Below, piece by piece: positions 1 through 63,116 of a stretch of DNA of 63,116 nucleotides. Position numbers and translations under genes: made by a program. The notes beneath the pieces were generated by a model. The model ran no database searches. It was not told the origin of the DNA and saw only the letters and a list, made by a program, of their open reading frames with translations. The stretch's first letter is position 1. Every line of letters starts with the position of its first letter. Origin of the DNA: Alphaproteobacteria bacterium (GTDB lineage Bacteria > Pseudomonadota > Alphaproteobacteria > Micavibrionales > UBA2020); NCBI GenBank assembly GCA_004297545.1, contig SCTB01000012.1, forward strand, positions 1 through 63,116, read 5' to 3'.

Positions 1-342
1 GTTGCCGTGATCGTCAGCAAGGTATTCCTGCCACATGGTCTTGTTGACGTACAGCCCTACCGTCTTGCCCTTGACCAGCTCTGTTACGTAATCGCGGGCC
101 ATCTTCTCATAAATCACGGGGGTGCGGATGCCATCCAGGACGAAGACGCTGCCATTCTGCAGTTGGATGGAATTGGATTTCAGCACATCCTTGACGACGC
201 CGACGTCAATCAGCTCCATGTCAGTGGGAACGGTCTTGACGGGAACGTAAGGCGGCGTGACGTTCGCGCCGACGGCGGGGCCGGACAGCGCAAACAGGAA
301 GCCGACAACCAAAAGGCAAGAATATAAGACGCGCATTCTCAT
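1..342 (-). CDS. Secreted SNase-like protein, 3' part beyond window edge
   Basis: The gene enters from the left edge on the minus strand; 114 N-terminal residues are visible. Two in-frame ATG codons (342 and 336) precede a signal peptide, with a Leu/Val/Phe-rich core (residues 6-20) and an Ala-rich end near residue 26. The part after residue 45 reads like the start of a staphylococcal-nuclease (TNase) fold: a strand with LQNGSVFVLDGIRTP, then a helix MARDYVTELVKGKTV and a strand ending in a DDHGN turn, where the family often has DxYGR. The catalytic Arg/Glu positions of true nucleases lie partly outside the window, so enzymatic activity cannot be judged. It is probably exported to the periplasm. 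The alternative is another small OB-fold protein. Confidence 0.6.
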   Translation of the reverse strand, partial: MRMRVLYSCLLVVGFLFALSGPAVGANVTPPYVPVKTVPTDMELIDVGVVKDVLKSNSIQLQNGSVFVLDGIRTPVIYEKMARDYVTELVKGKTVGLYVNKTMWQEYLADDHGN

Positions 343-410
343 ACCCCCAAAAGATCATGCTCCCAAAAGTAGCACAGGCAGCGGGGCTTTACAATTCCCC
401 AGGCATCCGC

Positions 411-1310
411 CTATCTATCGTAGAACAGCGCCGCGCGGTCAAGTCCGGCGTCCTTGGCCTTCACCAGAATAGCCGCCTTCAGTTTGTCCATGGCGCGCTG
501 CTCCAGCTGGCGCACGCGCTCCTTACTGATGCCAAGTTGTTTTCCTAAATCCTCCAGCGTGACCACTTCGTCACCCATGCGGCGCTCCTGAATTATGGTG
601 CGTTCGCGCGGGCTCAGTTCGCCCAGGGCGTCGTTCAGCCACTTGGAACGGGTCGCTCCGTCCTTCATCCCGATAACGATGTCTTCCGGGTTGGGCGTTT
701 GATCGGGCAGCAGGTCCTGCCATTCGTTCTCGCCTTCCTGGCCGATGGGACTGTTCAGAGACTGGTCGCCGCCGTTCATGCGAGCTTCCATCTCCATGAC
801 TTCCTTCTTCTGCACCCCGAGTTCCTTGGCGATGGATGTCACGGCGTCGTTGTCCAGATAATCGCGGGCGGACTGGCCGTCGATACGCGCGCGCAGTCGG
901 CGCAGGTTGAAGAAAAGCGCTTTTTGGGCTGCGGTCGTTCCGGTGCGCACGATGGACCAGTTGCGCAGCACATAGTCCTGGATCTGGGCCTTCACCCACC
1001 ACGATGCATAGGTGGAGAAACGGTTTTCGAGCGACGGGTCGAAGCGCGCGGCGGCTTCCATGAGGCCGATATTGCCTTCCTGGATAAGGTCGCCCATCGG
1101 CAGCCCGTAGTTGCGGAACTTCGCCGCAATGGCGACAACCAGGCGCGTGTAGGAGCGGATGAGCTCATGCAGAGCTTTTTCGTCCTGCTTTTCCTTCCAG
1201 CGGCGGGCCAGATCGAGTTCATGCCCGCGCTCAAGCAGGGGCTCGTCCATGGCCTGCCGGATATAGCGCAGGTTCGCTTGTTGCGTGGTGGGATCATCCA
1301 GGTAAGCCAT
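411..1310 (-). CDS. rpoH: RNA polymerase heat-shock sigma factor RpoH (sigma-32)
   Basis: Directs RNA polymerase to heat-shock promoters. It has 299 residues, the usual size for alphaproteobacterial RpoH. Region 2 spans about residues 50-120 (GDLIQEGNIGLMEAAARFD and the STYASWWVKAQIQDYVLRNW core/-10 segment). It is followed by the diagnostic RpoH box at about 129-139 (QKALFFNLRRL), which separates RpoH from RpoD. Region 4 near the C-terminus carries the helix-turn-helix (LEDLGKQLGISKERVRQLEQ). The start at 1310 leaves about 1.2 kb to the upstream phosphatase-like gene's start, and 227 bp of AT-rich DNA separates the two genes. I could not assign a clear promoter. Identity is secure; many alphaproteobacteria carry more than one rpoH, so which paralogue this is remains open. 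Confidence 0.96.
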   Translation of the reverse strand: MAYLDDPTTQQANLRYIRQAMDEPLLERGHELDLARRWKEKQDEKALHELIRSYTRLVVAIAAKFRNYGLPMGDLIQEGNIGLMEAAARFDPSLENRFSTYASWWVKAQIQDYVLRNWSIVRTGTTAAQKALFFNLRRLRARIDGQSARDYLDNDAVTSIAKELGVQKKEVMEMEARMNGGDQSLNSPIGQEGENEWQDLLPDQTPNPEDIVIGMKDGATRSKWLNDALGELSPRERTIIQERRMGDEVVTLEDLGKQLGISKERVRQLEQRAMDKLKAAILVKAKDAGLDRAALFYDR

Positions 1311-1537
1311 AGGATACCTTACTTTCTCTTGCCGGGTTTTTTGTTCGTTTTTGGGCGTCGGGGTTAGAGCATAAGCTCAAATCATTAACATTGTATTTCT
1401 TATACGCCTGCATCACCCAACTGGATGTCCGTTTTGTTTAATTCAATAGTTACAGTACATTAAGTGGCTGAGAATTAACCATATATGGCGTAAACGCCCA
1501 AATTCCAGCACCTTGCAGAAAATTAATTGGAACCGTT

Positions 1538-2362
1538 TCAGGCGGCAATGATGTCGAGAACTTCGCCCACATTCGACAACTGGGCGCACAGCAGCTGGCC
1601 GCCGTGGCCGCATCCCCCGTCCAGGCTGATATAGGATGGTCCGATATGCAGCCCCTGGCCCTCCGGGTCGTGTCCGCGAATGACCGAGCGGAAAGGGGAG
1701 TAGGGGGTTCCGATCTGGTTAAATCCGCGGAATGACCACCAGAACTGGTCGTTCTGGGCCGCCAGCGGTTTTTCGGGGTCCAGACCGGCATGCACGAACA
1801 GCAGATTATTGTCGTTGCTATGCTTGTGCTCCGTAAAGGCGGCCAGGCGCAGGACCGTGAAAAATTTTTCATGGCCGGCCTCGGTTCGGACGCGGTTTTT
1901 CAGGGTGATGGACCAGCGGGTGAGATTGAGGATGCCCTCCCGCGCAATGCGCGCCAGTTCGGCAAGCGAGGTCCCATAGGCCTGCAGAATGCTGTCGATG
2001 TCCGGGTGCCGCTGCGTCATCCAGTCGATGACCTGGCTGGGATTTGGCGCAAACTGTATCTGCAGCAGCTTGCCCCACAATTCTTCCTGGATGCCGCGCA
2101 GATAAACGATGTCATCCGCCTGTAGTCCCGGCTTTGCCATGAGCGTGCGGCGGAAGTACAGGATTTCGTCGAGGGTCTGAAGCGGCTTTGCCGCACTGCC
2201 GCCCAGGTAATTGCCTGTATAAATCAGGCGGTCGCCGGGGCGGAACCGGTCATAAATCGCCTGATGAACGGAGGTCAGGCGTTCGATCTCCCCATGAATT
2301 GCGGAAACCACCCATATTTTGTTGGGATGCCCCAGATTGGAAAACTTGGTTTTGAACGCCAT
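1538..2362 (-). CDS. Metallophosphoesterase-fold protein with degenerate metal site
   Basis: A 274-aa protein with the outline of the calcineurin-like / PPP phosphoesterase family, but several metal ligands are changed. The usual GDIHG motif reads SAIHGE at residues 20-25 (Asp replaced by Ala). The usual GDxVDRG reads TGNYLGG at 49-55 (Asp to Asn, second Asp and Arg lost). GNHE reads RGIQEE at 89-94 (Asn-His lost). The C-terminal motifs are kept: FVHAG, RGHDPEGQG and a LDGGCGHGGQL segment. The fold is therefore probably intact while the di-metal centre is not, which points to a pseudo-phosphatase or a binding protein. It lies upstream of rpoH on the same strand with a 227-bp gap. The start at 2362 gives an N-terminus that begins just before the first strand. 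Confidence 0.7.
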   Translation of the reverse strand: MAFKTKFSNLGHPNKIWVVSAIHGEIERLTSVHQAIYDRFRPGDRLIYTGNYLGGSAAKPLQTLDEILYFRRTLMAKPGLQADDIVYLRGIQEELWGKLLQIQFAPNPSQVIDWMTQRHPDIDSILQAYGTSLAELARIAREGILNLTRWSITLKNRVRTEAGHEKFFTVLRLAAFTEHKHSNDNNLLFVHAGLDPEKPLAAQNDQFWWSFRGFNQIGTPYSPFRSVIRGHDPEGQGLHIGPSYISLDGGCGHGGQLLCAQLSNVGEVLDIIAA

Positions 2363-2439
2363 GATTCGAGAATAGCGGCGAAATCAGGAAAATGAAAGAG
2401 ACAGCGACAGTTCATTTCGCATAAGTCAAAACCTTGGGG

Positions 2440-4449
2440 CTAAGCCAGTTTCGGCGGCGGCACAGCTGTCTTGTTGTCAGCCGGCGTTGTCAGCACCGCG
2501 AGTTGGGTTTTCGCGTCGATTGAAGGAGACCACGTAATATTGGACAGGTCGTAGAACTTTGTCTCCGGCTTCGCGGATGACAAGAAGTCGTGATAGTTGT
2601 TGAAGAAGCTGGAGAAGTCATTCTTCGGGCTGCTCTGCGCCGTGCACATCTGGAAGTGACTCTGGTCAACATTGAAGTTGTTGTCGGTGCTGGCAGGCGT
2701 ACTGTTTTGCTTGGCATCAAGCAGCGAAAAGCTCGTGCCTGACGTCGTCGTGGATGCGCCGACGTTTGTATTGAGCTTGAGCGGCGGCAGGTCCAGGCTT
2801 GGGCTGAACTTAACGGGTTCCAGCCTAAGCGGCGCCGCATCGATCTTGATGGGTGACAGGACCGGGGTAACAGGCTCCGCTTTCGGAGCGTCACCGGCTT
2901 TCGGGTCCGTGAGCTTTATCGGCGTGAGCGATGAGGCGATATCCGGGGTAATCGGCGCCGTTGATTTCAGGTTCAGATCCGGAGCCGGGACTTTTGATGT
3001 TATCAGCGACTTTAATTCTTCGGGAAGATGCCACTGCTCATGTTTCGCGGCAGCCTCCTGCATCTGCTTTTTGAAATCCATTCCGGCGGGCGGCTTGATC
3101 TTCGTGCCATCGTCCGTCCAGTAGCAGCCGTCCTTGTCAACGTAATTGAAGTTAGGGTCGAGATATGATTTGTCCGGCCATGTACGACCGCCGTTGACGT
3201 CGGTATAGACATTATATTTGTCCCAATATCCGCCATCGACTTCCCAATATCCGCCGTCCTTGTCGTAGTAACCGCCGTATTCATCCCAGTAGCCGCCCTT
3301 GGAGTCCGCATACCAGTTGCCGCCGGGTGTCGTCGCCGCGTTGTCTTTCTGATCCTTGGGTTTTGTTTCACTGACCGCTTTGGCTGCTGCCGTCGAACTA
3401 TGGTCATCATGGTCATGGTCAGCTGCCCCTCCATGATCAGCAGACGAGTGGACATGGGCGCCTTCTTTCACCGGCACGTGGATACGGCCGAGTGCTGCTT
3501 GAGCTTCTTCCTTGGATACGGCCTTGAATGTCGTTTTTCTGTAGTTGTCGCCGCGTTGCGAAAACGCCTCATTCGCCTGTTTCAACTCGGCGGACGTCAC
3601 CGGAGCGGTGCTCTGGGCAGCGATAAATTCGCTCAATGCCCCGCGCCGGTGTTCGACGCCGCGTTTACGCCGTGCCTGTTGCTCGGCTGCGTATTTTATA
3701 TCGGCGGCTGTGATCGGCTTGCTTGTATCCTCATGCCGTTCAATACGGCGTTGCAGGATGATGTCACTCTTCTCCTGGTCGTCGGCCGTAATCGTCACGC
3801 CGCTGCGGAGACCGCCGCCGGCCGATTGGCTCGCGCCTTTTGTATCGACCCCGCGTTTCTGCGAAGGCGCTTTCTTCCTCTTTCTCTCGGCTTCCTCCCG
3901 GCTTTCTGCGATCTGCGTATCGGCTTTGACCTGGTCTCTCCCGATCTTCGGATCTTTTTTCGCCGCTTCCGCGACGACGTCAGACGTCTGGCGCCTCTCG
4001 GTTCCGTCGGCATTGGTCACTTTTCCGGTCTTGGCATCCCAGTGCTCGCCGCCAATGCTCGTATATGATCCGTCTTTTGCAGTATAACCAATGCCATCAT
4101 AATACCCGCCAAATTTGTCGTGGTAATAACCGTCTTTGGCGTAACAGCCGCCGTATTCATCCCGGGCAAAGAGAACAGAGTCGTGGCCTTCACCCGGCGA
4201 GAGCGAGCCTGCGACAACGCCGTCGCCGTTCACGTCCATATGTTCGTTGATTTCGCGCGCGGCATTGGCAAGCCTGATACGGAGTAGCGCCGTGAAATCG
4301 CCTTTTCTTTCGGCTTCCTCCTCGGTCAAAATGCTGAATGACGATTCAGGATTGGAAGGAGCGACGAACTGCGATGCTGTTTCGTCGATCAGCGTAATAT
4401 CGCCGCTGGTTGGGACATCTTTGCCTTTGCCGCCCTTTTTAGTTGCCAT
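2440..4449 (-). CDS. Unrecognised 669-aa protein with Gly-Tyr-Trp heptad repeats
   Basis: I do not recognise this family. There is no signal peptide or membrane segment. A short EF-hand-like loop (DVNGDGVVAG) lies near residue 75. Two blocks of aromatic repeats follow, at about 95-145 and 375-450. In the second block the unit is seven residues, approximately GGYWDEY / GGYYDKD / GGYWEVD / GGYWDKY / NVYTDVN. Between them is a charged, Lys/Arg/Glu-rich, low-complexity stretch with a QAALGRIHVPVKEGAHVH segment and a His/Asp-rich patch (residues 338-352). The C-terminal 200 residues are Pro/Ser/Thr/Lys-rich with repeated LxPIK motifs. Composition suggests an extended, partly disordered protein. 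The upstream DNA is AT-rich and contains TTTAACATAA, close to the TTGACATAA promoters elsewhere in the window. Confidence 0.75.
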   Translation of the reverse strand: MATKKGGKGKDVPTSGDITLIDETASQFVAPSNPESSFSILTEEEAERKGDFTALLRIRLANAAREINEHMDVNGDGVVAGSLSPGEGHDSVLFARDEYGGCYAKDGYYHDKFGGYYDGIGYTAKDGSYTSIGGEHWDAKTGKVTNADGTERRQTSDVVAEAAKKDPKIGRDQVKADTQIAESREEAERKRKKAPSQKRGVDTKGASQSAGGGLRSGVTITADDQEKSDIILQRRIERHEDTSKPITAADIKYAAEQQARRKRGVEHRRGALSEFIAAQSTAPVTSAELKQANEAFSQRGDNYRKTTFKAVSKEEAQAALGRIHVPVKEGAHVHSSADHGGAADHDHDDHSSTAAAKAVSETKPKDQKDNAATTPGGNWYADSKGGYWDEYGGYYDKDGGYWEVDGGYWDKYNVYTDVNGGRTWPDKSYLDPNFNYVDKDGCYWTDDGTKIKPPAGMDFKKQMQEAAAKHEQWHLPEELKSLITSKVPAPDLNLKSTAPITPDIASSLTPIKLTDPKAGDAPKAEPVTPVLSPIKIDAAPLRLEPVKFSPSLDLPPLKLNTNVGASTTTSGTSFSLLDAKQNSTPASTDNNFNVDQSHFQMCTAQSSPKNDFSSFFNNYHDFLSSAKPETKFYDLSNITWSPSIDAKTQLAVLTTPADNKTAVPPPKLA

Positions 4450-4602
4450 ACCTTTAAGCCGCTTCCTGTTTGGAAAGTTATTGTTAATATGTTATCCAAA
4501 AATTCCTAACATTATGTTAAAGGTAAGTTAATTTCTCTGCATCCCATTGATCGGACAAGATATTTTTATGTGTGATTTGTTAATAAAAAGGTAGTTCGAG
4601 AA

Positions 4603-6450
4603 TCAGGAGCCGATATCGCCGCCATCATTCTTCGTTATCGCGACCACGGAGGGACGCGGAGGGAGGTTTTCCCTGAAATCCGGCCAGCGGGTGGCAGGCG
4701 ACGCGAAGTCAGAGCCTTCGCCGGGGTGCTGCACGGCGACAAAAAGCGTTTTGCTGTCAGGCGTGAAGCAGGGGCCGCATAATTCGGCGCCGACGGGAAC
4801 GCGGTAAAAGAATTTTGTCACGGCGCGGCCGTCGCCGGACACGTCGGCGGCATAGAGCCCGTCGCCTGTCTTGAACGACGACTGCCAGCCGCCCTGGTCG
4901 GTTGCGATCCAGATCCGGCCTTTGGCGTCGAATGCGACATTATCCGGGCAGGCGAACCAGCCGTTGCGCGACAGGCTTTTGCCGTAGAGCGTCCTGTCTT
5001 CATCCGGATCGCCGGCGATGATGAAGAAATCCCACGTGAAGTCCAAGGCAGCATGGTCGGCATCCCTGCCGGCGCCGCCGGGCGGAATCATCTCGATGAT
5101 ATGCCCGCCCGAATTGCTGCTGCGCGGGTTGGCGGCGTCAGTATTTATAAAGGAGCGCGCCGCATTATTGGTCAGCGCTGCATATACGCGTCCGGTTACC
5201 GGGTCCGGCTCCACGTCCTCGGGCCTGTCCATGGGTGTTGCGCCGGCAAGGCTTGCGGCGCGCCTTGCTTCTATGACGACGTCTCCCTGGTCATGGAAGC
5301 CGTTGGCGGCAGTGAGCTCGCCTTCCCCGTGCACGAGCGGCAGCCATTGCAGTCTGCCGTCGTCGAGAAATCTGGCGGCATAGAGCGTGCCGTCATCCAG
5401 CAGGTTCATATTCGCCGCACGCCTGACAGGATCGAAGTTCGTCGCCGTCACGAACTTGTAGATGAATTCGAATATTCCGTCGTCGCCCATGTAGACCACG
5501 ACGCGGCCGTCCTTGTTGACGACAGTCGCGGCGCCTTCGTGCCGGAACCGGCCGAGCGCCGTGCGCTTGACGGGCGTCGACCGGGGATCGTAGGGATCGA
5601 TCTCCACGACCCAGCCGAAGCGGTTGGATTCCAGCGGCTCCTTATCGATATTGAAGCGGTCGTGATATTTCAGCCAGCCGAACTTCAGGTCGTCCCCGGT
5701 GCCGAGGCGCTTGTAGTTTGCCGTCTCGCGCGCCGGTAGTTTTTGGCCGCCAAAATAAAACGGCGTGTTTTCCTCCCCGGACAGGACCGTGCCCCAGGGC
5801 GTCGTTCCGCCCGCGCAGTTTGCGATGGTGCCGCGGACTTCCCGGCCGGAGGGGTCTGCTTTGGTTTTCAGGCGTTCATGTCCCGCGGCGGGGCCGGAAA
5901 TTCTTATTCTCGTGTCGGCCGTGATGCGGCGGTTACATTTTCCGGCCGTAACGGGGGTCCATTTGCCGCCGGCCTTTTTGATTTCGACAACGCTGTGGCC
6001 ATGCGCCGCCATCTCGATTGCGGCCAGTTCCTGCGTATAGCGCTGCTCCGGGAACATCAGCGCCATGTCGGTGTATTCGTGATTGACGCAGAGCAGTCCA
6101 TGATCCGATGCTCCGGAACCAAGGGGCAGCGGCATAAAAGCGATGAAGTCGCAGTTGTAGCCGAATTGCCGTTCTTGCGCGGAGGCCGTCTGCTTGGCCG
6201 GGTCAAAGGCGGGCGCATCCTTGACGATGGGATCGCCCCAGCGCAGAAGAACCTGTGCCGAATATCCGCGGGCAATGTGATGATTATCGTCAATCCCGTG
6301 CTCGATTTCAGAAAAGGCGAGGGTGGAGGCGCTGTCCTGCCGTGCGAAGGCGGCTCTTCCCTTCAGCGATACGGCCAGCGCGCCTGCGGCTGCTCCCCGA
6401 AGCAGGGTGCGGCGGCTCACGCGCTTCGCGATAATGTCATCCAGCGTCAT
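4603..6450 (-). CDS. PhoX-family (DUF839) alkaline phosphatase, Tat-exported
   Basis: A 615-aa protein of the PhoX family, which are calcium/iron-dependent phosphatases that release phosphate from organic esters in the periplasm. The N-terminus has a twin-arginine signal (SRRTLLRGAAAGALAVSL, residues 10-27) consistent with export of a folded metalloenzyme. Family features are visible in order: LLCVNHEYTD, a GGTTPWGTVLSGEEN block carrying the expected Cys/Glu region, GWVVEIDPYDP, YMGDDGIFEFIYKFV, RPEDVEPDP, and a C-terminal FVAVQHPGEGSDF. The start at 6450 has an AGGAG sequence 8 bp upstream on the minus strand. A longer reading from 6543 would put 31 residues before the Tat motif and is less likely. 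It is divergent from the ankyrin operon promoter at 6537. No Pho box was identified by eye. Confidence 0.9.
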   Translation of the reverse strand: MTLDDIIAKRVSRRTLLRGAAAGALAVSLKGRAAFARQDSASTLAFSEIEHGIDDNHHIARGYSAQVLLRWGDPIVKDAPAFDPAKQTASAQERQFGYNCDFIAFMPLPLGSGASDHGLLCVNHEYTDMALMFPEQRYTQELAAIEMAAHGHSVVEIKKAGGKWTPVTAGKCNRRITADTRIRISGPAAGHERLKTKADPSGREVRGTIANCAGGTTPWGTVLSGEENTPFYFGGQKLPARETANYKRLGTGDDLKFGWLKYHDRFNIDKEPLESNRFGWVVEIDPYDPRSTPVKRTALGRFRHEGAATVVNKDGRVVVYMGDDGIFEFIYKFVTATNFDPVRRAANMNLLDDGTLYAARFLDDGRLQWLPLVHGEGELTAANGFHDQGDVVIEARRAASLAGATPMDRPEDVEPDPVTGRVYAALTNNAARSFINTDAANPRSSNSGGHIIEMIPPGGAGRDADHAALDFTWDFFIIAGDPDEDRTLYGKSLSRNGWFACPDNVAFDAKGRIWIATDQGGWQSSFKTGDGLYAADVSGDGRAVTKFFYRVPVGAELCGPCFTPDSKTLFVAVQHPGEGSDFASPATRWPDFRENLPPRPSVVAITKNDGGDIGS

Positions 6451-6536
6451 GCGGTATTCTCCTGTCCGGAAGATAACCGCTTTAAAAGGAATAAAGAAAA
6501 CAAAGATATACCCGGTGTATTCTGGAGAATTATACT

Positions 6537-6565
6537 TTGACATAATATTTTAAATTTGCTAGGGT
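6537..6565 (+). promoter_or_regulatory. Sigma-70-type promoter of ankyrin operon (TTGACATAA class)
   Basis: TTGACA at 6537-6542, 17-bp spacer, TAGGGT at 6560-6565. The spacer starts with TAA, as in eight other promoters of this window. It faces the three-gene ankyrin operon. Confidence 0.7.
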
Positions 6566-6601
6566 CTTTGAAATTTATGGTTTTTGTACGGCAAAAAAGC
6601 G

Positions 6602-7465
6602 ATGCGGACGATCAAGTCGATATTCAACACGCTGAAAAGGGCCCTCCATGGCGTGGAGAAGCCGAGGCCGAAGGGCATCCTGAATACGGACATCAACCTT
6701 ATCGTGGCTGCGGCAGAGCGGGGACAGATTAAGGAACTGGCGCGCCTGTTTGACAAGTATAACGATGATGCGTCGATATTCCCTCTTACAACCAGCGTGG
6801 ACAGCGGAAGGACGATGCTGCACCGGGCTGCCGCAAAAGGCGACCTTCCGCTGATGACGCTGCTGATCGGTCGCGGCGCTGATATCAAGCAAAGGGACAC
6901 CTGGGGGGCATCTCCCCTGCATCTGGCAGCCGCCAGCGGCCAGACAAAAGCCGTCGAATTGCTGCTGGAGCGCGGCGCCGCTTTTGAGGCGAAGAATGAA
7001 GCCGGCTGGACACCGCTTGCCGCCGCAACCGTAAAAGGGCACCGCGAGACGATGGAATTCCTGATCTCGAGCGGAGCCGACGTCAACGCGCAGGACGGTG
7101 TCGGCCTCCCGGTGTTGTACGCGGCACTGCCGTATCCGGCGCTGATAAACTTGTTAATCGACAGTGGCGCGAATGTCGAGGCTGCGGACAGCGGCGGATG
7201 GACGCCGCTCGTCTGGGCCTGTGCGCGGAAAGACCTGCCCGACCAGCGGGCAACCATGGAGGCGCTGTTCGACCGCGGCGCGCGCCTCGACATCGTCAGC
7301 AAGGCGGGCAAGAGCCTGCTCGCGATTGCAAAGGAATATGGCTCGGAGCAGACCGTCGCCCTGATTGAAAGGGAGATCGCGGAGCGCGAGGCCAGCATGC
7401 TGCGCCTGCGGGAAGATATCACCGTGCGCCGCATCTGGCTGAAAGACAAGCGGGGGCCGGCATGA
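6602..7465 (+). CDS. Ankyrin repeat protein (first gene of ankyrin operon)
   Basis: A 287-aa protein with about six ankyrin repeats between residues 30 and 250. Typical units are GRTMLHRAAAKGDLPLMTLL, GASPLHLAAASGQTKAVELL and GWTPLAAATVKGHRETMEFL, each followed by a RGAD/SGAN-type turn. There is no signal peptide, so it is likely cytoplasmic unless secreted by a non-classical route. The C-terminal tail after the repeats is helical and charged, and ends in TVRRIWLKDKRGPA. The start is uncertain: ATG 6602 was chosen, but a TTG at 6584 in the same frame would add six residues, and neither has a strong ribosome-binding site. The stop overlaps the next start as ATGA, so translation of the operon is probably coupled. 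Confidence 0.88.
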   Translation: MRTIKSIFNTLKRALHGVEKPRPKGILNTDINLIVAAAERGQIKELARLFDKYNDDASIFPLTTSVDSGRTMLHRAAAKGDLPLMTLLIGRGADIKQRDTWGASPLHLAAASGQTKAVELLLERGAAFEAKNEAGWTPLAAATVKGHRETMEFLISSGADVNAQDGVGLPVLYAALPYPALINLLIDSGANVEAADSGGWTPLVWACARKDLPDQRATMEALFDRGARLDIVSKAGKSLLAIAKEYGSEQTVALIEREIAEREASMLRLREDITVRRIWLKDKRGPA

Positions 7466-8001
7466 ATTCCGCGATGGTCTTCGAAGAGATAAAAAATTTC
7501 ATGAACGCCGCCTGGGACGGCGACGTGGACGGCATCCATGCGTTCCTCGATAAATACCCCGGTGCGACGGAGATTACGAAGGGCGAGCCCGCCGGCTGGA
7601 CGGCGCTGATGTGGTCGGCCCGGAACGGCAAGATGGATTCAATAAAGGCGCTGCTCGAGCGCGGCGCGAAAGTCGACGCGCGCGACGGCGACGGCCAGAC
7701 GCCGCTGATGATGGCGGCCCACCGCGGCTACATAAGCGTTGTCGGGCTGCTGATCGAAAAGGGCGCCGACGTGGGGGCGACGGACGGCAAGGGCCGCACC
7801 GCCGCGGATATCGCGCGCGCGGAAAATCAGCGCCTGACGACCGGAATACTGGAGAAAGCCGCCGCGGAGAAACGACAGCAGCAGACCGAAGCAGAGCGGG
7901 CGGCGGCTGAGCGGATTTCCGACGCCGAAAAAGACCTGCAGGACCGGATGCGCCAGGTCGCCCGGACCGGAAAGTTCCGCATCAGGGGCGCGCAGCCATG
8001 A
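7462..8001 (+). CDS. Ankyrin repeat protein (second gene of operon)
   Basis: A 179-aa protein with three to four ankyrin repeats in residues 1-115 (GWTALMWSARNGKMDSIKAL, GQTPLMMAAHRGYISVVGLL, GRTAADIARAENQRLTTGIL). A highly charged helix rich in Ala, Glu and Arg follows (about residues 128-165), probably a coiled coil. No signal peptide is seen. Its ATG overlaps the stop of the previous gene (ATGA at 7462-7465), and its own stop overlaps the next start in the same way. The three genes therefore form one translationally coupled unit. The tail KFRIRGAQP is basic but lacks the KPLRL motif found in other ankyrin proteins here. Confidence 0.88.
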   Translation: MNSAMVFEEIKNFMNAAWDGDVDGIHAFLDKYPGATEITKGEPAGWTALMWSARNGKMDSIKALLERGAKVDARDGDGQTPLMMAAHRGYISVVGLLIEKGADVGATDGKGRTAADIARAENQRLTTGILEKAAAEKRQQQTEAERAAAERISDAEKDLQDRMRQVARTGKFRIRGAQP

Positions 8002-8669
8002 GACGCAGGTTTAATGCCGTCGCCAAACCGGGCCCTGCGAAGGACGCAAAGGAATTCCTGGCGCTCGCCGTCTGCGGATCGCATGCCGCAATCGAGGCGT
8101 CCCTGGAATCCCACGGTCCGGCGTTGCTGGAGGCGCGCGACGACAGGGGCCGGACGCCGCTGATTTGCGCCGCGGAGGCGGGGCACAGCGGCGCGATACA
8201 CCTTCTTGTGAAGAAAGGCGCCGATCTCAATGCGAAGGACGGAGACGGCAATACGGCGCTGATGGCGGCCGCGCTGAAGGGATTCAGGGGCGTTGCCGAA
8301 AAGCTGCTGGACCTCGGGGCGGAAATAAACCTGTGGAATTTCCAGGGCCAGACCGCGCTGATGCTCTCCGCCACGCACCGCAACAACCACGACCGCAAGC
8401 ACCCGATGTCGCAGCGCAAGAAGGACACTGTCCGGCTGCTGCTTGACCGCAACGCCCGCATCGATATCGCGGACAACAAGGGCAATACCCCCGCCGCCTG
8501 GGCGCAGCGCCATGGCTACAGGGACGTGGCCGCCATGATCGCGGAGGAGGAGGAGAGCCGCCGCCAGCTTCGCGCATCGGATATCGCGGTCTTTACGGAA
8601 GGCCTGCCCGAAAACTTCACTTTCAATTCCCTGCGGCTGAAGAGGCCGGGCGGCAAGTCATACGGATAA
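7998..8669 (+). CDS. Ankyrin repeat protein (third gene of operon)
   Basis: A 223-aa protein with about five ankyrin repeats: GRTPLICAAEAGHSGAIHLL, GNTALMAAALKGFRGVAEKL, GQTALMLSATHRNNH with an insertion before KDTVRLLLDRNARID, then GNTPAAWAQRHGYRDVAAMI. The insertion between the third and fourth units (NNHDRKHPMSQRKK) is basic. After an EEEESRRQ helix the tail reads NFTFNSLRLKRPGGKSYG, in which FNSLRLKR resembles a weakened form of the KPLRLK C-terminal motif seen in six other proteins of the window. It starts by ATGA overlap at 7998. No signal peptide or membrane segment. Confidence 0.88.
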   Translation: MRRRFNAVAKPGPAKDAKEFLALAVCGSHAAIEASLESHGPALLEARDDRGRTPLICAAEAGHSGAIHLLVKKGADLNAKDGDGNTALMAAALKGFRGVAEKLLDLGAEINLWNFQGQTALMLSATHRNNHDRKHPMSQRKKDTVRLLLDRNARIDIADNKGNTPAAWAQRHGYRDVAAMIAEEEESRRQLRASDIAVFTEGLPENFTFNSLRLKRPGGKSYG

Positions 8670-8710
8670 TCGCCGTTTTTATGACACCTCATGGGAGTCA
8701 TAACCTCTTC

Positions 8711-8739
8711 TTACAAATTCCGGGGAAAATGCGTATAAT
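8711..8739 (+). promoter_or_regulatory. Promoter of Sel1 gene
   Basis: TTACAA at 8711-8716, 17-bp spacer, perfect TATAAT at 8734-8739, about 36 bp before the start codon of the Sel1 gene. Confidence 0.65.
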
Positions 8740-8774
8740 GCCTCAATCGACTATTCAAAAAGGATTCTGCTCCG

Positions 8775-9317
8775 ATGCGCGCGTTTCTTCTGGCCCTGTC
8801 GTTTGTTGCTCTTATTACTATGTCAGCCCAAGCGACGGAATCGTCCCTGGAAGAGTTGTCCAAGGGCTCTCCGGCGGAGACAGCGACGGTCAAACCCCAA
8901 GCCGCGCCCCCCAAAAAGCAATTGGATGTCCATGGAATCATCACGGCGGCGAAGCAGGGCAGTCCCGTGGCGCAATACCAGCTTGGCACCCTGCTTCTTT
9001 CCGGGCAGGGCGTGACGCAAAACCGCAAACTGGCCGCCACCTGGTTCGATCGGGCGGCCAATCAGGGCATCACCGACGCGCAATGGGAATTGTCGAAGCT
9101 TATTCTCGATAAAACCGTCGCAGGAGGCAACACAGCCGCCTATAAATGGCTGCTGCTGTGTTCGGGAAAAAATCCTGACCGCATCGCGCTGCGCGACCAG
9201 GTCGAAGCCGCGTTGCCCTCGGAACTGGTTCCGATTATCAGGAGGCAGGCGGTCAGCTGGAGGCCGAAGGCCGAAAAGCTCGAGATCACCGCGCCGTCCA
9301 CGCGCCGCGCCCAGTGA
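8775..9317 (+). CDS. Secreted Sel1-like repeat protein
   Basis: A 180-aa exported protein. The signal peptide is residues 1-20 (MRAFLLALSFVALITMSAQA). Sel1/TPR-like units follow: SPVAQYQLGTLLLSGQGVTQ and ITDAQWELSKLI, each of about 36 residues. The C-terminal module (AAYKWLLLCSGKNPDRIALR... SWRP) matches the closing module of the other Sel1 proteins in this window, with a conserved W-x-P near the end. Sel1 repeats form helical solenoids that bind other proteins; no enzymatic residues are visible. It is a single gene with its own promoter. Confidence 0.85.
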   Translation: MRAFLLALSFVALITMSAQATESSLEELSKGSPAETATVKPQAAPPKKQLDVHGIITAAKQGSPVAQYQLGTLLLSGQGVTQNRKLAATWFDRAANQGITDAQWELSKLILDKTVAGGNTAAYKWLLLCSGKNPDRIALRDQVEAALPSELVPIIRRQAVSWRPKAEKLEITAPSTRRAQ

Positions 9318-9351
9318 TTTTCATGCCCGGAATTCGCAGCCGCAAGGCCGT

Positions 9352-9380
9352 TTGACAGAATAGTCGAGGTTGGCTAGTCT
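9352..9380 (+). promoter_or_regulatory. Promoter of SDR gene
   Basis: TTGACA at 9352-9357, 17-bp spacer, TAGTCT at 9375-9380, 30 bp before the chosen ATG at 9410. The spacer begins GAA rather than TAA. Confidence 0.65.
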
Positions 9381-9409
9381 TGCCTCCATACAAACAAATG
9401 GAGCGCACT

Positions 9410-10450
9410 ATGAAAGTCCTGATTATAGGCGGTACCGGTTTTATCAGTGGTCAAATCGCGGAGAAGGCGGCGGCTGCCGGGCACGAGGTTGTGCTCTTCA
9501 ACCGTGGCCTGCGCAACCCGCATGCGCCTTACGACGTCATCAACGGCGACGCGCAAAATCTTCCCGCCTTCAAGAAAGATTTGCTCGACGCGAAGCCCGA
9601 TGTGGTCGTGAACTGCATCGCCTATAGCGAAAAACACGCGCAGGATCTTGTTTCGGTATTCGAGGGAACGAAGACGCAAGTCATCGCGCTCAGCTCTGCC
9701 GACTCCTACGAAGCCTTCCAGCGTCTTAACCGCGGCGAGGAATCCGACCAGCCCGTGCGCGAAAATGCGGAGACTGCCAAGGAAAAGCATTACCTGAAAT
9801 TCATGGGCCTTGCCGACTACGACAAGAACCTGATGACGCAGGTCCTCATGGACGCGCACAAGCAGGGCAAGATCGAGGCGACGGTCTTCCGCCTGCCGAT
9901 GGTATACGGTCCCGGCGATCACCAGTACGCCCACCGCCACGGCAACGTCATCAAGCATGCCATCGACAAAAACCCCGACCTGCTGATGGCGGCGACGGAA
10001 CAGAGCCAGATGTTCACCTACGGCTATGTCGAAAACGTGGCCGCCGCCATCGTCCACAGCTTCGGCCTGGCCCAGACCAAGGGCGAAATCTACAACCTCG
10101 GCGAGGAAGACGTGCGCACGCAGCGCCGCTGGGCAGAGCTTTATGCGGAGCAGGCGGGACATACCTTCCGCTTCCGCATCCTGCCGCCGGAAATGCTGGG
10201 CAGCGTCAACGACGAGTCGCCGCGCAACTTCATCATGGATACCTCGAAGTTCCGTACCGAAACGGGCTTCAGGGATCCCGTCGACCTGAAGGAAGCCATC
10301 AAGCGCACCTACGACTGGGCGGTCTCGCATCCCGAGGCGCTCAAGGACGTGCGCGTTTCGTATGACAGCGAGAAAGCCCTCGCGGATGCTTACGACAGCC
10401 ACATGCAGTCTCTCCTGCGCCGCCCTGAGCCGCCCGCGCCGGGGCAGTGA
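9410..10450 (+). CDS. Atypical NAD(P)-dependent epimerase/dehydratase-like SDR
   Basis: A 346-aa extended/atypical short-chain dehydrogenase. The Rossmann dinucleotide motif is at residues 6-14 (IGGTGFISG), followed by EVVLFNRG, where the Arg end of strand 2 favours NADP. An LSSADSY segment supplies the usual catalytic-strand Ser, and a DYDKNLM segment near residue 145 holds a Tyr-Lys pair at shorter spacing than the normal YxxxK. FRLPMVYGPGDHQ is the typical substrate-loop sequence. The ATG at 9410 is preceded by GGAG 6 bp upstream; the longer readings from 9380 or 9398 lack this. Substrate is unknown: a nucleotide sugar, or an RNA/cofactor-binding role as in CSP41-like SDRs, are both possible. 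It stands alone between two Sel1 genes. Confidence 0.82.
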   Translation: MKVLIIGGTGFISGQIAEKAAAAGHEVVLFNRGLRNPHAPYDVINGDAQNLPAFKKDLLDAKPDVVVNCIAYSEKHAQDLVSVFEGTKTQVIALSSADSYEAFQRLNRGEESDQPVRENAETAKEKHYLKFMGLADYDKNLMTQVLMDAHKQGKIEATVFRLPMVYGPGDHQYAHRHGNVIKHAIDKNPDLLMAATEQSQMFTYGYVENVAAAIVHSFGLAQTKGEIYNLGEEDVRTQRRWAELYAEQAGHTFRFRILPPEMLGSVNDESPRNFIMDTSKFRTETGFRDPVDLKEAIKRTYDWAVSHPEALKDVRVSYDSEKALADAYDSHMQSLLRRPEPPAPGQ

Positions 10451-10453
10451 CTA

Positions 10454-10482
10454 TTGTCGGTATTCTCCTCCCGATATATAAT
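10454..10482 (+). promoter_or_regulatory. Promoter of second Sel1 gene
   Basis: TTGTCG at 10454-10459, 17-bp spacer, TATAAT at 10477-10482. It starts just after the SDR stop codon. Confidence 0.6.
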
Positions 10483-10501
10483 GAAAAAAGGAGCCTCCGC
10501 C

Positions 10502-10951
10502 ATGAAACGCACCCTTGTCGCCCTCTGTCTTGCCGCATTTTTCGCAGCGCCCTCTTTTGCGGCAGAAATGTCGACCGCGCCGACCGATCCGGCGGCGCTG
10601 CAGAAACTTGCCGAAGAGGGCGACAGCAACGCGCAGCTGAATCTCGGCAATTATTACGCCACGCCCCACAACGCGGCGCCGGATCATGAGCAGGCGGCAA
10701 TCTGGTACCGCAAGGCGGCGGAGCAGGGCAATGCGGAAGCACAATACCGCCTGGGCAGCCTTTATTACCGCGGCAAGGGCGGATTAAGGCAGAGCTATGA
10801 AGACGCCTATTTCTGGTTCATTCTTGCCGCGAAGGCTGGCTCCAGGCCCTTTGCCGTCGACCGCGACGAAACTGCCCGGCACCTGACGGATGAGCAGACC
10901 GAGGCCGTTCAGAAGCGGGTAGACGACTGGAAGCCGGTTATCAGGAATTAA
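10502..10951 (+). CDS. Secreted Sel1-like repeat protein
   Basis: A 149-aa protein with a clear signal peptide (MKRTLVALCLAAFFAAPSFA) and about three Sel1 units: GDSNAQLNLGNYYA, DHEQAAIWYRKAAEQGNAEAQYRLGSLYYRGKGG and YEDAYFWFILAAKAG. It ends in the module LTDEQTEAVQKRVDDWKPVI, shared with the Sel1 proteins at 20416 and 49491. The ATG at 10502 has an AAAGGAG ribosome-binding site 8 bp upstream; the longer reading to 10454 would start inside the promoter. Probably a periplasmic scaffold protein; no partner can be named. Confidence 0.86.
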   Translation: MKRTLVALCLAAFFAAPSFAAEMSTAPTDPAALQKLAEEGDSNAQLNLGNYYATPHNAAPDHEQAAIWYRKAAEQGNAEAQYRLGSLYYRGKGGLRQSYEDAYFWFILAAKAGSRPFAVDRDETARHLTDEQTEAVQKRVDDWKPVIRN

Positions 10952-11007
10952 GCTGCTGAAACATATAAAGAAAAGCGGGTTTTCGGCACACGCTGGCCTT
11001 TTCGGTG

Positions 11008-11013
11008 TATAAT
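11008..11013 (+). promoter_or_regulatory. -10 element of a probable leaderless transcript
   Basis: A perfect TATAAT lies six bases before the ATG at 11020, so transcription would begin at or next to the start codon. The -35 region is weak (GGCACA at 17-bp spacing). Confidence 0.45.
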
Positions 11014-11019
11014 AGAAAT

Positions 11020-11274
11020 ATGTCGAAATTCTTTAACATGGACGACTGGGAAACCGTCGATGCCGCCAGCATTGGCGCGGGCGTTATGGGTGCCGCTGCC
11101 ATAGGCGCGCCGCTGGCGATCGGATTCAGCATCTTCATGGCGGGGGAGGCGGGAACGCCTGCTTACGACGATGATGAGAAGGATAACGTGAAGCCCTTTA
11201 TCCCCACCAAGAAGTCCGAGGGTCCCAAGGACATCATGACCGGCATGAAGGCGCCGAAGCCGACCTGGGCTTAA
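11020..11274 (+). CDS. Small membrane protein of unknown function
   Basis: An 84-aa protein that I do not recognise. After an acidic N-terminus (MDDWETVD) it has one Gly/Ala-rich membrane segment (about residues 15-40, SIGAGVMGAAAIGAPLAIGF). A soluble Asp/Lys/Pro-rich tail ends in MKAPKPTWA. The start ATG 11020 sits six bases after a TATAAT; a GTG at 11005 in frame would place the start inside the -10 box and is unlikely. There is no ribosome-binding site, fitting leaderless translation. It stands alone between a Sel1 gene and a convergent ankyrin gene whose end is only 10 bp away. Confidence 0.65.
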   Translation: MSKFFNMDDWETVDAASIGAGVMGAAAIGAPLAIGFSIFMAGEAGTPAYDDDEKDNVKPFIPTKKSEGPKDIMTGMKAPKPTWA

Positions 11275-11284
11275 ATCATATCCA

Positions 11285-12166
11285 TCATAATTTCAGCTTC
11301 AGCCGCATGGGCTTCATGGGGGTCTGAACGCCATTATGCACGGCGTTTTCGATCGCTGTGTCGCGGGCGCGGACTTTGGCAAGGGCTTCTTCAATGGCAT
11401 CCCGCTGCGCCTTTTCGCGGCGCCAGGGTTCGTCCTCAAGCATCTTGATTATCTCATCGGTCAGGCCAAGCCTTTTTGCCTCATGGAGGATTGACATTTT
11501 GTTGCCGTCAACAAGATCCGCGCCGAGGTCGAGAAGCCGGCGCACGGTTTTGGCGCAGTTGCTCAGCATGCAGTCGGCGAGCGGCGTATCGCCATTCTGT
11601 GCCGCGCAGTTTACGTCCGCGCCGTGCTTTACAAGCAACGCAGCGAAGTCGACGCTGGAATTCGGGCACCACCTCAGTGCATGAAGCGCATTCTGGCCGT
11701 AATCGTTGTGGTCATCGGGCTTTTCGCCTTTCCCGAGCAGCAGGCGGACAAGCGCCTCGCTGCCGGAGTGAAGCGCCGCCATCAGCGCCGTGCTGCCAAA
11801 GCGTGGCCGCAATGAAAGATCGGCGCCATTGTCCAGCAGCAGCTTGACGGTGCCCAGCTTGCCTTCATAAAGCGCGCAGTACAGCGCGGTATTGCCGTCC
11901 GCGTCCCTGGTGTGAACGGGAATCCCGGCATCGATAAGAAGCTTTATGATTTTATCGTGTCCCTTCCGCGCCGCGAGCATCAGGGGCGTCGTTAAAATAT
12001 TATCCCACTGGGGTTCGAGAAAGGCAGGCCTGCGCTTGAGATAAGCCTCGACTTCTTTTTCGTTGCCGGCCTCGCAATTATTCATGAAAGCCCGCAGTTC
12101 CCCGATCGGCGGACTGCCGGGCGGGAGGGGATGCTGCCATCCCTGGTCATCAGGCATAATGATCAT
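11285..12166 (-). CDS. Ankyrin repeat protein with KPxRL C-terminal tail
   Basis: A 293-aa protein with about six ankyrin units between residues 20 and 240 (LTTPLMLAARKGHDKIIKLL, GNTALYCALYEGKLGTVKLL, GSTALMAALHSGSEALVRLL, GQNALHALRWCPNSSVDFAALL, GDTPLADCMLSNCAKTVRRL). A charged helix (about 255-275) leads to the tail QTPMKPMRLKLKL. That tail matches the C-terminal motif of five other, otherwise unrelated proteins of the window. No signal peptide is visible. The start at 12166 is preceded by GGG 8 bp upstream; the ATG nine bases further in is also possible. It has its own TTGACATAA-type promoter at 12206-12234. Confidence 0.88.
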   Translation of the reverse strand: MIIMPDDQGWQHPLPPGSPPIGELRAFMNNCEAGNEKEVEAYLKRRPAFLEPQWDNILTTPLMLAARKGHDKIIKLLIDAGIPVHTRDADGNTALYCALYEGKLGTVKLLLDNGADLSLRPRFGSTALMAALHSGSEALVRLLLGKGEKPDDHNDYGQNALHALRWCPNSSVDFAALLVKHGADVNCAAQNGDTPLADCMLSNCAKTVRRLLDLGADLVDGNKMSILHEAKRLGLTDEIIKMLEDEPWRREKAQRDAIEEALAKVRARDTAIENAVHNGVQTPMKPMRLKLKL

Positions 12167-12205
12167 TGTTCTGACCCTGCGTTGGGGGACGAAACTTTCG
12201 GGGGC

Positions 12206-12234
12206 AGAGTAGCAAAATATAGTTATTATGTCAA
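12206..12234 (-). promoter_or_regulatory. Promoter of ankyrin gene (TTGACATAA class)
   Basis: Read on the minus strand: TTGACA (12234-12229), 17-bp spacer starting TAA, TACTCT (12211-12206), 40 bp before the start at 12166. Confidence 0.7.
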
Positions 12235-12285
12235 ATAATATCGGGATTATAGAGGCTTATCGTCGAAAATATTCAAGTGACGTCT

Positions 12286-12657
12286 TCACCACTTAATTTT
12301 CGGCCCCTTGGGCTTCTTATATGGCGGCAGCTTCTGGTCGGGCGGCGGGCGCTCGACGATGTCGCTGATCATCAGGATTTCGTGGTGATGCTGGCGCGAC
12401 AGGCGCTCTGCGGCGGCTTTTGAAATCTGCAGCTCGAAAACATGCAGCGTGTGGGTGCCGCCGTTCTCGATGTTGACCATCGGCATGGTGCCGGGATAGG
12501 AGGGCGTGTCGGAGGGGTTGAAATCTTCCGCGCGGAGGTGGAATTTTTCCATCGCGCGCTGGCGGATATGCGCCGTGCGCTCTTCGGCCTTCGCCGGTAC
12601 GGGTTCTTCATCGTCGCGGAAGGACAATACCTTCCACGCGCTTTTACTATCAGTCAT
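12286..12657 (-). CDS. Unrecognised 123-aa soluble protein
   Basis: The family is not recognised. It is a soluble, charged protein with an N-terminal helical half (AEERTAHIRQRAMEKFHLRAED), a central THTLHVFELQISKAAAERL segment and a Pro/Lys-rich tail (QKLPPYKKPKGPKIKW). The start ATG 12657 has AAGGAAA 7 bp upstream; a reading to 12765 would overlap the upstream gene and lacks a binding site. It lies 22 bp after the 144-aa membrane protein gene on the same strand, so the two form an operon driven by the promoter at 13174-13202. Confidence 0.7.
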   Translation of the reverse strand: MTDSKSAWKVLSFRDDEEPVPAKAEERTAHIRQRAMEKFHLRAEDFNPSDTPSYPGTMPMVNIENGGTHTLHVFELQISKAAAERLSRQHHHEILMISDIVERPPPDQKLPPYKKPKGPKIKW

Positions 12658-12679
12658 GATTTTTCCTTGTGGTTTTTGG

Positions 12680-13114
12680 TTATTTCTTCCGGGGAGCGGG
12701 CACGTTGAGGATATAGGGCGTGCTGTGGCCCTGGCCATCGACCTTGTTGATGCCGGTCGCGACATATTCGCTTTCCTGCAGGCAGGACCATGTCCATTTC
12801 GCCTGGCGGTATTCCAGCTCCACGCGCTCGCCGGTTCTTTCGGCTTCCTTGATTTTCGGCAGCAGGTCCTTGTCCATGACCGTGAATTCGAAGGAGGCCG
12901 TATTGCCCTGACCCTCGACGCGGCCGTAGCCGTCCGTCATCATCTGGCCTTCCCAAGTCTTGCACAGGCTGCCTTTTTCGGAGAGCTTGAACACCGTGCC
13001 GGTGCGCGCGCCTTCGGAATATTTATAGGCCATGTTGTAGGTATAAAGGCCGGTGCCGCCGAGGATTGCGGCCGCCGCCGTGAAAGCGATTGCGAGTTTC
13101 TTGATGGATGCCAT
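12680..13114 (-). CDS. Membrane-anchored small protein with YSEG...KTWEGQ motif
   Basis: A 144-aa protein with an N-terminal membrane anchor (about residues 7-27) followed by YKYSEGARTGTVFKLSEKGSLCKTWEGQM. This sequence is typical of a widespread small membrane-anchored family that databases often mislabel as 6-phosphogluconate dehydrogenase, although it has no such domain. Further on are an SFEFTVMDKDLL strand, a variable helix and the closing VELEYRQAKWTWSCLQES strand. The function of the family is unknown to me; topology predicts a periplasmic beta-rich domain. It is the first gene of a two-gene operon with the gene at 12286. Its start has a good AGGAGAA site. Confidence 0.75.
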   Translation of the reverse strand: MASIKKLAIAFTAAAAILGGTGLYTYNMAYKYSEGARTGTVFKLSEKGSLCKTWEGQMMTDGYGRVEGQGNTASFEFTVMDKDLLPKIKEAERTGERVELEYRQAKWTWSCLQESEYVATGINKVDGQGHSTPYILNVPAPRKK

Positions 13115-13173
13115 TGTTCTTCTCCTGAAAAGGGCGCGGACTCGAAACCCGATCCGGCACGCTCTGGGGTGCT

Positions 13174-13202
13174 GTTGTAGAGGGATTTTCAGGTTATGTC
13201 AA
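13174..13202 (-). promoter_or_regulatory. Promoter of the 12680/12286 operon (TTGACATAA class)
   Basis: On the minus strand: TTGACA (13202-13197), 17-bp spacer starting TAA, TACAAC (13179-13174), about 60 bp before the ATG at 13114. Confidence 0.65.
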
Positions 13203-13306
13203 AGAAAAGCGGAGCGGCGCTGGTTAATGCATTGGTTTTGAATGGTTTTTTTAAAATGAGCTGGGGGTTTGCGGCTCTGTATATGTCAGAATGCGTGGCA
13301 TTGAAC

Positions 13307-13633
13307 TCAATTTGAACTCAGAAGGCCGGAAAGCTCTTTTTGAAGTTTTCCGTTACCAAAAAAGTTGCCGATGGCGAACTGCCCAATCATAAAGCGAATG
13401 ACACAAAGAAATAATCGGCCACCTTTGTGCTCTACTTGAATCACACGGAGAGAACCGCAAAGGCGTACGAGTTCTGCTTTCCGGAGCTCCTCTTTTACTA
13501 TTACCTTCGCGCCATTGGGCCCCTTGATGTTAAGCCCTGCATCATCAATCCATGCTTCGCCCTTTGATACCTTGGTCTTCAATCCAAGTTCGTCGCCATG
13601 ATGAAAAAAAACTTTATACTTGTGGGGCATCAT
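13307..13633 (-). CDS. Small hypothetical protein, possibly PH-like
   Basis: About 108 residues from ATG 13633 (MMPHKYKVFFHHGDELGL). Upstream in-frame starts at 13705 (ATG) and 13720 (TTG) would lengthen it, and no ribosome-binding site decides between them. The alternating hydrophobic pattern (GEAWIDDAGLNIKGPNG, then AELVRLCGSLRVIQVEHKGGRLFLCVIRF) followed by a C-terminal helix (NGKLQKELSGLL) resembles a PH-like barrel, but that is only a pattern match. Codon use looks less GC-biased than the neighbours. A repeat element follows upstream at 13768. Confidence 0.5.
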   Translation of the reverse strand: MMPHKYKVFFHHGDELGLKTKVSKGEAWIDDAGLNIKGPNGAKVIVKEELRKAELVRLCGSLRVIQVEHKGGRLFLCVIRFMIGQFAIGNFFGNGKLQKELSGLLSSN

Positions 13634-13767
13634 TTGGTTTCCGTTAACTGGAGCAGGGTGTTGATTGGTTAAACGGACGGGAATTCTTGGGTCAATTCCC
13701 ACCATCGCAATCAAATCCAAGTCTGGCCCACGGGGGCGCGGCGGGCAATGGGATTTTACAATTACTT

Positions 13768-13870
13768 GTCATGCCCGCCTTGCGCGGGCATCCGTAAGGC
13801 CGTCAGGCCGTCATATGACTCATAAGACGCGTAGACGCGCTTACAGACCCCCGCGCAAGGCGGGGGTGAC
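13768..13870. repeat. Nested palindromic repeat, core type B
   Basis: Two self-complementary hairpins (left ATGCCCGC...GCGGGCAT, right ACCCCCGC...GCGGGGGT) in inverted orientation flank a core with GGCCGTCAGGCCGTCATATG and GACGCG. The same core recurs at 33420 and 47054. The arms are each perfect hairpins but are not fully complementary to each other. Confidence 0.85.
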
Positions 13871-13902
13871 GTTCCTGAAATGAGAATTCTTATGCGAAAC
13901 GA

Positions 13903-16056
13903 TTAAGCCACCGGCTTCATCTTGATTTTGTACTGATTGGGATTGAGGTTTTTGCCGCCGTAGGTGCAGCTGCTGGAAACGCCGCCGAAGCAGTTCATGG
14001 CGCCGAGCGGCGTCAGCGTGGTCTGCGGGCTGTTGAGGGTATTGTTGATGACGCGCAGGTCGACGCCGAGGTAGGGGTTTTTCTCCGTCTGCAGCCGCTG
14101 CAATTCCTGCGTGTATTGCGGGCTGGTGCGGCCCGTCGTATAGGCGATGTGCTCGAGGTTCACGTATTCGAAGGCCTGGCGCATCTGGTCGTTGCCGCCG
14201 AAGCGGTCTTTGAAAGCGGGGAGGGAGGTCAGGCCCGACGTGAAATTCAGGTCTTTGCTGATCCATCCCGTCATGCGCGCGGTTTCGAGCGGATAGGCCT
14301 TGCCAGAGGGCGCCGCAACCCCGTTGTTGACGATCATGCTGATGAAATCCCGCAGGATATTATTGTTGTAGGAATCCGCCCAGTCGCGGTCGCTGAACTG
14401 CGCGTTCCACCCCGCCGTGCCTGCGGCCGTCAGCGCCGCGGCGGCGGGCTGGCCGGCGTTTCTGGCGCGCACATAGGCGTTTTCCGCTGCGCTTTCAGGC
14501 CCTATGTAGCGGTTCCGCGCGTCTTCCAGCGGCCCGGCATAGCCGGCTTCATTCAGCTCGAAGGCGAGCAGGTACTGCCCCGTCCGCGCGGCGGCCTCAT
14601 GCGCGAGGCGCATCATCTGGAATTCGTGAATTGTCCATGACGGGTCCATCGCGCGCACGTTGTTGGTGCGCTGGATGCCGTGAATCAGCTCATGCGCCTG
14701 CGAGGTCAGCACGTTGCTCTGCGGCGCCCAGCCCTTGTCGGAAATACGGACAAGGCCGTCGTTGTCGTACCATTCGCCGGCATTGGCGGCGTCCATCCTG
14801 AAGTAGCAGTGGAAGATATTCGCCTTGTTCGAAAAGTCATATATCGCCGCGCCCATCAGCGGTCCCTGCTTTATCGTCTGCAGGTTCTGCCAGAGGTCCT
14901 TGGTCGCGTCGGGCACCTGCGCATATTTATAGTCCGCCTGCGCGCAATTCTGGAAGACGCCGCCGATGCTGGCGCGGTTGGAATAATTGAAATCGCCGCT
15001 CTGCTCGCCGTCGATGCGCGTGAGGGCCTGGCGCACTGTATAGCTGCTGCCGCTCCGCTTCTGCGCGATTTTGGCGACCACATCCTGATTTGGCTTGCCC
15101 GACAGGACTCCTGTCGCGCGGGAGAGTTCCGGCGCGATATTCAACAGCTCCCGCTCTGTCGGCAGGGTCGCCTCCGCCGCGAAACTGAATCCGGCCACTG
15201 TGCCCATCGCCTTCAGTTCGGCTAGGCCGAACCGGTTTGCGGCATTCGCGGATATCCGCCCTGCCTGGAGGTCGAAGAAATACCGGTCGATGGCTTCATC
15301 GGCGTGGTAGGAGACAAAGTTCCTGTCGCGGAGCAGCGCGCTGACGGTGATGGATGACGCCTTTTCAAGGCTGGCTGTCGACTGAAAGGCGCGCTTGAAT
15401 GTTTCCCAGCCTTCTGCGCCCTTTTTGTCGAGGGAGGTCACCAGCTCGTTGTTACCCTGCTGCTGCATTTCAGTGGCAGCCACGAATTCCGCGACATAGG
15501 CGACGGCCTCGGACGATGCCTTTTGCACGATGCGGCTGTAAAGGTCCCAGCTGCCGTCGTTTGCGGTTCTGCTCTCGTTCCGCTGATGCCCGTGCACGGT
15601 GCCGTGGACGTTCTGCAGCATCATGTCGGCGAGACTGGTCTTGTTGATGCGGGCGATGCCGGCCTCCGCGTCGAAGGTGGAGGCGAGGTCGGGGGCGTTG
15701 TAATAGCAACTGTAAATGGATGCCGCGTTCGCATAGGACAGCAGCCCGCGCGTGAAGGAACCGCCGTAAGCCTGCAGGCGGCTGATGCCCGCCCATTGCT
15801 CGCCCACCGGTTTTTTTCCCGGCAGGTCGCAGAGCCTGTCGAGTTCCGGCTGGTCCTTCACACGGGTTATATACGTGGGCGCCTGGGCAATTTTGATGGT
15901 GTCGAGGGGGCGGATATTGTCCGGTATATCGGCATCGCTCCGCGAGAGGTAGCAAAATGTTCCCGTGATCGCCGTCCCGGCGAACAAGGCGGCCAGCAGC
16001 GTCTTTCGTGCAGCGCGACTGAACGCGGATTTGGGGCGGGATGCAGGCAAGGCCAC
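13903..16056 (-). CDS. Secreted protein with duplicated zincin-like domain, first copy degenerate
   Basis: A 717-aa exported protein. The N-terminus is basic followed by a hydrophobic segment (about residues 18-36), a signal peptide or anchor. Two homologous domains can be aligned by eye. The first spans about 60-250 (LCDLPGKKPVGEQWAGISRL, SYANAASIYSCYYNAPDLAS, MMLQNVHGTVHGHQ). The second spans about 345-550 (NLQTIKQGPLMGAAIYDFSN, NIFHCYFRMD, VLTSQAHELIHGIQ). The second copy has HELIHG at residues 455-460, the zinc-binding HExxH(G) motif of metallopeptidases. The first has HGTVHG at 151-156, where the catalytic Glu is replaced. It may belong to a putative metallopeptidase DUF family. Substrate is unknown. 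It is transcribed away from carD, with a strong terminator between them. Confidence 0.75.
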   Translation of the reverse strand: MALPASRPKSAFSRAARKTLLAALFAGTAITGTFCYLSRSDADIPDNIRPLDTIKIAQAPTYITRVKDQPELDRLCDLPGKKPVGEQWAGISRLQAYGGSFTRGLLSYANAASIYSCYYNAPDLASTFDAEAGIARINKTSLADMMLQNVHGTVHGHQRNESRTANDGSWDLYSRIVQKASSEAVAYVAEFVAATEMQQQGNNELVTSLDKKGAEGWETFKRAFQSTASLEKASSITVSALLRDRNFVSYHADEAIDRYFFDLQAGRISANAANRFGLAELKAMGTVAGFSFAAEATLPTERELLNIAPELSRATGVLSGKPNQDVVAKIAQKRSGSSYTVRQALTRIDGEQSGDFNYSNRASIGGVFQNCAQADYKYAQVPDATKDLWQNLQTIKQGPLMGAAIYDFSNKANIFHCYFRMDAANAGEWYDNDGLVRISDKGWAPQSNVLTSQAHELIHGIQRTNNVRAMDPSWTIHEFQMMRLAHEAAARTGQYLLAFELNEAGYAGPLEDARNRYIGPESAAENAYVRARNAGQPAAAALTAAGTAGWNAQFSDRDWADSYNNNILRDFISMIVNNGVAAPSGKAYPLETARMTGWISKDLNFTSGLTSLPAFKDRFGGNDQMRQAFEYVNLEHIAYTTGRTSPQYTQELQRLQTEKNPYLGVDLRVINNTLNSPQTTLTPLGAMNCFGGVSSSCTYGGKNLNPNQYKIKMKPVA

Positions 16057-16145
16057 AGGCTCCTTGAAAATAATTATGTAAATCTAAAGGAGACTGATCC
16101 ATCCGTCAACAGGTTTGATGCGCTCGGAAGGTTTTTTTAAGCATG

Positions 16146-16178
16146 AAAAAAGGCGATCCTAAAGGACCGCCTTTTTTG
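16146..16178 (-). terminator. Rho-independent terminator after carD
   Basis: Hairpin AAGGCGATCCT/AGGACCGCCTT with one A-C mismatch and flanking A/T tracts, which works on the minus strand just after the carD stop at 16197. Confidence 0.85.
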
Positions 16179-16196
16179 CAGTTTTGGTAAACTTCG

Positions 16197-16931
16197 TTAA
16201 GCGACGTTGGAGAGAACCGCTTCCAGCTTCTCGGCGGCTTTCTTTTCGTCGATTTTCTCGATCGCGGCGACTTCGCGGGCGAGGCGCTCCAGCGCGGCCT
16301 GGTAGATCTGACGCTCGCTGTAAGACTGCTCGCTCTCGCCGGTATCCTTGCGCAGGTCGCGCAGGACTTCCGCGATGGCGACGGGGTCGCCCGAGTTGAT
16401 CTTTGCTTCGTATTCCTGCGCGCGGCGGGACCACATCACGCGCTTGACCTGGCTGCGACCCTGCAGGGTGCCCAGCGCGTCCTTCAGGCGGTCCTTGGAG
16501 GACAGCTTGCGGAGGCCCGAGGATTTGACCTTGGAAACCGGCAGTTTCAGGCGCATGCGGTCTTTTTCGAAACAGATGGTGTAAAGGGTGATCTCCATGC
16601 CCGCGATGAGCGTGGTTTCGACGCCTTCGACCAGACCGACGCCATGGGCGGGATAAACGACGAAGTCGCCAGCGGTGAAGTCGAGTTTCTCGGGCTTCTT
16701 GGGCGCGGGGGGCGGAACTTCAGGCGCTTTGGATTTCACGGGAGCGGCGGGCGCGGCAGCCTTCACAGGCGCCTTCGCGGCAGCTTTGGGGGCCGGGGGA
16801 GCCACCTTCATGGTGGTTTTGCCCTGGACGGTAACTTTTACAGCGGTTGCGGTCTTTTTGGCAGCAGGAGGAGTCTTGGTCGCAACAGGCTTTTTGGCTT
16901 TCGCCTTGGGAGCCTTGGTAATCTTTGCCAT
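16197..16931 (-). CDS. carD: CarD family transcriptional regulator with Ala/Lys/Pro-rich N-terminal extension
   Basis: A 244-aa protein. The CarD/CdnL core occupies about residues 83-240: FTAGDFVVYPAHGVGLVEGV is the RNA-polymerase-interacting Tudor-like domain. LKLPVSKVKSSGLRKLSS, VMWSRRAQEYEAKINSGD and the following helices form the DNA-binding helical domain. CarD proteins stabilise open complexes at rRNA and housekeeping promoters. The first 80 residues are an unusual extension built from Ala, Lys, Pro and Val (KAKAKKPVATKTPPAAKK and similar). This resembles histone-H1-like tails and would add non-specific DNA binding. Most CarD proteins are about 160-180 aa without this tail. A promoter and a terminator frame the gene. 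Confidence 0.93.
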   Translation of the reverse strand: MAKITKAPKAKAKKPVATKTPPAAKKTATAVKVTVQGKTTMKVAPPAPKAAAKAPVKAAAPAAPVKSKAPEVPPPAPKKPEKLDFTAGDFVVYPAHGVGLVEGVETTLIAGMEITLYTICFEKDRMRLKLPVSKVKSSGLRKLSSKDRLKDALGTLQGRSQVKRVMWSRRAQEYEAKINSGDPVAIAEVLRDLRKDTGESEQSYSERQIYQAALERLAREVAAIEKIDEKKAAEKLEAVLSNVA

Positions 16932-17013
16932 TGTGCCTCTCTAGTTAAGGCAGAAAAATTTCTGCCTGATTTCTCATTTGACAGAATATGCCTTGTACAG
17001 CCGCACTTCCGCC

Positions 17014-17042
17014 AGTTAAGAGGGACTATAACAGAATGTCAT
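17014..17042 (-). promoter_or_regulatory. Candidate promoter of carD
   Basis: On the minus strand: ATGACA (17042-17037), 17-bp spacer, TTAACT (17019-17014), about 80 bp upstream of the start. Confidence 0.4.
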
Positions 17043-17156
17043 AAAAAATCAAGGAGAAAGTTAAAAAATAGTTAAAGTTCAGGGAGGTGGAGGATATCGT
17101 TACGAAATGCCGGTTTGGGCGGTTTCGGTTATTTTGCAGGAAGCTGCGGCCTCTTC

Positions 17157-17185
17157 TTGACCGAAGGTGTCGCCTGTGATATTTT
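17157..17185 (+). promoter_or_regulatory. Promoter of lone ankyrin gene
   Basis: TTGACC (17157-17162), 17-bp spacer, TATTTT (17180-17185), about 28 bp before the TTG start codon. Confidence 0.55.
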
Positions 17186-17213
17186 ACATATTCATTAAAA
17201 CAGGGGAATTACT

Positions 17214-17834
17214 TTGAATTTCAACAACAAGTTTAACAAGCTCTTCAATACGATTGGAAAGTCGGGAACTGTTGCGGCTGCGGTGACGGTGGGAACCGTG
17301 GCGCGGGAAGCCGTCCGTCCGCTCAGTCAACATGCGACGGAAAAACTTCTGGAATGCATGAAGGACCAGAAGCTGCCGGAGGGGGAGATAATCCCTGTAA
17401 TCAATCGCTGGTTTCAGGATGGCGCCGACTTAAATGCAAAAGACGATCATGGCTTTACGGCGCTTCTCTATGCCGTTGCATGGCATCAGTCCCGGGTTAT
17501 ACAGCATCTGGTTGAGAAGGGCGCAGATGTCGATTTGCGAGACGATGCTGATGCTACGCCGCTTATGTATGCTGCCTGCTGTAACGAAAATGTTACCGAT
17601 GCGCTGCTGGAGGCGGGGGCGAACCCTGAACTGCGGAATAGCGAAGGAAAAAGCGCTTTGGATCTGGCGACGCGTGACCGGATAAAGGTTAAACTTCAAA
17701 AGGCACTTCATCATTTTGAATTACAACAAAAAAAGAAATTCGATGCAGATGTGGATGCGAACCTGGAGTTGAAGCGGCCCGTTACGAAAATGAAACCCCT
17801 TCGGCTTATCAGTCGGTCGGCTGCACTTTCGTAA
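17214..17834 (+). CDS. Ankyrin repeat protein with KPLRL tail, TTG start
   Basis: A 206-aa protein. The start must be the TTG at 17214, since AGGGGA lies 7 bp upstream and the next in-frame ATG is inside the folded region. The N-terminus has a Gly/Ala/Val segment (residues 15-30), then about three ankyrin units (GFTALLYAVAWHQSRVIQHL, DATPLMYAACCNENVTDALL, GKSALDLATRDRIKVKLQKAL). After a helical linker the tail reads TKMKPLRLISRSAALS, the window's shared C-terminal motif followed by eight extra residues. The gene lies on the plus strand between fdxA and carD, which in many alphaproteobacteria are adjacent and co-oriented. It therefore looks like a later insertion. Confidence 0.86.
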   Translation: MNFNNKFNKLFNTIGKSGTVAAAVTVGTVAREAVRPLSQHATEKLLECMKDQKLPEGEIIPVINRWFQDGADLNAKDDHGFTALLYAVAWHQSRVIQHLVEKGADVDLRDDADATPLMYAACCNENVTDALLEAGANPELRNSEGKSALDLATRDRIKVKLQKALHHFELQQKKKFDADVDANLELKRPVTKMKPLRLISRSAALS

Positions 17835-17883
17835 GATAACTTAATTAAATAAATGCTATTTTAAATATGTTTCACGTTAAACA

Positions 17884-18222
17884 TTAATCTCCGGAACCCG
17901 GCTCGGGACTGAAGAAATCCATCTTGCCCTTTTTGTCCTTGAAGTCGTCCGCATCGGGCGGGGCAGGTTTCTTTTTCGTAATGTTTGGCCAGGGGCCGGT
18001 CGAGAACTGGCGGTTGAGCTCCAGGTAGGGCTCCGCGCGCTCATCCATGTCGGTCACAATCGCGTCGATCGGGCATTCGGGGATGCAGACCCCGCAGTCG
18101 ATGCATTCATCGGGGTTGATGACAAGCATGTTCTCCCCCTCGTAGAAGCAGTCCACCGGGCAGACTTCGACGCAGTCGGTATACTTGCACTTGATGCAGA
18201 CGTCTGTGACGACGTAGGTCAT
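17884..18222 (-). CDS. fdxA: 7Fe-8S type ferredoxin FdxA
   Basis: A 112-aa ferredoxin carrying low-potential electrons. Cysteine motifs are [18 protein letters not shown] (residues 9-26) for the first cluster region, and [12 protein letters not shown] (about 40-51) for the [4Fe-4S] site. The long C-terminal tail ([15 protein letters not shown]) is normal for the alphaproteobacterial FdxA type, also called ferredoxin II. It is a single gene. Its promoter at 18257-18285 is well formed, and AAGGGTGGAAA serves as ribosome-binding region. carD lies downstream on the same strand beyond the inserted ankyrin gene. Confidence 0.95.
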
Positions 18223-18256
18223 AATACTTATTTTCCACCCTTCTTTTTAAGGGGTT

Positions 18257-18285
18257 TATATACGCCTTTTGGTGGGGGGGTTCAA
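18257..18285 (-). promoter_or_regulatory. Promoter of fdxA
   Basis: On the minus strand: TTGAAC (18285-18280), 17-bp spacer, TATATA (18262-18257), about 35 bp before the ATG. Confidence 0.6.
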
Positions 18286-18304
18286 GGTCAGCGTCAGGCA
18301 ATGC

Positions 18305-18334
18305 TTGACATAATAACTGCGTCTGCGCTATAAA
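18305..18334 (+). promoter_or_regulatory. TTGACATAA-class promoter without a near gene
   Basis: TTGACA (18305-18310), spacer starting TAA, then CTATAA at 17 bp or TATAAA at 18 bp. The nearest credible start codon downstream is 18567, more than 220 bp away. Confidence 0.6.
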
Positions 18335-18339
18335 CTGCC

Positions 18340-18478
18340 TACGCAATGCACGACCACGGCACATCGGTTTCCGCTTGTTTCACGACTGCCGGTAAAATAT
18401 GGCGTTAGAGAGACCGCCATAACGCGCAACCTGCAAAAACAGCCAAGAACTGCGCGCGATGTTTTTGGCTGTTTTCAT
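18340..18478 (+). ncRNA. Candidate small RNA or attenuated leader, about 140 nt
   Basis: Lies between a near-consensus promoter (18305) and a strong hairpin with terminator character: AAAACAGCCAAGAAC (18436-18450) pairs over 15 bp (one G-T pair) with GTTTTTGGCTGTTTT (18461-18475) around a 10-nt loop, ending in T residues. A smaller hairpin, GCGTTA/TAACGC (18403-18424), overlaps the stop of a possible 20-codon ORF (18346-18408, starting MHDHGTSVSACF, no ribosome-binding site). Either an independent sRNA, or the leader of the 18567 gene with a termination decision. It matches no RNA family I know. Confidence 0.4.
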
Positions 18479-18566
18479 GTTTGGTCCTCCCGATCAGCAA
18501 CATGACCAGCCAGAGCAGCAAAGGCAGTTCTTGCATGCAACGCCATCGATGCCGGAGGATTGAACC

Positions 18567-18869
18567 ATGCCATTAGACAGCCAACACGTCGCGAAATATC
18601 TCTGCAACTACGCGTCCGAATATGTCGCAGCGAAGCGGGGCGAGCTGAGCACCGAATTCAGCCGTCTTGTCCGGAAAAAGCATATCGACATCTCCTTCGG
18701 CACGGATGCGGCCGGGGAGGGGTTCCGGGTGTACTGCACGCCGCGCTTCCGCAAGGTTTCCGCAGCCGAAACCGCCGTGCTGAAGGAAGGCCTCTCGCGC
18801 CTGTGCGAGCAGCCGCTGGAGGGCAGCGACATTATCGTCCGCAAGCCGAAGTACGGGGTTTTTGCGTAG
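18567..18869 (+). CDS. Unrecognised 100-aa protein
   Basis: The family is not recognised. The start is well supported by GGAGGA 8 bp upstream of the ATG. The sequence is a mixed alpha/beta pattern (VAKYLCNYASEYVAAKRGEL, HIDISFGTDAAGEGFRVYCT, TAVLKEGLSRLCEQPLEGSD, IIVRKPKYGVF) without signal peptide or membrane segment. It follows the candidate small-RNA/attenuator region, so its expression may depend on read-through of the hairpin at 18436-18475. No operon partner: the next ORF is 165 bp downstream with its own promoter. Confidence 0.7.
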   Translation: MPLDSQHVAKYLCNYASEYVAAKRGELSTEFSRLVRKKHIDISFGTDAAGEGFRVYCTPRFRKVSAAETAVLKEGLSRLCEQPLEGSDIIVRKPKYGVFA

Positions 18870-18950
18870 GGGATTGTTATCGCATGAGAACCCGCGGCGT
18901 TCAGGCCGCAGAGCCGCAAACAGCTGGTTTCTTTCCCTATATTTAGCCTA

Positions 18951-18980
18951 TTGACTAATTAACTAATTTAAGCTTATAAT
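18951..18980 (+). promoter_or_regulatory. Promoter of the 48-aa Cys-rich ORF
   Basis: TTGACT (18951-18956), 18-bp AT-rich spacer, TATAAT (18975-18980). One of the strongest-looking promoters of the window. Confidence 0.65.
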
Positions 18981-19033
18981 AGATTATTAGCTACTTAGTT
19001 AAATACAACACATAACGGCGGGAGGAACCAGCC

Positions 19034-19180
19034 ATGACGACGGAAAATACAGAACCAGCCAACCACAAACAATGCCCCGTGCGGCGCACCTGTTGCGCGG
19101 GGGTAGCGCGCGTCTTTTGCCAGGGCCGCAGGGCGGTCTGCAGCTTCGTGCGTTGCGTTACAGGGATCAGTAAAAAGTAG
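19034..19180 (+). CDS. Short Cys-rich, basic protein (48 aa)
   Basis: A small ORF easily missed by gene callers. Evidence for reality is its context: a near-consensus promoter 55 bp upstream and a strong GGGAGGA ribosome-binding site 8 bp before the ATG. The protein has six cysteines (residues 14, 20, 21, 29, 36, 41) spread among many Arg residues (CPVRRTCCAGVARVFCQGRR). There is no signal peptide or membrane segment. The cysteine pattern might bind metal or form disulfides, but no known knuckle spacing is matched. A hairpin around 19241-19264 (a GC stem with one bulged G, then TTTAA) could end the transcript. Function unknown. Confidence 0.5.
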   Translation: MTTENTEPANHKQCPVRRTCCAGVARVFCQGRRAVCSFVRCVTGISKK

Positions 19181-19341
19181 TTTGACCGGCAACCGCAACG
19201 GGCGCGCGGCGTCGAAGACTTCTGCGGCCTGCGCTTTGTCAGGCAGGGCCTTCGGCCTGTTTAAAGCCGCATTTAACCGTCCCTAAAGCTTTGCCTGTTA
19301 TACTGTTACTGAGTGCGCGCCTGTAAAGAAAGGATACCGCC

Positions 19342-20085
19342 ATGTCACCCCGCTCAAATCATATGTCTTTTCTGTCTTTTTGTGCGGTCTGCATGGCGGT
19401 CCTTTTGCTGGCCCATGATGCTGCAGCCTTTGGCAGCCGCAGTAGCGGCGGCGCGCGTTCCTATAGCGGCGGCTCCGGTACTTACAGCGGCGACCGTACA
19501 TCCGGCGACGGTGAAAGCGCCACTGGCGCAACGCGCTCCCGCAAGAGCGGTTCCGGTTCTACCGCTGACGGCGCTGCAAAAGGAGCCTGGAGCGGCAAGA
19601 CTGTTCCCCCCGCCGGATCCGCAAGCCGCACGCCCCCGACCGTTACCAATAGCCATACGTCAGACAAGCGCACAGGCAACTTTTCGGGATCGACCACTGT
19701 GACCGGAGCGAACGGAAAAACCGGCACGTCGCAAACCTCGGGCAACTACAATGTCAGGACCGGCGACTTGAACAGTTCGACAACGGTCACCGGCCCGAAC
19801 GGGAAAACGGGTACATCGCAGACTCAGGGCAACTATAACGTCCAGACGGGAAACTTCTCGACCAGCACGACGGCCAGCGGGTCGAACGGTCATGGGGGAA
19901 CGATGACCACGAGCGGCAATGTCAACCAGAGCACGGGCGCCGTCAGCGGAACCGCGACGGTGAATACGAATTCCGGCAAGGGCGGGACGGTGACGGGCGA
20001 AGGCGACGGTAACGGCACGGGCTCGGCCACCGGCACGAGCAACAGCGGAAAATCCAGGACAGTGACGTGGGGAGCGCCTCCTTAA
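19342..20085 (+). CDS. Secreted Ser/Thr/Gly-rich tandem-repeat protein
   Basis: A 247-aa exported protein. The signal peptide is residues 1-29 (hydrophobic SFCAVCMAVLLLAHDAAA). The first 100 mature residues are Ser/Gly/Arg low complexity. From about residue 112, a repeat of about 33 residues follows: GNFSGSTTVTGANGKTGT, then GDLNSSTTVTGPNGKTGT, then GNFSTSTTASGSNGHGGT, then weaker copies. Each unit is joined by a GNYNVxTG linker. Such Thr/Asn/Gly repeats form beta-solenoid or fibre-like surface proteins; no catalytic residues are present. AAGGA sits 8 bp before the ATG. A TATACT at 19299 could be the -10 box. Confidence 0.78.
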   Translation: MSPRSNHMSFLSFCAVCMAVLLLAHDAAAFGSRSSGGARSYSGGSGTYSGDRTSGDGESATGATRSRKSGSGSTADGAAKGAWSGKTVPPAGSASRTPPTVTNSHTSDKRTGNFSGSTTVTGANGKTGTSQTSGNYNVRTGDLNSSTTVTGPNGKTGTSQTQGNYNVQTGNFSTSTTASGSNGHGGTMTTSGNVNQSTGAVSGTATVNTNSGKGGTVTGEGDGNGTGSATGTSNSGKSRTVTWGAPP

Positions 20086-20145
20086 CACAGCGGCGGGATC
20101 CGGGAGCCTGACTGCACCCCGGGGGGTGCTGCGCTTGTTTCGTGA

Positions 20146-20231
20146 ACTCAGGGGGTCTGGCCCGCCGCCGAAAGGCGGCATTTATAAATGCGCTTCGCGC
20201 GGGCCGGATGCCCGCCTGAAGCGGGCATGAC
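20146..20231. repeat. Partial palindromic repeat, core type A
   Basis: A right-hand hairpin (ATGCCCGCCTGAAGCGGGCAT) and a core with GGCGGCATTTATAAATGCGC, but a poorly preserved left arm. The GCATTTATAA core recurs at 31404, 40170, 59317 and 59954. Confidence 0.7.
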
Positions 20232-20258
20232 GGATAGGAGTTTCAATCACGCCACACA

Positions 20259-20374
20259 TGTCGCCCCGGCGAAGGCCGGGGCCCACGGACTTCGCGGGTT
20301 TTCAAAAGAACCGATGCCTGCCTGTTTATGCTGCGCCGTTCAAGTCCGTGGATTCCGGCTTGCGCCGGAATGAC
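20259..20374. repeat. Nested palindromic repeat, unique core
   Basis: Hairpins with CCCCGGCGAAGGCCGGGG (left) and TTCCGGCTTGCGCCGGAA (right) in inverted orientation. They are extended inward by GCCCACGGACTT / AAGTCCGTGGATTC, so the long-range complementarity is stronger here than in other copies. The core has no relative in the window. With the element at 20146, this fills the 330-bp gap before the Sel1 gene. Confidence 0.75.
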
Positions 20375-20415
20375 AGGATTTTTTAAATTGATTATTGCGC
20401 ATGTGGAATTCGAAT

Positions 20416-21117
20416 TTACTCCGATTCCTTTAATTCAGGGACGTTTTCATGCGGTGACCACTTTTCAGCTTTTAGGCGAATAGCTTTGGCCTGATCCTCT
20501 GAGAGGTATGATGTGATTTGATCACGCATGTATTTAGAAGCTTCTCCAAACTTCGACACCTTTCCTGCAACGCTGTACCAAAAGTAAGCCGCTGCATAAT
20601 CTTGCGCGATGCCAGCGCCATTTCCATTCGCATAGAGACTTCCCAGTTGAAGTTGGAAAAATGGATCTCCTTCTTCTGCTATTCGGCGAATATTACTTGC
20701 CGCAGTTGAATCCACGAGCTCTTTACTTATGACCGTAGCGACTATCGGTGGGGGGCAACTCACTACAAATGTTAAGTAGCCGTGCAGGATTTTTCCGCCC
20801 AGCACAAGTAACGAAAGCAGCAGAATGCGCGGGGAGTATCGTAGAATATAATCTATAGTCTTGGTCGGTGCGGTTGCCCGCTTTCTCAATAAACCCACAA
20901 CAAAGCCTAATGATACGATGGAGGCAAGTATTAAAATATCCGACGCGGATAACATACTTCCGTGCTCAATTGGGCACTGGTTCTTGTAGATGCCAAAAAT
21001 TGTTGTTTGGGCTGCGGTAGCGTCTGACGCAAAATTAATGATAAGCCAGATAAATATGGCGACCGTAAATACGCTATATTTAATCCGAATTCTGGGGACG
21101 CAACATTGAATTCCCAT
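20416..21117 (-). CDS. Membrane protein with Sel1-like C-terminal domain
   Basis: A 233-aa protein with three membrane segments (about residues 14-33, 57-75 and 92-112). A soluble domain follows, with Sel1 units (DPFFQLQLGSLYANGNGAGI, QDYAAAYFWYSVAGKV) and the closing module LSEDQAKAIRLKAEKWSP found in the other Sel1 proteins. The base composition is clearly more AT-rich than the surroundings, suggesting transfer. The first codons are odd: residues 4-12 (QCCVPRIRI) are encoded by TTGCGTCCCCAGAATTCG, an 18-bp motif also found at 58720. A repeat-like sequence therefore seems to supply the N-terminus. It begins 8 bp after the FAD oxidase stop and may be co-transcribed with it. Confidence 0.7.
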   Translation of the reverse strand: MGIQCCVPRIRIKYSVFTVAIFIWLIINFASDATAAQTTIFGIYKNQCPIEHGSMLSASDILILASIVSLGFVVGLLRKRATAPTKTIDYILRYSPRILLLSLLVLGGKILHGYLTFVVSCPPPIVATVISKELVDSTAASNIRRIAEEGDPFFQLQLGSLYANGNGAGIAQDYAAAYFWYSVAGKVSKFGEASKYMRDQITSYLSEDQAKAIRLKAEKWSPHENVPELKESE

Positions 21118-21125
21118 GACGGTTC

Positions 21126-22418
21126 TTAAACCAAATCCCTCAACTTAAACCACGTCATCCCCAGCACGAACAGGGGGCGTTTGAGGCTGTCGCCGCCGGG
21201 GAAGTTGGCGTGCTTGATTTTTGCGAAGACGTCGAAGCGCTCGGCCTGACCGGAGACGGCTTCGGCCAGGATTTTCCCGGCGATATTGCAGGCGACCACG
21301 CCCTGTCCGCCGAAGCCGTGGGCGTAATAGACCTGCGGAGACAACCGCCCGATGTCGGGCATGCGGTTAATCGTAAATTCCAAAGGCCCTTTCCAGCAAT
21401 GGTCGAGGCGCACCATCTGCAGGGCAGGGAAGACCTTGATCATCCGCTGACGCAGCCTCTCGCTCTCGCCGGGGATGTTCATGTCGCTGTAATTGCAATT
21501 GCCGCCGAACAAAAGGCGGTAGTCGCTGGAGAAGCGGTAATAGTCCATGATAAAACGCGCGTCAGAAACCGCCACGTCGCGGTTCATCAGGTTGCGCGCA
21601 CGCTTCATGCCCAGCGGCTCGGTCGCAATCATATGCGCGGTCGCGGTGATGGAGCGGTCGACGAGCTTCTCTGCGCCTTTCACTCCCGTCACGCCGGCCA
21701 GGATGATGAACTTGCAGCTGACGGAACCCTTGGAGGTGACGACCCTCGGTTTCTCGCCGGAAACCACCTCCAGCACCCTTGTCTCGTCGTGAATGCGGCA
21801 GCCGGCTTTCTGCGCCGCCTGCGCGATGCCGAGGCAGTAGTTGAGGGGGTGGAAATGGGCGGCCTTGGGGTCGAGCATGCCGCCGATATAGGGCTTGGCC
21901 TTCACCACGTCCTGCACGGCCCTGGCGTCCAGCAGTTCGAGGTCGTCATAGCCCAGTTTCTTCCAGGCGGCGATTTCTTCCTTCAGCTCGCCGATATGCT
22001 TTTTGTGCAGGGCGGCCGTCAGGTGGCCGAATTTCAGGTCGCATTTGATCTGGTGGGTGGTGATGCGGTTGAGAATAACGCCGAGGCCTTCCATCGTGAC
22101 CTTGCACATGAAGCTCGCGTCGGACGCGCCATACTTGCCGACCATCCAGTCGACGCCTTTCGCGAAACCGCGCGAGAGCTGCCCGCCGTTCCGCCCCGAA
22201 GCGCCGAAGGCGATAGAACGGCTTTCCAGAAGAATGACGGAAAAACCCTTCGCCGAGAGCTCCAAAGCGGTTGAAATACCGGTAAAACCGGCTCCGACCA
22301 CGCAAATATCGCAGTTGACCTCCCCTTTGAGGGGGCCTAGAGTCGCAATCAATCGATTAGCCGACAGAGCATACCAGGGGATATTGTAGTTATCTTCCCT
22401 ATCGTTTTTCTGGAGCAT
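21126..22418 (-). CDS. FAD-dependent amine oxidase, PuuB/gamma-glutamylputrescine oxidase type
   Basis: A 430-aa flavoprotein of the DAO family. The FAD-binding Rossmann motif is VVGAGFTGISTALELSAKG (about residues 38-56). GASGRNGGQLSRGFAKG follows, the substrate/FAD segment typical of PuuB and related OrdL-like oxidases. The C-terminus has the second FAD-contact motif YAHGFGGQGVVACNIAGK. Its close divergent neighbour is a PuuA-like glutamine-synthetase homologue. Together they fit the gamma-glutamylated putrescine pathway, in which PuuA adds glutamate to putrescine and this enzyme oxidises the product. The PuuC aldehyde dehydrogenase and PuuD hydrolase are not in the window. The start ATG 22418 lacks a good ribosome-binding site. 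Confidence 0.85.
   Translation of the reverse strand: MLQKNDREDNYNIPWYALSANRLIATLGPLKGEVNCDICVVGAGFTGISTALELSAKGFSVILLESRSIAFGASGRNGGQLSRGFAKGVDWMVGKYGASDASFMCKVTMEGLGVILNRITTHQIKCDLKFGHLTAALHKKHIGELKEEIAAWKKLGYDDLELLDARAVQDVVKAKPYIGGMLDPKAAHFHPLNYCLGIAQAAQKAGCRIHDETRVLEVVSGEKPRVVTSKGSVSCKFIILAGVTGVKGAEKLVDRSITATAHMIATEPLGMKRARNLMNRDVAVSDARFIMDYYRFSSDYRLLFGGNCNYSDMNIPGESERLRQRMIKVFPALQMVRLDHCWKGPLEFTINRMPDIGRLSPQVYYAHGFGGQGVVACNIAGKILAEAVSGQAERFDVFAKIKHANFPGGDSLKRPLFVLGMTWFKLRDLV
22315..22343 (+). promoter_or_regulatory. Promoter of the PuuA-like gene, inside the divergent oxidase gene
   Basis: TTGACC (22315-22320), 17-bp spacer, TAGAGT (22338-22343). It lies within the first codons of the oppositely oriented oxidase, because only 29 bp separate the two start codons. 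Confidence 0.5.
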
Positions 22419-22447
22419 GCTTTTTCATAAAAAAGGGAGAAGAACCC

Positions 22448-23797
22448 GTGGACAAGCTAGAAGAGTTTATCCGGGAACACAAAATAACGGAAGTGGAATG
22501 TCTTGTCCCTGATATGTCGGGCATCGCGCGCGGGAAGATCATTCCCGCCGATAAACTTCTCAGGATTTTACGGGAAAGGGGAATGCCCCTGCCGGAATCC
22601 GTCTTCATCCAGACCGTCACCGGCGATTATCCGGAAGATCTCGACGAGCATATCAACCCGACCTACGGCGACGTCTACATGACGCCGGACGAGGGCACCG
22701 TGCGCCTGGTGCCCTGGTACCAGGAGCCCACCGCGCAGATCATCTGCGACCCGTATTATTCCGACGACACGCCCGTGCCGATGGCTTCGCGCCACCTGCT
22801 GAAGATGATCGTGGCGGAATACGAAAAGCGCGGCTGGACGCCGGTCATCGCGCCCGAGCTGGAATTTTACCTCGTCGCCGTCAATACCGACGCCGACCTG
22901 CCGCTGCAGCCGCCGGTTGGACGTTCAGGGAGACAGGAAATCGGCCGCCAGGCTTACGGCATCGACGCCGTCAACGAGTTTGATCCGATTTTCGAAGACG
23001 TTTACGAATACTGCGATAAACAAAATATCGACATCGACACGCTCTCCCACGAAGCGGGCGCCGCGCAGATCGAGGTCAACTTCAACCACGGCGACCCCGT
23101 GGAACTGGCCGATCAGGCTTTCCTGTTCAAGCGCACCGCGCGCGAAGTGGCCATGCGCCACGGCGTCTATGCGACCTTCATGGCCCAGCCCATGCAGACG
23201 GAACCCGGTTCCGCCATGCACGTGCACCAGTCGGTCGTGAGTCGCAAGACGGGCAAGAATTTATTCTCGAATGATAATGGCGCCGATACGGAATTTTTCC
23301 GCCACTACATCGGCGGGCTGCAGCGTTATCTGCCCTATGCCGTGCCGATGTTCGCGCCGAACGTGAACAGCTATCGCCGCTTCGGGCATAAAGAAACCGA
23401 CAGCCCCATCAACGTCGAATGGGGCCTCGACAACCGCACGGCTGGTTTGCGCGTGCCGGTCAGCAAACCCGAAAACCGCCGCGTCGAAAACCGCCTGCCG
23501 GGCGCGGATGGCAACCCGTATCTTACGATTGCATCGACTCTTGCCTGCGGCTTCCTCGGCCTCGTCGAGGAAATCGAGCCGACCGACCAGATCAAGGGCA
23601 GCGCCTATAAAAAAGCCCAGACCCTGCCGTACCACCTGCTCGACGCGCTCAAGAAGTTCAGGCAATGCAAGCCGCTCGCGGCTTTCCTCGGCGAACGCTT
23701 CGTCAAAAGCTACGTCGCCATCAAAGAGGCGGAGTTCAAGGTCTACAACACCGTCATCTCATCCTGGGAGCGGGAGAATTTGCTGCTGAATGTTTGA
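22448..23797 (+). CDS. Glutamine synthetase family protein, PuuA-like gamma-glutamylputrescine synthetase
   Basis: A 449-aa member of the GS-I superfamily, ATP-dependent ligases of glutamate and an amine. The N-terminal beta-grasp (EVECLVPDMSGIARGKIIPA) is typical for PuuA/type III rather than GlnA. The catalytic domain has EFYLV (metal Glu), AGAAQIEVNF, the ATP/metal loop GSAMHVHQSV, and NSYRRFGHKETDSPINVEWGL. The latter carries the Arg used for glutamate binding, followed by RVENRLPGADGNPYL. The start is GTG at 22448, with AGGGAGA 7 bp upstream. The adenylylation-site loop of GlnA is not seen. Divergent pairing with the oxidase supports polyamine catabolism. Confidence 0.9.
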   Translation: MDKLEEFIREHKITEVECLVPDMSGIARGKIIPADKLLRILRERGMPLPESVFIQTVTGDYPEDLDEHINPTYGDVYMTPDEGTVRLVPWYQEPTAQIICDPYYSDDTPVPMASRHLLKMIVAEYEKRGWTPVIAPELEFYLVAVNTDADLPLQPPVGRSGRQEIGRQAYGIDAVNEFDPIFEDVYEYCDKQNIDIDTLSHEAGAAQIEVNFNHGDPVELADQAFLFKRTAREVAMRHGVYATFMAQPMQTEPGSAMHVHQSVVSRKTGKNLFSNDNGADTEFFRHYIGGLQRYLPYAVPMFAPNVNSYRRFGHKETDSPINVEWGLDNRTAGLRVPVSKPENRRVENRLPGADGNPYLTIASTLACGFLGLVEEIEPTDQIKGSAYKKAQTLPYHLLDALKKFRQCKPLAAFLGERFVKSYVAIKEAEFKVYNTVISSWERENLLLNV

Positions 23798-23818
23798 GGA
23801 GCGGTTTCAACCGACCCC

Positions 23819-23925
23819 GTAACCCCGGCGAAAGCCGGGGTCTAAGCTCTATCCGTAATGCCGATGGAGATAATTTCCGCCTCGCTGGTTGAAACATGCT
23901 AGACCCCGGCTTTCGCCGGGGTTAC
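23819..23925. repeat. Nested palindromic repeat, core type C
   Basis: Perfect 25-bp inverted arms, each containing the hairpin CCCCGGCGAAAGCCGGGG. The core (ATGCCGATGGAGATAATTTC, then GCCTCGCTGGTTGA) recurs in opposite orientation inside the element at 50657. Confidence 0.85.
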
Positions 23926-23965
23926 GCTCTGTTTTGGATTGGGAGAATATAAAACGGAGATTTTC

Positions 23966-24469
23966 ATGCAACGCATCCTGATTTTTGTTTTCTGCGTCTT
24001 CTTTATAACCACATCCGCCCAGGCCCGCGACACGCGCGAAGTAGGGGCGGTCAGCACTGCGTTCCAGCTCGTCGGGCCGAACCACAAGATTATCGTGACC
24101 GGTTTCGAGGACCCGAAGATCAAGGGCATCACCTGCTATATCGCGCGGCCGAAGACGGGCGGCGTGAAGGGGGGCTTAGGCCTGGCGGAAGACCCGTCGC
24201 TGGCCAGCGTCTCCTGCGTGCAGACCGGGCCCGTTTCCTATACCGGCAAGATTGAAAGCGACGAAGAGGGTGAAGACATTTTCGACGAAAAGCGCTCGCT
24301 GGTTTTCAAGTCGCTGAAAGTCAACCGGTTGTACGATGAGGACACCGGAACCTTCGTCTACGTCGTGCGCACCAAGCGCATCATCGAAGGCTCTCCCATG
24401 ACCTCCGTCTGCGCCGTCACACCCATGACCTGGGACGGCATCGCGCCCGCGAAGCCTGAACTGAAGTAA
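23966..24469 (+). CDS. creA: CreA family periplasmic protein
   Basis: A 167-aa exported protein of the CreA family. The signal peptide is residues 1-20 (MQRILIFVFCVFFITTSAQA). Family landmarks: REVGAVSTAF at the mature N-terminus, HKIIVTGFEDPKIKGITCYIA, GGVKGGLGLAEDPSLASVSCVQTGP, and a closing SVCAVTPMTW. The invariant cysteines probably form disulfides. The family's role is not established. The ATG at 23966 has CGGAGA 7 bp upstream. The next gene begins directly after the stop codon (TAA-ATG), so the two are co-transcribed. Confidence 0.93.
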   Translation: MQRILIFVFCVFFITTSAQARDTREVGAVSTAFQLVGPNHKIIVTGFEDPKIKGITCYIARPKTGGVKGGLGLAEDPSLASVSCVQTGPVSYTGKIESDEEGEDIFDEKRSLVFKSLKVNRLYDEDTGTFVYVVRTKRIIEGSPMTSVCAVTPMTWDGIAPAKPELK

Positions 24470-25192
24470 ATGACATTAGCCGAAGACATTCTTTCGCAAG
24501 CTGCAAGCCATCAGTTCGCGCATATCGGCGATTTCCTTTCCGCAAATCCGTCCGCCGCAACCGCCGCCGACGCGAAAGGTTGGACCCTGCTGCATTACTG
24601 CGCCGAGGCCGAGGCAAAAGGCAAAGACGTCGAAGACACCGTGCGCCTGCTGCTGGACGCGGGCGCCGATCCTCACCAGGGTGATGCAAAGGGCGACACG
24701 CCCTTCAACATCGCCGCCGCCAATTCACCCATAACAGGCCGGCTGCTGACCAATCACTGGCTTTCCGAGGCGCTCGAAGGGCGGGGGACGAAGAAGCTCA
24801 ATGACCGCTCCGGCTCTCACGGCTCGACGCTTGCGCAGTACTTGGCGAAATGGTCGCATGACGACGAGATCGAAAAACAGATTCAGGATGCCGTGCTCAA
24901 GGGCCTGAAGGTCGACGTGCCGAACGCCAGCGGCTGGACCCCGTTAAGCGCCGCCGCCGCCATGGGCCGGGCGGCGGCCGTGAAGGCCTTTATCTGGCAC
25001 TATACCCATGATGCCGTTTATACGAAGACGACGGAAAGTTACACCGCCTCCTATAACGGCCATAAGGTGACCTATCCGCAGGGCATTACAGCCCCGGAAA
25101 TCGCCTTCTGCCGCCTCGAACAGGACAAGGGGGCCGCCGATTTACAACGCGGCCTGTGCGCCTGTATTGGCATTATCCTGATGCGGACATGA
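24470..25192 (+). CDS. Ankyrin repeat protein downstream of creA
   Basis: A 240-aa protein beginning at the base after the creA stop, so translation is likely coupled. It has about three recognisable ankyrin units (GWTLLHYCAEAEAKGKDVEDTVRLLL, GDTPFNIAAANSPITGRLL, GWTPLSAAAAMGRAAAVKAFI) separated by a divergent middle section (NDRSGSHGSTLAQYLAKW). No signal peptide is seen. The C-terminus ends in LQRGLCACIGIILMRT without the KPLRL motif. It differs from the two following ankyrin genes, which form a paralogous pair and have their own promoter. Confidence 0.82.
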   Translation: MTLAEDILSQAASHQFAHIGDFLSANPSAATAADAKGWTLLHYCAEAEAKGKDVEDTVRLLLDAGADPHQGDAKGDTPFNIAAANSPITGRLLTNHWLSEALEGRGTKKLNDRSGSHGSTLAQYLAKWSHDDEIEKQIQDAVLKGLKVDVPNASGWTPLSAAAAMGRAAAVKAFIWHYTHDAVYTKTTESYTASYNGHKVTYPQGITAPEIAFCRLEQDKGAADLQRGLCACIGIILMRT

Positions 25193-25199
25193 CAGTTAT

Positions 25200-25228
25200 T
25201 TGACATAATAATGATACTTTGGTAATCT
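25200..25228 (+). promoter_or_regulatory. Promoter of paired ankyrin genes (TTGACATAA class)
   Basis: TTGACA (25200-25205), 17-bp spacer starting TAA, TAATCT (25223-25228), just after the stop of the preceding ankyrin gene. Confidence 0.7.
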
Positions 25229-25285
25229 ATTGCAGCTTTATCCTGCTGCGCATGATATTTTCATTTGTTTTCAAATGGTTAACAT

Positions 25286-26191
25286 ATGGATCCGACCAAG
25301 AACAGGTTCAACGATGCTTCCCGCAAGCATGCGATTCCGAAAGGTGAGGGCATGCAGTTCCTGAAGGCCGCCAAAGAAGGTGATCTCGAGACGGTCAAGA
25401 CGCTTCTCGACAAGTTCGGGCCTGAAATCGTCGAGATCCGCAAATCCGACTGGATCAATACGCAGGAGGCCAGAGTCCTGCAAAGCGAGACGGAGACCGC
25501 GCTGATGTATGCGGCCTACAATAACCACAAGGATATTGTTGAACTGCTCATCGAGAAGGGTGCGGACGTCAATGCGCGGATGGAGGAGGGGCACACCGTC
25601 CTGATGCTTGCGCACGGCGACGACATCCGGGCTCTGCTGCTCAAAAAAGGCGCCGAACTCGAAGGAACGAACGACGACGGCTGGACGCCGCTCCTGTGGC
25701 CCAGCTGGCCGGGTGACTTGCGCTTTCTCCTTGCGCAGGGCGCAAACGTCCATCATCGCGACAATGACGGCCGCACGGCGCTGATCCTGATTGCCGGCGA
25801 CAATTACGTGCACAAGGAAGAGCCGCCCTCGGAACACATGAAAATTCTGCTGGATGCGGGTATCGACGTCAACGTGCAGGGCAACGAAGGCGAAACCGCC
25901 CTGATCGTCGCCGCTGCCCGCAGCGCTTATGACGACGATGCCCACCTGAAGGTCAAATGCCTTCTCGACCACGGCGCGAACCCCGATATCCGCGACAAGG
26001 AAGGCAAGACCGCCGCGATGCATGCCAGGATCCCGCGCCCCGATCTCGACGCGCGGGAAGACCAGCAGAAGGCCGTCGCGGAACTGCTCGAACAGGAGAC
26101 GGAGAGACGGGCGGAGAAACTTCGCAAGCTGATCGTCGAGGGCGGCGACACGAATATCGCCATTTTCAAGCCCCTCCAGTTCAGGAAATAA
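25286..26191 (+). CDS. Ankyrin repeat protein with KPLQF tail (paralogue 1)
   Basis: A 301-aa protein with about seven ankyrin units (GMQFLKAAKEGDLETVKTLL, TETALMYAAYNNHKDIVELL, GHTVLMLAHGDDIRALLL, GWTPLLWPSWPGDLRFLLAQ, GETALIVAAARSAYDDDAHLKVKCLL). It is about as long as, and collinear with, the next gene, showing tandem duplication. The tail GGDTNIAIFKPLQFRK carries the shared C-terminal motif right at the end. No signal peptide. A ribosome-binding site is not obvious before the ATG. It is the first gene of the pair driven by the promoter at 25200. Confidence 0.88.
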   Translation: MDPTKNRFNDASRKHAIPKGEGMQFLKAAKEGDLETVKTLLDKFGPEIVEIRKSDWINTQEARVLQSETETALMYAAYNNHKDIVELLIEKGADVNARMEEGHTVLMLAHGDDIRALLLKKGAELEGTNDDGWTPLLWPSWPGDLRFLLAQGANVHHRDNDGRTALILIAGDNYVHKEEPPSEHMKILLDAGIDVNVQGNEGETALIVAAARSAYDDDAHLKVKCLLDHGANPDIRDKEGKTAAMHARIPRPDLDAREDQQKAVAELLEQETERRAEKLRKLIVEGGDTNIAIFKPLQFRK

Positions 26192-26202
26192 GGAGCAGAG
26201 AC

Positions 26203-27123
26203 ATGAAAGAGGAGATTTCACTCCAGTTTAATTCCGCCGCAAAGAACATCCCGAAGGAGGATGGATACGCATATCTCAAGGCGGCGGAGAAGGGCGATCT
26301 TGCGGGCGTAAAGGCCTTCGTCGAAAAATACGGCAAGCAGGCAATCGACGTGCGCGACCGCGACTGGTCGCCGCGCAACGAGCCCCTGTGGAAGACCAAC
26401 CAGAAAACGGCGCTGCGCATCGCCTCGTGGGAAAAACACACGGACATCGTCAAATACCTGATCGAAAATGGCGCGGACGTCAACGCGCCCGACAAGCGCG
26501 GCTATACGCCGCTGATGGTCTCGCACGATCCGGAGATGGCGGTGCTCCTGCTGGACGCCGGCGCGAAGATCGATCAGAAGCGTAACGACGGCGGCACCGC
26601 CCTGATGTGGCCGACGACGGCGGAGATGATCAAATTCCTCGTCTCGCGCGGCGCCAACGTCGAGGCGCGCAACAAGGAAGGAGAGACGGCGCTCATGCTC
26701 GCGGCGGAAGGCAATCGCGCGGGCGGCTATGCGACGGTTGCGGGGAACCTGAATGCTTTTCTCGACGCCGGCGCGGATCCCAACGCGCGCGACCACCAGG
26801 GCCGCACGGCGCTCATGCACGCCGCCACCCATGCTGTTTATCATTCGGGGAGTATCGATGAAGACGAAGTCTTCCTTGACCGGATAAAACTGCTTATCGA
26901 ACGCGGCGCCGACCCGGAACTGCGCGACAGCAACGGCGATACGGCCGAAATGATCGCGCGCCGCCACCGCCCGGAACTCGACGGCAATCTCGAACAGCAG
27001 AAGGAAGTCGGCGACTTCCTCGCCGAGGAGGTGGCGCGGCGCCATGCGAAAGTGCGCGAATTATTCATCGACGGCGGTTCGCAGGCCATCGCCGTCATGA
27101 AGCCGCTGCAGCTGAAGAAGTAA
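26203..27123 (+). CDS. Ankyrin repeat protein with KPLQL tail (paralogue 2)
   Basis: A 306-aa protein, tandem paralogue of the preceding gene. Both begin with a Y/FLKAAxxGDL unit and a DWxxxxExxxxxxxTALxxA unit. Both have an irregular fourth unit with LMWP/LLWP, and both end in a helix followed by GGxxxIAxxKPLQ. The final residues are GGSQAIAVMKPLQLKK. AAGGAG lies 7 bp before the ATG at 26203; a longer frame reaching back into the previous gene to 25957 is only an overlap artefact. The two copies differ at many positions, so the duplication is old and both are probably functional. Confidence 0.9.
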   Translation: MKEEISLQFNSAAKNIPKEDGYAYLKAAEKGDLAGVKAFVEKYGKQAIDVRDRDWSPRNEPLWKTNQKTALRIASWEKHTDIVKYLIENGADVNAPDKRGYTPLMVSHDPEMAVLLLDAGAKIDQKRNDGGTALMWPTTAEMIKFLVSRGANVEARNKEGETALMLAAEGNRAGGYATVAGNLNAFLDAGADPNARDHQGRTALMHAATHAVYHSGSIDEDEVFLDRIKLLIERGADPELRDSNGDTAEMIARRHRPELDGNLEQQKEVGDFLAEEVARRHAKVRELFIDGGSQAIAVMKPLQLKK

Positions 27124-27353
27124 CGGCGCGGTTCTCCCATACCCCCGAGTCTGCGAAAGACTCTCACGTTCAAAATTTTTTCGCATGCCGCGGTTGACGA
27201 TATGTCAATTGAGTCTGAATTATTTTCTGAAAGAAATCAGCAGACTGCGCGCCGACCTTCGAACGGGGGGCATTCGGTTGTTGTTGGCTGTGCTGAGAGG
27301 CGTAGCCTGAATAGGCTTACACACCAACCTCAAGAAAAAACAAGGAGGCCACG

Positions 27354-27434
27354 ATGACAAAACCTGCTCCGCAAAAGCCGCAGCAGCAAGCGCCGCAAAA
27401 GCAAGCGCCCAAGCCCTGCTGCCCGAAGCCTTAA
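27354..27434 (+). CDS. Candidate 26-aa Pro/Gln/Lys-rich peptide gene
   Basis: A very short ORF (27 codons with stop) with an excellent ribosome-binding site (AAGGAGG 5 bp before the ATG), followed about 30 bp later by a strong intrinsic terminator. The peptide is MTKPAPQKPQQQ continuing with APQKQAPKPCCPKP: a proline/lysine/glutamine stretch closing with a double cysteine. There is no hydrophobic segment. It fills the 395-bp space between the ankyrin pair and clpX. A TTGACG at 27194 may be part of a promoter but lacks a good -10 box. It could be a genuine small protein or a regulatory leader peptide. Confidence 0.45.
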   Translation: MTKPAPQKPQQQAPQKQAPKPCCPKP

Positions 27435-27461
27435 GTTCCCAAACTGTAGGTTGAACGAAAG

Positions 27462-27499
27462 AAACACCCCGCTCGACCTGGTCGGCGGGGTGTTTTTTA
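27462..27499. terminator. Intrinsic terminator between the 26-aa ORF and clpX
   Basis: ACACCCCGC / GCGGGGTGT stem with a 12-nt loop followed by TTTTTT on the plus strand. On the minus strand it ends GTGTTTC, so it may also serve clpX. Confidence 0.85.
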
Positions 27500-27518
27500 T
27501 TCGTTTGCTTAAGAAGGA

Positions 27519-28835
27519 TTACGAAGCCGCAGCGGCTTCTTCCTCGTCCTTCTTCTTCTTGCCGGTTTTTTCTTCCTTGTCCTTGGTCTTTTTCTTGTCG
27601 GAATAGACAAGGACCGGCGGCGTGTTGTTGATGACGTTTTCGGCCTTCACGACGACCTCTTCCACGCCTTCCATGCCGGGCAGTTCGAACATGGTGTCGA
27701 GCAGCAGCACTTCGAGGATGGAACGCAGACCGCGGGCGCCGGTGTTGCGATCGATGGCCTTCTTGGAGATCTCCGTCAGCGAGTCTTCCTGGAAGGTGAG
27801 CTTCACGCCTTCGATGTCGAACAGGCGCGCATATTGCTTGGTCAGAGCGTTTTTCGGCTCCGTCAGGATTTTGATGAGCGCGGGGATATCGAGATCTTCC
27901 AGCGTCGCCAGCACGGGCAGACGGCCGATGAATTCCGGGATGAGGCCGAATTTCAGCAGGTCTTCCGTCTGGACGTCTTTCAGGACTTCGCCGGCGCGGC
28001 GTTCGTCGGGGCCGGTCACTTGCGCGCCGAAGCCCATCGTGCTCTGGCGTCCGCGCTTCGAGATGATCTTCTCGAGGCCGGCGAAAGCGCCGCCGCAGAT
28101 GAAGAGAATGTTGGTCGTATCCACCTGCAGGAATTCCTGCTGCGGGTGCTTGCGTCCGCCCTGCGGGGGAACGGAGGCCAAAGTGCCTTCCATGAGCTTC
28201 AGCAGAGCCTGCTGCACGCCCTCGCCGGAGACGTCTCGTGTTATAGACGGATTGTCGGATTTGCGCGAAATTTTGTCGACTTCGTCGATATAGACGATGC
28301 CGCGCTGCGCGCGCTCGATGTTATAGTCGCAGTTCTGCAGCAGCTTCAAAACGATGTTTTCGACGTCTTCGCCGACGTAACCGGCTTCGGTCAGCGTCGT
28401 CGCGTCGGTCATTGTGAACGGGACATCAAGAATTCGCGCCAGCGTCTGGGCGAGCAGCGTTTTGCCCGAGCCCGTGGGGCCGATCAGCAGAATGTTGGAT
28501 TTGGACAGTTCGACTTCCGAGCCCTTGGCGAGGCCTTCGTCGATGCGCTTGTAATGGTTGTGCACGGCGACGGACAGTACGCGTTTCGCGCGCTCCTGGC
28601 CGATGACGTAATCGTCCAGAACCTTCTTGATCTCGCGCGGCGTGGGAATGCCCTTGCCGGACTTGACCAGCTGGGTCTTGTCCTCTTCCTGGATGATATC
28701 CATGCAGAGCTCGACGCATTCATTGCAGATGAACACGTTGGGACCCGCGATAAGCTTCCGCACTTCATGCTGGCTTTTGCCGCAGAAAGAGCAGTAAAGC
28801 GTATTTTTGGAGTCCCCCGACCCGGTCTTGCTCAT
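27519..28835 (-). CDS. clpX: ATP-dependent Clp protease ATP-binding subunit ClpX
   Basis: A 438-aa AAA+ unfoldase that feeds substrates to ClpP. The N-terminal zinc-binding domain is [14 protein letters not shown]...CNEC (about residues 15-38). Walker A is [15 protein letters not shown] (about 123), Walker B is VYIDEVDKI, and the pore loop is GYVGEDV. The RKH-containing segment ([10 protein letters not shown]) and the sensor region [10 protein letters not shown] are present. The C-terminus has an extra Lys/Glu-rich tail of about 20 residues ([20 protein letters not shown]). No clpP is adjacent, unlike many bacteria. Confidence 0.98.
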
Positions 28836-29026
28836 TATCTTTTTTCCTTCTCTATTTCAGGCACCCGCCAGTGCCTACACCCTTAAGATAGAACACCTGC
28901 AGGAGGTTGCCAACCATTCTCAATTGAGGGCGTTAGCAGGTTGTGGATATTCGCAAATCTGTGGTATTTCAGCGCTCATGCCCCTATTTTAGCAGGGTAG
29001 GCAGTTAATAAAGGCTTAGCAGCAAT

Positions 29027-29431
29027 ATGTCTATAGAAGACCTTGCAGAAAATTTCACCGCCCTGGATGACTGGGAAGACAGGTACAAATACCTGATTGA
29101 CCTCGGCAATACCCTGCCGCCGATGGACGAATCCCTTAAAACGGAGGCCGTCAAGGTGCGTGGCTGCATGAGCCAGGTCTGGATGGTTTTGGGCTGGGAC
29201 AGTGACGGCAGACTCACCCTGCTGGCCGACAGCGACGCGCAGATCGTCCGGGGGCTGATTGCGGTGCTTTCCGCCCTCTTTTCGGGCAAAACGGCGGAGG
29301 AAGCCGCCCGTATCGACGTGGAAAAGGATTTTCAGCGGCTGGGACTCGACCAGCATATCAGCCCCAACCGCCGGAACGGGTTCTTTTCGATGGTGGAAGC
29401 GGTGCGCGCCTTTACTTCCCGGCGTATTTGA
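29027..29431 (+). CDS. sufE: SufE family sulfur-acceptor protein
   Basis: A 134-aa SufE/CsdE family protein that accepts persulfide sulfur from SufS and passes it on for Fe-S cluster assembly. The catalytic cysteine is Cys47 in VRGCMSQVWM. The N-terminal WEDRYKYLIDLGNTLPPM and the C-terminal LGLDQHISPNRRNGFFSMVE are diagnostic. No other suf genes are in the window. Its 3' end overlaps the convergent gene at 29412 by 20 bp, so the two transcripts can pair as antisense at their ends. Confidence 0.95.
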   Translation: MSIEDLAENFTALDDWEDRYKYLIDLGNTLPPMDESLKTEAVKVRGCMSQVWMVLGWDSDGRLTLLADSDAQIVRGLIAVLSALFSGKTAEEAARIDVEKDFQRLGLDQHISPNRRNGFFSMVEAVRAFTSRRI

Positions 29432-29993
29432 TCGATTTCGCCAATACGTCGTAATACTTCTGGAAGACCTGGTTCTCGACGTTGTAATCGACCTTGATGA
29501 TCATGACGGTATCCAGCCCGCTTAAATAATGCGCGGCGTTGTAGTGCAGGCTGTTCGCCTTGTCGACGGAAAAGCCGGTGATCGTCGCCCATTTCAGCGT
29601 GTCGGTGCCGGCGGAGAAGTGCTCTTCCTGGTTGTCGAGCGTGACATCCTTGTAAAGATCTTTCATCGCGGTCAGCATCTTGTCCTTGTCGAGGGACAGG
29701 AGGAAATCCCGGTCCGCTTTCAGGAAGGTGATGTCGACGGCGAAACTGTCGCCCGTGTCGGGATCGGCACGCTTCATCCAGGCATGCTCGCCCACAAAGC
29801 CGTATTTCGGCGGGTTGTCGAGATAGGGGATGGGTTCTTCCTGGTCGGCCCAGATGGTGGCGGCCTTCGGCGGTTCCGGCAGGTCGATGCTGTATTCGGC
29901 GTCGTTGTGAATGTAGACGTAAGCCTCTGCGGCGCGCAGCGGCGCGAAGACGAGCAGCGACAGGAACAAAGCGGTGCCGAGTTTGTTTTTCAT
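29412..29993 (-). CDS. Secreted protein of unknown function
   Basis: A 193-aa exported protein that I do not recognise. The signal peptide is residues 1-22 (MKNKLGTALFLSLLVFAPLRAAEA). The mature protein begins YVYIHNDAEYSIDLPEPPKAATIW, a pattern of periplasmic proteins that assess lipid or peptide ligands. It ends NQVFQKYYDVLAKSIKYAGK, a pattern seen in PsbP/DcrB-like folds (beta sheet plus C-terminal helix). I make no firm assignment. A candidate promoter (TTTCAC, 16 bp, TAGACT) lies just upstream. It is convergent with sufE with a 20-bp overlap. Confidence 0.75.
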   Translation of the reverse strand: MKNKLGTALFLSLLVFAPLRAAEAYVYIHNDAEYSIDLPEPPKAATIWADQEEPIPYLDNPPKYGFVGEHAWMKRADPDTGDSFAVDITFLKADRDFLLSLDKDKMLTAMKDLYKDVTLDNQEEHFSAGTDTLKWATITGFSVDKANSLHYNAAHYLSGLDTVMIIKVDYNVENQVFQKYYDVLAKSIKYAGK

Positions 29994-30064
29994 GGCTTCA
30001 AAGAATCCCCAAGCGAAATCATCGCGCTAGTCTAGCATGTCCGCGGAAAAGTGAAAATCCGGGT

Positions 30065-31381
30065 TTATTTTTTTTCTGACCAGGCGGCGGGGTCGGCCTG
30101 CGCCTGCTCGCCGCTTGTCATATTCTTCACTTCGTGCGGCTGGCCGTCCTTGAAGGGCGGGAACCAGACGTAGGGAATGCCCTTTTTTTCGGCATAGGCG
30201 AGCTGCTTTTTAATTTTCGTATCTGAGTGGTAGAGCTCGACGTTATAGCCGCGCCCGCGCAAGGTCTGGGCCGTGGCCGAAGCCTCCGCCCGGCGCGCTT
30301 CCTCGGGAAGGACGACAAGAACCTGCGTGGGGGATTTGGGGCCGGGTTTCAGCAGCCCCTCGTCCAGCATTTTGGAGAACAGGCGGGTGATGCCGATAGA
30401 GACGCCGATACCAGGCAATTTCTGGTGGATAAATGACCCGGCAAGGTCGTCATACCGTCCGCCGGATCCCACCGCGCCGAAGTCCGTGCCTTTCAGGTAG
30501 GCTTCCAGAATCGTGCCGGTGTAGTAATCGAAGCCGCGGATGATCGACAGGTCGACCTTCACGGCGCCCTTGGGCAGGTGGGAGAGGTTCTGCACGACGA
30601 ACCTGAGTTCTTCCGTGCCCTGCGTCAGCAATTCGTGTTTGACGCCCAGCGCATCAAGACGCTCGGCGAAGCTGTTGTCGTTGGCCTTGATCTCGGCGAT
30701 GGCGAGGCATTTCTTCGCGGTCGTTTCGGGCACGCCCAGTCCGACCAGCGTTTTGGTCACGTTGTCGGGGCCAATCTTGTCCAGTTTATCCAGCGTGCGG
30801 GTCACGGTGGTGACATCGTTCACGCCAAGCCCCTGCAGGTATCCCATGACGATCTTGCGGTTCGACAGGCGCAGTTCGACGGCCGGGACGTCAAGTTTCG
30901 AATAGGCCTCGTACATGACGGCTGGCAGTTCGGCGTCGAAGTGCAGCGGCAGGTTGTCGATATTGATGACGTCGATATCGCACTGGTAGAACTCGCGGAA
31001 GCGGCCCTTCTGCGGGCGCTCGCCGCGCCATGACTTCTGTATCTGGTAGCGTTTGAACGGGAAACTCAGGTCGCCGAAGTGCTGCGCCACGTAGCGCGCC
31101 ATCGGCACGGTCAGGTCGAAATGCAGCGCAAGCCGCGCCTCCTTGTCCGAATCCGCATCGGCCTGCAGGCGGGTGATGGTGTAAATTTCCTTGTCCGTCT
31201 CGCCCTTGGCGAGCAGCACGTCTATTTCCTCGACCGCGGGCGTCTCGATATTGCAGAAGCCGTAACTCTCGAACACGGCGCGAATTTTATCCATCCACGC
31301 CAGCTCCACCGCGCGATGCTCGGGCAGCCACTCCGGAAAGCCGCTGATGGGTTTGGGTTTGTGGATTTTCTGGTCTGACAT
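30065..31381 (-). CDS. hisS: Histidyl-tRNA synthetase
   Basis: A 438-aa class II synthetase charging tRNA-His. Motif 2 is SWRGERPQKGRFREFYQCDID (about residues 115-135). The histidine-specific segment is LSIIRGFDYYTGTILEAYL, and motif 3 is the GGRYDDLAG/GVSIGITRL region. The anticodon-binding domain follows from about residue 335 (QVLVVLPEEARRAEASATAQTLR). The unusual internal EYTITRLQADADSDKEARLAL segment corresponds to the catalytic-domain insertion. A palindromic repeat separates it from cobT upstream. Confidence 0.97.
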   Translation of the reverse strand: MSDQKIHKPKPISGFPEWLPEHRAVELAWMDKIRAVFESYGFCNIETPAVEEIDVLLAKGETDKEIYTITRLQADADSDKEARLALHFDLTVPMARYVAQHFGDLSFPFKRYQIQKSWRGERPQKGRFREFYQCDIDVINIDNLPLHFDAELPAVMYEAYSKLDVPAVELRLSNRKIVMGYLQGLGVNDVTTVTRTLDKLDKIGPDNVTKTLVGLGVPETTAKKCLAIAEIKANDNSFAERLDALGVKHELLTQGTEELRFVVQNLSHLPKGAVKVDLSIIRGFDYYTGTILEAYLKGTDFGAVGSGGRYDDLAGSFIHQKLPGIGVSIGITRLFSKMLDEGLLKPGPKSPTQVLVVLPEEARRAEASATAQTLRGRGYNVELYHSDTKIKKQLAYAEKKGIPYVWFPPFKDGQPHEVKNMTSGEQAQADPAAWSEKK

Positions 31382-31403
31382 TTAAAAGCTCTCTATTTCC
31401 TCT

Positions 31404-31501
31404 GTCATCCCGGCGAAAGCCGGGATCTCACGCGCGAAGCGCGCATTTATAAATAATAGCAGGCTTCCAGCCTGCGAGATCCCGGCTTTCGCCGGGATGA
31501 C
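31404..31501. repeat. Nested palindromic repeat, core type A
   Basis: Inverted arms with hairpin ATCCCGGCGAAAGCCGGGAT flank a core with GCGCGCATTTATAAATAATA and a GCAGGCTTCCAGCCTGC hairpin. Lies between hisS and cobT. Confidence 0.85.
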
Positions 31502-31538
31502 AATAAGGTAAAACATTCCGGATAAAAAAGTAAGCCGC

Positions 31539-33404
31539 TTAATGCAGCCTGTTCCGGCCCTTGCCGGGCTTCACCGGCTTTTCGCTGAACAGTTCGGCCA
31601 GCTTTTCGGTGATGGCGCCGCCGAGTTCTTCGGCGTCGACCAAGGTTACGGCGCGCTGGTAATAGCGGGTGACGTCGTGGCCGATGCCGATAGCCAGAAG
31701 CTGGATGGGTGTGCGGGATTCGATCCAGTGGATGACGCGGCGCAGGTGCTCTTCCAGATAATTACCCTGGTTGGCCGAGAGCGTGGAGTCATCGACGGGT
31801 GCGCCGTCGGAAATAACCATGAGTATCTTGCGCTGCTCCGGCCGGCTCATCAGGCGGTTATAGGCCCAGAGGAGGGCTTCGCCATCGATGTTCTCTTTCA
31901 GCAGCCCCTCGCGCAGCATCAGGCCGAGGTTGGCGCGCGTATGCCGCCACGGGCTGTCGGCGGGCTTGTATATAATGTGTCGTAAGTCATTGAGGCGGCC
32001 GGGCGCTCCCGGTTTTCCATCCGAAAGCCATTTTTCACGCGCAGAACCGCCTTTCCACGCTCGTGTGGTAAAGCCGAGGATTTCCACCTTCACGCCGCAG
32101 CGCTCCAGCGTACGGGCGAGAATATCGGTGCTCATGGCGGCGATGGTGATGGGCCGCCCGCGCATCGAGCCGGAATTGTCGATCAGCAAGGTGACGACGG
32201 TGTCGCGGAATTCGGTTTCGCTTTCCTGCTTGTAGCTGACCGGCCAGTAGGGGTTGGTGACGACGCGGGGCAGGCGCGCGCTGTCGAGTATGCCCTCCTC
32301 GAGGTCGAATTTCCACGACCGCGTCTGCTGCGCCATGAGTTTTCGTTGCAGCCGGTTGGCAAGGCGCGTGATGACGCCGTGCAGGTGCGTCAGCTGCTTG
32401 TCGAGCATCTTGCGCAGTTTTTGCAGCTCTTCGGGCTCGCAGAGGTCTTTCGCGTTGACGACTTCGTCGAACTGGCCGGTGTATATTTTATAATCCGCAT
32501 AAAGCTGGCTCATACCGCCGTCGCGCTGTGCGTTGCGGCGCTGGCTTTCGCGCTCTTCGGCGTCCTCAAGCGCGTCCTGATCGTCGATTTCCTGCCCGCC
32601 CATGGTTTCGGCGTCCTGATCGGCGAGGTCGCCGGAATCCGCTTCCTCCGTCATGCCGACGGGCGGCGTGCTTTTGGAAGAGGAATTTTCGTCTTTGCTC
32701 TTGTCCTTGCCTTCGCTTTTCTGCTCGTCCTTTTCCTCACCCTGTTCGGAAGCGGGTGGCGGCTCGGCCGGCGTTGAGGTCATCTCCATCCGCTCGATCA
32801 GCTGGTGCGCGATTTTGGCGAAGGATTCCTGATCGGCCAGTGATTTTTTCAGCGTGTCGAAGCCGTCTTCGCCCAGGTGCTGGGTCAGCCACTGCTTCCA
32901 TACCTTGATGACGCGCTGCGCTTCTTTCGGCGCCTTGCGGCCAGTGAAGCTTTCGCGCGCGATAAAGCGGATGGCGTCGGCCAGCGGTGCGTCATCCATA
33001 TTCGTCGCCTGGTCGAGGCGCTGGCGCTTGGCTTCGGCCTTGAGCGCGGCCTCGATGTTGGAGGCGACACCCGGATAATCGGCGGTGCCGACGGCCTCGA
33101 CGCGCGCATCCTCCAGCGCCTGATAGGCCGCGCGGGCGCGGGGCTCCGCGGGCAGCAGTTTCTGGTGCAGAAGGGCGTCATGGTAATGCAGCCGCAGCGC
33201 GAAGGTATCGGCAAGGCCCCGTATCAGCTGCGCCTCGCTGTTCTCCAGGCTCTTGGGCAGGGCCGGCAGGCGGATGGATTTGTCAGACAGTTCGGCGATA
33301 TGCCCGCCGAAGGTCACTTCTACATCCTCGCGGCCCGACAAGGCCCGCGCCGTCGACTGCGTGGCGTGCTTGAAGTTTTCTACGGGGTCGCTGGGGTCGG
33401 ACAT
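31539..33404 (-). CDS. cobT: Cobaltochelatase subunit CobT
   Basis: A 621-aa subunit of the aerobic cobaltochelatase, which works with CobS (AAA+) and CobN to insert cobalt in cobalamin synthesis. The N-terminal helical domain is followed by an acidic, low-complexity linker (about 220-300, [17 protein letters not shown]). The C-terminal von Willebrand A domain has the metal-ion-dependent adhesion motif [10 protein letters not shown] (about residue 410) and [11 protein letters not shown]. cobN is not in this window, so the chelatase large subunit must be elsewhere; the cobS/cobT pair can also serve other roles. It lies downstream of cobS with a repeat between them. AAAGGGA lies before the start. 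Confidence 0.95.
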
Positions 33405-33419
33405 AGTATCCCTTTCTTA

Positions 33420-33520
33420 GTCACCCCCGCCTTGCGCGGGGGTCTGGAGGCCGTCCGGCCGTCATATAATTCATGTGACGCGCAGACGCGCTCCGGATGC
33501 CCGCGCAAGGCGGGCATGAC
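33420..33520. repeat. Nested palindromic repeat, core type B (arms swapped)
   Basis: Same core as 13768 and 47054 in the same orientation, but the ACCCCCGC arm is on the left and the ATGCCCGC arm on the right. It sits in the cobS-cobT intergenic space of the operon. Confidence 0.85.
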
Positions 33521-33523
33521 AGA

Positions 33524-34504
33524 TCAGTCTTCCTTCACCTTCACCAGCGCCCTGTCGAAGCAGCGCTGGTAGTATTCGGATACGATGGATTTCTCCAGCT
33601 CGTCGCACTTGTTGAGGAAGGTGAGCGCGAAGGCGAAGTCGATGTCGCCCACAATCTGCGTGTTTTCGGCCCAGTGGATGACCGTGCGCGGCGACATGAC
33701 GGTCGAGAGGTCGCCCGCGATAAATCCCTTGCGCGTCAGGTTCGCCATGCGCACCATGGCGGCGATCGTCTTCTTGCCTTCGTCGGTTTTGTAGGCCGGT
33801 ACGCGGGCCAGCACGATCTCGATTTCCTCTTCGGTGGGAAGATAATTCAGCGTGGCGACGATGTTCCAGCGGTCCATCTGGCCCTGGTTGATCTGCTGGG
33901 TGCCGTGGTAAAGGCCCGTCGTATCGCCGAGGCCAACCGTGTTGGTGGTGGAAAAGATGCGGAAGGCGGGGTGCGGGCGGATAACCTCGTTCTGGTCGAG
34001 CAATGTCAGTTTACCCTCGGATTCCAGCACGCGCTGGATGACGAACATCACGTCCGGCCGGCCGGCGTCGTATTCGTCGAAAACGATGGCGACGGGGTTT
34101 TTAAGCGCCCAGGGCAAAATGCCTTCCTTGAATTCGGTGACCTGCTTGCCTTCCTTCAGCGTAATGACGTCCTTGCCGATAAGATCGATGCGGCTGACGT
34201 GGCTGTCGAGGTTGACGCGCACGCAGGGCCAGTTGAGCCGCGCCGCCACCTGTTCGATATGCGTGGACTTTCCGGTGCCGTGATAGCCCTGGATCATGAC
34301 GCGCTTGTTATGCGCGAAGCCCGCCAGGATGGCGAGCGTCGTGTTCTTGTCGAAGCGATACGCCTCGTCCACGTCGGGCACGGCGTCCCATTTCTGCGAG
34401 AAGGCGGGAACCTGCATATCGTCGGTGTCGATGCCGAAAAGTTGCTTGACCGAAACCATGATGTCGGGAACGCGTTTCGCACTTGGGCTCGTGGTCACAG
34501 TCAT
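33524..34504 (-). CDS. cobS: Cobaltochelatase subunit CobS
   Basis: A 326-aa AAA+ ATPase of the MoxR/CobS type that forms a ring complex with CobT. Walker A is [18 protein letters not shown] (about residue 95), Walker B is [17 protein letters not shown], and a sensor [11 protein letters not shown] follows. The start overlaps the stop of the upstream J-domain gene as ATGA, so the two are translationally coupled. It is followed by a repeat element and then cobT. Confidence 0.95.
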
Positions 34505-35142
34505 GATTCATCCAGTTTCATGTAATGTTGATAGGAAAGCTTGAGAATGGAGTAGGCGAGGTTGATCTTCTTGAGCTCCTCCTCGGCCTGCTTGTCTGCG
34601 CCGTTGGTGTCGGGGTGGTATTTCTTGGCAAGCGTTTTATAGCGCGACTTGACCTCTTCCCATTCGATGGGCGGCGCAAGGCCCATGACGGCCAGCGCCT
34701 CGATGGTGGGGTGCGGGATGGAGCCCACGTCGATATGCGCTTCTTTCGGTTCTTCGTCCTCCGCGCCCCGCGCATTGAAGTCGCCGAACACGCTCTCGCC
34801 GCGCGTGAAGGCTTCGTAGACGCGCTGGCGGGTTTTTTCTTCGTTGAAGCCGGCCTGGGTCATGCGCCAGGTGGGGCGGTCCCAGACGGCCGTCTTGTGC
34901 ATGTGATGCTCGATCTCGGACTGGCTCATGCCCCTGAAGAAATCCCACTGCTGGTTGTATTCGCGCACGTGGTCGATGCAGAACCAGTAATAGCTGCGCA
35001 GGTCATAGCGCGATTTGGGCGCGCGGAATTCGCCTAAGTGCGGGCAGCCGCCGATATCGCAGCCCTTGCGTATCGCGGGCAGCATATCGTCTGGATCGGC
35101 ATCCCGGAGGAATGTTTTGAACCGGATGTTCCACATCGGCAA
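34501..35142 (-). CDS. J-domain (DnaJ-like) protein coupled to cobS
   Basis: A 213-aa protein with a C-terminal J domain (about residues 150-210): [48 protein letters not shown], containing the invariant HPD tripeptide that activates DnaK. The N-terminal half ([33 protein letters not shown]) has a Cys/His set that may bind zinc. Genes of this kind regularly precede cobS in alphaproteobacteria, which suggests a chaperone role for the chelatase or its ring assembly. The start is TTG 35142 (AGGAAAG 6 bp upstream) or ATG 35136. It is coupled to cobS by ATGA overlap. Confidence 0.9.
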
Positions 35143-35260
35143 ATTATGACTTTCCTGCCTTGCGAAAACAAGGCAAAGCTGATTTACGCACTCTCTTCCC
35201 CTTGATATAGCTTATTTAATTTATTTTACCATATTTTAGCGCCTGCCCGAAAAATTACCG

Positions 35261-35289
35261 TTGACATAAGCGAGTTTCGGGTATTAACT
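35261..35289 (+). promoter_or_regulatory. Promoter of small paralogue 1 (TTGACATAA class)
   Basis: TTGACA (35261-35266), 17-bp spacer starting TAA, TTAACT (35284-35289). Confidence 0.65.
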
Positions 35290-35352
35290 TGCCGGAATTA
35301 CTCAAAATTTTTAACCGGCGGTGACGAGGATCGAACGATGTGGAGATCCCTC

Positions 35353-35598
35353 ATGGTTGACATCAAGAAAGTCAAAGAAGAGCTGCTGAAGACTTTCAGC
35401 AGCAATGAACCTGCGCCTGAAACAATCGCGAAAGACGACCCCATCGATACGATTCTCAAGCAATACTTCAACAAGCTCTCGCATATGCCCAAAGAGCTTA
35501 CGCTCGACGCCATCACCAACAGCCTCAAGGCGGAAGCCAAGGACAAAGAAGTCACGCGCAAGCACGTAAAAGCCATCCTTGACAAATACTTACCCTGA
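35353..35598 (+). CDS. Small helical protein, tandem paralogue 1
   Basis: An 81-aa soluble protein that I do not recognise. It is predicted mostly helical: VDIKKVKEELLKTFSS, then PIDTILKQYFNKLSHMPKELTLDAI, ending KHVKAILDKYLP. It is a clear paralogue of the following gene, sharing VDIK-VK-E at the start, a D-IL-(K)-YFN motif in the middle, and a VK-ILDKY-P end. The ATG at 35353 was chosen because it aligns with the paralogue and has GGAG 7 bp upstream; ATG 35338 with GAGGA is a real alternative. It has its own promoter. Confidence 0.75.
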   Translation: MVDIKKVKEELLKTFSSNEPAPETIAKDDPIDTILKQYFNKLSHMPKELTLDAITNSLKAEAKDKEVTRKHVKAILDKYLP

Positions 35599-35614
35599 CC
35601 GCGCCCTCATTTTA

Positions 35615-35643
35615 TTGACATAACTACATATACCCGCTACTGT
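35615..35643 (+). promoter_or_regulatory. Promoter of small paralogue 2 (TTGACATAA class)
   Basis: TTGACA (35615-35620), 17-bp spacer starting TAA, TACTGT (35638-35643). It lies within 20 bp of the previous stop codon. Confidence 0.7.
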
Positions 35644-35677
35644 GGCCTCATCAACAAGGTAGCAACGGAGCATTGTC

Positions 35678-35926
35678 ATGGGCGTGGATATCAAGGCAGT
35701 TAAAAAGGAAATCATGGAAAAGGCGAGCGGCCAGAGCCTGCCTGCGGTCGCTGTCGCCCAGGAAGACATCGTCGACATGATGCTGAAGGAATACTTCAAC
35801 CCTGCATCGAAAGCCCCGAAAGACTACACGCTGACCGCCCTGACGGCGGCTGCCTCAATGGCCAGTACAGGCGATGAAATCACCGAAATCCAGGTAAAGT
35901 CCATCCTCGACAAATACAAACCCTGA
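35678..35926 (+). CDS. Small helical protein, tandem paralogue 2
   Basis: An 82-aa protein, paralogue of the gene at 35353 (VDIKAVKKEIMEKASGQ, EDIVDMMLKEYFNPASKAPKDYTLTAL, QVKSILDKYKP). A GGAG lies 9 bp before its ATG. Both copies have independent, same-type promoters, so they may be expressed under the same condition but at separately tuned levels. Predicted fully helical and soluble. Possible roles such as a small adaptor or histone-like protein are guesses and not supported by a motif. Confidence 0.75.
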   Translation: MGVDIKAVKKEIMEKASGQSLPAVAVAQEDIVDMMLKEYFNPASKAPKDYTLTALTAAASMASTGDEITEIQVKSILDKYKP

Positions 35927-35996
35927 CAAAACATAACATCGCCCCCTGAAACGGCGGTTCGCCTGCGTTATTTGTATTCTCTAAAAATACAAATGG

Positions 35997-36002
35997 TACA
36001 AT
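35997..36002 (+). promoter_or_regulatory. -10 element of a probable leaderless transcript
   Basis: TACAAT six bases before the ATG at 36009, with TTGTAT 19 bp upstream. The same six-base distance occurs at 11008 and at the coaBC promoter. Confidence 0.35.
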
Positions 36003-36008
36003 TAGGGG

Positions 36009-37991
36009 ATGGACGGGAGCAGAATTTCCAAACATGGCAAAAAGGTCCGGCTCTTCACGCCGTTCGGCCTGCTGCTGCTTGCCCTGAGCCTGGGGTATAT
36101 CGGCGCCGAGGCGCTGTTCAACATGCGGCTCGTCGATATCGCGGGCAGCGTGAAATCCAACCCCGATGAAATCCGCGACCTGCAGCATTTCGGCCGGGCG
36201 GTGTCGGGCTACGGCTTTTCGCTGCTGGCCCTGGGCGCTTTCGCCGGCGCGGGATTCAAGATGAAGGGGCGGCGGGAATGGGCGATGTTCTTCACGCTGA
36301 CGGCTTTCGGCTTCGTTCCGTTTGTTTTCAAGTTTCAGGACACGATTTTCGGCATCTTCAAGGGCGTCTCGGATTCTCTCCATGAGGAGCAATGGGATAC
36401 GCAGATGAGCATGCTGCCGTTCATGGGGCTGGCGCTGGTGCTCTTAAGCGCGGGCAAGTTCCGGGCGCATGTCATTCTCGGGCTGGTGCTGATCGCATGG
36501 CCGGCGATGTTCCTGGGCCAGAAGCTCGTCATCGAGCGCTATCTCGTCGACCGGACGGACTGGCAGGAACGGCAAAACGCGCGCTACATGCTGATGATCC
36601 GCGGCGGGCTCGAGGATTGCCAGCTGAAGCTGCGCGAACTGCAGTTTTGCGACGCCAGCCGCGGCGAGGCGAACATGAAAGCCGCGCGCATCGTCATCAG
36701 CACGCTCTGGATGCTGTCGCCGGACGAAGTCCTGCAGGACCTGGAAGCCAGCAAGGACGACATCGTGAAGAAGGCGGCTGCGGCAGGAACCTGGTTTTCA
36801 TCCAAGGAACTCTACGCCAAATACGTGAAGAAGATTTCGGACGAACGCGGAAAATACCTGCAGGACATCAGCAAGAGGTATTACAAGCCCTATATGCAGG
36901 CCTCCGCCCTGTTCCAGAAGGCGGCCGATCCGGCGGCGGCGCAGGCCGAGGCCGACAAGGCCGTGGCGGAAGTCGAAAACGGCATCAACGCGGGATGGGA
37001 AAAGTACCAGAAGGCCGTGCATGATTACAGGCAGCAGGCGTCCGTCATCGCCAACGTGGCGCTGCAGCAGGCGCTGGCCATTGGGCGGCCCGTGGCCGCC
37101 ATCTGCCGCAACCGCAACTGCCCGCAAATCGACGCCCGCAAGGCGATTGCCGAGGCGCAGGAGCGGGGCGAGCGTGAGTTCTTTACGCGCTCGGGCTATC
37201 ATTCGGACATCCCCGACCGGGCGACTTTCCTGGCGCAGCCGCCGACGCAGGAAAAGCTGAAGAAAAGCGTCGAGGCCATCGTGCAGTCGCGCTATGGCAT
37301 GGACGGGTTTACGCTGCCGGCGGACTGGAAATACGACCCCGCTTCCTTCGGGAAGTCGGTGAAGGATACGGTTCTGGACCGCGCCCATGACGCCTGGAAG
37401 GCGAAATTCGGCGACAAGCTGCCGCCCGGACTTGACGAGGAGCGGTTCTTTGCGACCATCGGCGTCGGCAAGATCCCCACGATCGAAGAGATGGTCATGA
37501 GCCAGGACGAGTTCTATAAAAAAGTCGTCCTGCCCGGGAATACGAAGATCGTCGATGAAATGGTGGCGGACCTCAACAAGGACAGGGACAAGTTCCCGGC
37601 CGACGCGACGGAAATGGAAGAAGGGAAGGACTATGTTTCAGCCCTTTACGTTCCCGCGATCTCGCTCGTCATTTCGCTCAGCGTCGTGGTGCTGACCATT
37701 TTACGCGGGTTTATGGCGCTCATGGATATCGTGCTGAAATCCGGCGGCAAGCAGACCGGGAAGCGCTGGCACTACGCGGGGCAATGCTCGGTCGCGATAT
37801 TTTTTGCATCCATGCTGCTGACGCTGCCGCATATCTACCCCAATCCCTACGCCAGCGGCCCGGCCTATGATCGCTACTACGCGGCCGCCCGGCAAAAGCA
37901 CCCGATTGCCGCGGCGATACTGAACTGGTCCGTGCAGGTTCAGCCGGTCATTTACAAGCTGGGCAAGGATATCCGCCGGATTACGGGGTAG
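36009..37991 (+). CDS. Large membrane protein of unknown function
   Basis: A 660-aa protein that I do not recognise. The N-terminus has about five membrane segments (around residues 16-37, 68-85, 92-110, 137-150 and 156-171). A long extracytoplasmic or cytoplasmic section (about 190-535) is rich in Lys, Glu, Ala and Asp, with predicted helices (AAAQAEADKAVAEVENGINAGWEKYQ). Two more membrane segments lie at 545-575 and 598-620. The central section contains a C-x-x-x-x-C pair in ICRNRNCPQID. No catalytic motif is visible. Its start has AGGGG immediately before the ATG but may be leaderless. It is convergent with the GT87 gene, overlapping by 11 bp. Confidence 0.75.
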   Translation: MDGSRISKHGKKVRLFTPFGLLLLALSLGYIGAEALFNMRLVDIAGSVKSNPDEIRDLQHFGRAVSGYGFSLLALGAFAGAGFKMKGRREWAMFFTLTAFGFVPFVFKFQDTIFGIFKGVSDSLHEEQWDTQMSMLPFMGLALVLLSAGKFRAHVILGLVLIAWPAMFLGQKLVIERYLVDRTDWQERQNARYMLMIRGGLEDCQLKLRELQFCDASRGEANMKAARIVISTLWMLSPDEVLQDLEASKDDIVKKAAAAGTWFSSKELYAKYVKKISDERGKYLQDISKRYYKPYMQASALFQKAADPAAAQAEADKAVAEVENGINAGWEKYQKAVHDYRQQASVIANVALQQALAIGRPVAAICRNRNCPQIDARKAIAEAQERGEREFFTRSGYHSDIPDRATFLAQPPTQEKLKKSVEAIVQSRYGMDGFTLPADWKYDPASFGKSVKDTVLDRAHDAWKAKFGDKLPPGLDEERFFATIGVGKIPTIEEMVMSQDEFYKKVVLPGNTKIVDEMVADLNKDRDKFPADATEMEEGKDYVSALYVPAISLVISLSVVVLTILRGFMALMDIVLKSGGKQTGKRWHYAGQCSVAIFFASMLLTLPHIYPNPYASGPAYDRYYAAARQKHPIAAAILNWSVQVQPVIYKLGKDIRRITG

Positions 37992-39207
37992 CGGCGCGGG
38001 CGCGCCTTGCTGCCAGCAGCAGCGCCAGCCACAGAACGAAGGGCGCCGGCTGGAAGCCCAGGAACTGCGACATCCCCATCAGCGGCGTCGGCAGCAGCAT
38101 GACGGTTAGCCAGGTGAATTTTTCCCATGGCATGAACCTGCCGCGCTGTCCGTCCTGCACCAGCCAGAGGATGGCGAAAGTCAGGACGATCATGTCATAG
38201 TCCCAGGCATAGGGCGTCGCAAGGAAGGCCGCAAACAGCAGGGCCGCCGATTTTATCTTTTCCGCAGCTTTGCTCTTCCAGATGACGAAGACAAAACAAG
38301 CAGCGCACAGGGCCGACAATATCTGCGCCGCATAGGCCGCCACTTCGGGAAATCCCAGCACCTTCAGGGCGGCATAGATGGTCGGCAGGCGGTGCCACAG
38401 GGCGATCTTCAGGATCGCGCCCTGCACGGCCATCTGGTGCAAAAATCCCATCCAGGCATCCCAGCCCATGGCAGCCCAGCTGCCCAGGAACAGGCAGATG
38501 ACGGTGGCCGCCGCGCTGAAAAAACAGCGCCAGTGCCTTCCCGCCAGCAGCGCAACAGGGATCAACAGGCCCATATGGGGCTTGTAGCATAGCAGCCCCA
38601 GCAGTATGCCGGCGGCGACAGGCTTGCGCGGCAGCAGGGCGAGGCCCCCGGCAAAGAAGGCTGCAGTGAAATAGCCGTTCTGGCCTGCCATCAGGTTCCA
38701 GAGCGCTGCGGGCGGGGCAATGGCGGCAACCGCGACAGAGGGCCAGACCGGCCAGCCTGTTTCGGCCTTCAGCAGGCGGGCGCAGGCGGCGATGCCAAGA
38801 CCGCTCCAGATCAGCAGGCCCGGGATAAACGGCAGGAAGGCAAGCGGCAGGGTCAGCAGCATCAGGACGGGCGGGTAGCTGTACATCTTCCATTCGGAAG
38901 TGTCGCCGACCAGGGACTGCTGGAATTTGTGAAAGGCGTCGAGGTCATAGGCCTCTGCCGCGCGGCCGTCGACGGCGAGCTTAGCGCCCGCCCAGTAATT
39001 GATGAAATCCCGCCCGATATGCTCGCCCTTGTCGTCCATAAGCCCTTGGGACGAATGCGCCCAGGCGTCGACCAGCAGCAGGAACAGCCACGCAATCGAA
39101 AAGCATGTCGCCCACAGCCGTATGCGTTCGGGCGTCAGCCAGTCTGCGTGTTTCAAGGCATGAAGGAGCGAAGGCCGGTTGTTTTGCGGGACGGCAGCTT
39201 CGTTCAA
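37981..39207 (-). CDS. GT87 (DUF2029) family mannosyl-type glycosyltransferase
   Basis: A 408-aa polytopic membrane protein with about nine to ten hydrophobic segments. It matches the GT87/DUF2029 family, which use polyprenyl-phosphate sugars to add mannose or similar to lipids or glycans outside the membrane. Landmarks: GRDFINYWAGAKLAVDGRAAEAYDLDAF (the acidic loop after the first segment, with the putative catalytic Asp region), YSYPPVLMLLTLPLAFLPF, LLCYKPHMGLLIP, and ATPYAWDYDMIVL. The start codon is TTG at 39207, overlapping the stop of accA as TTGA, so it is coupled to accA. The end overlaps the convergent membrane gene by 11 bp. Confidence 0.82.
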   Translation of the reverse strand: MNEAAVPQNNRPSLLHALKHADWLTPERIRLWATCFSIAWLFLLLVDAWAHSSQGLMDDKGEHIGRDFINYWAGAKLAVDGRAAEAYDLDAFHKFQQSLVGDTSEWKMYSYPPVLMLLTLPLAFLPFIPGLLIWSGLGIAACARLLKAETGWPVWPSVAVAAIAPPAALWNLMAGQNGYFTAAFFAGGLALLPRKPVAAGILLGLLCYKPHMGLLIPVALLAGRHWRCFFSAAATVICLFLGSWAAMGWDAWMGFLHQMAVQGAILKIALWHRLPTIYAALKVLGFPEVAAYAAQILSALCAACFVFVIWKSKAAEKIKSAALLFAAFLATPYAWDYDMIVLTFAILWLVQDGQRGRFMPWEKFTWLTVMLLPTPLMGMSQFLGFQPAPFVLWLALLLAARRARAATP

Positions 39208-40151
39208 ACCGCGTGTCCCATTTCAAGGTATTTCTGGCGGCGGCGCGTTTTCAGCGTATTTCCGTCCAATTTGGCCAGCTCCAGCAGCGCCGTTTCGACA
39301 TAGTCGCCGACGACATCGATGGTGCGCTCCGGCTCGCGGTGGGCGCCGCCCATGGGTTCCTCGATGATGGCGTCGATGATGCCGAGCTGCTTGAGGTCCT
39401 GGGCGGTGAGTTTCAGGGCGCGCGCAGCGTCCTTGGCGAATTCCGCCGAGCGCCAGAGGATGGAGGCGCAGCCTTCGGGCGAAATGACGCTGTAGATGGA
39501 ATGTTCCAGCATCATCACGCGGTCGGCCGAGGCAATGGCGATCGCGCCGCCCGAACCGCCTTCGCCGATGATGACGGAAACGATGGGAACGGTCGAGCGC
39601 ATGCAGGTTTCGATGGATTTGGCGATGGCTTCGGACTGGCCGCGCTCTTCCGCCTCGACGCCGGGATAGGCGCCGGCCGTGTCCACCAGCGTGACGATGG
39701 GCAGCCTGAACTGGGAGGCCAGTTCCATCAGGCGCTGGGCCTTGCGGTAGCCTTCGGGGCGCGACATGCCAAAGTTATGCCTGATGCGGCTTTCGGTATC
39801 CGAGCCTTTTTCCTGGCCCAGCACCACGCAGGACTGTCCGCGGAAACGGCCAAGTCCGCCCATCAGCGCATGGTCTTCGCCGAAGAAACGGTCGCCGGCC
39901 AGCGGCGTGAAGTCCTGGATCAGGCGCTTTACGTAGTCGACGAAATGGGGACGGTTGGGATGGCGCGCCACCTGAACCTTCTGCTCCGGCGACAGCTTGG
40001 AATAGGTCTGCACAAGCTGTCGGTCGGCTTTCTGCTGGATACGGGCAATCTCGTCCTTCAGGTTGACGCCGCCGCCCTTGTCCATGTTCTGGAGCTCAAG
40101 GATCTTGGCTTCCAGCTCGACGATGGGTTTTTCGAATTCAAGATGGTACAT
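39204..40151 (-). CDS. accA: Acetyl-CoA carboxylase carboxyltransferase alpha subunit
   Basis: A 315-aa subunit that transfers the carboxyl group from biotin to acetyl-CoA in fatty-acid synthesis, together with AccD. Family landmarks: FEKPIVELEAKILEL at the start, HPNRPHFVDYVKRLI, GDRFFGEDHALMGGLGRF, MSRPEGYRKAQRLMELASQF, VDTAGAYPGVEAEERGQSEAIA, GEGGSGGAIAIASADRVMMLEHSIYSVISPEGCASILW. The ATG at 40151 has GAGGGA 7 bp upstream; a longer ORF to 40214 lies in the repeat element. The GT87 gene is coupled downstream. Confidence 0.97.
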   Translation of the reverse strand: MYHLEFEKPIVELEAKILELQNMDKGGGVNLKDEIARIQQKADRQLVQTYSKLSPEQKVQVARHPNRPHFVDYVKRLIQDFTPLAGDRFFGEDHALMGGLGRFRGQSCVVLGQEKGSDTESRIRHNFGMSRPEGYRKAQRLMELASQFRLPIVTLVDTAGAYPGVEAEERGQSEAIAKSIETCMRSTVPIVSVIIGEGGSGGAIAIASADRVMMLEHSIYSVISPEGCASILWRSAEFAKDAARALKLTAQDLKQLGIIDAIIEEPMGGAHREPERTIDVVGDYVETALLELAKLDGNTLKTRRRQKYLEMGHAV

Positions 40152-40169
40152 GCGCTTCCCTCTGTCTGC

Positions 40170-40262
40170 GTCATGCCCGCGAAGGCGGGCATCCGGTCCG
40201 CGGCAACGCCGCATTTATAAAGGCCTGACGGCGAGCCGGACCCCCGCCTTCGCGGGGGTGAC
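40170..40262. repeat. Nested palindromic repeat, core type A
   Basis: Arms ATGCCCGCGAAGGCGGGCAT (left) and ACCCCCGCCTTCGCGGGGGT (right), with a core containing CGCCGCATTTATAAAGGCC. Like core type B copies, the two arms are each perfect hairpins but differ from one another. Confidence 0.85.
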
Positions 40263-40285
40263 GAATGTTGTATGTATATAAAGAA

Positions 40286-40317
40286 AAAGGGAGCTTTTTG
40301 CAAAGCTCCCTTTATTC
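40286..40317. terminator. Intrinsic terminator downstream of xerD
   Basis: A perfect 12-bp stem AAAGGGAGCTTT / AAAGCTCCCTTT with TTGC loop. On the minus strand it is followed by a T-rich tract, so it fits xerD; on the plus strand the tail is weaker. Confidence 0.85.
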
Positions 40318-40362
40318 CAGATCGTGTTTACATACAACCCTTTAAGGTCGCATGAAATACTA

Positions 40363-41340
40363 TCAGCCGGCTTTTGCCATCGGGTGTTTTTCCGTGGCAG
40401 TTTTCGCCTGATCGCCGACCACTTGCGTGTAGATTTGGGTCGTTGCGATGTCGGCGTGGCCGAGCATTTTCTGCACCGAGCGCAGGTCCGCACCATGTTT
40501 CAGCAGGTGGGTTGCGAAGGCGTGGCGCAGAACGTGCGGGCTGACGCGTTCGGGGTCAATGCCGGCGTTGCGGGACAGCTCTTTCAGGAGCTGCGCGAAG
40601 CGCTGGCGGGTCAGGTGGCCCGATTCCGACGTGCGGGACGGGAACAGCCATTTGCTCTGGCTGTCAGTCCGGTCGGGAAGCAGGAACTTGTTACGGATGT
40701 CCATGTAACCTTTCATTGCCTTTTGTGCGGGCTCGGAAAGGGGGGCCATCCGCTCACGTCCACCTTTGCCCTCGACCGTCAGATAACGGCTCTCGGGACC
40801 GATGGAAGTGAGAGGCAGACCGACCAATTCAGAGACGCGCAGGCCGGTTGCGTAGAGAATTTCAAGCAGCGCCACGAGGCGAACGCTTTCAGGTCCGCCT
40901 TGTTTCTGTGCGGTGGTGATGAGGACCGTAACTTCATCTTCGCTCAGAATTTTCGGCAGGGTGCGTGTTTGCTTGGGGCTTTCGATGGTCGACGTCGGAT
41001 CATCCGAGCGTTTGCCTTCGGAAACCAGGAACCCGTAGAACTGACGCAGCGCCGAGATGCGGCGAGCGATCGTGCGAACGGCCGTTTTGCCGCCGCCCTT
41101 GCTCTTCGCGTTTTCACGTGCTCCGAGTTCGTTGAGGTATGATTTGAGATCATTGGTGCTTGCACCATCGATGTCTTTGCCGCCCTTTTTCAGGAAAGCG
41201 CAGACATCAGCAAGGTCACGCTCATAAGCATGGCGTGTGTTGAGTGCTGCACCGCGTTCGGCGATGAGCATATCGAGGAATGACTCCACGGTCCCGGGAA
41301 GGGGAGCCTTGGGCATTCTTGGACGACCTGGACGAGCCAT
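40363..41340 (-). CDS. xerD: Tyrosine recombinase XerD
   Basis: A 325-aa site-specific recombinase that, with XerC, resolves chromosome dimers at dif. The N-terminal SAM-like domain (TVESFLDMLIAERGAALNTRHAYERDL) precedes the catalytic domain. The catalytic set is visible: Arg in ATGLRVSELVGL, Lys in GKGGRERMAPL, His-x-x-Arg in HVLRHAFATHLL, His in MLGHADIATTQIY, and the nucleophilic Tyr in that last segment. The GSA-like linkers and the C-terminal end are of normal length. Neighbourhood with aroK-aroB supports housekeeping XerD rather than a mobile integrase. Confidence 0.95.
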   Translation of the reverse strand: MARPGRPRMPKAPLPGTVESFLDMLIAERGAALNTRHAYERDLADVCAFLKKGGKDIDGASTNDLKSYLNELGARENAKSKGGGKTAVRTIARRISALRQFYGFLVSEGKRSDDPTSTIESPKQTRTLPKILSEDEVTVLITTAQKQGGPESVRLVALLEILYATGLRVSELVGLPLTSIGPESRYLTVEGKGGRERMAPLSEPAQKAMKGYMDIRNKFLLPDRTDSQSKWLFPSRTSESGHLTRQRFAQLLKELSRNAGIDPERVSPHVLRHAFATHLLKHGADLRSVQKMLGHADIATTQIYTQVVGDQAKTATEKHPMAKAG

Positions 41341-41725
41341 AGTATATTTCTCCTTTTTAAAGTTTCTCTATACACATCGAATCTGCCGAATTTCCTCGAC
41401 AAATTAACGCGTATTCCTCCGTAACAGTGAACTTTAAGACATAAAGCCGCATCCCAACGGGAATTGCAAGAGGGAATATGTGAAAATTTATTTTAAGTAT
41501 TTCCCGGCTTTAATGTCGTAACTCAACATCATCATCAAAGCCGCGAATTTTATTACCTTTTTTCACATAGTCCTATGCGGTCTCATCGTCTTACTCGTAA
41601 CACCCAAAAAGTGCCTCTTTTGAGCACCTTAGTGTGCCGGTACGCCTGTGTTACCGGGCAGAATCACGGCCGCGTTTGGACCATTGATTCGCCCATGAAT
41701 TACCCCGTTTGATACCTGCGGAAAA
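41341..41725. other. 385-bp intergenic region between xerD and the 50-aa ORF
   Basis: AT-rich DNA without a credible ORF or repeat element. It contains a possible minus-strand xerD promoter (TTGCAA, 18 bp, TTTATG around 41444-41473) and short runs of inverted sequence, but nothing I can support further. Confidence 0.4.
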
Positions 41726-41878
41726 TTAGGTGTTTTTTTCCAAGAAGTGGCTGTTATCCAGCGTCTTCTCCACAGGTGTCTGTCTCACGGGTACATCCCA
41801 GGACGCAAGAACCGCAAAGCCACCTGCAATACCAACAAAGATCACAACAAGAAGAACAGTAACAAGTTTCGATAGCAT
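41726..41878 (-). CDS. Small single-pass membrane protein upstream of aroK
   Basis: A 50-aa ORF. The protein is MLSKLVTVLLVVIFVGIAGG, then FAVLASWDVPVRQTPVEKTLDNSHF with a short polar end: one N-terminal membrane segment (residues 4-27), then WDVPVRQTPVEKTL. I recall similar tiny membrane proteins with a WD(I/V)P...VEK motif near xerD-aroK in other alphaproteobacteria, but this needs a search. GAGAGAG lies 7 bp upstream of the ATG. It is divergent from aroK, separated by 279 bp. No function is known to me. Confidence 0.6.
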   Translation of the reverse strand: MLSKLVTVLLVVIFVGIAGGFAVLASWDVPVRQTPVEKTLDNSHFLEKNT

Positions 41879-42157
41879 CTGTGTCTCTCTCGTTATGATG
41901 CATTATCTGCATCAAGTTGAAGCATGTTTCATCATACTTCGGGCTCTGGGCTTTCGCTACCTTTTCATGCTTTGGCGCAGGTTATCCTCGGATACACTCC
42001 GACTCGCATAAAACGGTATATACCATAAAGCTGCCTACTTATTACATAAAGATTGAGCATAAGTCAATACCATTTTTTCATAAGACAAAAAGGCGCTGCC
42101 CGCCTTGATTTCAGCGCCGGAAAATGTAACAGTAACGCATTGTAAATACGGGAAAAA

Positions 42158-42703
42158 ATGACATCCAGCGAAAAAAGCATCGTCCTGGTGGGCCTGATGG
42201 GGGCAGGCAAGAGCCGCGTGGGGCTTGAGCTCGCCCGCCTCATGAAACTGCCCTTTCTCGATGTCGACCGAGAGATCGAGCGCGCTGCAGGCATGAAAAT
42301 CCCCGATATTTTTGAACGACTCGGCGAAAAAGAATTTCGCCTGGGAGAGAAAAAGGTGATGTTGCGCCTTTTATCGGAGGAACAGCGCGTGCTTGCGGCC
42401 GGCGGCGGCGCATTTATTCAGCCGGAAATTCGCGCGGCGGTGAAGGAGAAGGCAATCTCCGTCTGGCTCAAGGCCAATCTGGAAACCCTCGTTGAGCGCA
42501 CGGGGCGCAGCGACAACCGCCCGCTGCTGCGCGGCGCCGACCGCACGGAGAAGCTGCGGGAACTCATGGAAATGCGCTATCCTGTCTACGCCGAAGCGAC
42601 GATCACGGTCGTCACCGACGATCAGACGCCGGCGGCGATGGCGCGCAGGATCATGCAGGAACTGAATGACTTCGAAAAGGGCGGCAACCGCACAAATGGC
42701 TGA
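42158..42703 (+). CDS. aroK: Shikimate kinase
   Basis: A 181-aa P-loop kinase that phosphorylates shikimate at the 3-hydroxyl in the chorismate pathway. The Walker A motif is LMGAGKSRVG (about residues 14-23). The shikimate-binding D-R-E region is DVDREIERAAGMKI. AGGGAFIQPEIR supplies the GGG loop, and RTGRSDNRPLLR is the lid with its conserved Arg residues. The stop overlaps the start of aroB by 8 bp, so the two are co-translated. Confidence 0.97.
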   Translation: MTSSEKSIVLVGLMGAGKSRVGLELARLMKLPFLDVDREIERAAGMKIPDIFERLGEKEFRLGEKKVMLRLLSEEQRVLAAGGGAFIQPEIRAAVKEKAISVWLKANLETLVERTGRSDNRPLLRGADRTEKLRELMEMRYPVYAEATITVVTDDQTPAAMARRIMQELNDFEKGGNRTNG

Positions 42704-43802
42704 GCAGCTGGTCAAGGTGAATACGGGCGGGGGCGCCTATGACATTGTCATCGGCAAAGGCCTTCTGGCGGATGCGGGCCGGCGCATCGGGGAAATGCTT
42801 CCGGGCGCGAAGCTCTGCGTAGTCACGGACGACAAGGTCGCAAAGCTTTACCTCGTCAATTTCATGAAGGCGCTGGAAAACGCGGGGCTGATGTGCACGC
42901 CGCCCGTGATCATCCCTTCGGGGGAGGAAAGCAAGAGCTTCGGGCAGCTACAATATATAATAGACAAGGCGCTCAGCTTTAAGCTGGACCGGAAATCCGC
43001 CATCGTCGCGCTGGGCGGCGGGGTGGTCGGGGACATTGCGGGTTTCGCCGCTTCCATTCTTTTACGCGGTATCCCTTTTGTTCAGGTGCCGACGACGCTG
43101 CTGGCGCAGGTGGACAGCTCCGTCGGCGGAAAGACGGCCGTCAACACGGCGCAGGGCAAGAATCTTGTCGGGACCTTCTATCAGCCGCGGCTCGTGCTGA
43201 TTGATACGGACAGCCTGAAAACGCTGCCCGCGCGCGAAATGAAGGCGGGCTATGCCGAAATACTCAAATACGCGCTGATCGACGACCCGGAGTTCTTCCT
43301 CTGGCTGGAACAGAACGGCAACAAGGTTCTGGCGGGCGACGGCGAGGCCTTGGCTCATGCGATACGCGTCAGCTGCGCCGCCAAGGCCAAGATCGTCGCG
43401 GAGGACGAGCGCGAGCAGAAAGACATCCGCGCGTTGCTCAACCTGGGTCACACTTTCGGCCATGCGCTGGAAGCCATATATAATTATGACGGAAGGCTCC
43501 TGCATGGCGAGGCTGTCGGCATCGGCGTGAGGATGGCTTTCGGGTTCTCGGAGGCGCTGGGCCTGTGCCCGGCATCCGAGACCAAGCAGGTCGCGAAGCA
43601 CCTGGAGGAAAAGGGGCTTATGACAGCGCCGCCCGCGAAGGTCGCGGCCCATGACATGCTGGAGCGGATGCGCGGGGACAAAAAGGCGAGTTCGGGGCGG
43701 CTCACGCTTGTGCTGCTAAGAGGCATCGGCCGGGCCTTCGTGGCGCGGGACGTCGAGGAAGCGAAGCTGAAAGGCTTTCTGGAGGCGCAATGCGGCAAAT
43801 GA
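42696..43802 (+). CDS. aroB: 3-dehydroquinate synthase
   Basis: A 368-aa NAD-dependent enzyme for the second step of the shikimate pathway. Landmarks: IPSGEESKSFGQLQYIID, ALGGGVVGDIAGFAASILLRG (NAD-binding and active-site loop), PTTLLAQVDSSVGGKTAVN, GYAEILKYALIDD, LNLGHTFGHALEA (zinc His), and LHGEAVGIG (zinc His). The ATG at 42696 lies inside the end of aroK (8-bp overlap). A longer frame to 42666 would overlap more and lacks support. Confidence 0.97.
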   Translation: MAEQLVKVNTGGGAYDIVIGKGLLADAGRRIGEMLPGAKLCVVTDDKVAKLYLVNFMKALENAGLMCTPPVIIPSGEESKSFGQLQYIIDKALSFKLDRKSAIVALGGGVVGDIAGFAASILLRGIPFVQVPTTLLAQVDSSVGGKTAVNTAQGKNLVGTFYQPRLVLIDTDSLKTLPAREMKAGYAEILKYALIDDPEFFLWLEQNGNKVLAGDGEALAHAIRVSCAAKAKIVAEDEREQKDIRALLNLGHTFGHALEAIYNYDGRLLHGEAVGIGVRMAFGFSEALGLCPASETKQVAKHLEEKGLMTAPPAKVAAHDMLERMRGDKKASSGRLTLVLLRGIGRAFVARDVEEAKLKGFLEAQCGK

Positions 43803-43815
43803 GAGGAATGAAGAA

Positions 43816-45144
43816 ATGCATTTGACAGGGTATACGGTCCAGATTCTCGGCTTCATCGGGTTGCTGGTGGCGTCCGGATTTTTCGCAGGTGCTGAAACGG
43901 CGCTGACGGGCGCCTCCCGCGCGCGCATGACGGCGCTCGTGAACGACGGCAGCAGCCGCGCGAAACTCGTGCTGGCCCTTCGCGAGAAAAAGGAGCAGCT
44001 TATCGGCACGCTGCTGCTCGGCAACAGTTTCATGAATATCTTCGCGTCGGCGCTCGCGACCTCCGTGCTGGTCCAGATTTTCGGCGAGAAGGGCGTCGTC
44101 ATCGCCACGCTGGGCGTGACGGTCATCGTTTTCGTCTTTGCCGAAGTGCTGCCCAAGACCTACGCCTTGCTGCATGCCGACCGGATGGCGCTTTTCATCT
44201 CCTATCCGGTGCGCATCTTCATCATGCTTTTTTCTCCTGTCACCGTCGCGGTCGGCAAGGCGGTCGAGCTGATCTTCCGGGTTTTCAGCGTGGATACGCG
44301 CGGCTATTCCGCGACCGCGCATGAAGAAGAGCTTCGCGGCGCCATCGAACTGTTCAAGGGCGCCGAACAGGTGCAGGGGCAGGGCGAGGGGCAGGAAACC
44401 GGCGCGATGCTGCGTTCCATCATGGATCTCGCGAACGTCAGCGTCGAAAAAGTCATGGTTCACCGCCGCAACGTGAACATGATCAATATAGACACGCCGG
44501 TTGCGCAGATCGTGAATGAGGTGCTGCACAGCGCTTATACGCGCATCCCCGTGTGGAAAGACAGCCAGGACAATATTATCGGCGTCGTCCATACCAAGCT
44601 TCTGCTGCAGGAACTCAGCCAGTGCAACGGCGATGTCACCCGCGTGGACGTCACCAACGCCATGATGGAGCCCTGGTTCATCCCGGAATCCACCACGCTG
44701 TTCGACCAGCTGCAGGCCTTCCGCCGCCGGCGCGAACACCTGGCCATGGTCGTCGATGAATACGGCGCGCTGACCGGCATGATCACGATGGAAGACGTGC
44801 TTGAGGAAATCGTCGGCCAGATCGACGACGAGCATGACGTCACGGTGCCCGGCGTCCGCGCGCAGACGGACGGGACGTTCATCGTCGACGGCAAGGTGAC
44901 GCTGCGCGACCTCAAACGCGACCTCAACTGGAAGCTGCCGGACGACGACTATGCGACCGTGGCGGGATTGCTGTTGTTCGAAAGCCAGCGCATCCCCTCG
45001 GTCGGCCAGGTTTTCAACTTCTATGATTTCCGCTTTGAAATCCTGAAGAAGCAGCGCAACCAGATCACCCTTGTGCGCGTCACGCCGCCCGTGATTCCGG
45101 CGGAGGCGCCGTCGCTTGCGGCGGAGGCGGTGGGCAGCGCATGA
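43816..45144 (+). CDS. CNNM/CorC (HlyC) family transporter
   Basis: A 442-aa membrane protein with the DUF21-CBS-CBS-CorC_HlyC layout of CNNM/CorB proteins, linked to magnesium or cobalt export. The DUF21 region has about four hydrophobic segments (residues 7-200), including GFFAGAETALTGASRARM, LLLGNSFMNIFASALATS and VFVFAEVLPKTYALLH. Two CBS domains follow (about 215-335: VEKVMVHRRNVNMINIDTP, YTRIPVWKDSQDNIIGVVH; DQLQAFRRRREHLAMVVDEY, GALTGMITMEDVLEEIVG). The CorC_HlyC domain is DGTFIVDGKVTLRDLKRDL to the end. It sits 13 bp after aroB, and its stop overlaps the next start (ATGA). Confidence 0.95.
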   Translation: MHLTGYTVQILGFIGLLVASGFFAGAETALTGASRARMTALVNDGSSRAKLVLALREKKEQLIGTLLLGNSFMNIFASALATSVLVQIFGEKGVVIATLGVTVIVFVFAEVLPKTYALLHADRMALFISYPVRIFIMLFSPVTVAVGKAVELIFRVFSVDTRGYSATAHEEELRGAIELFKGAEQVQGQGEGQETGAMLRSIMDLANVSVEKVMVHRRNVNMINIDTPVAQIVNEVLHSAYTRIPVWKDSQDNIIGVVHTKLLLQELSQCNGDVTRVDVTNAMMEPWFIPESTTLFDQLQAFRRRREHLAMVVDEYGALTGMITMEDVLEEIVGQIDDEHDVTVPGVRAQTDGTFIVDGKVTLRDLKRDLNWKLPDDDYATVAGLLLFESQRIPSVGQVFNFYDFRFEILKKQRNQITLVRVTPPVIPAEAPSLAAEAVGSA

Positions 45145-47042
45145 GCGGGATTGCCGGATATCTGGGCGCATCGCAGCCCCCCTCCATCCTCCGGGCCATG
45201 ACCGGCAAGATGATGCACCGGGGGCCGGACGCGCAGTCGTTTCATGAAGAGGCGCCCGTCTTCATGGGCGTTCGACAGCTGGGCGGGGCGGAAACCGGCG
45301 CAGGCGCTTACGTCGATTCCGACCGTAATCTTGCCATCGTGTTTTCGGGAGAATGCAGCAACCTCCATGAAGAGCGCGACACTCTCGAGAAAAAGGGCAT
45401 GCAACTGGCGGAGGGATCCGCCGCCGAAGTGGTCCTGAGGCTTTATGAGGTCCATGGGGTCGGCTGCGTGAACCGCCTGCGCGGCGCTTTCGTCTTCGCC
45501 ATCCACGACCAGCAAAAAGATCTCGTTTTCATCGCGCGCGATCATCTTGGCGTGAAGCCGCTCTATTACGCGACCTCCCAGTCGGGAACTTTCGTCTTCG
45601 CCTCCGAGATCAAGGCGCTTTTCGAGCATCCCAACCTGTCCGTCGAAGCCGACCTGCGCGGCGTCGACGCGTTCCTGTCCCTTGGCTGCAGCCCCGGGCC
45701 GGACGCCATGTTCAAGGGCGTGCACCAGCTGCCGCCCGGCCATCACATCCTGTGGAATCCCGGCCTGCATGTGATGATCGAGCCCTACTGGCGCTGGGAA
45801 AGTTTCGCCAAACCCGACCCGGTCCTTAAATCCGACGACGATTTCCGCGCGCGTTTCGCCATGCTGTTCGAGGACGCCGTCCGCCAGCAAAGCCCGGATG
45901 CCGGCGTGGTGCTGACGGGCGATGTTGAATCCGCGGCCGTCGCCGCCGCGCTGGCGAAAGCATCCGGCGGTTCCGCGCCTGCCTTCTGCCTCGACCTCCA
46001 TGCGGAATGCGGCGCGCCTTCCCTGGCGGTGGCGGAGAAGCTCGGCCTGAAGGCGGAGCCGGTGGCCTTTGGACCGCATGATCTGGACAAGCTGCCGGAA
46101 ATTCTCTGGGCGCTGGATGAGCCGGTTGTGGATATTTCGGTCGCACCCCTTTACCTGGCCACCCGCGTCGCGCAGAAGAAGGTAAGGGGCGTGCTGCTGG
46201 GCGCCTGCGGCGCGGAAATTCTGGCCAGCCTGCCGGCGCAGGAGCAGTTGCTGGATGCGCGCGACAAGCCGGCGTCGTGGTACAGTATCGCCAAATCCAT
46301 GTATTCGATCGTGCCGCAATCCACTTTCGGAAAGTATCTCGGGTTCGGCGGCAGGATCGGCCCGCGCACCAAGCAAAGGCTTTTCGGCTTCATCGAGGCG
46401 CTGCGCAGCGACGGCCCGTGGCGGCAATACCTGAGCCTCACGTCGATTTTGGACGCGCGCGAAAAGCATGAACTTTATATCGGCGGCATGACGAATGTCA
46501 TGGAAACATTTGTCGACATGCAGAAGGACCCGGAAGGCTGGCCGACGGCCATGTCGGCGCTGGTCGCCGTGCAGCGCACGGGCGGGTTTTTCGACAGCGC
46601 CGTGTCGTCGGCGGAGAAAACCGGGATGTTCAGCTCGGTGGAATGCCGCCTGCCGTTCCTCGATCACCGCCTTGCCGAATTCCTGATCGGGCTGCCCGAT
46701 CACCTGCGCCGGACGCCGGGCCGCAACAAGGTCCTGCTGCGCGACTACCTGGACAAGACGCATCCCGGCCTCCTCCAGCCGGTCGCCGCGCCGGCGGAGC
46801 CGCGCAAATCGCTTCTGGTCGAATGCCTCTCCGCCAGCCCGCTGAAGGAAATGGTGGAAACCTGCCTCTCCGAAACCAGCGTGCGCCGCCGCGAGCTGTT
46901 CGACTGGAAAGCCGTGAAGACAATCCTCGCGGGCTCGAAAACAGATGAAGCCCTCTATGCCCGGCAGGTCTTTGCGCTGCTGATGCTGGAACTGTGGTTC
47001 CGCATCTTCATCGATGGCGAAAAGGGCTGGTTGTCTCGTTAA
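45141..47042 (+). CDS. Asparagine-synthetase-like protein that has lost catalytic residues
   Basis: A 633-aa protein with the full layout of AsnB: N-terminal Ntn amidotransferase domain (1-200) and C-terminal synthetase domain (215-600). Key residues are altered. The N-terminus reads MSGI instead of MCGI, so the glutaminase nucleophile Cys2 is Ser. The ATP-pyrophosphatase P-loop, normally SGGxDSS, reads LTGDVESAA at 258-266. The downstream motif, normally SGDGxDE, reads LGACGAE at 353-359. Structural sequences are preserved (HRGPDAQSF, DHLGVKPLYYA, SVECRLPFLDHRLAEFLIGLP). It is probably a pseudoenzyme or has a new activity. It is translationally coupled to the CNNM gene upstream. Confidence 0.85.
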   Translation: MSGIAGYLGASQPPSILRAMTGKMMHRGPDAQSFHEEAPVFMGVRQLGGAETGAGAYVDSDRNLAIVFSGECSNLHEERDTLEKKGMQLAEGSAAEVVLRLYEVHGVGCVNRLRGAFVFAIHDQQKDLVFIARDHLGVKPLYYATSQSGTFVFASEIKALFEHPNLSVEADLRGVDAFLSLGCSPGPDAMFKGVHQLPPGHHILWNPGLHVMIEPYWRWESFAKPDPVLKSDDDFRARFAMLFEDAVRQQSPDAGVVLTGDVESAAVAAALAKASGGSAPAFCLDLHAECGAPSLAVAEKLGLKAEPVAFGPHDLDKLPEILWALDEPVVDISVAPLYLATRVAQKKVRGVLLGACGAEILASLPAQEQLLDARDKPASWYSIAKSMYSIVPQSTFGKYLGFGGRIGPRTKQRLFGFIEALRSDGPWRQYLSLTSILDAREKHELYIGGMTNVMETFVDMQKDPEGWPTAMSALVAVQRTGGFFDSAVSSAEKTGMFSSVECRLPFLDHRLAEFLIGLPDHLRRTPGRNKVLLRDYLDKTHPGLLQPVAAPAEPRKSLLVECLSASPLKEMVETCLSETSVRRRELFDWKAVKTILAGSKTDEALYARQVFALLMLELWFRIFIDGEKGWLSR

Positions 47043-47053
47043 ATTTGAATTCT

Positions 47054-47161
47054 GTCATGCCCGCCTTGCGCGGGCATCCGGAAGGCCGTCCGGCCGTCAT
47101 ATGACTCGAGTCATGGGACGCGCAGACGCGCTTCCGGACCCCCGCGCAAGGCGGGGGTGAC
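47054..47161. repeat. Nested palindromic repeat, core type B
   Basis: Left arm hairpin ATGCCCGC/GCGGGCAT, right arm hairpin ACCCCCGC/GCGGGGGT. Core GGCCGTCCGGCCGTCATATG, then GACTCGAGTC and GACGCGCAGACGCGC. Located between the convergent asparagine-synthetase-like and coaBC genes. Confidence 0.87.
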
Positions 47162-47182
47162 AAATGAGGCGGGTTATAGTGA

Positions 47183-48403
47183 TTACTTAAAGCTCGCCGC
47201 AATCTGCGCGACGAGGTCGCGGGCGACTTCTTTCTTGTCTTTTTCGGGCCAGGTGTCGGCGGAAACCCCGGCGCCGTTCTTCTGCAGCAGCGTGACGATA
47301 TTGCTGTCCTGCCCGAAGACCTTGCCGCCGCTGACATCGTTCAGCACCAGCCAGTCGCAGCCTTTGTTGGCCAGCTTCTTCTTCGCATTTTCAAGCCCGT
47401 CGTTGGTTTCGGCGGCGAAGCCGATGACCAGTTTCGGGCGGCGGTTGCTTTGCGAGAGGGTGGCGAGAATGTCGGGGTTCTGCACCAGCTTGACCGTCAT
47501 CGGTTCCTTGCCGGTCTTTTTGATTTTTGTGTCGGAGGTTTCTTCGGGCCGGTAATCGGCCACGGCGGCGGCGCAGACGGCGATATCGACGGGCAGGGCC
47601 TTGAGGCAGGCATCCAGCATTTCCTGCGCGGTCTGCACATGCACGGCATGGACAAGGCGCGGGACGGGTTCCTTCACCGGGCCAGCCACCAGCGTCACAT
47701 GCGCGCCTGCCAGCGCCAGCGCCTCGGCAATCGCATGGCCCTGCTTGCCGGAAGAACGGTTGCCGATAAAACGCACGGGGTCGAGGGGTTCATAGGTGGG
47801 CCCGCTGGTGACAAGGGCCTTAAGCCCCTTTAGCGGCCCGCCTTGCAAAAAAAAAGCACTGACGGCTTTGACGATATCCGGCACTTCGGCAAGGCGCCCG
47901 GTTCCCGTTTCGCCGCAGGCCATATCGCCCGCACCGGGGGAGAGCAGCGTATAGCCGCGCTTTTTCAGGATGCCCAGGTTTTCCTGTACCGCCTTGTTTT
48001 CCCACATAACGGGGTTCATGGCGGGGGCAATCATGATGGGTTTGTCGGTTGCCAGAAGAACGGTCCCGGCGAGGTCGTCGGCCAGGCCATGCGCCGCGCG
48101 GCCGATGATATTGGCGCTGGCAGGCGCGATAAGAACGAGGTCGCAGTCGCGGGCGAGGCGGATATGCCCCATCTCCGATTCATCGGTCAGGGAAAATATG
48201 TCGGTATGCACCTTGTTCTCTGACAAAGCCGCGACAGATAAGGGGGTAATGAACTGCGCGCCGCCGGAGGTTAATATGCACCGCACGTCCGCGCCCGTAT
48301 CGCGCAACCGGCGGATAAGGTCGAGGGCCTTATAGGCGGCAATACCCCCTGAAATGATCAGGAGAATGCGCCGTCCGGAAAGATCGCTGGATACCGTTGC
48401 CAT
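47183..48403 (-). CDS. coaBC: Bifunctional phosphopantothenoylcysteine decarboxylase/synthetase CoaBC
   Basis: A 406-aa fusion for two steps of coenzyme A synthesis. The N-terminal flavoprotein CoaC domain (1-185) has [35 protein letters not shown] and [17 protein letters not shown]. The C-terminal CoaB domain has [58 protein letters not shown], and a GFAAETND segment. The start ATG 48403 is placed six bases after a TATAAT, suggesting a leaderless mRNA. The frame further upstream (to 48607) runs through that promoter and is spurious. Confidence 0.96.
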
Positions 48404-48409
48404 GTTTTC

Positions 48410-48439
48410 ATTATACAGGCAAAATGAGCGGCAGGGCAA
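48410..48439 (-). promoter_or_regulatory. Promoter of coaBC, leaderless
   Basis: On the minus strand: TTGCCC (48439-48434), 18-bp spacer, TATAAT (48415-48410), then six bases to the ATG at 48403. Confidence 0.55.
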
Positions 48440-48476
48440 ACCCCCTGTGTTATGTATTTTGGAAGGATGTAATCCC

Positions 48477-49430
48477 GTGGATAAAGCTGTCGTAGAATTT
48501 GCGTGCCAGTCAAGAGGCCCCGCCGACGTCGTCAACGCGCTGACCCGGGACCTCGACGAGAACGATATCGGCCAGAACACCAAAACGGCCGTGATCGAGC
48601 TTGTCAATGCGGTGTCCGGCGTACTGGTCTACCTGCGCGAAAAGGGCGAGATGAAGACGAATTTCCAGACGCTGGTCGATTCCACGACCTTCGACAGCAT
48701 CATGGCGCTGGTGCACCGCCACAACATTCCGGAAGATATCCGCAAGCCGCTCGTGACCTACCTGCGCGAGCTGCCCGGCTTCCCCGTCGACGCCGTCGAC
48801 ATGAAGCGGCTCGAAAAGGTGGAAGACGTGATGCCGAAATACGACTTCACGGTGCAGCGCCAGCAGAACGAATTCACGCGCAGCTACTTTATCAAGCCCG
48901 CGATCGCGATCGGCCTTATCAAGGCGCCGCCGCCGCCCGCGGGAACGACCGCCAGCGGCCATGTCATCCGCCCCCTCGCGGAGGCTGACCGCCCGGCCGT
49001 CGTCGCGCAGATTAAAAAGCATTGGGCGGATACGCGCATCGCCTGGGTCAATGAGTTTATCGACGCCGACGCCCTGCCGGGTTTCGTCGCGACGGAAAAC
49101 GGCCGCGTCGTCGCCTCGCTCACCTACCGCACGAACGACAACTGCCTGCAGGTCGTCACCCTTGCCAGCGACAAGGAAAAACGTGGCGTCGCCACGGCGC
49201 TGCTGAAGGAAGCCGAAGAAGAAGCAAAACGCCGCAAGCTGCCGCGCGTTTTGATTTCGACCGACAACGCCAACCTGCTGGCGCTCGGCTTCTATCAGAA
49301 ACGCGGCTACGTCATGCACAAGGCGCATCTGAACGTGCTGGAGGGCCTGCGCTTCGAAAAACCCACCATCCCCAAAGTCGTCAACAAAATCGCCCTGCGC
49401 GACCAGCTGGATTTTGTGAAGGATGTTTGA
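48477..49430 (+). CDS. GNAT-family N-acetyltransferase with extra N-terminal domain
   Basis: A 317-aa protein. The C-terminal half (about 165-290) is a GNAT domain: HVIRPLAEADRPAVVAQIKKHWADTRIAWV, RVVASLTYRTNDNCLQVVTLASDKEKRGVATALLKEAEEEAKRR (the acetyl-CoA P-loop-like RGVATAL), then LISTDNANLLALGFYQKRGYV. The N-terminal 150 residues (SRGPADVVNALTRDLDENDIGQ...) are helical, with no family recognised. The start is GTG 48477 with GGAAGGA 9 bp upstream; the frame continues upstream into the coaBC promoter but lacks a start. Substrate is unknown. Confidence 0.82.
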   Translation: MDKAVVEFACQSRGPADVVNALTRDLDENDIGQNTKTAVIELVNAVSGVLVYLREKGEMKTNFQTLVDSTTFDSIMALVHRHNIPEDIRKPLVTYLRELPGFPVDAVDMKRLEKVEDVMPKYDFTVQRQQNEFTRSYFIKPAIAIGLIKAPPPPAGTTASGHVIRPLAEADRPAVVAQIKKHWADTRIAWVNEFIDADALPGFVATENGRVVASLTYRTNDNCLQVVTLASDKEKRGVATALLKEAEEEAKRRKLPRVLISTDNANLLALGFYQKRGYVMHKAHLNVLEGLRFEKPTIPKVVNKIALRDQLDFVKDV

Positions 49431-49490
49431 GGGGCTGACGGTGGGGGAGGGGTAAGATAGATTGTGGGAGGGGAGCGGGCGAGGAGGCGC

Positions 49491-49754
49491 ATGACTAAAA
49501 AGATCCCTAAAATGAAGCCCGCCGCCCTTAAAGAACTAATGATGCTTGCCGAACAGGGAATCAAAGTCCACCAAGCGCAGCTCGGCCTCTATTATCGTCA
49601 ACAAGCAAACTGGGAAGAGGCATTTTTTTGGTTGTCTCTCGCGTCCGGCGCGGCGTTGCTACAGGCGCTGCAGGAGACAAAAAACCACCTCAGCGCCGAA
49701 CAAGTCTCTGAGATAAAAAAGCGATTAAAGGAATGGAGACCAATACCAGTATAG
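49491..49754 (+). CDS. Short Sel1-like protein
   Basis: An 87-aa protein without signal peptide. It contains one Sel1-like unit (VHQAQLGLYYRQQANWEEAFFWLSLASG) and the closing module LSAEQVSEIKKRLKEWRPI seen in the other Sel1 proteins here. The start ATG 49491 has GAGGAGG 4-5 bp upstream; the frame before it is not preceded by a start with a binding site. It is followed closely by the cytochrome gene (45 bp), with which it may share a transcript. It could be a remnant of a larger Sel1 protein, but the module is complete. Confidence 0.75.
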   Translation: MTKKIPKMKPAALKELMMLAEQGIKVHQAQLGLYYRQQANWEEAFFWLSLASGAALLQALQETKNHLSAEQVSEIKKRLKEWRPIPV

Positions 49755-49798
49755 CCTAGTATTTGGCGGAAGAAACATTATAGCGCTCCTTAGTAAAA

Positions 49799-50632
49799 AT
49801 GCCCAAACTCCTCACCATCTTCACCCTGCTGTTCCTCACCACTACCGCCTTTGCTGCGTCTGAACCCGCGCTCACCGTCACCATGGGCAAGGCGAAGCAG
49901 AGCCTCACCGCTTCCGCGCTGCTGGCGAGTCCGAAGACGCGGGAGATTGAGGTTGCCAAGGACAGCGCCTATGGCAAGCCGATGCATTACCGCGCCATCC
50001 CGCTTTCGGCGCTGCTCGACGGCGCGAAACTCTCAAAAGACGAGGTGATCGAGGCGGTGGCGACGGATGGTTTCGTCGCCATGCTGCCGCTCGATGCCCT
50101 GCTGCAGGCGAAGAAGGGCGGGGCGGAGGCTTATCTGGCTGTCGAGCCGCCGGATGCGCGCTGGCCCGCGCTTCCCGGCAAGACCGTGAGCGCGGGGCCG
50201 TTCTATATAGTATGGCTGCATCCGGAAGCTTCCGGCATCCGCAGCGAGCAATGGCCCTATATGGTGGCCGAATTGCGCGCCGCGGATTCCCCGGCAAAAC
50301 GCTGGAAGGAACTTGCCGTCGACCCGAAACTCGCCGCCGGTGATCCGGTGCGGGCAGGGCAGGCGTTGTTCGTTACGCAATGCATGGCCTGCCACAAGCT
50401 GAACGGCGCGGGCAGCTCCGACCTCGGCCCCGATCTCAACCGCCCCGCGAACCCCGTCGAATATTTTAAAGTCGATGCCCTGAAAAAATACATCCGCGAC
50501 CCGGCATCCTTACGCCACTGGCCCGCCATGCAGATGAAAGGCTTCGACAGTGAGGCCCTGAGCGACCATGAAATCGACCTTATTATCGCCTACCTGAAGC
50601 ATATGGCGGGGCGGAAGGATGCGAAGAAGTAG
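49799..50632 (+). CDS. Secreted c-type cytochrome with molybdopterin-domain-like N-terminal half
   Basis: A 277-aa exported protein. The signal peptide is residues 1-19 (MPKLLTIFTLLFLTTTAFA). The N-terminal half (about 25-160) has the pattern of an oxidoreductase molybdopterin-binding domain (RAIPLSALLDGAKLSKDEVIEAVATDGFVAML, YMVAELRAAD), but a molybdenum ligand cysteine is not seen. The C-terminal part is a class I cytochrome c: heme motif CMACH at residues 195-199, with the axial Met in PAMQMKGF. It is probably a periplasmic electron carrier; no partner is adjacent. Confidence 0.85.
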   Translation: MPKLLTIFTLLFLTTTAFAASEPALTVTMGKAKQSLTASALLASPKTREIEVAKDSAYGKPMHYRAIPLSALLDGAKLSKDEVIEAVATDGFVAMLPLDALLQAKKGGAEAYLAVEPPDARWPALPGKTVSAGPFYIVWLHPEASGIRSEQWPYMVAELRAADSPAKRWKELAVDPKLAAGDPVRAGQALFVTQCMACHKLNGAGSSDLGPDLNRPANPVEYFKVDALKKYIRDPASLRHWPAMQMKGFDSEALSDHEIDLIIAYLKHMAGRKDAKK

Positions 50633-50656
50633 GGCATTCGAGTTTCGCCCCCGCCC

Positions 50657-50762
50657 GTCACCCCTGCGAAAGCAGGGGTCTAAAATGCCTCAACCTGCGA
50701 GGCGGAAATTATTTCCACCGGAATGCCGATAGATGTCAGACCCCTGCTTTCGCAGGGGTTAC
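50657..50762. repeat. Nested palindromic repeat, core type C
   Basis: Inverted hairpins ACCCCTGCGAAAGCAGGGGT flank a core with CAACCTGCGAGGCGGAAATT and CCGGAATGCCGATAG. The core is the reverse complement of the core in the element at 23819. Confidence 0.85.
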
Positions 50763-50800
50763 GGTTTGAGTTGAGAGGGCGGCGCCTACTCTCCGGTTAA

Positions 50801-51640
<840 letters not shown>

Positions 51641-51645
51641 CCGGA

Positions 51646-51673
51646 TTGACGCTGACGCCGGATATGGTAATCT
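51646..51673 (+). promoter_or_regulatory. Promoter of peptidase E gene
   Basis: TTGACG (51646-51651), 16-bp spacer, TAATCT (51668-51673), 30 bp before the ATG. Confidence 0.55.
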
Positions 51674-51703
51674 CTCGCCAGTTCAAAAAAGGCGAGAGAG
51701 ACC

Positions 51704-52531
51704 ATGTCACGACTGAAGCGTCAGTTCAGGAAGGCGAAACCTGCGGCTGTTCCCAAGCCCGACCCTGAAAAACTGAACCTGCTGCTGATGAGCAACGGGG
51801 CGCTTGCCACGAACCGGGCCGAGACAATTGCTGAACTCTACGGCGCATCGCCGGAAAACCCGAAAACGGTCATGTTTATTCCTTTCGCGCTGAAGGACCA
51901 CGACGCCGTCACGGACCGCGTGAAGAAGGCTTATGCCCCGCTCGGCATCAATATCGTTTCGGCGCATGAATTCAAAGACCCGGTCGCGGAACTCGACAAG
52001 GTCGACGGCATTTATATGGGCGGCGGCAATACCTTCCGCCTGCTCGACACGCTGCAGAAGACCGGGCTGCTCGAGGCCATCCGCGACAAGGTGCAGGGTG
52101 GCATGCCCTATATGGGGGCGAGCGCCGGCATCAATGTGGCGGGCCCGACCATCATGACGACGAACGACATGCCCATCGTGCAGCCGAAAACGATGGACGC
52201 CATGAAACTCGTGCACTTCCAGATCAACCCGCATTATTTCGAAGGCAAGCCGCATTACGAGGAAGACGGGAAAATCGTGCCCTACCAGGGCGAGACGCGC
52301 GACGACCGCATCATCCAGTTCCAGGAAGAGAACGCGACGCCTGTCATTGGCCTGAAAGAGGGCTCGGCGCTCCGTATCCGCGGCAGCAAGATCGAACTCC
52401 TCGGCGGCAAGACCGCGAAGTTGTTTGAACAGGGCAAGACCCCGGCCGTGATAACCGACGGCAAGGACTTCGAGCGCTTCCTCAAGCCCGCCAAATCCGC
52501 GCCCGCCGCACCGAAAGGGCCCCAGCCATAA
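51704..52531 (+). CDS. Peptidase E family (S51) alpha-aspartyl dipeptidase
   Basis: A 275-aa protein of the S51 family, which cleaves dipeptides with N-terminal aspartate. Landmarks: NLLLMSNGALATNRAETI, VDGIYMGGGNTFRLLDTLQ, the nucleophile Ser in PYMGASAGINVAGPTIMTTNDMPI, and VHFQINPHYFEGKPHYEE, which carries the conserved N-P-H-Y. The N-terminal extension of about 25 residues is basic. There is no signal peptide. Its stop codon overlaps what would be the start of the next gene (ATAA at 52528-52531). Confidence 0.9.
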   Translation: MSRLKRQFRKAKPAAVPKPDPEKLNLLLMSNGALATNRAETIAELYGASPENPKTVMFIPFALKDHDAVTDRVKKAYAPLGINIVSAHEFKDPVAELDKVDGIYMGGGNTFRLLDTLQKTGLLEAIRDKVQGGMPYMGASAGINVAGPTIMTTNDMPIVQPKTMDAMKLVHFQINPHYFEGKPHYEEDGKIVPYQGETRDDRIIQFQEENATPVIGLKEGSALRIRGSKIELLGGKTAKLFEQGKTPAVITDGKDFERFLKPAKSAPAAPKGPQP

Positions 52532-53403
52532 AACGCCCTAATATAAATATCAAGAAGCTGAAGGAAATCTTCAAAACCGCCGGAGAGCCGCCGCGCGCGG
52601 CCAAGGATTATGTGGCGCTGCGCCGCCAGTGGCCGAAGATCAAGGACAAGCTTCCCGACGGCGACGGGCATCCCGTGCTGTTCCTGCCCGGCTTCCTGTC
52701 AACCGACAACGGCATGACCTCCTTCCTGCGAGAATGCGTCGCGGAAAAGGGCTATGACGTCTACGGCTGGGACAACGGCCGCAACATGGGCTTCGACGAG
52801 AAGACCGCCACGGCGCTCAAGAAACGCCTCAAGGAAGTCTATAAAAAGGGCGGCAAGAAAAAGGTGACGCTGATCGGCCACAGCCTGGGCGGCGTCTATG
52901 CGCGGGAGCTGGCGCGCGAATTCCCTGAAATGGTGCGCGGCGTTATCACGATGGGCTCGCCCTTCGGGATGCTGGACGACGCCGACAAGGGCGCCTATGA
53001 AGTCGTGCGCAAGGCCTATGAATACTGCAATCCCGGCGCGTCGCCGCTCGAAGAGGCCGGTTTTGAAAACCGCTGCCTGACGCCGCCGCCCGTGCCGACG
53101 ACCTCCATCTTCTCGAAAAAAGACGGCATCGTGAAATGGCAGGCGTCGCTGAATCCGGTTGCGCCGGAAACGGAAAATATCGAAGTCGACGGCAGCCATG
53201 TGGGCATGGCCTGCAATCCCCTGTCGGTGACGGTCATTCTCGACCGCCTCGCGCAGGAAGAGGGGGACTGGAAGCCTTTCGATACGAAAAAATACGCGCA
53301 TGCCGTCTTCCCCGACACGCCGACGATCCTGCCTGCCAACCCCGAGCACCAGCACGACAAGGACAAGTCGATATTCAAGAAGAAGAAAGGGCCGTCGCGG
53401 TAA
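52528..53403 (+). CDS. Alpha/beta hydrolase (triacylglycerol-lipase-like), start codon apparently ATA
   Basis: A protein of up to 291 aa, a paralogue of the next gene (53512). The lipase nucleophile elbow is LIGHSLGGVYARELAREFP, the oxyanion region is HPVLFLPGFLSTDNGMTSFL, and the C-terminal His is in VDGSHVGMACNP. The first canonical start in frame is GTG 52612, which would cut off the N-terminus. However, homology to the paralogue runs upstream (IKKLKEIFKTAGEPPRAAKDY against FKKITAMFNAAVEPTRTALDY), back to an ATA at 52528. That ATA overlaps the stop of peptidase E as ATAA. An ancestral ATGA changed to ATAA would keep the stop but lose the start. AAAGGG lies 8-10 bp upstream. Confidence is lower for the start than for the function. 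Confidence 0.75.
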   Translation: MKRPNINIKKLKEIFKTAGEPPRAAKDYVALRRQWPKIKDKLPDGDGHPVLFLPGFLSTDNGMTSFLRECVAEKGYDVYGWDNGRNMGFDEKTATALKKRLKEVYKKGGKKKVTLIGHSLGGVYARELAREFPEMVRGVITMGSPFGMLDDADKGAYEVVRKAYEYCNPGASPLEEAGFENRCLTPPPVPTTSIFSKKDGIVKWQASLNPVAPETENIEVDGSHVGMACNPLSVTVILDRLAQEEGDWKPFDTKKYAHAVFPDTPTILPANPEHQHDKDKSIFKKKKGPSR

Positions 53404-53454
53404 GTTCAGGCCTTTGAAATCGCTAGGTTTGTACGCGTTATGAGTTATTTCGGC

Positions 53455-53483
53455 TTGCCCTTTTCATAAAACAGGCTCATTAT
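53455..53483 (+). promoter_or_regulatory. Promoter of second lipase gene
   Basis: TTGCCC (53455-53460), 17-bp spacer, CATTAT (53478-53483), followed by the GTG start at 53512. Confidence 0.5.
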
Positions 53484-53511
53484 CCCCCGAACATTCTCTG
53501 AAGGATCCGTC

Positions 53512-54366
53512 GTGTTTAAGAAGATCACCGCAATGTTCAATGCCGCCGTCGAGCCGACACGCACCGCGCTCGACTACGCCTCGCTGCTGCTCACCTGGGA
53601 CAAAATCAAGGACAGGCTGCCCGAGGGCGACGGCCACCCCGTGCTGTTCCTGCCCGGCTTTCTGTCCGACGACGGGCTGATGGACCGGCTGCGCGCCTGC
53701 GTGAAATCGAAGGGCTACCACACCTACGGCTGGGAAAACGGCGTCAATTTCGGCTTCGACGAAAAAACCGCCAGGGCGCTCAAGAAACGCTTGCACGAAA
53801 TCTACCGCCAGAACGGCAGGAAAAAAGTTTCCCTCGTCGGCCATAGCCTCGGCGGCGTCTATGCGCGGGAACTCGCGCGCGAATTCCCCGGGATGGTGCG
53901 CGACGTCGTGACCATGGGCTCGCCCTTCGGCCAGCTGGACGATCTCGACAAGGGCGCGGTTTCGGTCGTGCGCAAGGTTTATGATTTCTTCAACCCCGAC
54001 ACCTCGCCGATGAATGACCAGCACATGGGCAAACGCTGCCTGACGCCGCCGCCGGTGCCGACGACCTCCATTTACACGAAGGGCGACGGCGTCGTGGACT
54101 GGCGCTCCTCGCTGAACCCGCGCACGGAACTGTCCGAAAATATCCGCGTCGACGGCGGCCATATCGGCATCGTGTTCAACCCGATGGCTGTGACGGCGGT
54201 GCTCGACCGCCTGTCGCAGAAAGAAGGCCACTGGATGCCCTTCGACCGCAGCGATTATAAAGAAATGGGCTTTCCCAAAGCCGAACTCGGCACCAAGCTG
54301 CCGCCCAACCCGGAATTCCGGCACCAGAAGAACAAGTCGATGTTCAAGGGCAGACCGGGTTCTTGA
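53512..54366 (+). CDS. Alpha/beta hydrolase (triacylglycerol-lipase-like), paralogue
   Basis: A 284-aa protein, tandem duplicate of the preceding gene. Start is GTG with AAGGA 7 bp upstream. It shares the oxyanion segment HPVLFLPGFLSDDGLMDRL, the Ser elbow VGHSLGGVYARELAREFP, the catalytic Asp region and the late His (VDGGHIGIVFNP). No signal peptide is present. Both paralogues end in a Lys-rich tail (QHDKDKSIFKKKKGPSR against RHQKNKSMFKGRPGS). The retained catalytic triad suggests both are active on fatty-acid esters; the substrate is not known. Confidence 0.88.
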   Translation: MFKKITAMFNAAVEPTRTALDYASLLLTWDKIKDRLPEGDGHPVLFLPGFLSDDGLMDRLRACVKSKGYHTYGWENGVNFGFDEKTARALKKRLHEIYRQNGRKKVSLVGHSLGGVYARELAREFPGMVRDVVTMGSPFGQLDDLDKGAVSVVRKVYDFFNPDTSPMNDQHMGKRCLTPPPVPTTSIYTKGDGVVDWRSSLNPRTELSENIRVDGGHIGIVFNPMAVTAVLDRLSQKEGHWMPFDRSDYKEMGFPKAELGTKLPPNPEFRHQKNKSMFKGRPGS

Positions 54367-54429
54367 CGGTCATCAAGCACGGGTCGCCAAATTCCTTTAC
54401 ATTGAAAGCATGAACAGGAGTCCCGTTTC

Positions 54430-55125
54430 ATGAGAAATCGCCATTCAGAACGCCACATGGTTTCCCGCATCGGCTGGCTCAGGGCCGCGGTGCTGGGGGC
54501 GAATGACGGGATCATTTCGACGGCGAGCCTGATGGTCGGCGTGGCGGCCTCTGCTGCGAGCCGCGGCGATGTGATGGTCGCAGGCATCGCGGGGCTGGTC
54601 GCGGGGGCGATGTCGATGGCCGCGGGCGAATATGTCTCGGTGAGCTCGCAGGCCGATACGGAGAATGCCGACCTCGCGCGCGAAAAGGCCGAGCTGGCGA
54701 GCCAGCCCGAGCTCGAGCACCGCGAACTGACGCAGATTTACGTGAAGCGCGGCCTGGAGCCGGAACTGGCGCGGCAGGTCGCCACGCAACTGATGGCGAA
54801 AGACGCGCTGGGCGCCCATGCGTGGGATGAGCTGGGCATTTCTGAAATGACCACGGCGCGGCCGGTGCAGGCGGCGCTGACCTCGGCGGTGACGTTTTCG
54901 GTCGGCGCGGTCATGCCGCTGCTGGTCGTTATCGCCGCGCCGCAGGCGCTGCTGGCGCCGCTGGTTTCGGCGGCGTCTCTCGCGCTGCTGGCGGTCCTCG
55001 GGGCGCTGGGCGCGAAGGCGGGGGGCGCCGGTGTCGTGAAAGCGATGGTCCGCGTCACCTTCTGGGGCGCGCTTGCGATGGGCCTTACGGCCGGCGTCGG
55101 CATGCTTGTCGGTCACGCAGTTTAG
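54430..55125 (+). CDS. VIT1/CCC1 family metal transporter
   Basis: A 231-aa membrane protein of the VIT1/CCC1 family, transporters of iron(II) or manganese. Membrane segments: WLRAAVLGANDGIISTASLMVGVAA with the signature NDG metal site, then VAGIAGLVAGAMSMAAGEYVSVSSQAD (Met/Glu ligands). A cytosolic metal-binding loop (EKAELASQPELEHRELTQIYVKRGL) follows, and three more segments make up residues 150-231. No nearby gene explains which metal is moved. The gene stands between the lipase pair and the convergent MORN-like gene with 7 bp spacing. Confidence 0.93.
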   Translation: MRNRHSERHMVSRIGWLRAAVLGANDGIISTASLMVGVAASAASRGDVMVAGIAGLVAGAMSMAAGEYVSVSSQADTENADLAREKAELASQPELEHRELTQIYVKRGLEPELARQVATQLMAKDALGAHAWDELGISEMTTARPVQAALTSAVTFSVGAVMPLLVVIAAPQALLAPLVSAASLALLAVLGALGAKAGGAGVVKAMVRVTFWGALAMGLTAGVGMLVGHAV

Positions 55126-55132
55126 GGCGGAG

Positions 55133-56467
55133 TTAGAACTTCATCCGTAACGGGCGCATCGCGATGATGGACTGCGCGAGGCCTGCTTCCATATTTTTCT
55201 CGATGGCCTGTACCTGTTCGTCCAGGCGCTGTTTCTGAATGGCCGTTATTTCCTCGGCATTCGTTTCCCGGTCGCGGATCCAGTAGCGGTTCTTGCCGCT
55301 GGGGCGCTCGAGCGCCGGGCCGTCTTCACGGTGGCGCTGGCCGTTCAGATACCATTCCTTGCTGCCGTCGGGGTGCTCGATGGCGGGGCCGTCTTCGCGA
55401 TGGCGCTTGTCGTCCAGGTACCATTCTTTCGTGCCGTCCGCCTTTTCGATGGCCGGGCCGGTGGCGCAATGGCGCTTGCCGTTCAGATACCAGAGTTTCT
55501 CTTTTTTGTTGATCACGGCGGGACCGTCTTCGCGGTGATACATGCCGTCAAGATACCATTCCTGCGTGCCGTCCGCCTTTGAGACGGCGGGCCCGCCTTC
55601 GCGGTGATGCTTGCCGTTTTTGAACCAGGCTTCCTCCACGCCGGGGACGATGATGGCCGGGCCATCCTCGCGATGGCGTTCTCCGTTTATGCACCATTCT
55701 TCCGTGCCGTCCGCGCGGTGGACGGCCGGGCCGCCGATGCGGTGGCGTTCGTTGTTGAGGTACCAGTCGAAAGTGCCGTCCGGTTTCTCGACGGCGGGGC
55801 CATTTTCGCGGTGGAGGCCACCATCCTTGTGCCAGTGCTTTTCGCCGTCCGCGCCGATAAAGGCGGGCTCGTCGCCGTCGCGATGCCTTTTACCTTCTTT
55901 GTACCACTCCTGCGCGCCGTTCGCCTGGATGACGGCCGGCAAATCGCCGTCGCGGTGCAGCTTGCCGTCCTTGTACCATTCCTGGTGCTTGCCCTCCGTC
56001 TGGATGACAGCGGGTCCGTCCAGACGGTGGCGCTTTCCGTTCACGCGCCATTCCTGATAGCCGTCGATATCGATTGCCGGTCCATCTTCACGGTGGTACC
56101 GGTCGCGCAGCAGCCATTCCTTGCCGCCGTCGGGATGCTCGATCGCCGGGCCGTCTTCGCGATGGCTCTGGCCGTTCTGACACCAGCGTTTATAGCCGTC
56201 CGCCCGTTCGACGGCGGGCGCGCCATCGCGGTGCAGTTTTCCTTCCCTGAACCATTTCTTCGTGCCGTCGCCTTCTTCAACGGCGGGAAGGTCGTCGTTG
56301 CGGTGGGGCACGCCATTGCGGTACCACTTTTTGGTGCCATCGCTCAGGAAGACCGCCGGGCCCTTGTCGCAATCGATATAATCCTTGCCGTCGCGCACGG
56401 CGCGAACGACATGGGCCTTTGGCTTGCCGGGTTTGTGGCGGCTTTTATTGTTAAAATTCTGGCGCAT
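55133..56467 (-). CDS. MORN-like repeat protein with RPLRM tail
   Basis: A 444-aa protein made almost entirely of a 20-23-residue repeat: W-Y-x-N-G-x-x-H-R-E-D-G-P-A-x-x-x-x-D-G. About 16-17 copies lie between residues 30 and 400 (for example KEWYLNGQRHREDGPALE, EWCINGERHREDGPAIIV). This MORN-variant repeat is known from bacteria, phages and large viruses, where it is thought to form extended beta structures that bind membranes or other proteins. After the repeats, a helix (TAIQKQRLDEQVQAIEKNME) leads to the tail LAQSIIAMRPLRMKF. That tail carries the C-terminal motif of the ankyrin and BRCT proteins here. There is no signal peptide. It is driven by a TTGACATAA-type promoter. Confidence 0.85.
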   Translation of the reverse strand: MRQNFNNKSRHKPGKPKAHVVRAVRDGKDYIDCDKGPAVFLSDGTKKWYRNGVPHRNDDLPAVEEGDGTKKWFREGKLHRDGAPAVERADGYKRWCQNGQSHREDGPAIEHPDGGKEWLLRDRYHREDGPAIDIDGYQEWRVNGKRHRLDGPAVIQTEGKHQEWYKDGKLHRDGDLPAVIQANGAQEWYKEGKRHRDGDEPAFIGADGEKHWHKDGGLHRENGPAVEKPDGTFDWYLNNERHRIGGPAVHRADGTEEWCINGERHREDGPAIIVPGVEEAWFKNGKHHREGGPAVSKADGTQEWYLDGMYHREDGPAVINKKEKLWYLNGKRHCATGPAIEKADGTKEWYLDDKRHREDGPAIEHPDGSKEWYLNGQRHREDGPALERPSGKNRYWIRDRETNAEEITAIQKQRLDEQVQAIEKNMEAGLAQSIIAMRPLRMKF

Positions 56468-56490
56468 GGATTTTCCTGCTACGGCCTGAA

Positions 56491-56519
56491 AGAGTAATGC
56501 AAATTCATAGTTATGTCAA
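56491..56519 (-). promoter_or_regulatory. Promoter of MORN-like gene (TTGACATAA class)
   Basis: On the minus strand: TTGACA (56519-56514), 17-bp spacer starting TAA, TACTCT (56496-56491), 24 bp before the ATG. The -10 hexamer is identical to that of the ankyrin gene at 12206. Confidence 0.7.
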
Positions 56520-56547
56520 ATATTTAAGCCGGAATCCTTCTAAATAA

Positions 56548-56576
56548 TTGACATAACTCTATAAACCCCATATTGT
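56548..56576 (+). promoter_or_regulatory. Promoter of ceramidase-like operon (TTGACATAA class)
   Basis: TTGACA (56548-56553), 17-bp spacer starting TAA, TATTGT (56571-56576). It is back-to-back with the MORN-like gene's promoter, 28 bp apart. Confidence 0.7.
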
Positions 56577-56686
56577 GCCGCCAGTCAAAGCCCGACCCGT
56601 GTTAAGGGCGGGGATACTATTTACCCCTATAATGAATCTGCCGGGACTGTAGAGGGTGCCGGACAGACGACCCGGAGTTACAAATC

Positions 56687-57721
56687 ATGTCTTCCCCTGA
56701 AGAAAACCTCATCACCATTCCCTTCATCGACGTGCGCGAAAAAGGCGCCATCGGCATTGTGGAGGAGCACAAGGCAAAGACGGCCGACCTGCTGGCCAAA
56801 AGCGCGGGCGCCTTCGGCTGGAAGTCGAAGATGGTCGCCGGCATCGCGCTGCCGATCGGCGACAAGCTGTCGCGCCGCTGGCTGAAGAAGGCGAACAACC
56901 CGTATCGCGATGAAATCGAAAAGACCGCGCAGATCGTGGGCGGCAAGGGCGTCGTCTGCCTGAACATGTGCTATGAATGGGGCTGCACCTCCGGCTCTTT
57001 CCAGGTGGAGCCAGGCAAGGCCCCGCACCTCGTGCGCATTCTCGACTGGCCGTTTCCGGCGCTGGGCGAAAACACCGTTGTCGCCCTGCAGAAGGGGCCC
57101 GCGGGCGAGTTCCACAACGTCACATGGCCGGGCATGAGCGGCTGTTTCAACGCGGTTGCGCACGGCCGCTTCGCCGCAGCGCTCAACCAGGCGCCGATGC
57201 GCCGCCACTGGACGGGAATTTTCATCGACTGGGCGCGCAACCGGCATCTTATCAACAAGCAAAAGGCCCTGCCGCCCGCGCATCTGCTGCGCCACGTCTT
57301 TGAGACCGCGAAAGACTATGCGGAAGCGAAGAAGATGCTGTCGACCGAACCCATCTCCATCCCCGTCATCTATATCCTGACCGGCATGAAGGAAGGCGAG
57401 GGCTGCGTCATCGAGCGCACGGAAAACAACGCCTTCATCCGCGAAATGCAGAACGGCCGCGTCACGGCGGCGAACCATTTTGAATCGCCCCTGAACGGCC
57501 TCGGCCACGGCTGGATGCCGCGCGCGACAAACAGCCACAATCGCGTCGTCTGCGCGATGGGCGTCGACATGACCGATATTTCAAAAGACTTCGAATGGTT
57601 CAGGGAGCCCATCGCCAACTACGAAAGCCGCCTGGCCATGGTGGCGAAGGCCGACACGGGCAACTTCAAGGTTATCGGCACGGCGGGCGTGAAGCCGGTG
57701 ACAAAAGTGTTCAGAATGTAG
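56687..57721 (+). CDS. Acid-ceramidase / NAAA-like N-terminal-nucleophile hydrolase
   Basis: A 344-aa protein resembling the acid ceramidase / N-acylethanolamine amidase family (Ntn hydrolases that cleave N-acyl bonds). The nucleophile would be Cys100 in YEWGCTSGSF. It is followed by the R-x-x-D pair (VRILDWPF, Arg117 and Asp120) at the spacing seen in the human enzymes, and an Asn-His segment in TAANHFESP. Unlike the animal enzymes there is no signal peptide, and the nucleophile sits after a 99-residue segment that would be removed by autocleavage. Bacterial homologues may act on N-acyl lipids or signals, but the substrate here is unknown. The next gene starts 5 bp after the stop. Confidence 0.78.
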   Translation: MSSPEENLITIPFIDVREKGAIGIVEEHKAKTADLLAKSAGAFGWKSKMVAGIALPIGDKLSRRWLKKANNPYRDEIEKTAQIVGGKGVVCLNMCYEWGCTSGSFQVEPGKAPHLVRILDWPFPALGENTVVALQKGPAGEFHNVTWPGMSGCFNAVAHGRFAAALNQAPMRRHWTGIFIDWARNRHLINKQKALPPAHLLRHVFETAKDYAEAKKMLSTEPISIPVIYILTGMKEGEGCVIERTENNAFIREMQNGRVTAANHFESPLNGLGHGWMPRATNSHNRVVCAMGVDMTDISKDFEWFREPIANYESRLAMVAKADTGNFKVIGTAGVKPVTKVFRM

Positions 57722-57726
57722 GGCTG

Positions 57727-58692
57727 ATGGGCAAGGACATCGACATTATCCTGACAAACGACGAAACCGAGGTCCGCCGGCTGGTGGGCAAGGGGTATTG
57801 CCCCGTCGAATGTTCCATCAACGGCCATAGTATCGTCGACTCCCTTGTGATGGACCACCACGAAGACCTCTCGCATCTTGAAGCCGTTTCGGTGCGCGCC
57901 ATCCGCGACCATGCGGGGGCCAGGGGCGATGACCCACGTTTTGTCGTGGTGGGCGCCTGCGACGCGGACGCCGCTTATGCGATTGCCGCGCTGGCGGGCA
58001 TGATACCGCAGAGCAAGGCGACGCTGGCGCTGGGCGATACCATCGGCATCATGGATACCACGCCGATCGGCAGGAAGCTGCTGGATCTGCCCTATGGCGA
58101 TTTTCTGGAGGTCTGGTTCGAGGGCCACGAGCGCACGCGCACCAACCGCACGCCGCAGGGCGCGATTGATGCCGTCCTCGACTGGCAGAAACTCACCGCC
58201 GAGCTGGAAAATCCGGGGCCTGCGCTGCAGAAACGCCTGCGGCAGGCGCGGGACAGCGAGGCGCACCGCATCGACATTGCGAAGCAGGATCTTGCGCGCG
58301 CCACCGTTGAAAACGGCGTCTGCCTGATGCCGCATTCCGATGTCTTCGGCTTCGACGTCTGGTACGGGCGCAACGAAAGCGCATCGGCGGACACCTGCGC
58401 GGGCTGGCAGAACCAGGTCGTTGTTATCTACAACAAAATTTCAAAGAACATCGCCATCGGCTGCCCCAACAAAAAAGTCGCCGAAGAACTGTTCGGCGAG
58501 GGCGGCCTCAAAAACGTCTTCGGCAAGCTTCCCGGCGGCGCCTGGGGCGGCCGCGAAAGCATCGGCGGCTCCCCGCGCGGCCTGCCCATGACGCTGGAGG
58601 ATGCGCAGGCGGCATTCAAGATTGTTGCGGGCTTGGTTGCGGAGCGGCGGCCGGGGGTGAAGCCGGGGCTTGTCGCTGGTAAACAGCTGTGA
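57727..58692 (+). CDS. Partner of ceramidase-like hydrolase; DHH-like motifs in unusual order
   Basis: A 321-aa soluble protein. It has a DHHE motif at residues 43-46 (LVMDHHEDLSHLEA) and a DADAAYAIAAL motif at 79-89. These two metal-ligand motifs occur in DHH-type phosphoesterases, but there the DxDA motif precedes DHH, so the order here is unusual. The C-terminal WGGRESIGGSPRGLPM resembles a glycine-rich substrate loop. The start ATG 57727 directly follows the hydrolase stop (5-bp gap), so the pair is probably co-translated and functions together. A frame upstream of this ATG overlaps the hydrolase gene and is not used. Confidence 0.7.
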   Translation: MGKDIDIILTNDETEVRRLVGKGYCPVECSINGHSIVDSLVMDHHEDLSHLEAVSVRAIRDHAGARGDDPRFVVVGACDADAAYAIAALAGMIPQSKATLALGDTIGIMDTTPIGRKLLDLPYGDFLEVWFEGHERTRTNRTPQGAIDAVLDWQKLTAELENPGPALQKRLRQARDSEAHRIDIAKQDLARATVENGVCLMPHSDVFGFDVWYGRNESASADTCAGWQNQVVVIYNKISKNIAIGCPNKKVAEELFGEGGLKNVFGKLPGGAWGGRESIGGSPRGLPMTLEDAQAAFKIVAGLVAERRPGVKPGLVAGKQL

Positions 58693-58719
58693 TTACTTCG
58701 GTGCCCGATGCATTGGGTA

Positions 58720-58737
58720 TTGCGTCCCCAGAATTCG
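58720..58737. repeat. 18-bp motif shared with the Sel1 gene start at 21086-21103
   Basis: TTGCGTCCCCAGAATTCG on the plus strand here, and in inverted orientation at 21086-21103. Related sequences GAATTCTGGGGGCAC (near 59275) and GAATTCAGGGGACAC (near 59396) border the next gene and repeats. Such motifs are known next to REP-associated (RAYT) transposases in other genomes; no transposase is seen here. Confidence 0.6.
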
Positions 58738-58777
58738 TGATTGTCAATCCGCTGCGCAGATACTAAGCAGGAAACAT

Positions 58778-59257
58778 ATGAAAAAATACAAATATTGTAT
58801 TCTTTTGGTAATTGTACTCGTGACGATTCAGTCCTCTGGAGCATTTGCAGCAACCGCGAAAGCGTGCACGGAACAGAAGGCCGATGAGGCTAGTAAAGAA
58901 TATGGTTCCTATGAGCAGAATGATTGGACGTGGCATCAATTATATCGCTCATTCCAAAGGTATGGGTACTGCGCTGATGCTTCTAACCCAGGTATTTGGA
59001 ACGCGGAGTTGGCGACAGTCTATGATGAAGCCGTCGAGTTCCTCTTGACACAAAAGTGGGACACATTCGGCGATTTTGCAATGTTAGCTCGAACTAATAG
59101 TTCTTTTAGAAGATTTGTTATATCGCGCATTAGTGAAGCGACAAGTGCAAATGGTGTAACAGCAATCCTTAAAAACGTGCGACATAAATGCCCAGTAAAG
59201 TCCAAATCGCTTTGCCACGATATTGAAAAACACATCAATGGGTCGGAGATACAGTAA
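58778..59257 (+). CDS. Low-GC secreted protein of unknown function
   Basis: A 159-aa exported protein that I do not recognise. The signal peptide is residues 1-24 (MKKYKYCILLVIVLVTIQSSGAFA). The mature part has five cysteines (CTEQKADEAS, RYGYCADASNPG, RHKCPVKSKSLCHDIEK), compatible with disulfide bonds. Codon use and base composition are markedly AT-rich compared with the neighbours, and the gene is bordered on both sides by GAATTCTGGGG-type motifs in inverted orientation. Both facts indicate recent transfer. The ATG has GCAGGA 6 bp upstream. Confidence 0.7.
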   Translation: MKKYKYCILLVIVLVTIQSSGAFAATAKACTEQKADEASKEYGSYEQNDWTWHQLYRSFQRYGYCADASNPGIWNAELATVYDEAVEFLLTQKWDTFGDFAMLARTNSSFRRFVISRISEATSANGVTAILKNVRHKCPVKSKSLCHDIEKHINGSEIQ

Positions 59258-59316
59258 TTGCACGATAGGAGGTGGAATTCTGGGGGCACGTACCTAACTC
59301 AATGATTATCTAAATT

Positions 59317-59396
59317 CCTGCCTGTCATGCCAGCGAAAGCTGGCATCTCGCGCGAAGCGCATTTATAAAGGCGGGCCTTTGGCCCGCGAGATTCCG
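59317..59396. repeat. 80-bp direct repeat, left copy (core type A)
   Basis: Contains the hairpin ATGCCAGCGAAAGCTGGCAT, the core CGCGCGAAGCGCATTTATAA and a GGCGGGCCTTTGGCCCGC hairpin. It is identical to 59954-60033 except for one base. The pair brackets the GIY-YIG element. Confidence 0.9.
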
Positions 59397-59422
59397 AATT
59401 CAGGGGACACATCCTACTTTCC

Positions 59423-59893
59423 TGTCATCCCCGCGAACGCGGGGATCCAGTACCGTAGTCATTAAAACGCGGTTCGTGGAGAATGAGCTGACCGTTGTTT
59501 AACTTGCAATCTGTGTGTACAGGTCAATCCAGGCCGGGTTGAAGTTCTCGATCAGGTCAATCTTCCACTGGCGCCGCCATTTTTTGATCTGCTTTTCGCG
59601 CGTGATAACGGCTTCGGGTGTCGAAAGGGCTTCGTAGTAGACGAGGCAGGCGATGCCGTATTTCTTCGTGAAGCCTTCGAACAGTTTTTCCTTGTGCTGA
59701 AAGACGCGGCCGGGAAGGCCGCTGGTTATTCCCGTGTAGAGTGCGCCGTTTCTGCGGTTGCTCAGGATATAAACGTAGTAAAGCATGGGGAAAAATTAGC
59801 GCAGGCTGGAGCGAAAAACAACGGCCTGCGATATTTGCGCGAGCCGCGTTTTTATAACCACGGTACTGGATCCCCGCGTTCGCGGGGATGACA
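59423..59893. mobile_element. 471-bp GIY-YIG mini-element with 53-bp terminal inverted repeats
   Basis: Left end 59423-59475 and right end 59841-59893 are inverted repeats of 53 bp with four mismatches. Each outer end carries the REP-like palindrome CCCCGCGAACGCGGGG inside a GTCATCC...GGATCC frame. They are followed inward by AGTACCGT and an AAAACGCGG segment. Between them lies only the GIY-YIG gene (59499-59786). No target-site duplication is evident in the flanks. Confidence 0.6.
59499..59786 (-). CDS. GIY-YIG endonuclease domain protein
   Basis: A 95-aa single-domain protein of the GIY-YIG/UPF0213 type. The signature is YYVYILSNRRNGALYTGITSGLPGRVFQHKE (residues 3-33), in which Tyr and Arg residues build the metal-dependent nuclease site. 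REKQIKKWRRQWKIDLIENFNP contains the Glu-bearing closing helix. Such small nucleases are frequent and mobile in alphaproteobacteria and are often mislabelled as UvrC. Here the gene is enclosed by inverted repeats, leaving 23 and 54 bp between coding sequence and ends. This suggests that the protein acts on the element's own palindromic ends. It is on the minus strand. Confidence 0.85.
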   Translation of the reverse strand: MLYYVYILSNRRNGALYTGITSGLPGRVFQHKEKLFEGFTKKYGIACLVYYEALSTPEAVITREKQIKKWRRQWKIDLIENFNPAWIDLYTQIAS

Positions 59894-59953
59894 TTTTAAA
59901 AACCAAAGGGGTCTGATTAAAAACCAAAGGGGCCTGTGTACCTTGAAATTCAA

Positions 59954-60033
59954 CCTGCCTGTCATGCCAGCGAAAGCTGGCATCTCGCGCGAAGCGCATT
60001 TATAAAGGCGGGCCTTTGGCCCGCAAGATTCCG
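59954..60033. repeat. 80-bp direct repeat, right copy (core type A)
   Basis: Second copy of the repeat at 59317, one mismatch (GCGAGATT to GCAAGATT). The DNA from here to 60284 holds no gene or further repeat that I can support. Confidence 0.9.
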
Positions 60034-60284
60034 TTGTTTCAGGCTGGTTTGCAGGCGCTCTCTAGGGCTCTGTACCTGTGCTTTCATCCCGCTCTGGGCC
60101 TTCTCTGCGCATGCTCTGAAATGCGGCTGGATGCGATGAAACAAGGCTTTCATGCGCTTTTGCGCCCCTTTTCGGCCTTTTTGTGAAAAGCGGCCAAAAC
60201 GCTTCTAAGGCTCTGTAATACCGAGGTAATATGCGTGCTGAGTTTGTGCTCCCGCGGCGCGCTGTTTGCGCTGATCTGCGTTGA

Positions 60285-60932
60285 TTACTTCGCTCCGGTC
60301 GGGTTCATGCGTTTCGTGCAGTTGGCGTAGAAGGCCGGATTGGCGGTCTTGTATTCCGCGCAGGGGTCGGCGGGCGGCGCCGCAGGTACGGGCGCTGCTG
60401 CTGTCGTCGTCGCGGTTACGGCGGGAGCGGGGGTTGCGGCGTTCTGGCCTTTCAATGCATTTAGTATTGTCTGCTGCTCGTTGGGCGGGAGATTCCGGAT
60501 TTGCGCCAGCAGCGCCGCCATGGTTGCCTGCTGCGTGGGCGCGGCGGTATTCTGGGCCGGATCGGTTTTCAGTGACGGCTCGATCTGTGCGGAAATCATT
60601 TTCTTCTGCTCGGGCGAGAGAAGCTTCTCCCATTCGGCGCCGGTTGCGGCCATGCCCGGTATGCTGTTCAGGGCGGTGGCCTGTTCGACCAGCGATTGCT
60701 TTTGCTCGGGCGACATGTTCCGGTAGGTTTCAAGCGCCTGGTTCAGTATCTCATTGCGGTCTTTCTCCGACATGCCTTTGAAAGCATCAAGTGTCGGATC
60801 GCCGGATCCCGATGAAGAACTGCCGGGCTTGTCGGCGACGCTGCGGAATTGCTCGGCATGGGTCGCTGGCGCCAGGCAGAGTGCGGCAACGAGCGCGAAC
60901 ACCGCCATATTTATATGAATGAAATGTTTCAT
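60285..60932 (-). CDS. Secreted low-complexity helical protein
   Basis: A 215-aa exported protein that I do not recognise. The signal peptide is residues 1-26 (MAVFALVAALCLAPATHA in its second half). The mature protein has an amphipathic helical region with repeats of the type MSEKDRNEILNQALETYRNM, MSPEQKQSLVEQA and LSPEQKKMISAQ (about residues 53-115). An Ala/Pro/Thr-rich linker (TPAPAVTATTTAAAPVPAAP) and a C-terminal region with two cysteines (DPCAEYKTANPAFYANCTKRM) follow. It starts 21 bp after the Sel1 gene on the same strand and is probably in its operon. Confidence 0.75.
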   Translation of the reverse strand: MKHFIHINMAVFALVAALCLAPATHAEQFRSVADKPGSSSSGSGDPTLDAFKGMSEKDRNEILNQALETYRNMSPEQKQSLVEQATALNSIPGMAATGAEWEKLLSPEQKKMISAQIEPSLKTDPAQNTAAPTQQATMAALLAQIRNLPPNEQQTILNALKGQNAATPAPAVTATTTAAAPVPAAPPADPCAEYKTANPAFYANCTKRMNPTGAK

Positions 60933-60953
60933 GCAGCCCCCCCGGCTTTATGA

Positions 60954-61595
60954 TTAAATCGCGAAAGCGCACATCAGCGGGACAAGCACCCAGAAATATG
61001 CGGCTTCCGCCCCCACGGCGGCGCCGGCGCCCTGCAGGAAGACCAGGCCAAGGCCGTTTTCGACGGTGTGCTGGCTGTGGTCCGCAAAGGTTTCGCTGGC
61101 CACGGCAAAATATTGCCCGCGCGGCGCGATTTTGTTCAGGTAGTATTTCGCCCGCGGGTCGCCGCGCGCGGCGGCCTTGGTGAACCAGTCCACGGCCGTC
61201 TGGTGGCTTTTGGGCACGCCCTTGCCAAGATAATAAAGCGTTCCCAGATGGTATTGCGATTGCGCATCGCCCTGGAGGGCGGCCTTGGTATACCACTTCG
61301 CGGCTTCGGTATAATCCCTCTCCACGCCCATGCCCTTGGTGTAAAGATAGGCAAGACTGTATTGCGCATAGGCGTCGCCTTGTTCGGCGGCCTTGCGGAA
61401 CCAGAAAGCGGCTTTGGTATAATCCTGCTGGACGCCGCGCCCTTCGGCGTAGATGACGGCCAGGTTGTTCTGCACCAGCGGGTCGTTCATGGCGGCGGTG
61501 ATCTGCTGGGGCGTCGGTTCTTTCTTCGCTGCCTGCGCGGAGGCAGACAGCGACAGAAGCGCGAGCAGGGCGAGCACGGCAAACCGGATAAGCAT
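60954..61595 (-). CDS. Secreted Sel1 repeat protein
   Basis: A 213-aa exported protein. The signal peptide is residues 1-22 (MLIRFAVLALLALLSLSASAQA). Four clear Sel1 repeats follow: NDPLVQNNLAVIYAEGRGVQ, YTKAAFWFRKAAEQGDAYAQYSLAYLYTKGMGVE, YTEAAKWYTKAALQGDAQSQYHLGTLYYLGKGVP, and HQTAVDWFTKAAARGDPRAKYYL. After the repeats comes a hydrophobic C-terminal stretch (AVGAEAAYFWVLVPLMCAFAI). It forms an operon with the secreted helical protein downstream. It probably acts as a protein-binding scaffold in the periplasm. Confidence 0.88.
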   Translation of the reverse strand: MLIRFAVLALLALLSLSASAQAAKKEPTPQQITAAMNDPLVQNNLAVIYAEGRGVQQDYTKAAFWFRKAAEQGDAYAQYSLAYLYTKGMGVERDYTEAAKWYTKAALQGDAQSQYHLGTLYYLGKGVPKSHQTAVDWFTKAAARGDPRAKYYLNKIAPRGQYFAVASETFADHSQHTVENGLGLVFLQGAGAAVGAEAAYFWVLVPLMCAFAI

Positions 61596-61846
61596 TTGAA
61601 TGGTACGACCGCTAAATAATTCAATTATCTTGATTTTACGCCTATGTTTTTAATAATCCATGAACATAAGACATTATTTGAGGTATCGGTTCCTTATTCC
61701 TTGATTCACGGCCATTTACCCGCCCGCCTTCACTAAGCCTTTGAAGAAGCTTGGCAGCCGCCCGTCCAAGTCGCTAGGCTGGAGGGCAGGCTGATTCCGC
61801 TTGGGGGGCGGGCGGCTTCGACGTGAGCCGGGGAGAGATAAATCCG

Positions 61847-63116
61847 ATGCGTTATGTGCTGATCCTTGTCGTGATCGCGGCGCTGGCTGGCGGAGGCTGG
61901 TGGGTTTTCTTTTACAAGGAAACAAAACCGGCACCGGCGGTCGCGGTGACCTCCAGCAATGTCGTCGGCACCGTCATTTATACGGAAGGGACGGCGACGC
62001 TGACGCCGCAGGGCGGCAAGGCGGCGCCGGCGCAGGTGACCGACAAGGTCCACCTGCAGGACACGCTGGAGACGGGCGCTGCGTCGCGCATGTTCGTGCT
62101 GTTCATCGACGACACGCAGTTCACGCTGTCGGAAAAGACGAAACTGACGGTCGACCGGTATGTTTTCGATCCGGACGACAGTGCTTCGAATGCGGGCAGC
62201 TATTCGGTGCTGGCGGGCGCCTTCCGCTATGTCAGCGGCCTGGTGGCGAAGAAGGAAAATCCGGATGTGCAGATCAACACGCCGGTCGGCTCTATCGGCA
62301 TCCGCGGCACGGACATCACCGGCGGGATGATCAACGGCGAATACAAGATCCAGGTCGATGACGGCTCCGTCAGCGTGAAGACAGGCGGCGGCGAGCAGAC
62401 CGTCAACAAGGGCCAGATGACGGGCGTGCTGGGCGCCAATGCGGCGCCGTCGTTCCCGACCTACAGCGCGCAGGAACAGCAGCAGCCGCTGCGCCAGATG
62501 GTTTATCTGCAGGACACCAAGGCCGTGCAGCAGCGCATGCAGCAGATGCAGCCGCAGCAGCAGCAGATGCGCCGGCAATACCAGCAATACATGCGCCAGC
62601 AGGGCGGGCCCGGCGGCATGCCGGGTGGTCCCGGAATGCAGGGTGGAATGCGCGGGCCCGGCGGCATGCCGGGCGGGCAACCAGGTGGACAACCAGGTGG
62701 ACAACCGGGCATGCAGGGTGGTGGCATGCGCGGACCCGGCCAGCAGGGAATGCAGGGCGGCCCCGGCGGACAAATGCCGGGTGGTCCGGGCATGCAGCGA
62801 GGTGGTCCCGGCGGAATGCCAGGTGGTCAGGGCGGCATGATGCAGGGCGGACAGCCTGGAATGATGCAAGGCGGGCCCGGCGGTATGCAGGGCGGACAGC
62901 CCGGGATGATGCAAGGCGGACCTGGTGGCATGCAGGGTGGGCAGCCTGGAATAATGCAAGGCGGACCCGGCGGCATGCCGGGCGGACAACCTGGAATGAT
63001 GCAAGGCGGACCTGGTGGCATGCAGGGTGGGCAGCCTGGAATGATGCAAGGCGGACCTGGTGGCATGCCGCCGGGTCCGCCTTGCATCATTCCAGGCTGT
63101 CCGCCCTGCATGCCAC
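61847..63116 (+). CDS. FecR-domain protein with Gly/Met/Gln/Pro repeat tail (runs off window)
   Basis: At least 423 codons; the 3' end lies beyond the window. The N-terminus is a membrane anchor (MRYVLILVVIAALAGGGWWVFF). A FecR domain (about residues 40-190) follows: VVGTVIYTEGTATL, VHLQDTLETGAASRMFVLFIDDTQFTLSEKT, and the hallmark TPVGSIGIRGTDI. A Gln/Met/Arg-rich helix (QQRMQQMQPQQQQMRRQ) comes next. The C-terminal low-complexity part is built on the 15-residue unit GGQPGMMQGGPGGMQ. The ATG has GGGGAGAG upstream. Such FecR proteins outside iron-signalling operons are thought to be cell-envelope proteins, not sigma regulators; no FecI/FecA is present. Confidence 0.85.
   Translation, partial: MRYVLILVVIAALAGGGWWVFFYKETKPAPAVAVTSSNVVGTVIYTEGTATLTPQGGKAAPAQVTDKVHLQDTLETGAASRMFVLFIDDTQFTLSEKTKLTVDRYVFDPDDSASNAGSYSVLAGAFRYVSGLVAKKENPDVQINTPVGSIGIRGTDITGGMINGEYKIQVDDGSVSVKTGGGEQTVNKGQMTGVLGANAAPSFPTYSAQEQQQPLRQMVYLQDTKAVQQRMQQMQPQQQQMRRQYQQYMRQQGGPGGMPGGPGMQGGMRGPGGMPGGQPGGQPGGQPGMQGGGMRGPGQQGMQGGPGGQMPGGPGMQRGGPGGMPGGQGGMMQGGQPGMMQGGPGGMQGGQPGMMQGGPGGMQGGQPGIMQGGPGGMPGGQPGMMQGGPGGMQGGQPGMMQGGPGGMPPGPPCIIPGCPPCMP
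62590..63057 (+). repeat. Tandem repeat array, 45-bp unit, in the FecR-protein gene
   Basis: DNA encoding the Gly/Met/Gln/Pro tail. Later units follow a 45-bp period (GGCATGCAGGGTGGGCAGCC, then TGGAATGATGCAAGGCGGAC), with earlier copies more diverged. Confidence 0.85.
63015..63116. repeat. Inverted copy of the tandem unit at the window end
   Basis: The last 43 bp (63074-63116) are the reverse complement of 63015-63057 with two mismatches, around a 16-bp centre. The reading frame stays open but the residues change to PPGPPCIIPGCPPCMP. Confidence 0.8.

Follow-up and report, generated by a model that had tools for sequence, protein, structure and literature searches.

The window, a 63,116 nt stretch of alphaproteobacterial DNA (contig SCTB01000012.1, order Micavibrionales), carries on its + strand a run of genes that begins with an aroK-like shikimate kinase (42158..42703; Pfam SKI, 160 bits). 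This is followed by an aroB-like 3-dehydroquinate synthase (42666..43802; Pfam DHQ_synthase and DHQS_C) and by a CNNM/CorC-family membrane protein (43816..45144), which has the Pfam CNNM, CBS pair and CorC_HlyC domains. The run ends with an open reading frame (45141..47042) that starts with ATG, encodes 633 aa and has no internal stops. Pfam, alignment and a predicted model point to its product as a double pseudoenzyme of the AsnB fold, i.e. a relative of asparagine synthetase with both active sites altered.

The start codon of this frame lies within the stop of the CNNM gene, with a 4 nt ATGA overlap (45141..45144), an arrangement that fits the translational coupling to the CNNM/CorC gene proposed in the initial annotation. 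The overlap fixes codon letters, and therefore codon 2 of the window gene cannot be Cys (TGY). A scan of the run from aroK to the pseudoenzyme gene shows no + strand promoter-like site, and terminator-like sites are no commoner than in shuffled sequences.

Fold and active-site residues

The 633 aa protein has the two-domain architecture of AsnB, an N-terminal class II glutaminase joined to a PP-loop synthetase, in both Pfam and the model. Pfam scores are 103.8 bits for GATase_7 and 119.6 bits for Asn_synthase (PF00733, gathering cut-off 21 bits); those of the closest intact relative are 154.3 and 275.4. The score with TIGR01536 (NCBIfam), 242.1, falls below the curated cut-off of 267.1. The predicted model (pLDDT 87.6, from a 43-row alignment) matches E. 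coli AsnB (1ct9) with Z 31.1 over 464 residues at 2.9 Å and 7ylz with Z 34.5 over 539 residues at 2.7 Å, but motifs are largely intact in the relatives that make up its input alignment, and the model is biased toward their fold. An earlier model from a two-row alignment (pLDDT 31.4) was set aside. The sampling of 80 loci plus L004 gave 78 usable frames, and 44 after near-copies were dropped; alignment A4 omits two of the 44, L241, which has Ser2 but SGGVDS, and L236, which is short.

The residues expected at the active sites are altered in both domains. Residue 2 is Ser where the glutaminase nucleophile Cys is expected (45144..45146), the SGGxDS pyrophosphate loop is represented by TGDVESA (residues 259–265; 45915..45935) and SGxGxDE by GACGAE (residues 354–359; 46200..46217). 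These substitutions, the 633-codon frame and the intact two-domain architecture had all been described in the initial annotation and are found as stated. In addition, Ser69 (45345..45347) replaces the Asn of NGE (human ASNS Asn74), and the equivalents of Arg48 and Asp96 are Gln46 and Ala94. The human ASNS numbers (Arg48, Asn74, Asp96) are those of PMC6748925.

The same losses are found in the relatives. Cys2 and the Asn of NGE are each present in 59/59 comparison homologues and in none of the eight full-length orthologues, which have Ser (five) or Ala (three) at residue 2. The Asp of SGGxDS is likewise found in 59/59 homologues and is Glu in 8/8 orthologues; the second Gly of this motif is missing, and both Lys and Phe of KxGF are gone, in all eight. 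Six of the 34 columns that are invariant across the 59 comparison rows are lost in every pseudoenzyme; the rows were chosen by similarity and are not a random sample of AsnB proteins. They consist of 50 best-match loci (L085–L134, three of which form the sister group described below) and nine others (L001, L004, L016, L017, L022, L023, L024, L027 and L029). Three of the nine, L001, L017 and L023, are AsnB-type paralogues encoded by genomes of the family to which the window belongs. Loci L015, L018–L021, L025, L026, L028 and L030–L034 were left out, several of them duplicating genes of kept rows, and L014 and L087 are one gene. From these residues we infer that both chemical steps, the glutaminase reaction and ATP-dependent amidation, were lost.

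Some charged residues of the synthetase site remain, i.e. Lys530 (7/8), Arg503 (7/8) and Asp508 (8/8). Glu263, which lies within TGDVESA, is found in 8/8 carriers and in 0/56 catalytic rows. With the former mostly kept and the latter fixed, the site may still bind a ligand or support a remodelled reaction.

Phylogeny and displaced constraint

An orthologue is found in nine of the 18 genomes of the window's family, with 42–65% identity. The gene is absent from 8/8 genomes of genus g3, and so is dispensable there. In G004 the gene is split across two contigs and was excluded from the eight-row alignment; Ser2 and ATGSLES can be read in the N-terminal portion. The eight full-length orthologues form one clade (support 100/100, stem 0.83) whose sister group consists of three enzymes with intact motifs (support 100/99). 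The latter are amidotransferases of genus g27 (G051, G135 and G136; L085–L087), which are 32–33% identical to the pseudoenzyme over the whole length and, unlike it, retain every catalytic motif. The sister gene of G051 is found among glycosyltransferase, methyltransferase and sugar-epimerase genes and not behind CNNM.

The sole genome-contig match, L004 from a Sphingobacteriales MAG (25% identity), has Cys2 and SGGIDS intact and was rejected as an orthologue. Among the eight plasmid matches listed, the top identity is 27.4%; four are annotated asnB, three are in unannotated records and one has no gene under the match. PADLOC gave no match.

Frames are open in all eight full-length orthologues, and dN/dS in close pairs is 0.03–0.06 (NG86), which indicates purifying selection. 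The initial annotation had suggested a pseudoenzyme with a maintained fold, to be doubted if relatives had the normal residues and selection on this copy was relaxed. Both points were looked for, and neither was found. The protein is probably an old pseudoenzyme of the AsnB fold that is kept by selection.

Column variability in the clade shows little correlation with that in catalytic groups (Spearman 0.08–0.17), whereas the catalytic groups correlate with each other at 0.52–0.67. Relative to 300/300 control sets, which mutually overlap, the active-site segments are more variable and the hairpin and C-terminus less variable; the conserved segments (141–160, 201–217 and the C-terminus) were picked after column conservation had been inspected. 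Constraint on the sequence is no longer centred on the active sites but on residues 141–160, the hairpin 201–217 and the C-terminus. Residues 201–217 (45741..45791) form a predicted inter-domain beta hairpin, which varies among catalytic homologues but shows strong conservation within the clade. The C-terminal helix and tail are conserved at residues 615–630 (46983..47030).

A putative binding role and its alternatives

The altered active sites, in a gene that nine genomes yet retain behind CNNM, suggest that the pseudoenzyme acts through binding and not chemistry. As the two-domain body persists and constraint now falls on residues 141–160, the hairpin and the C-terminal helix, binding is the most likely mode of action. 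The ancestor would have been a glutamine-dependent amidotransferase of the type found in a polysaccharide-type cluster. Glutaminase and ATP-dependent amidation would then have been lost and the two-domain body retained, with a protein or ligand presumably bound via the three conserved segments. The protein would be produced together with the CNNM/CorC membrane protein.

In 9/9 carrier genomes the gene is directly behind the CNNM/CorC gene on the same strand, with the 4 nt ATGA overlap in six and a gap of 62–63 nt in three. The overlap of start and stop points to joint production and makes CNNM the foremost candidate partner, and a direct partnership can be put forward tentatively. Perhaps, as the initial annotation proposed, the pseudoenzyme is a regulatory subunit or a nucleotide/amino-acid sensor of CNNM. 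It would then alter Mg2+ transport by docking onto the CBS-pair or CorC domain in the cytosol. This idea is a special case of the binding explanation and overlaps with it; we regard it as possible but doubtful, gene order being the evidence from which it is drawn. The aroK and aroB genes share the operon and are also upstream of CNNM in carrier genomes, wherever the contig extends that far, and therefore the pseudoenzyme gene may simply have inherited its place as the last gene of an old operon. CNNM also has a match of E < 1e-120 in 47 of 55 related genomes and some match in all 55, and it is found without the pseudoenzyme gene in all eight g3 genomes and elsewhere across the order. A search for a CNNM signature of carriers relative to non-carriers gave nothing convincing, with no segment specially conserved in carriers and only eight columns, scattered over the protein, that separate them from g3. 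In the CNNM tree, carriers are on two branches and g3 on a third, with the branching unresolved, and one gain is not separated from one loss. The more specific proposal of a dedicated regulator of the bacterial CNNM/CorB Mg2+ transporter, which would read a ligand in the remodelled pocket (Glu263, Lys530/Arg503/Asp508) and dock through the hairpin 201–217, which is specific to the clade, and the C-terminus, appears rather unlikely.

A new enzyme is a less likely prospect again. The pocket might have been rebuilt around Glu263, Lys530, Arg503 and Asp508, or around His122, His195, His210 and Cys575, to bind metal or to catalyse a different reaction. The three His residues and Cys575, which lies within ETCLSE (residues 573–578; 46857..46874), are invariant among carriers and rare among catalytic rows, and Glu263 is found in carriers and in none of the catalytic rows. 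However, the segments flanking the two former sites rank with the more variable stretches in the clade, and the Lys and Phe of KxGF are gone throughout.

Like members of other enzyme–pseudoenzyme pairs, the protein might serve an active AsnB-type paralogue as a partner or decoy subunit, but this is very improbable. The window genome does encode an intact AsnB-type protein elsewhere (C124), but G001 (96% complete) and G002 (99%) have only weak partial Asn_synthase matches and no other full-length one, which counts against a helper role. Recent decay toward a pseudogene predicts the variable active-site segments but, barring sampling error, is ruled out by the open frames, the low dN/dS, losses common to the whole clade and, in other parts of the protein, a conservation that exceeds that of catalytic relatives.

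Related systems and significance

AsnB and human ASNS (TIGR01536; 1ct9, 6gq3) share domain order and the two-domain fold with the window protein over almost the full length (Z 31.1 and 29.0); the clade differs in having no Cys nucleophile, oxyanion Asn, pyrophosphate-loop Asp or KxGF Lys and Phe. The hydroxyamidotransferase TsnB9 (7ylz) is the top match in both structure (Z 34.5) and PDB sequence and, unlike the pseudoenzyme, retains Cys2 and SGGxDS in the alignment. Beta-lactam synthetase (1jgt, Z 28.0) and carbapenam synthetase (1q15, Z 25.1) also have the AsnB fold. In these two the glutaminase is lost and the synthetase half is active. In the pseudoenzyme, by contrast, SGGxDS, SGxGxDE and KxGF are altered, and both halves are affected.

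AsnB-fold relatives with one half lost, such as beta-lactam synthetase, are known. No report of a relative with both halves lost and yet kept by selection was found in the open-access literature. Automatic pipelines tend to label AsnB-family proteins as asparagine synthetases, and the clade would then be mis-annotated.

In eukaryotes, PRL phosphatase is described in PMC6429129 as an enzyme-fold protein that acts on CNNM through binding. The likeness is an analogy; the folds are unrelated, and the putative link between pseudoenzyme and CNNM is drawn from gene order. If the reading as a CNNM/CorB regulator were true, the clade would represent a bacterial counterpart of PRL–CNNM control with an unrelated fold. 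The clade is a clear example of what is presumably a switch from enzyme to binding protein on one fold; its sister group, with motifs intact, serves as a reference, and the analysis names concrete surfaces and a candidate partner, CNNM.

Active-site residues and fold

The open reading frame at 45141–47042 (+) encodes 633 residues with GATase_7 and Asn_synthase domains (Pfam), and its nearest NCBIfam model, TIGR01536 asparagine synthase, scores 242.1 bits, below the curated cut-off of 267.1. The excerpted account of human ASNS in PMC6748925 gives Cys1, Arg48, Val52, Asn74, Gly75, Glu76 and Asp96 as the glutaminase network, with Glu414 close to it across the domain interface. Alignment columns place Ser2, Gln46, Ser69, Gly70, Glu71 and Ala94 at the positions of Cys1, Arg48, Asn74, Gly75, Glu76 and Asp96, and Glu501 reads from the alignment as the counterpart of Glu414. 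In the synthetase half, SGGxDS has become TGDVES and SGxGxDE has become LGACGAE. The initial annotation had described Cys2 as replaced by Ser and both synthetase motifs as lost, and these residues bear it out.

The structure model (mean pLDDT 87.6, pTM 0.90) was built from an alignment with 42 homologues whose motifs are largely intact, and it therefore indicates compatibility of the sequence with the fold, but not an identical pocket. It resembles TsnB9 (7ylz; Z 34.5, 539 residues, 2.7 Å), E. coli AsnB (1ct9; Z 31.1, 464 residues, 2.9 Å), human ASNS (6gq3; Z 29.0) and beta-lactam synthetase (Z 28).

A search of literature in which most subscription journals were absent, with some results judged by title, found no report of an asparagine-synthetase, class II glutamine amidotransferase or bacterial-operon amidotransferase pseudoenzyme. 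Human ASNSD1, another AsnB relative, is described in excerpts of PMC9140057 solely as similarity-predicted. ATP-binding residues are highly conserved in the five AsnB-like enzymes compared in the excerpted 2026 preprint (PMC13060819), in contrast to the pseudoenzyme clade. Two other AsnB-like proteins were seen. A 779-aa protein on an IMG/VR contig (L241, 1–2337) starts MSG, with Ser for Cys2, and keeps SGGVDS; judged by sequence, it is perhaps a glutaminase-dead, synthetase-intact form. A 601-aa Asn_synthase-domain protein (L159, 1474–3279 (−), contig C19 of G008) keeps SGGLDSS, has no N-terminal Cys and looks lasso-cyclase-like by eye.

Distribution, descent and constraint

Searches of 55 related and 18 family genomes found orthologues in nine of the latter, at 42–65% identity. 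Among the genera of the family they occur in 5/6 genomes of g1, 3/3 of g2, 1/1 of g4 and 0/8 of g3. The g1 genome without the gene (G003, 77% complete) may reflect an assembly gap, since a close CNNM match is missing there too; in G004 the gene is spread over two contigs, which leaves eight full-length orthologues. No further clade member was found outside the family among 142 order and 385 class genomes (at most three candidates were scored per class genome): whole orthologues score above 1000 bits, three genomes of the sister-group genus g27 score 490–507, and the rest at most 337.

The losses are common to the clade. Residue 2 is Ser in five of the eight and Ala in three, the Asn of NGE is Ser in six and Ala in two, the Asp of SGGxDS is Glu in all eight, and Lys and Phe of KxGF are both gone in all eight; these residues are kept in 59/59 comparison homologues. 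Of 34 columns invariant in the 59, seven are retained and six lost in every pseudoenzyme. Over 57 near-invariant columns the pseudoenzymes retain a mean of 4.95/8, versus 7.68–7.92/8 at comparable columns in four held-out catalytic groups of eight. Other losses depend on the branch, the SDxE Asp being retained in 3/8 (G001, G002, G008).

In a tree of 67 rows, rooted by midpoint only, the eight form a single group (100/100, stem 0.83) with the g27 trio, whose motifs are intact, as sister (joint support 100/99). Because of this topology, catalysis would most likely have been lost a single time, on the clade stem. In one g27 genome (G051) the gene has glycosyltransferase, methyltransferase, oxidoreductase, fatty-acid-desaturase-like and UDP-GlcNAc 2-epimerase-like neighbours, an arrangement that resembles a cluster for a polysaccharide or glycolipid.

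Pseudoenzyme dN/dS is 0.026–0.028 between G011 and G009, and between G002 and G004, for two gene parts, 0.049 and 0.060 (NG86) or 0.024 and 0.041 (YN00); values for CNNM are 0.005 and 0.011–0.023, respectively. The close pairs therefore point to purifying selection, about 2–5 times weaker than on CNNM; distant pairs, with dS near or above 1, carry little information. Constraint has also moved. Column entropy correlates at 0.08–0.17 between pseudoenzymes and the four catalytic groups, and at 0.52–0.67 among the latter. Compared with 300 identity-matched sets of seven catalytic rows (one of the near-identical G009 and G011 omitted), pseudoenzymes are more variable than every set at seven active-site segments: the Arg48 region, NGE, SDTE, the pyrophosphate loop, SGxGxDE, ER.PF.D and KxGF. 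They vary less than every set at residues 1–10, 141–160, 201–217 (predicted to form an interdomain beta hairpin), 201–235, 573–578 and 615–630; 0/300 is not a p-value, because control sets overlap and the conserved segments, unlike the motif-defined active-site segments, were picked after seeing the column data. The Lys530 region varies like the controls (206/300 sets at or below). The initial annotation had proposed a pseudoenzyme with a maintained fold, to be judged by orthologue residues and dN/dS; losses fixed in the clade, the model's match to 1ct9 and purifying selection all uphold it.

Neighbourhood and the CNNM protein

The genes aroK, aroB, CNNM (43816–45144) and the pseudoenzyme gene run in that order, all on the + strand, followed by a convergent coaBC-like gene (named from its Pfam domains). 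In the six genomes of g1 and g4, CNNM and the pseudoenzyme gene overlap by 4 nt (ATGA); in the three of g2, a gap of 62–63 nt separates them. With the overlap, codon 2 starts with A, and a Cys codon would abolish the CNNM stop; the overlap alone does not account for the loss of Cys2, as g2 has Ala2 without it.

Several features lie nearby. Between the pseudoenzyme and coaBC-like genes, a 110-bp inverted repeat (47053–47162), whose two 55-nt arms abut and are 80% complementary, resembles a dispersed palindromic element; its core CCCGCGCAAGGCGGG is also paired at 13774/13850 and 33426/33500, with 7 matches (≤2 mismatches) versus 0.85 expected. A tyrosine-recombinase gene at 40363–41340 (−), with Phage_integrase domains and XerD-like by eye, encodes a protein 99.4% identical to that of G005 and about 90–93% identical in other genera; the other genes nearby that have a match in G005 share about 50–91% identity. 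Antisense open frames at 43702–45171 (−; 489 aa) and 45021–46763 (−; 580 aa), opposite CNNM and the pseudoenzyme, are probably G+C-driven shadows. In plasmid records, the closest CNNM proteins with an organism name come from Sinorhizobium, Methylobacterium and Rhizobium (43–47% identity), which points to Alphaproteobacteria.

In 9/9 carriers the pseudoenzyme gene immediately follows CNNM in the same orientation. That the protein is a bound regulator of CNNM is plausible by analogy: excerpts of PMC8242095 describe Mg-ATP bound at the CBS pair of CNNM/CorB proteins, and those of PMC6429129 describe complexes of eukaryotic CNNMs with PRL phosphatases. However, CNNM occurs without the pseudoenzyme gene in g3 and across the order, and CNNM has no convincing signature of the carriers. 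A general helper of AsnB is very unlikely, since G001 and G002 hold, besides the pseudoenzyme, only weak partial Asn_synthase matches (24.9–29.9 bits; paralogue search of 15/18 family genomes).

On comparative sequence evidence, the 45141–47042 product is a real, old and selected double pseudoenzyme. Its function is most likely binding, with CNNM as a candidate partner.
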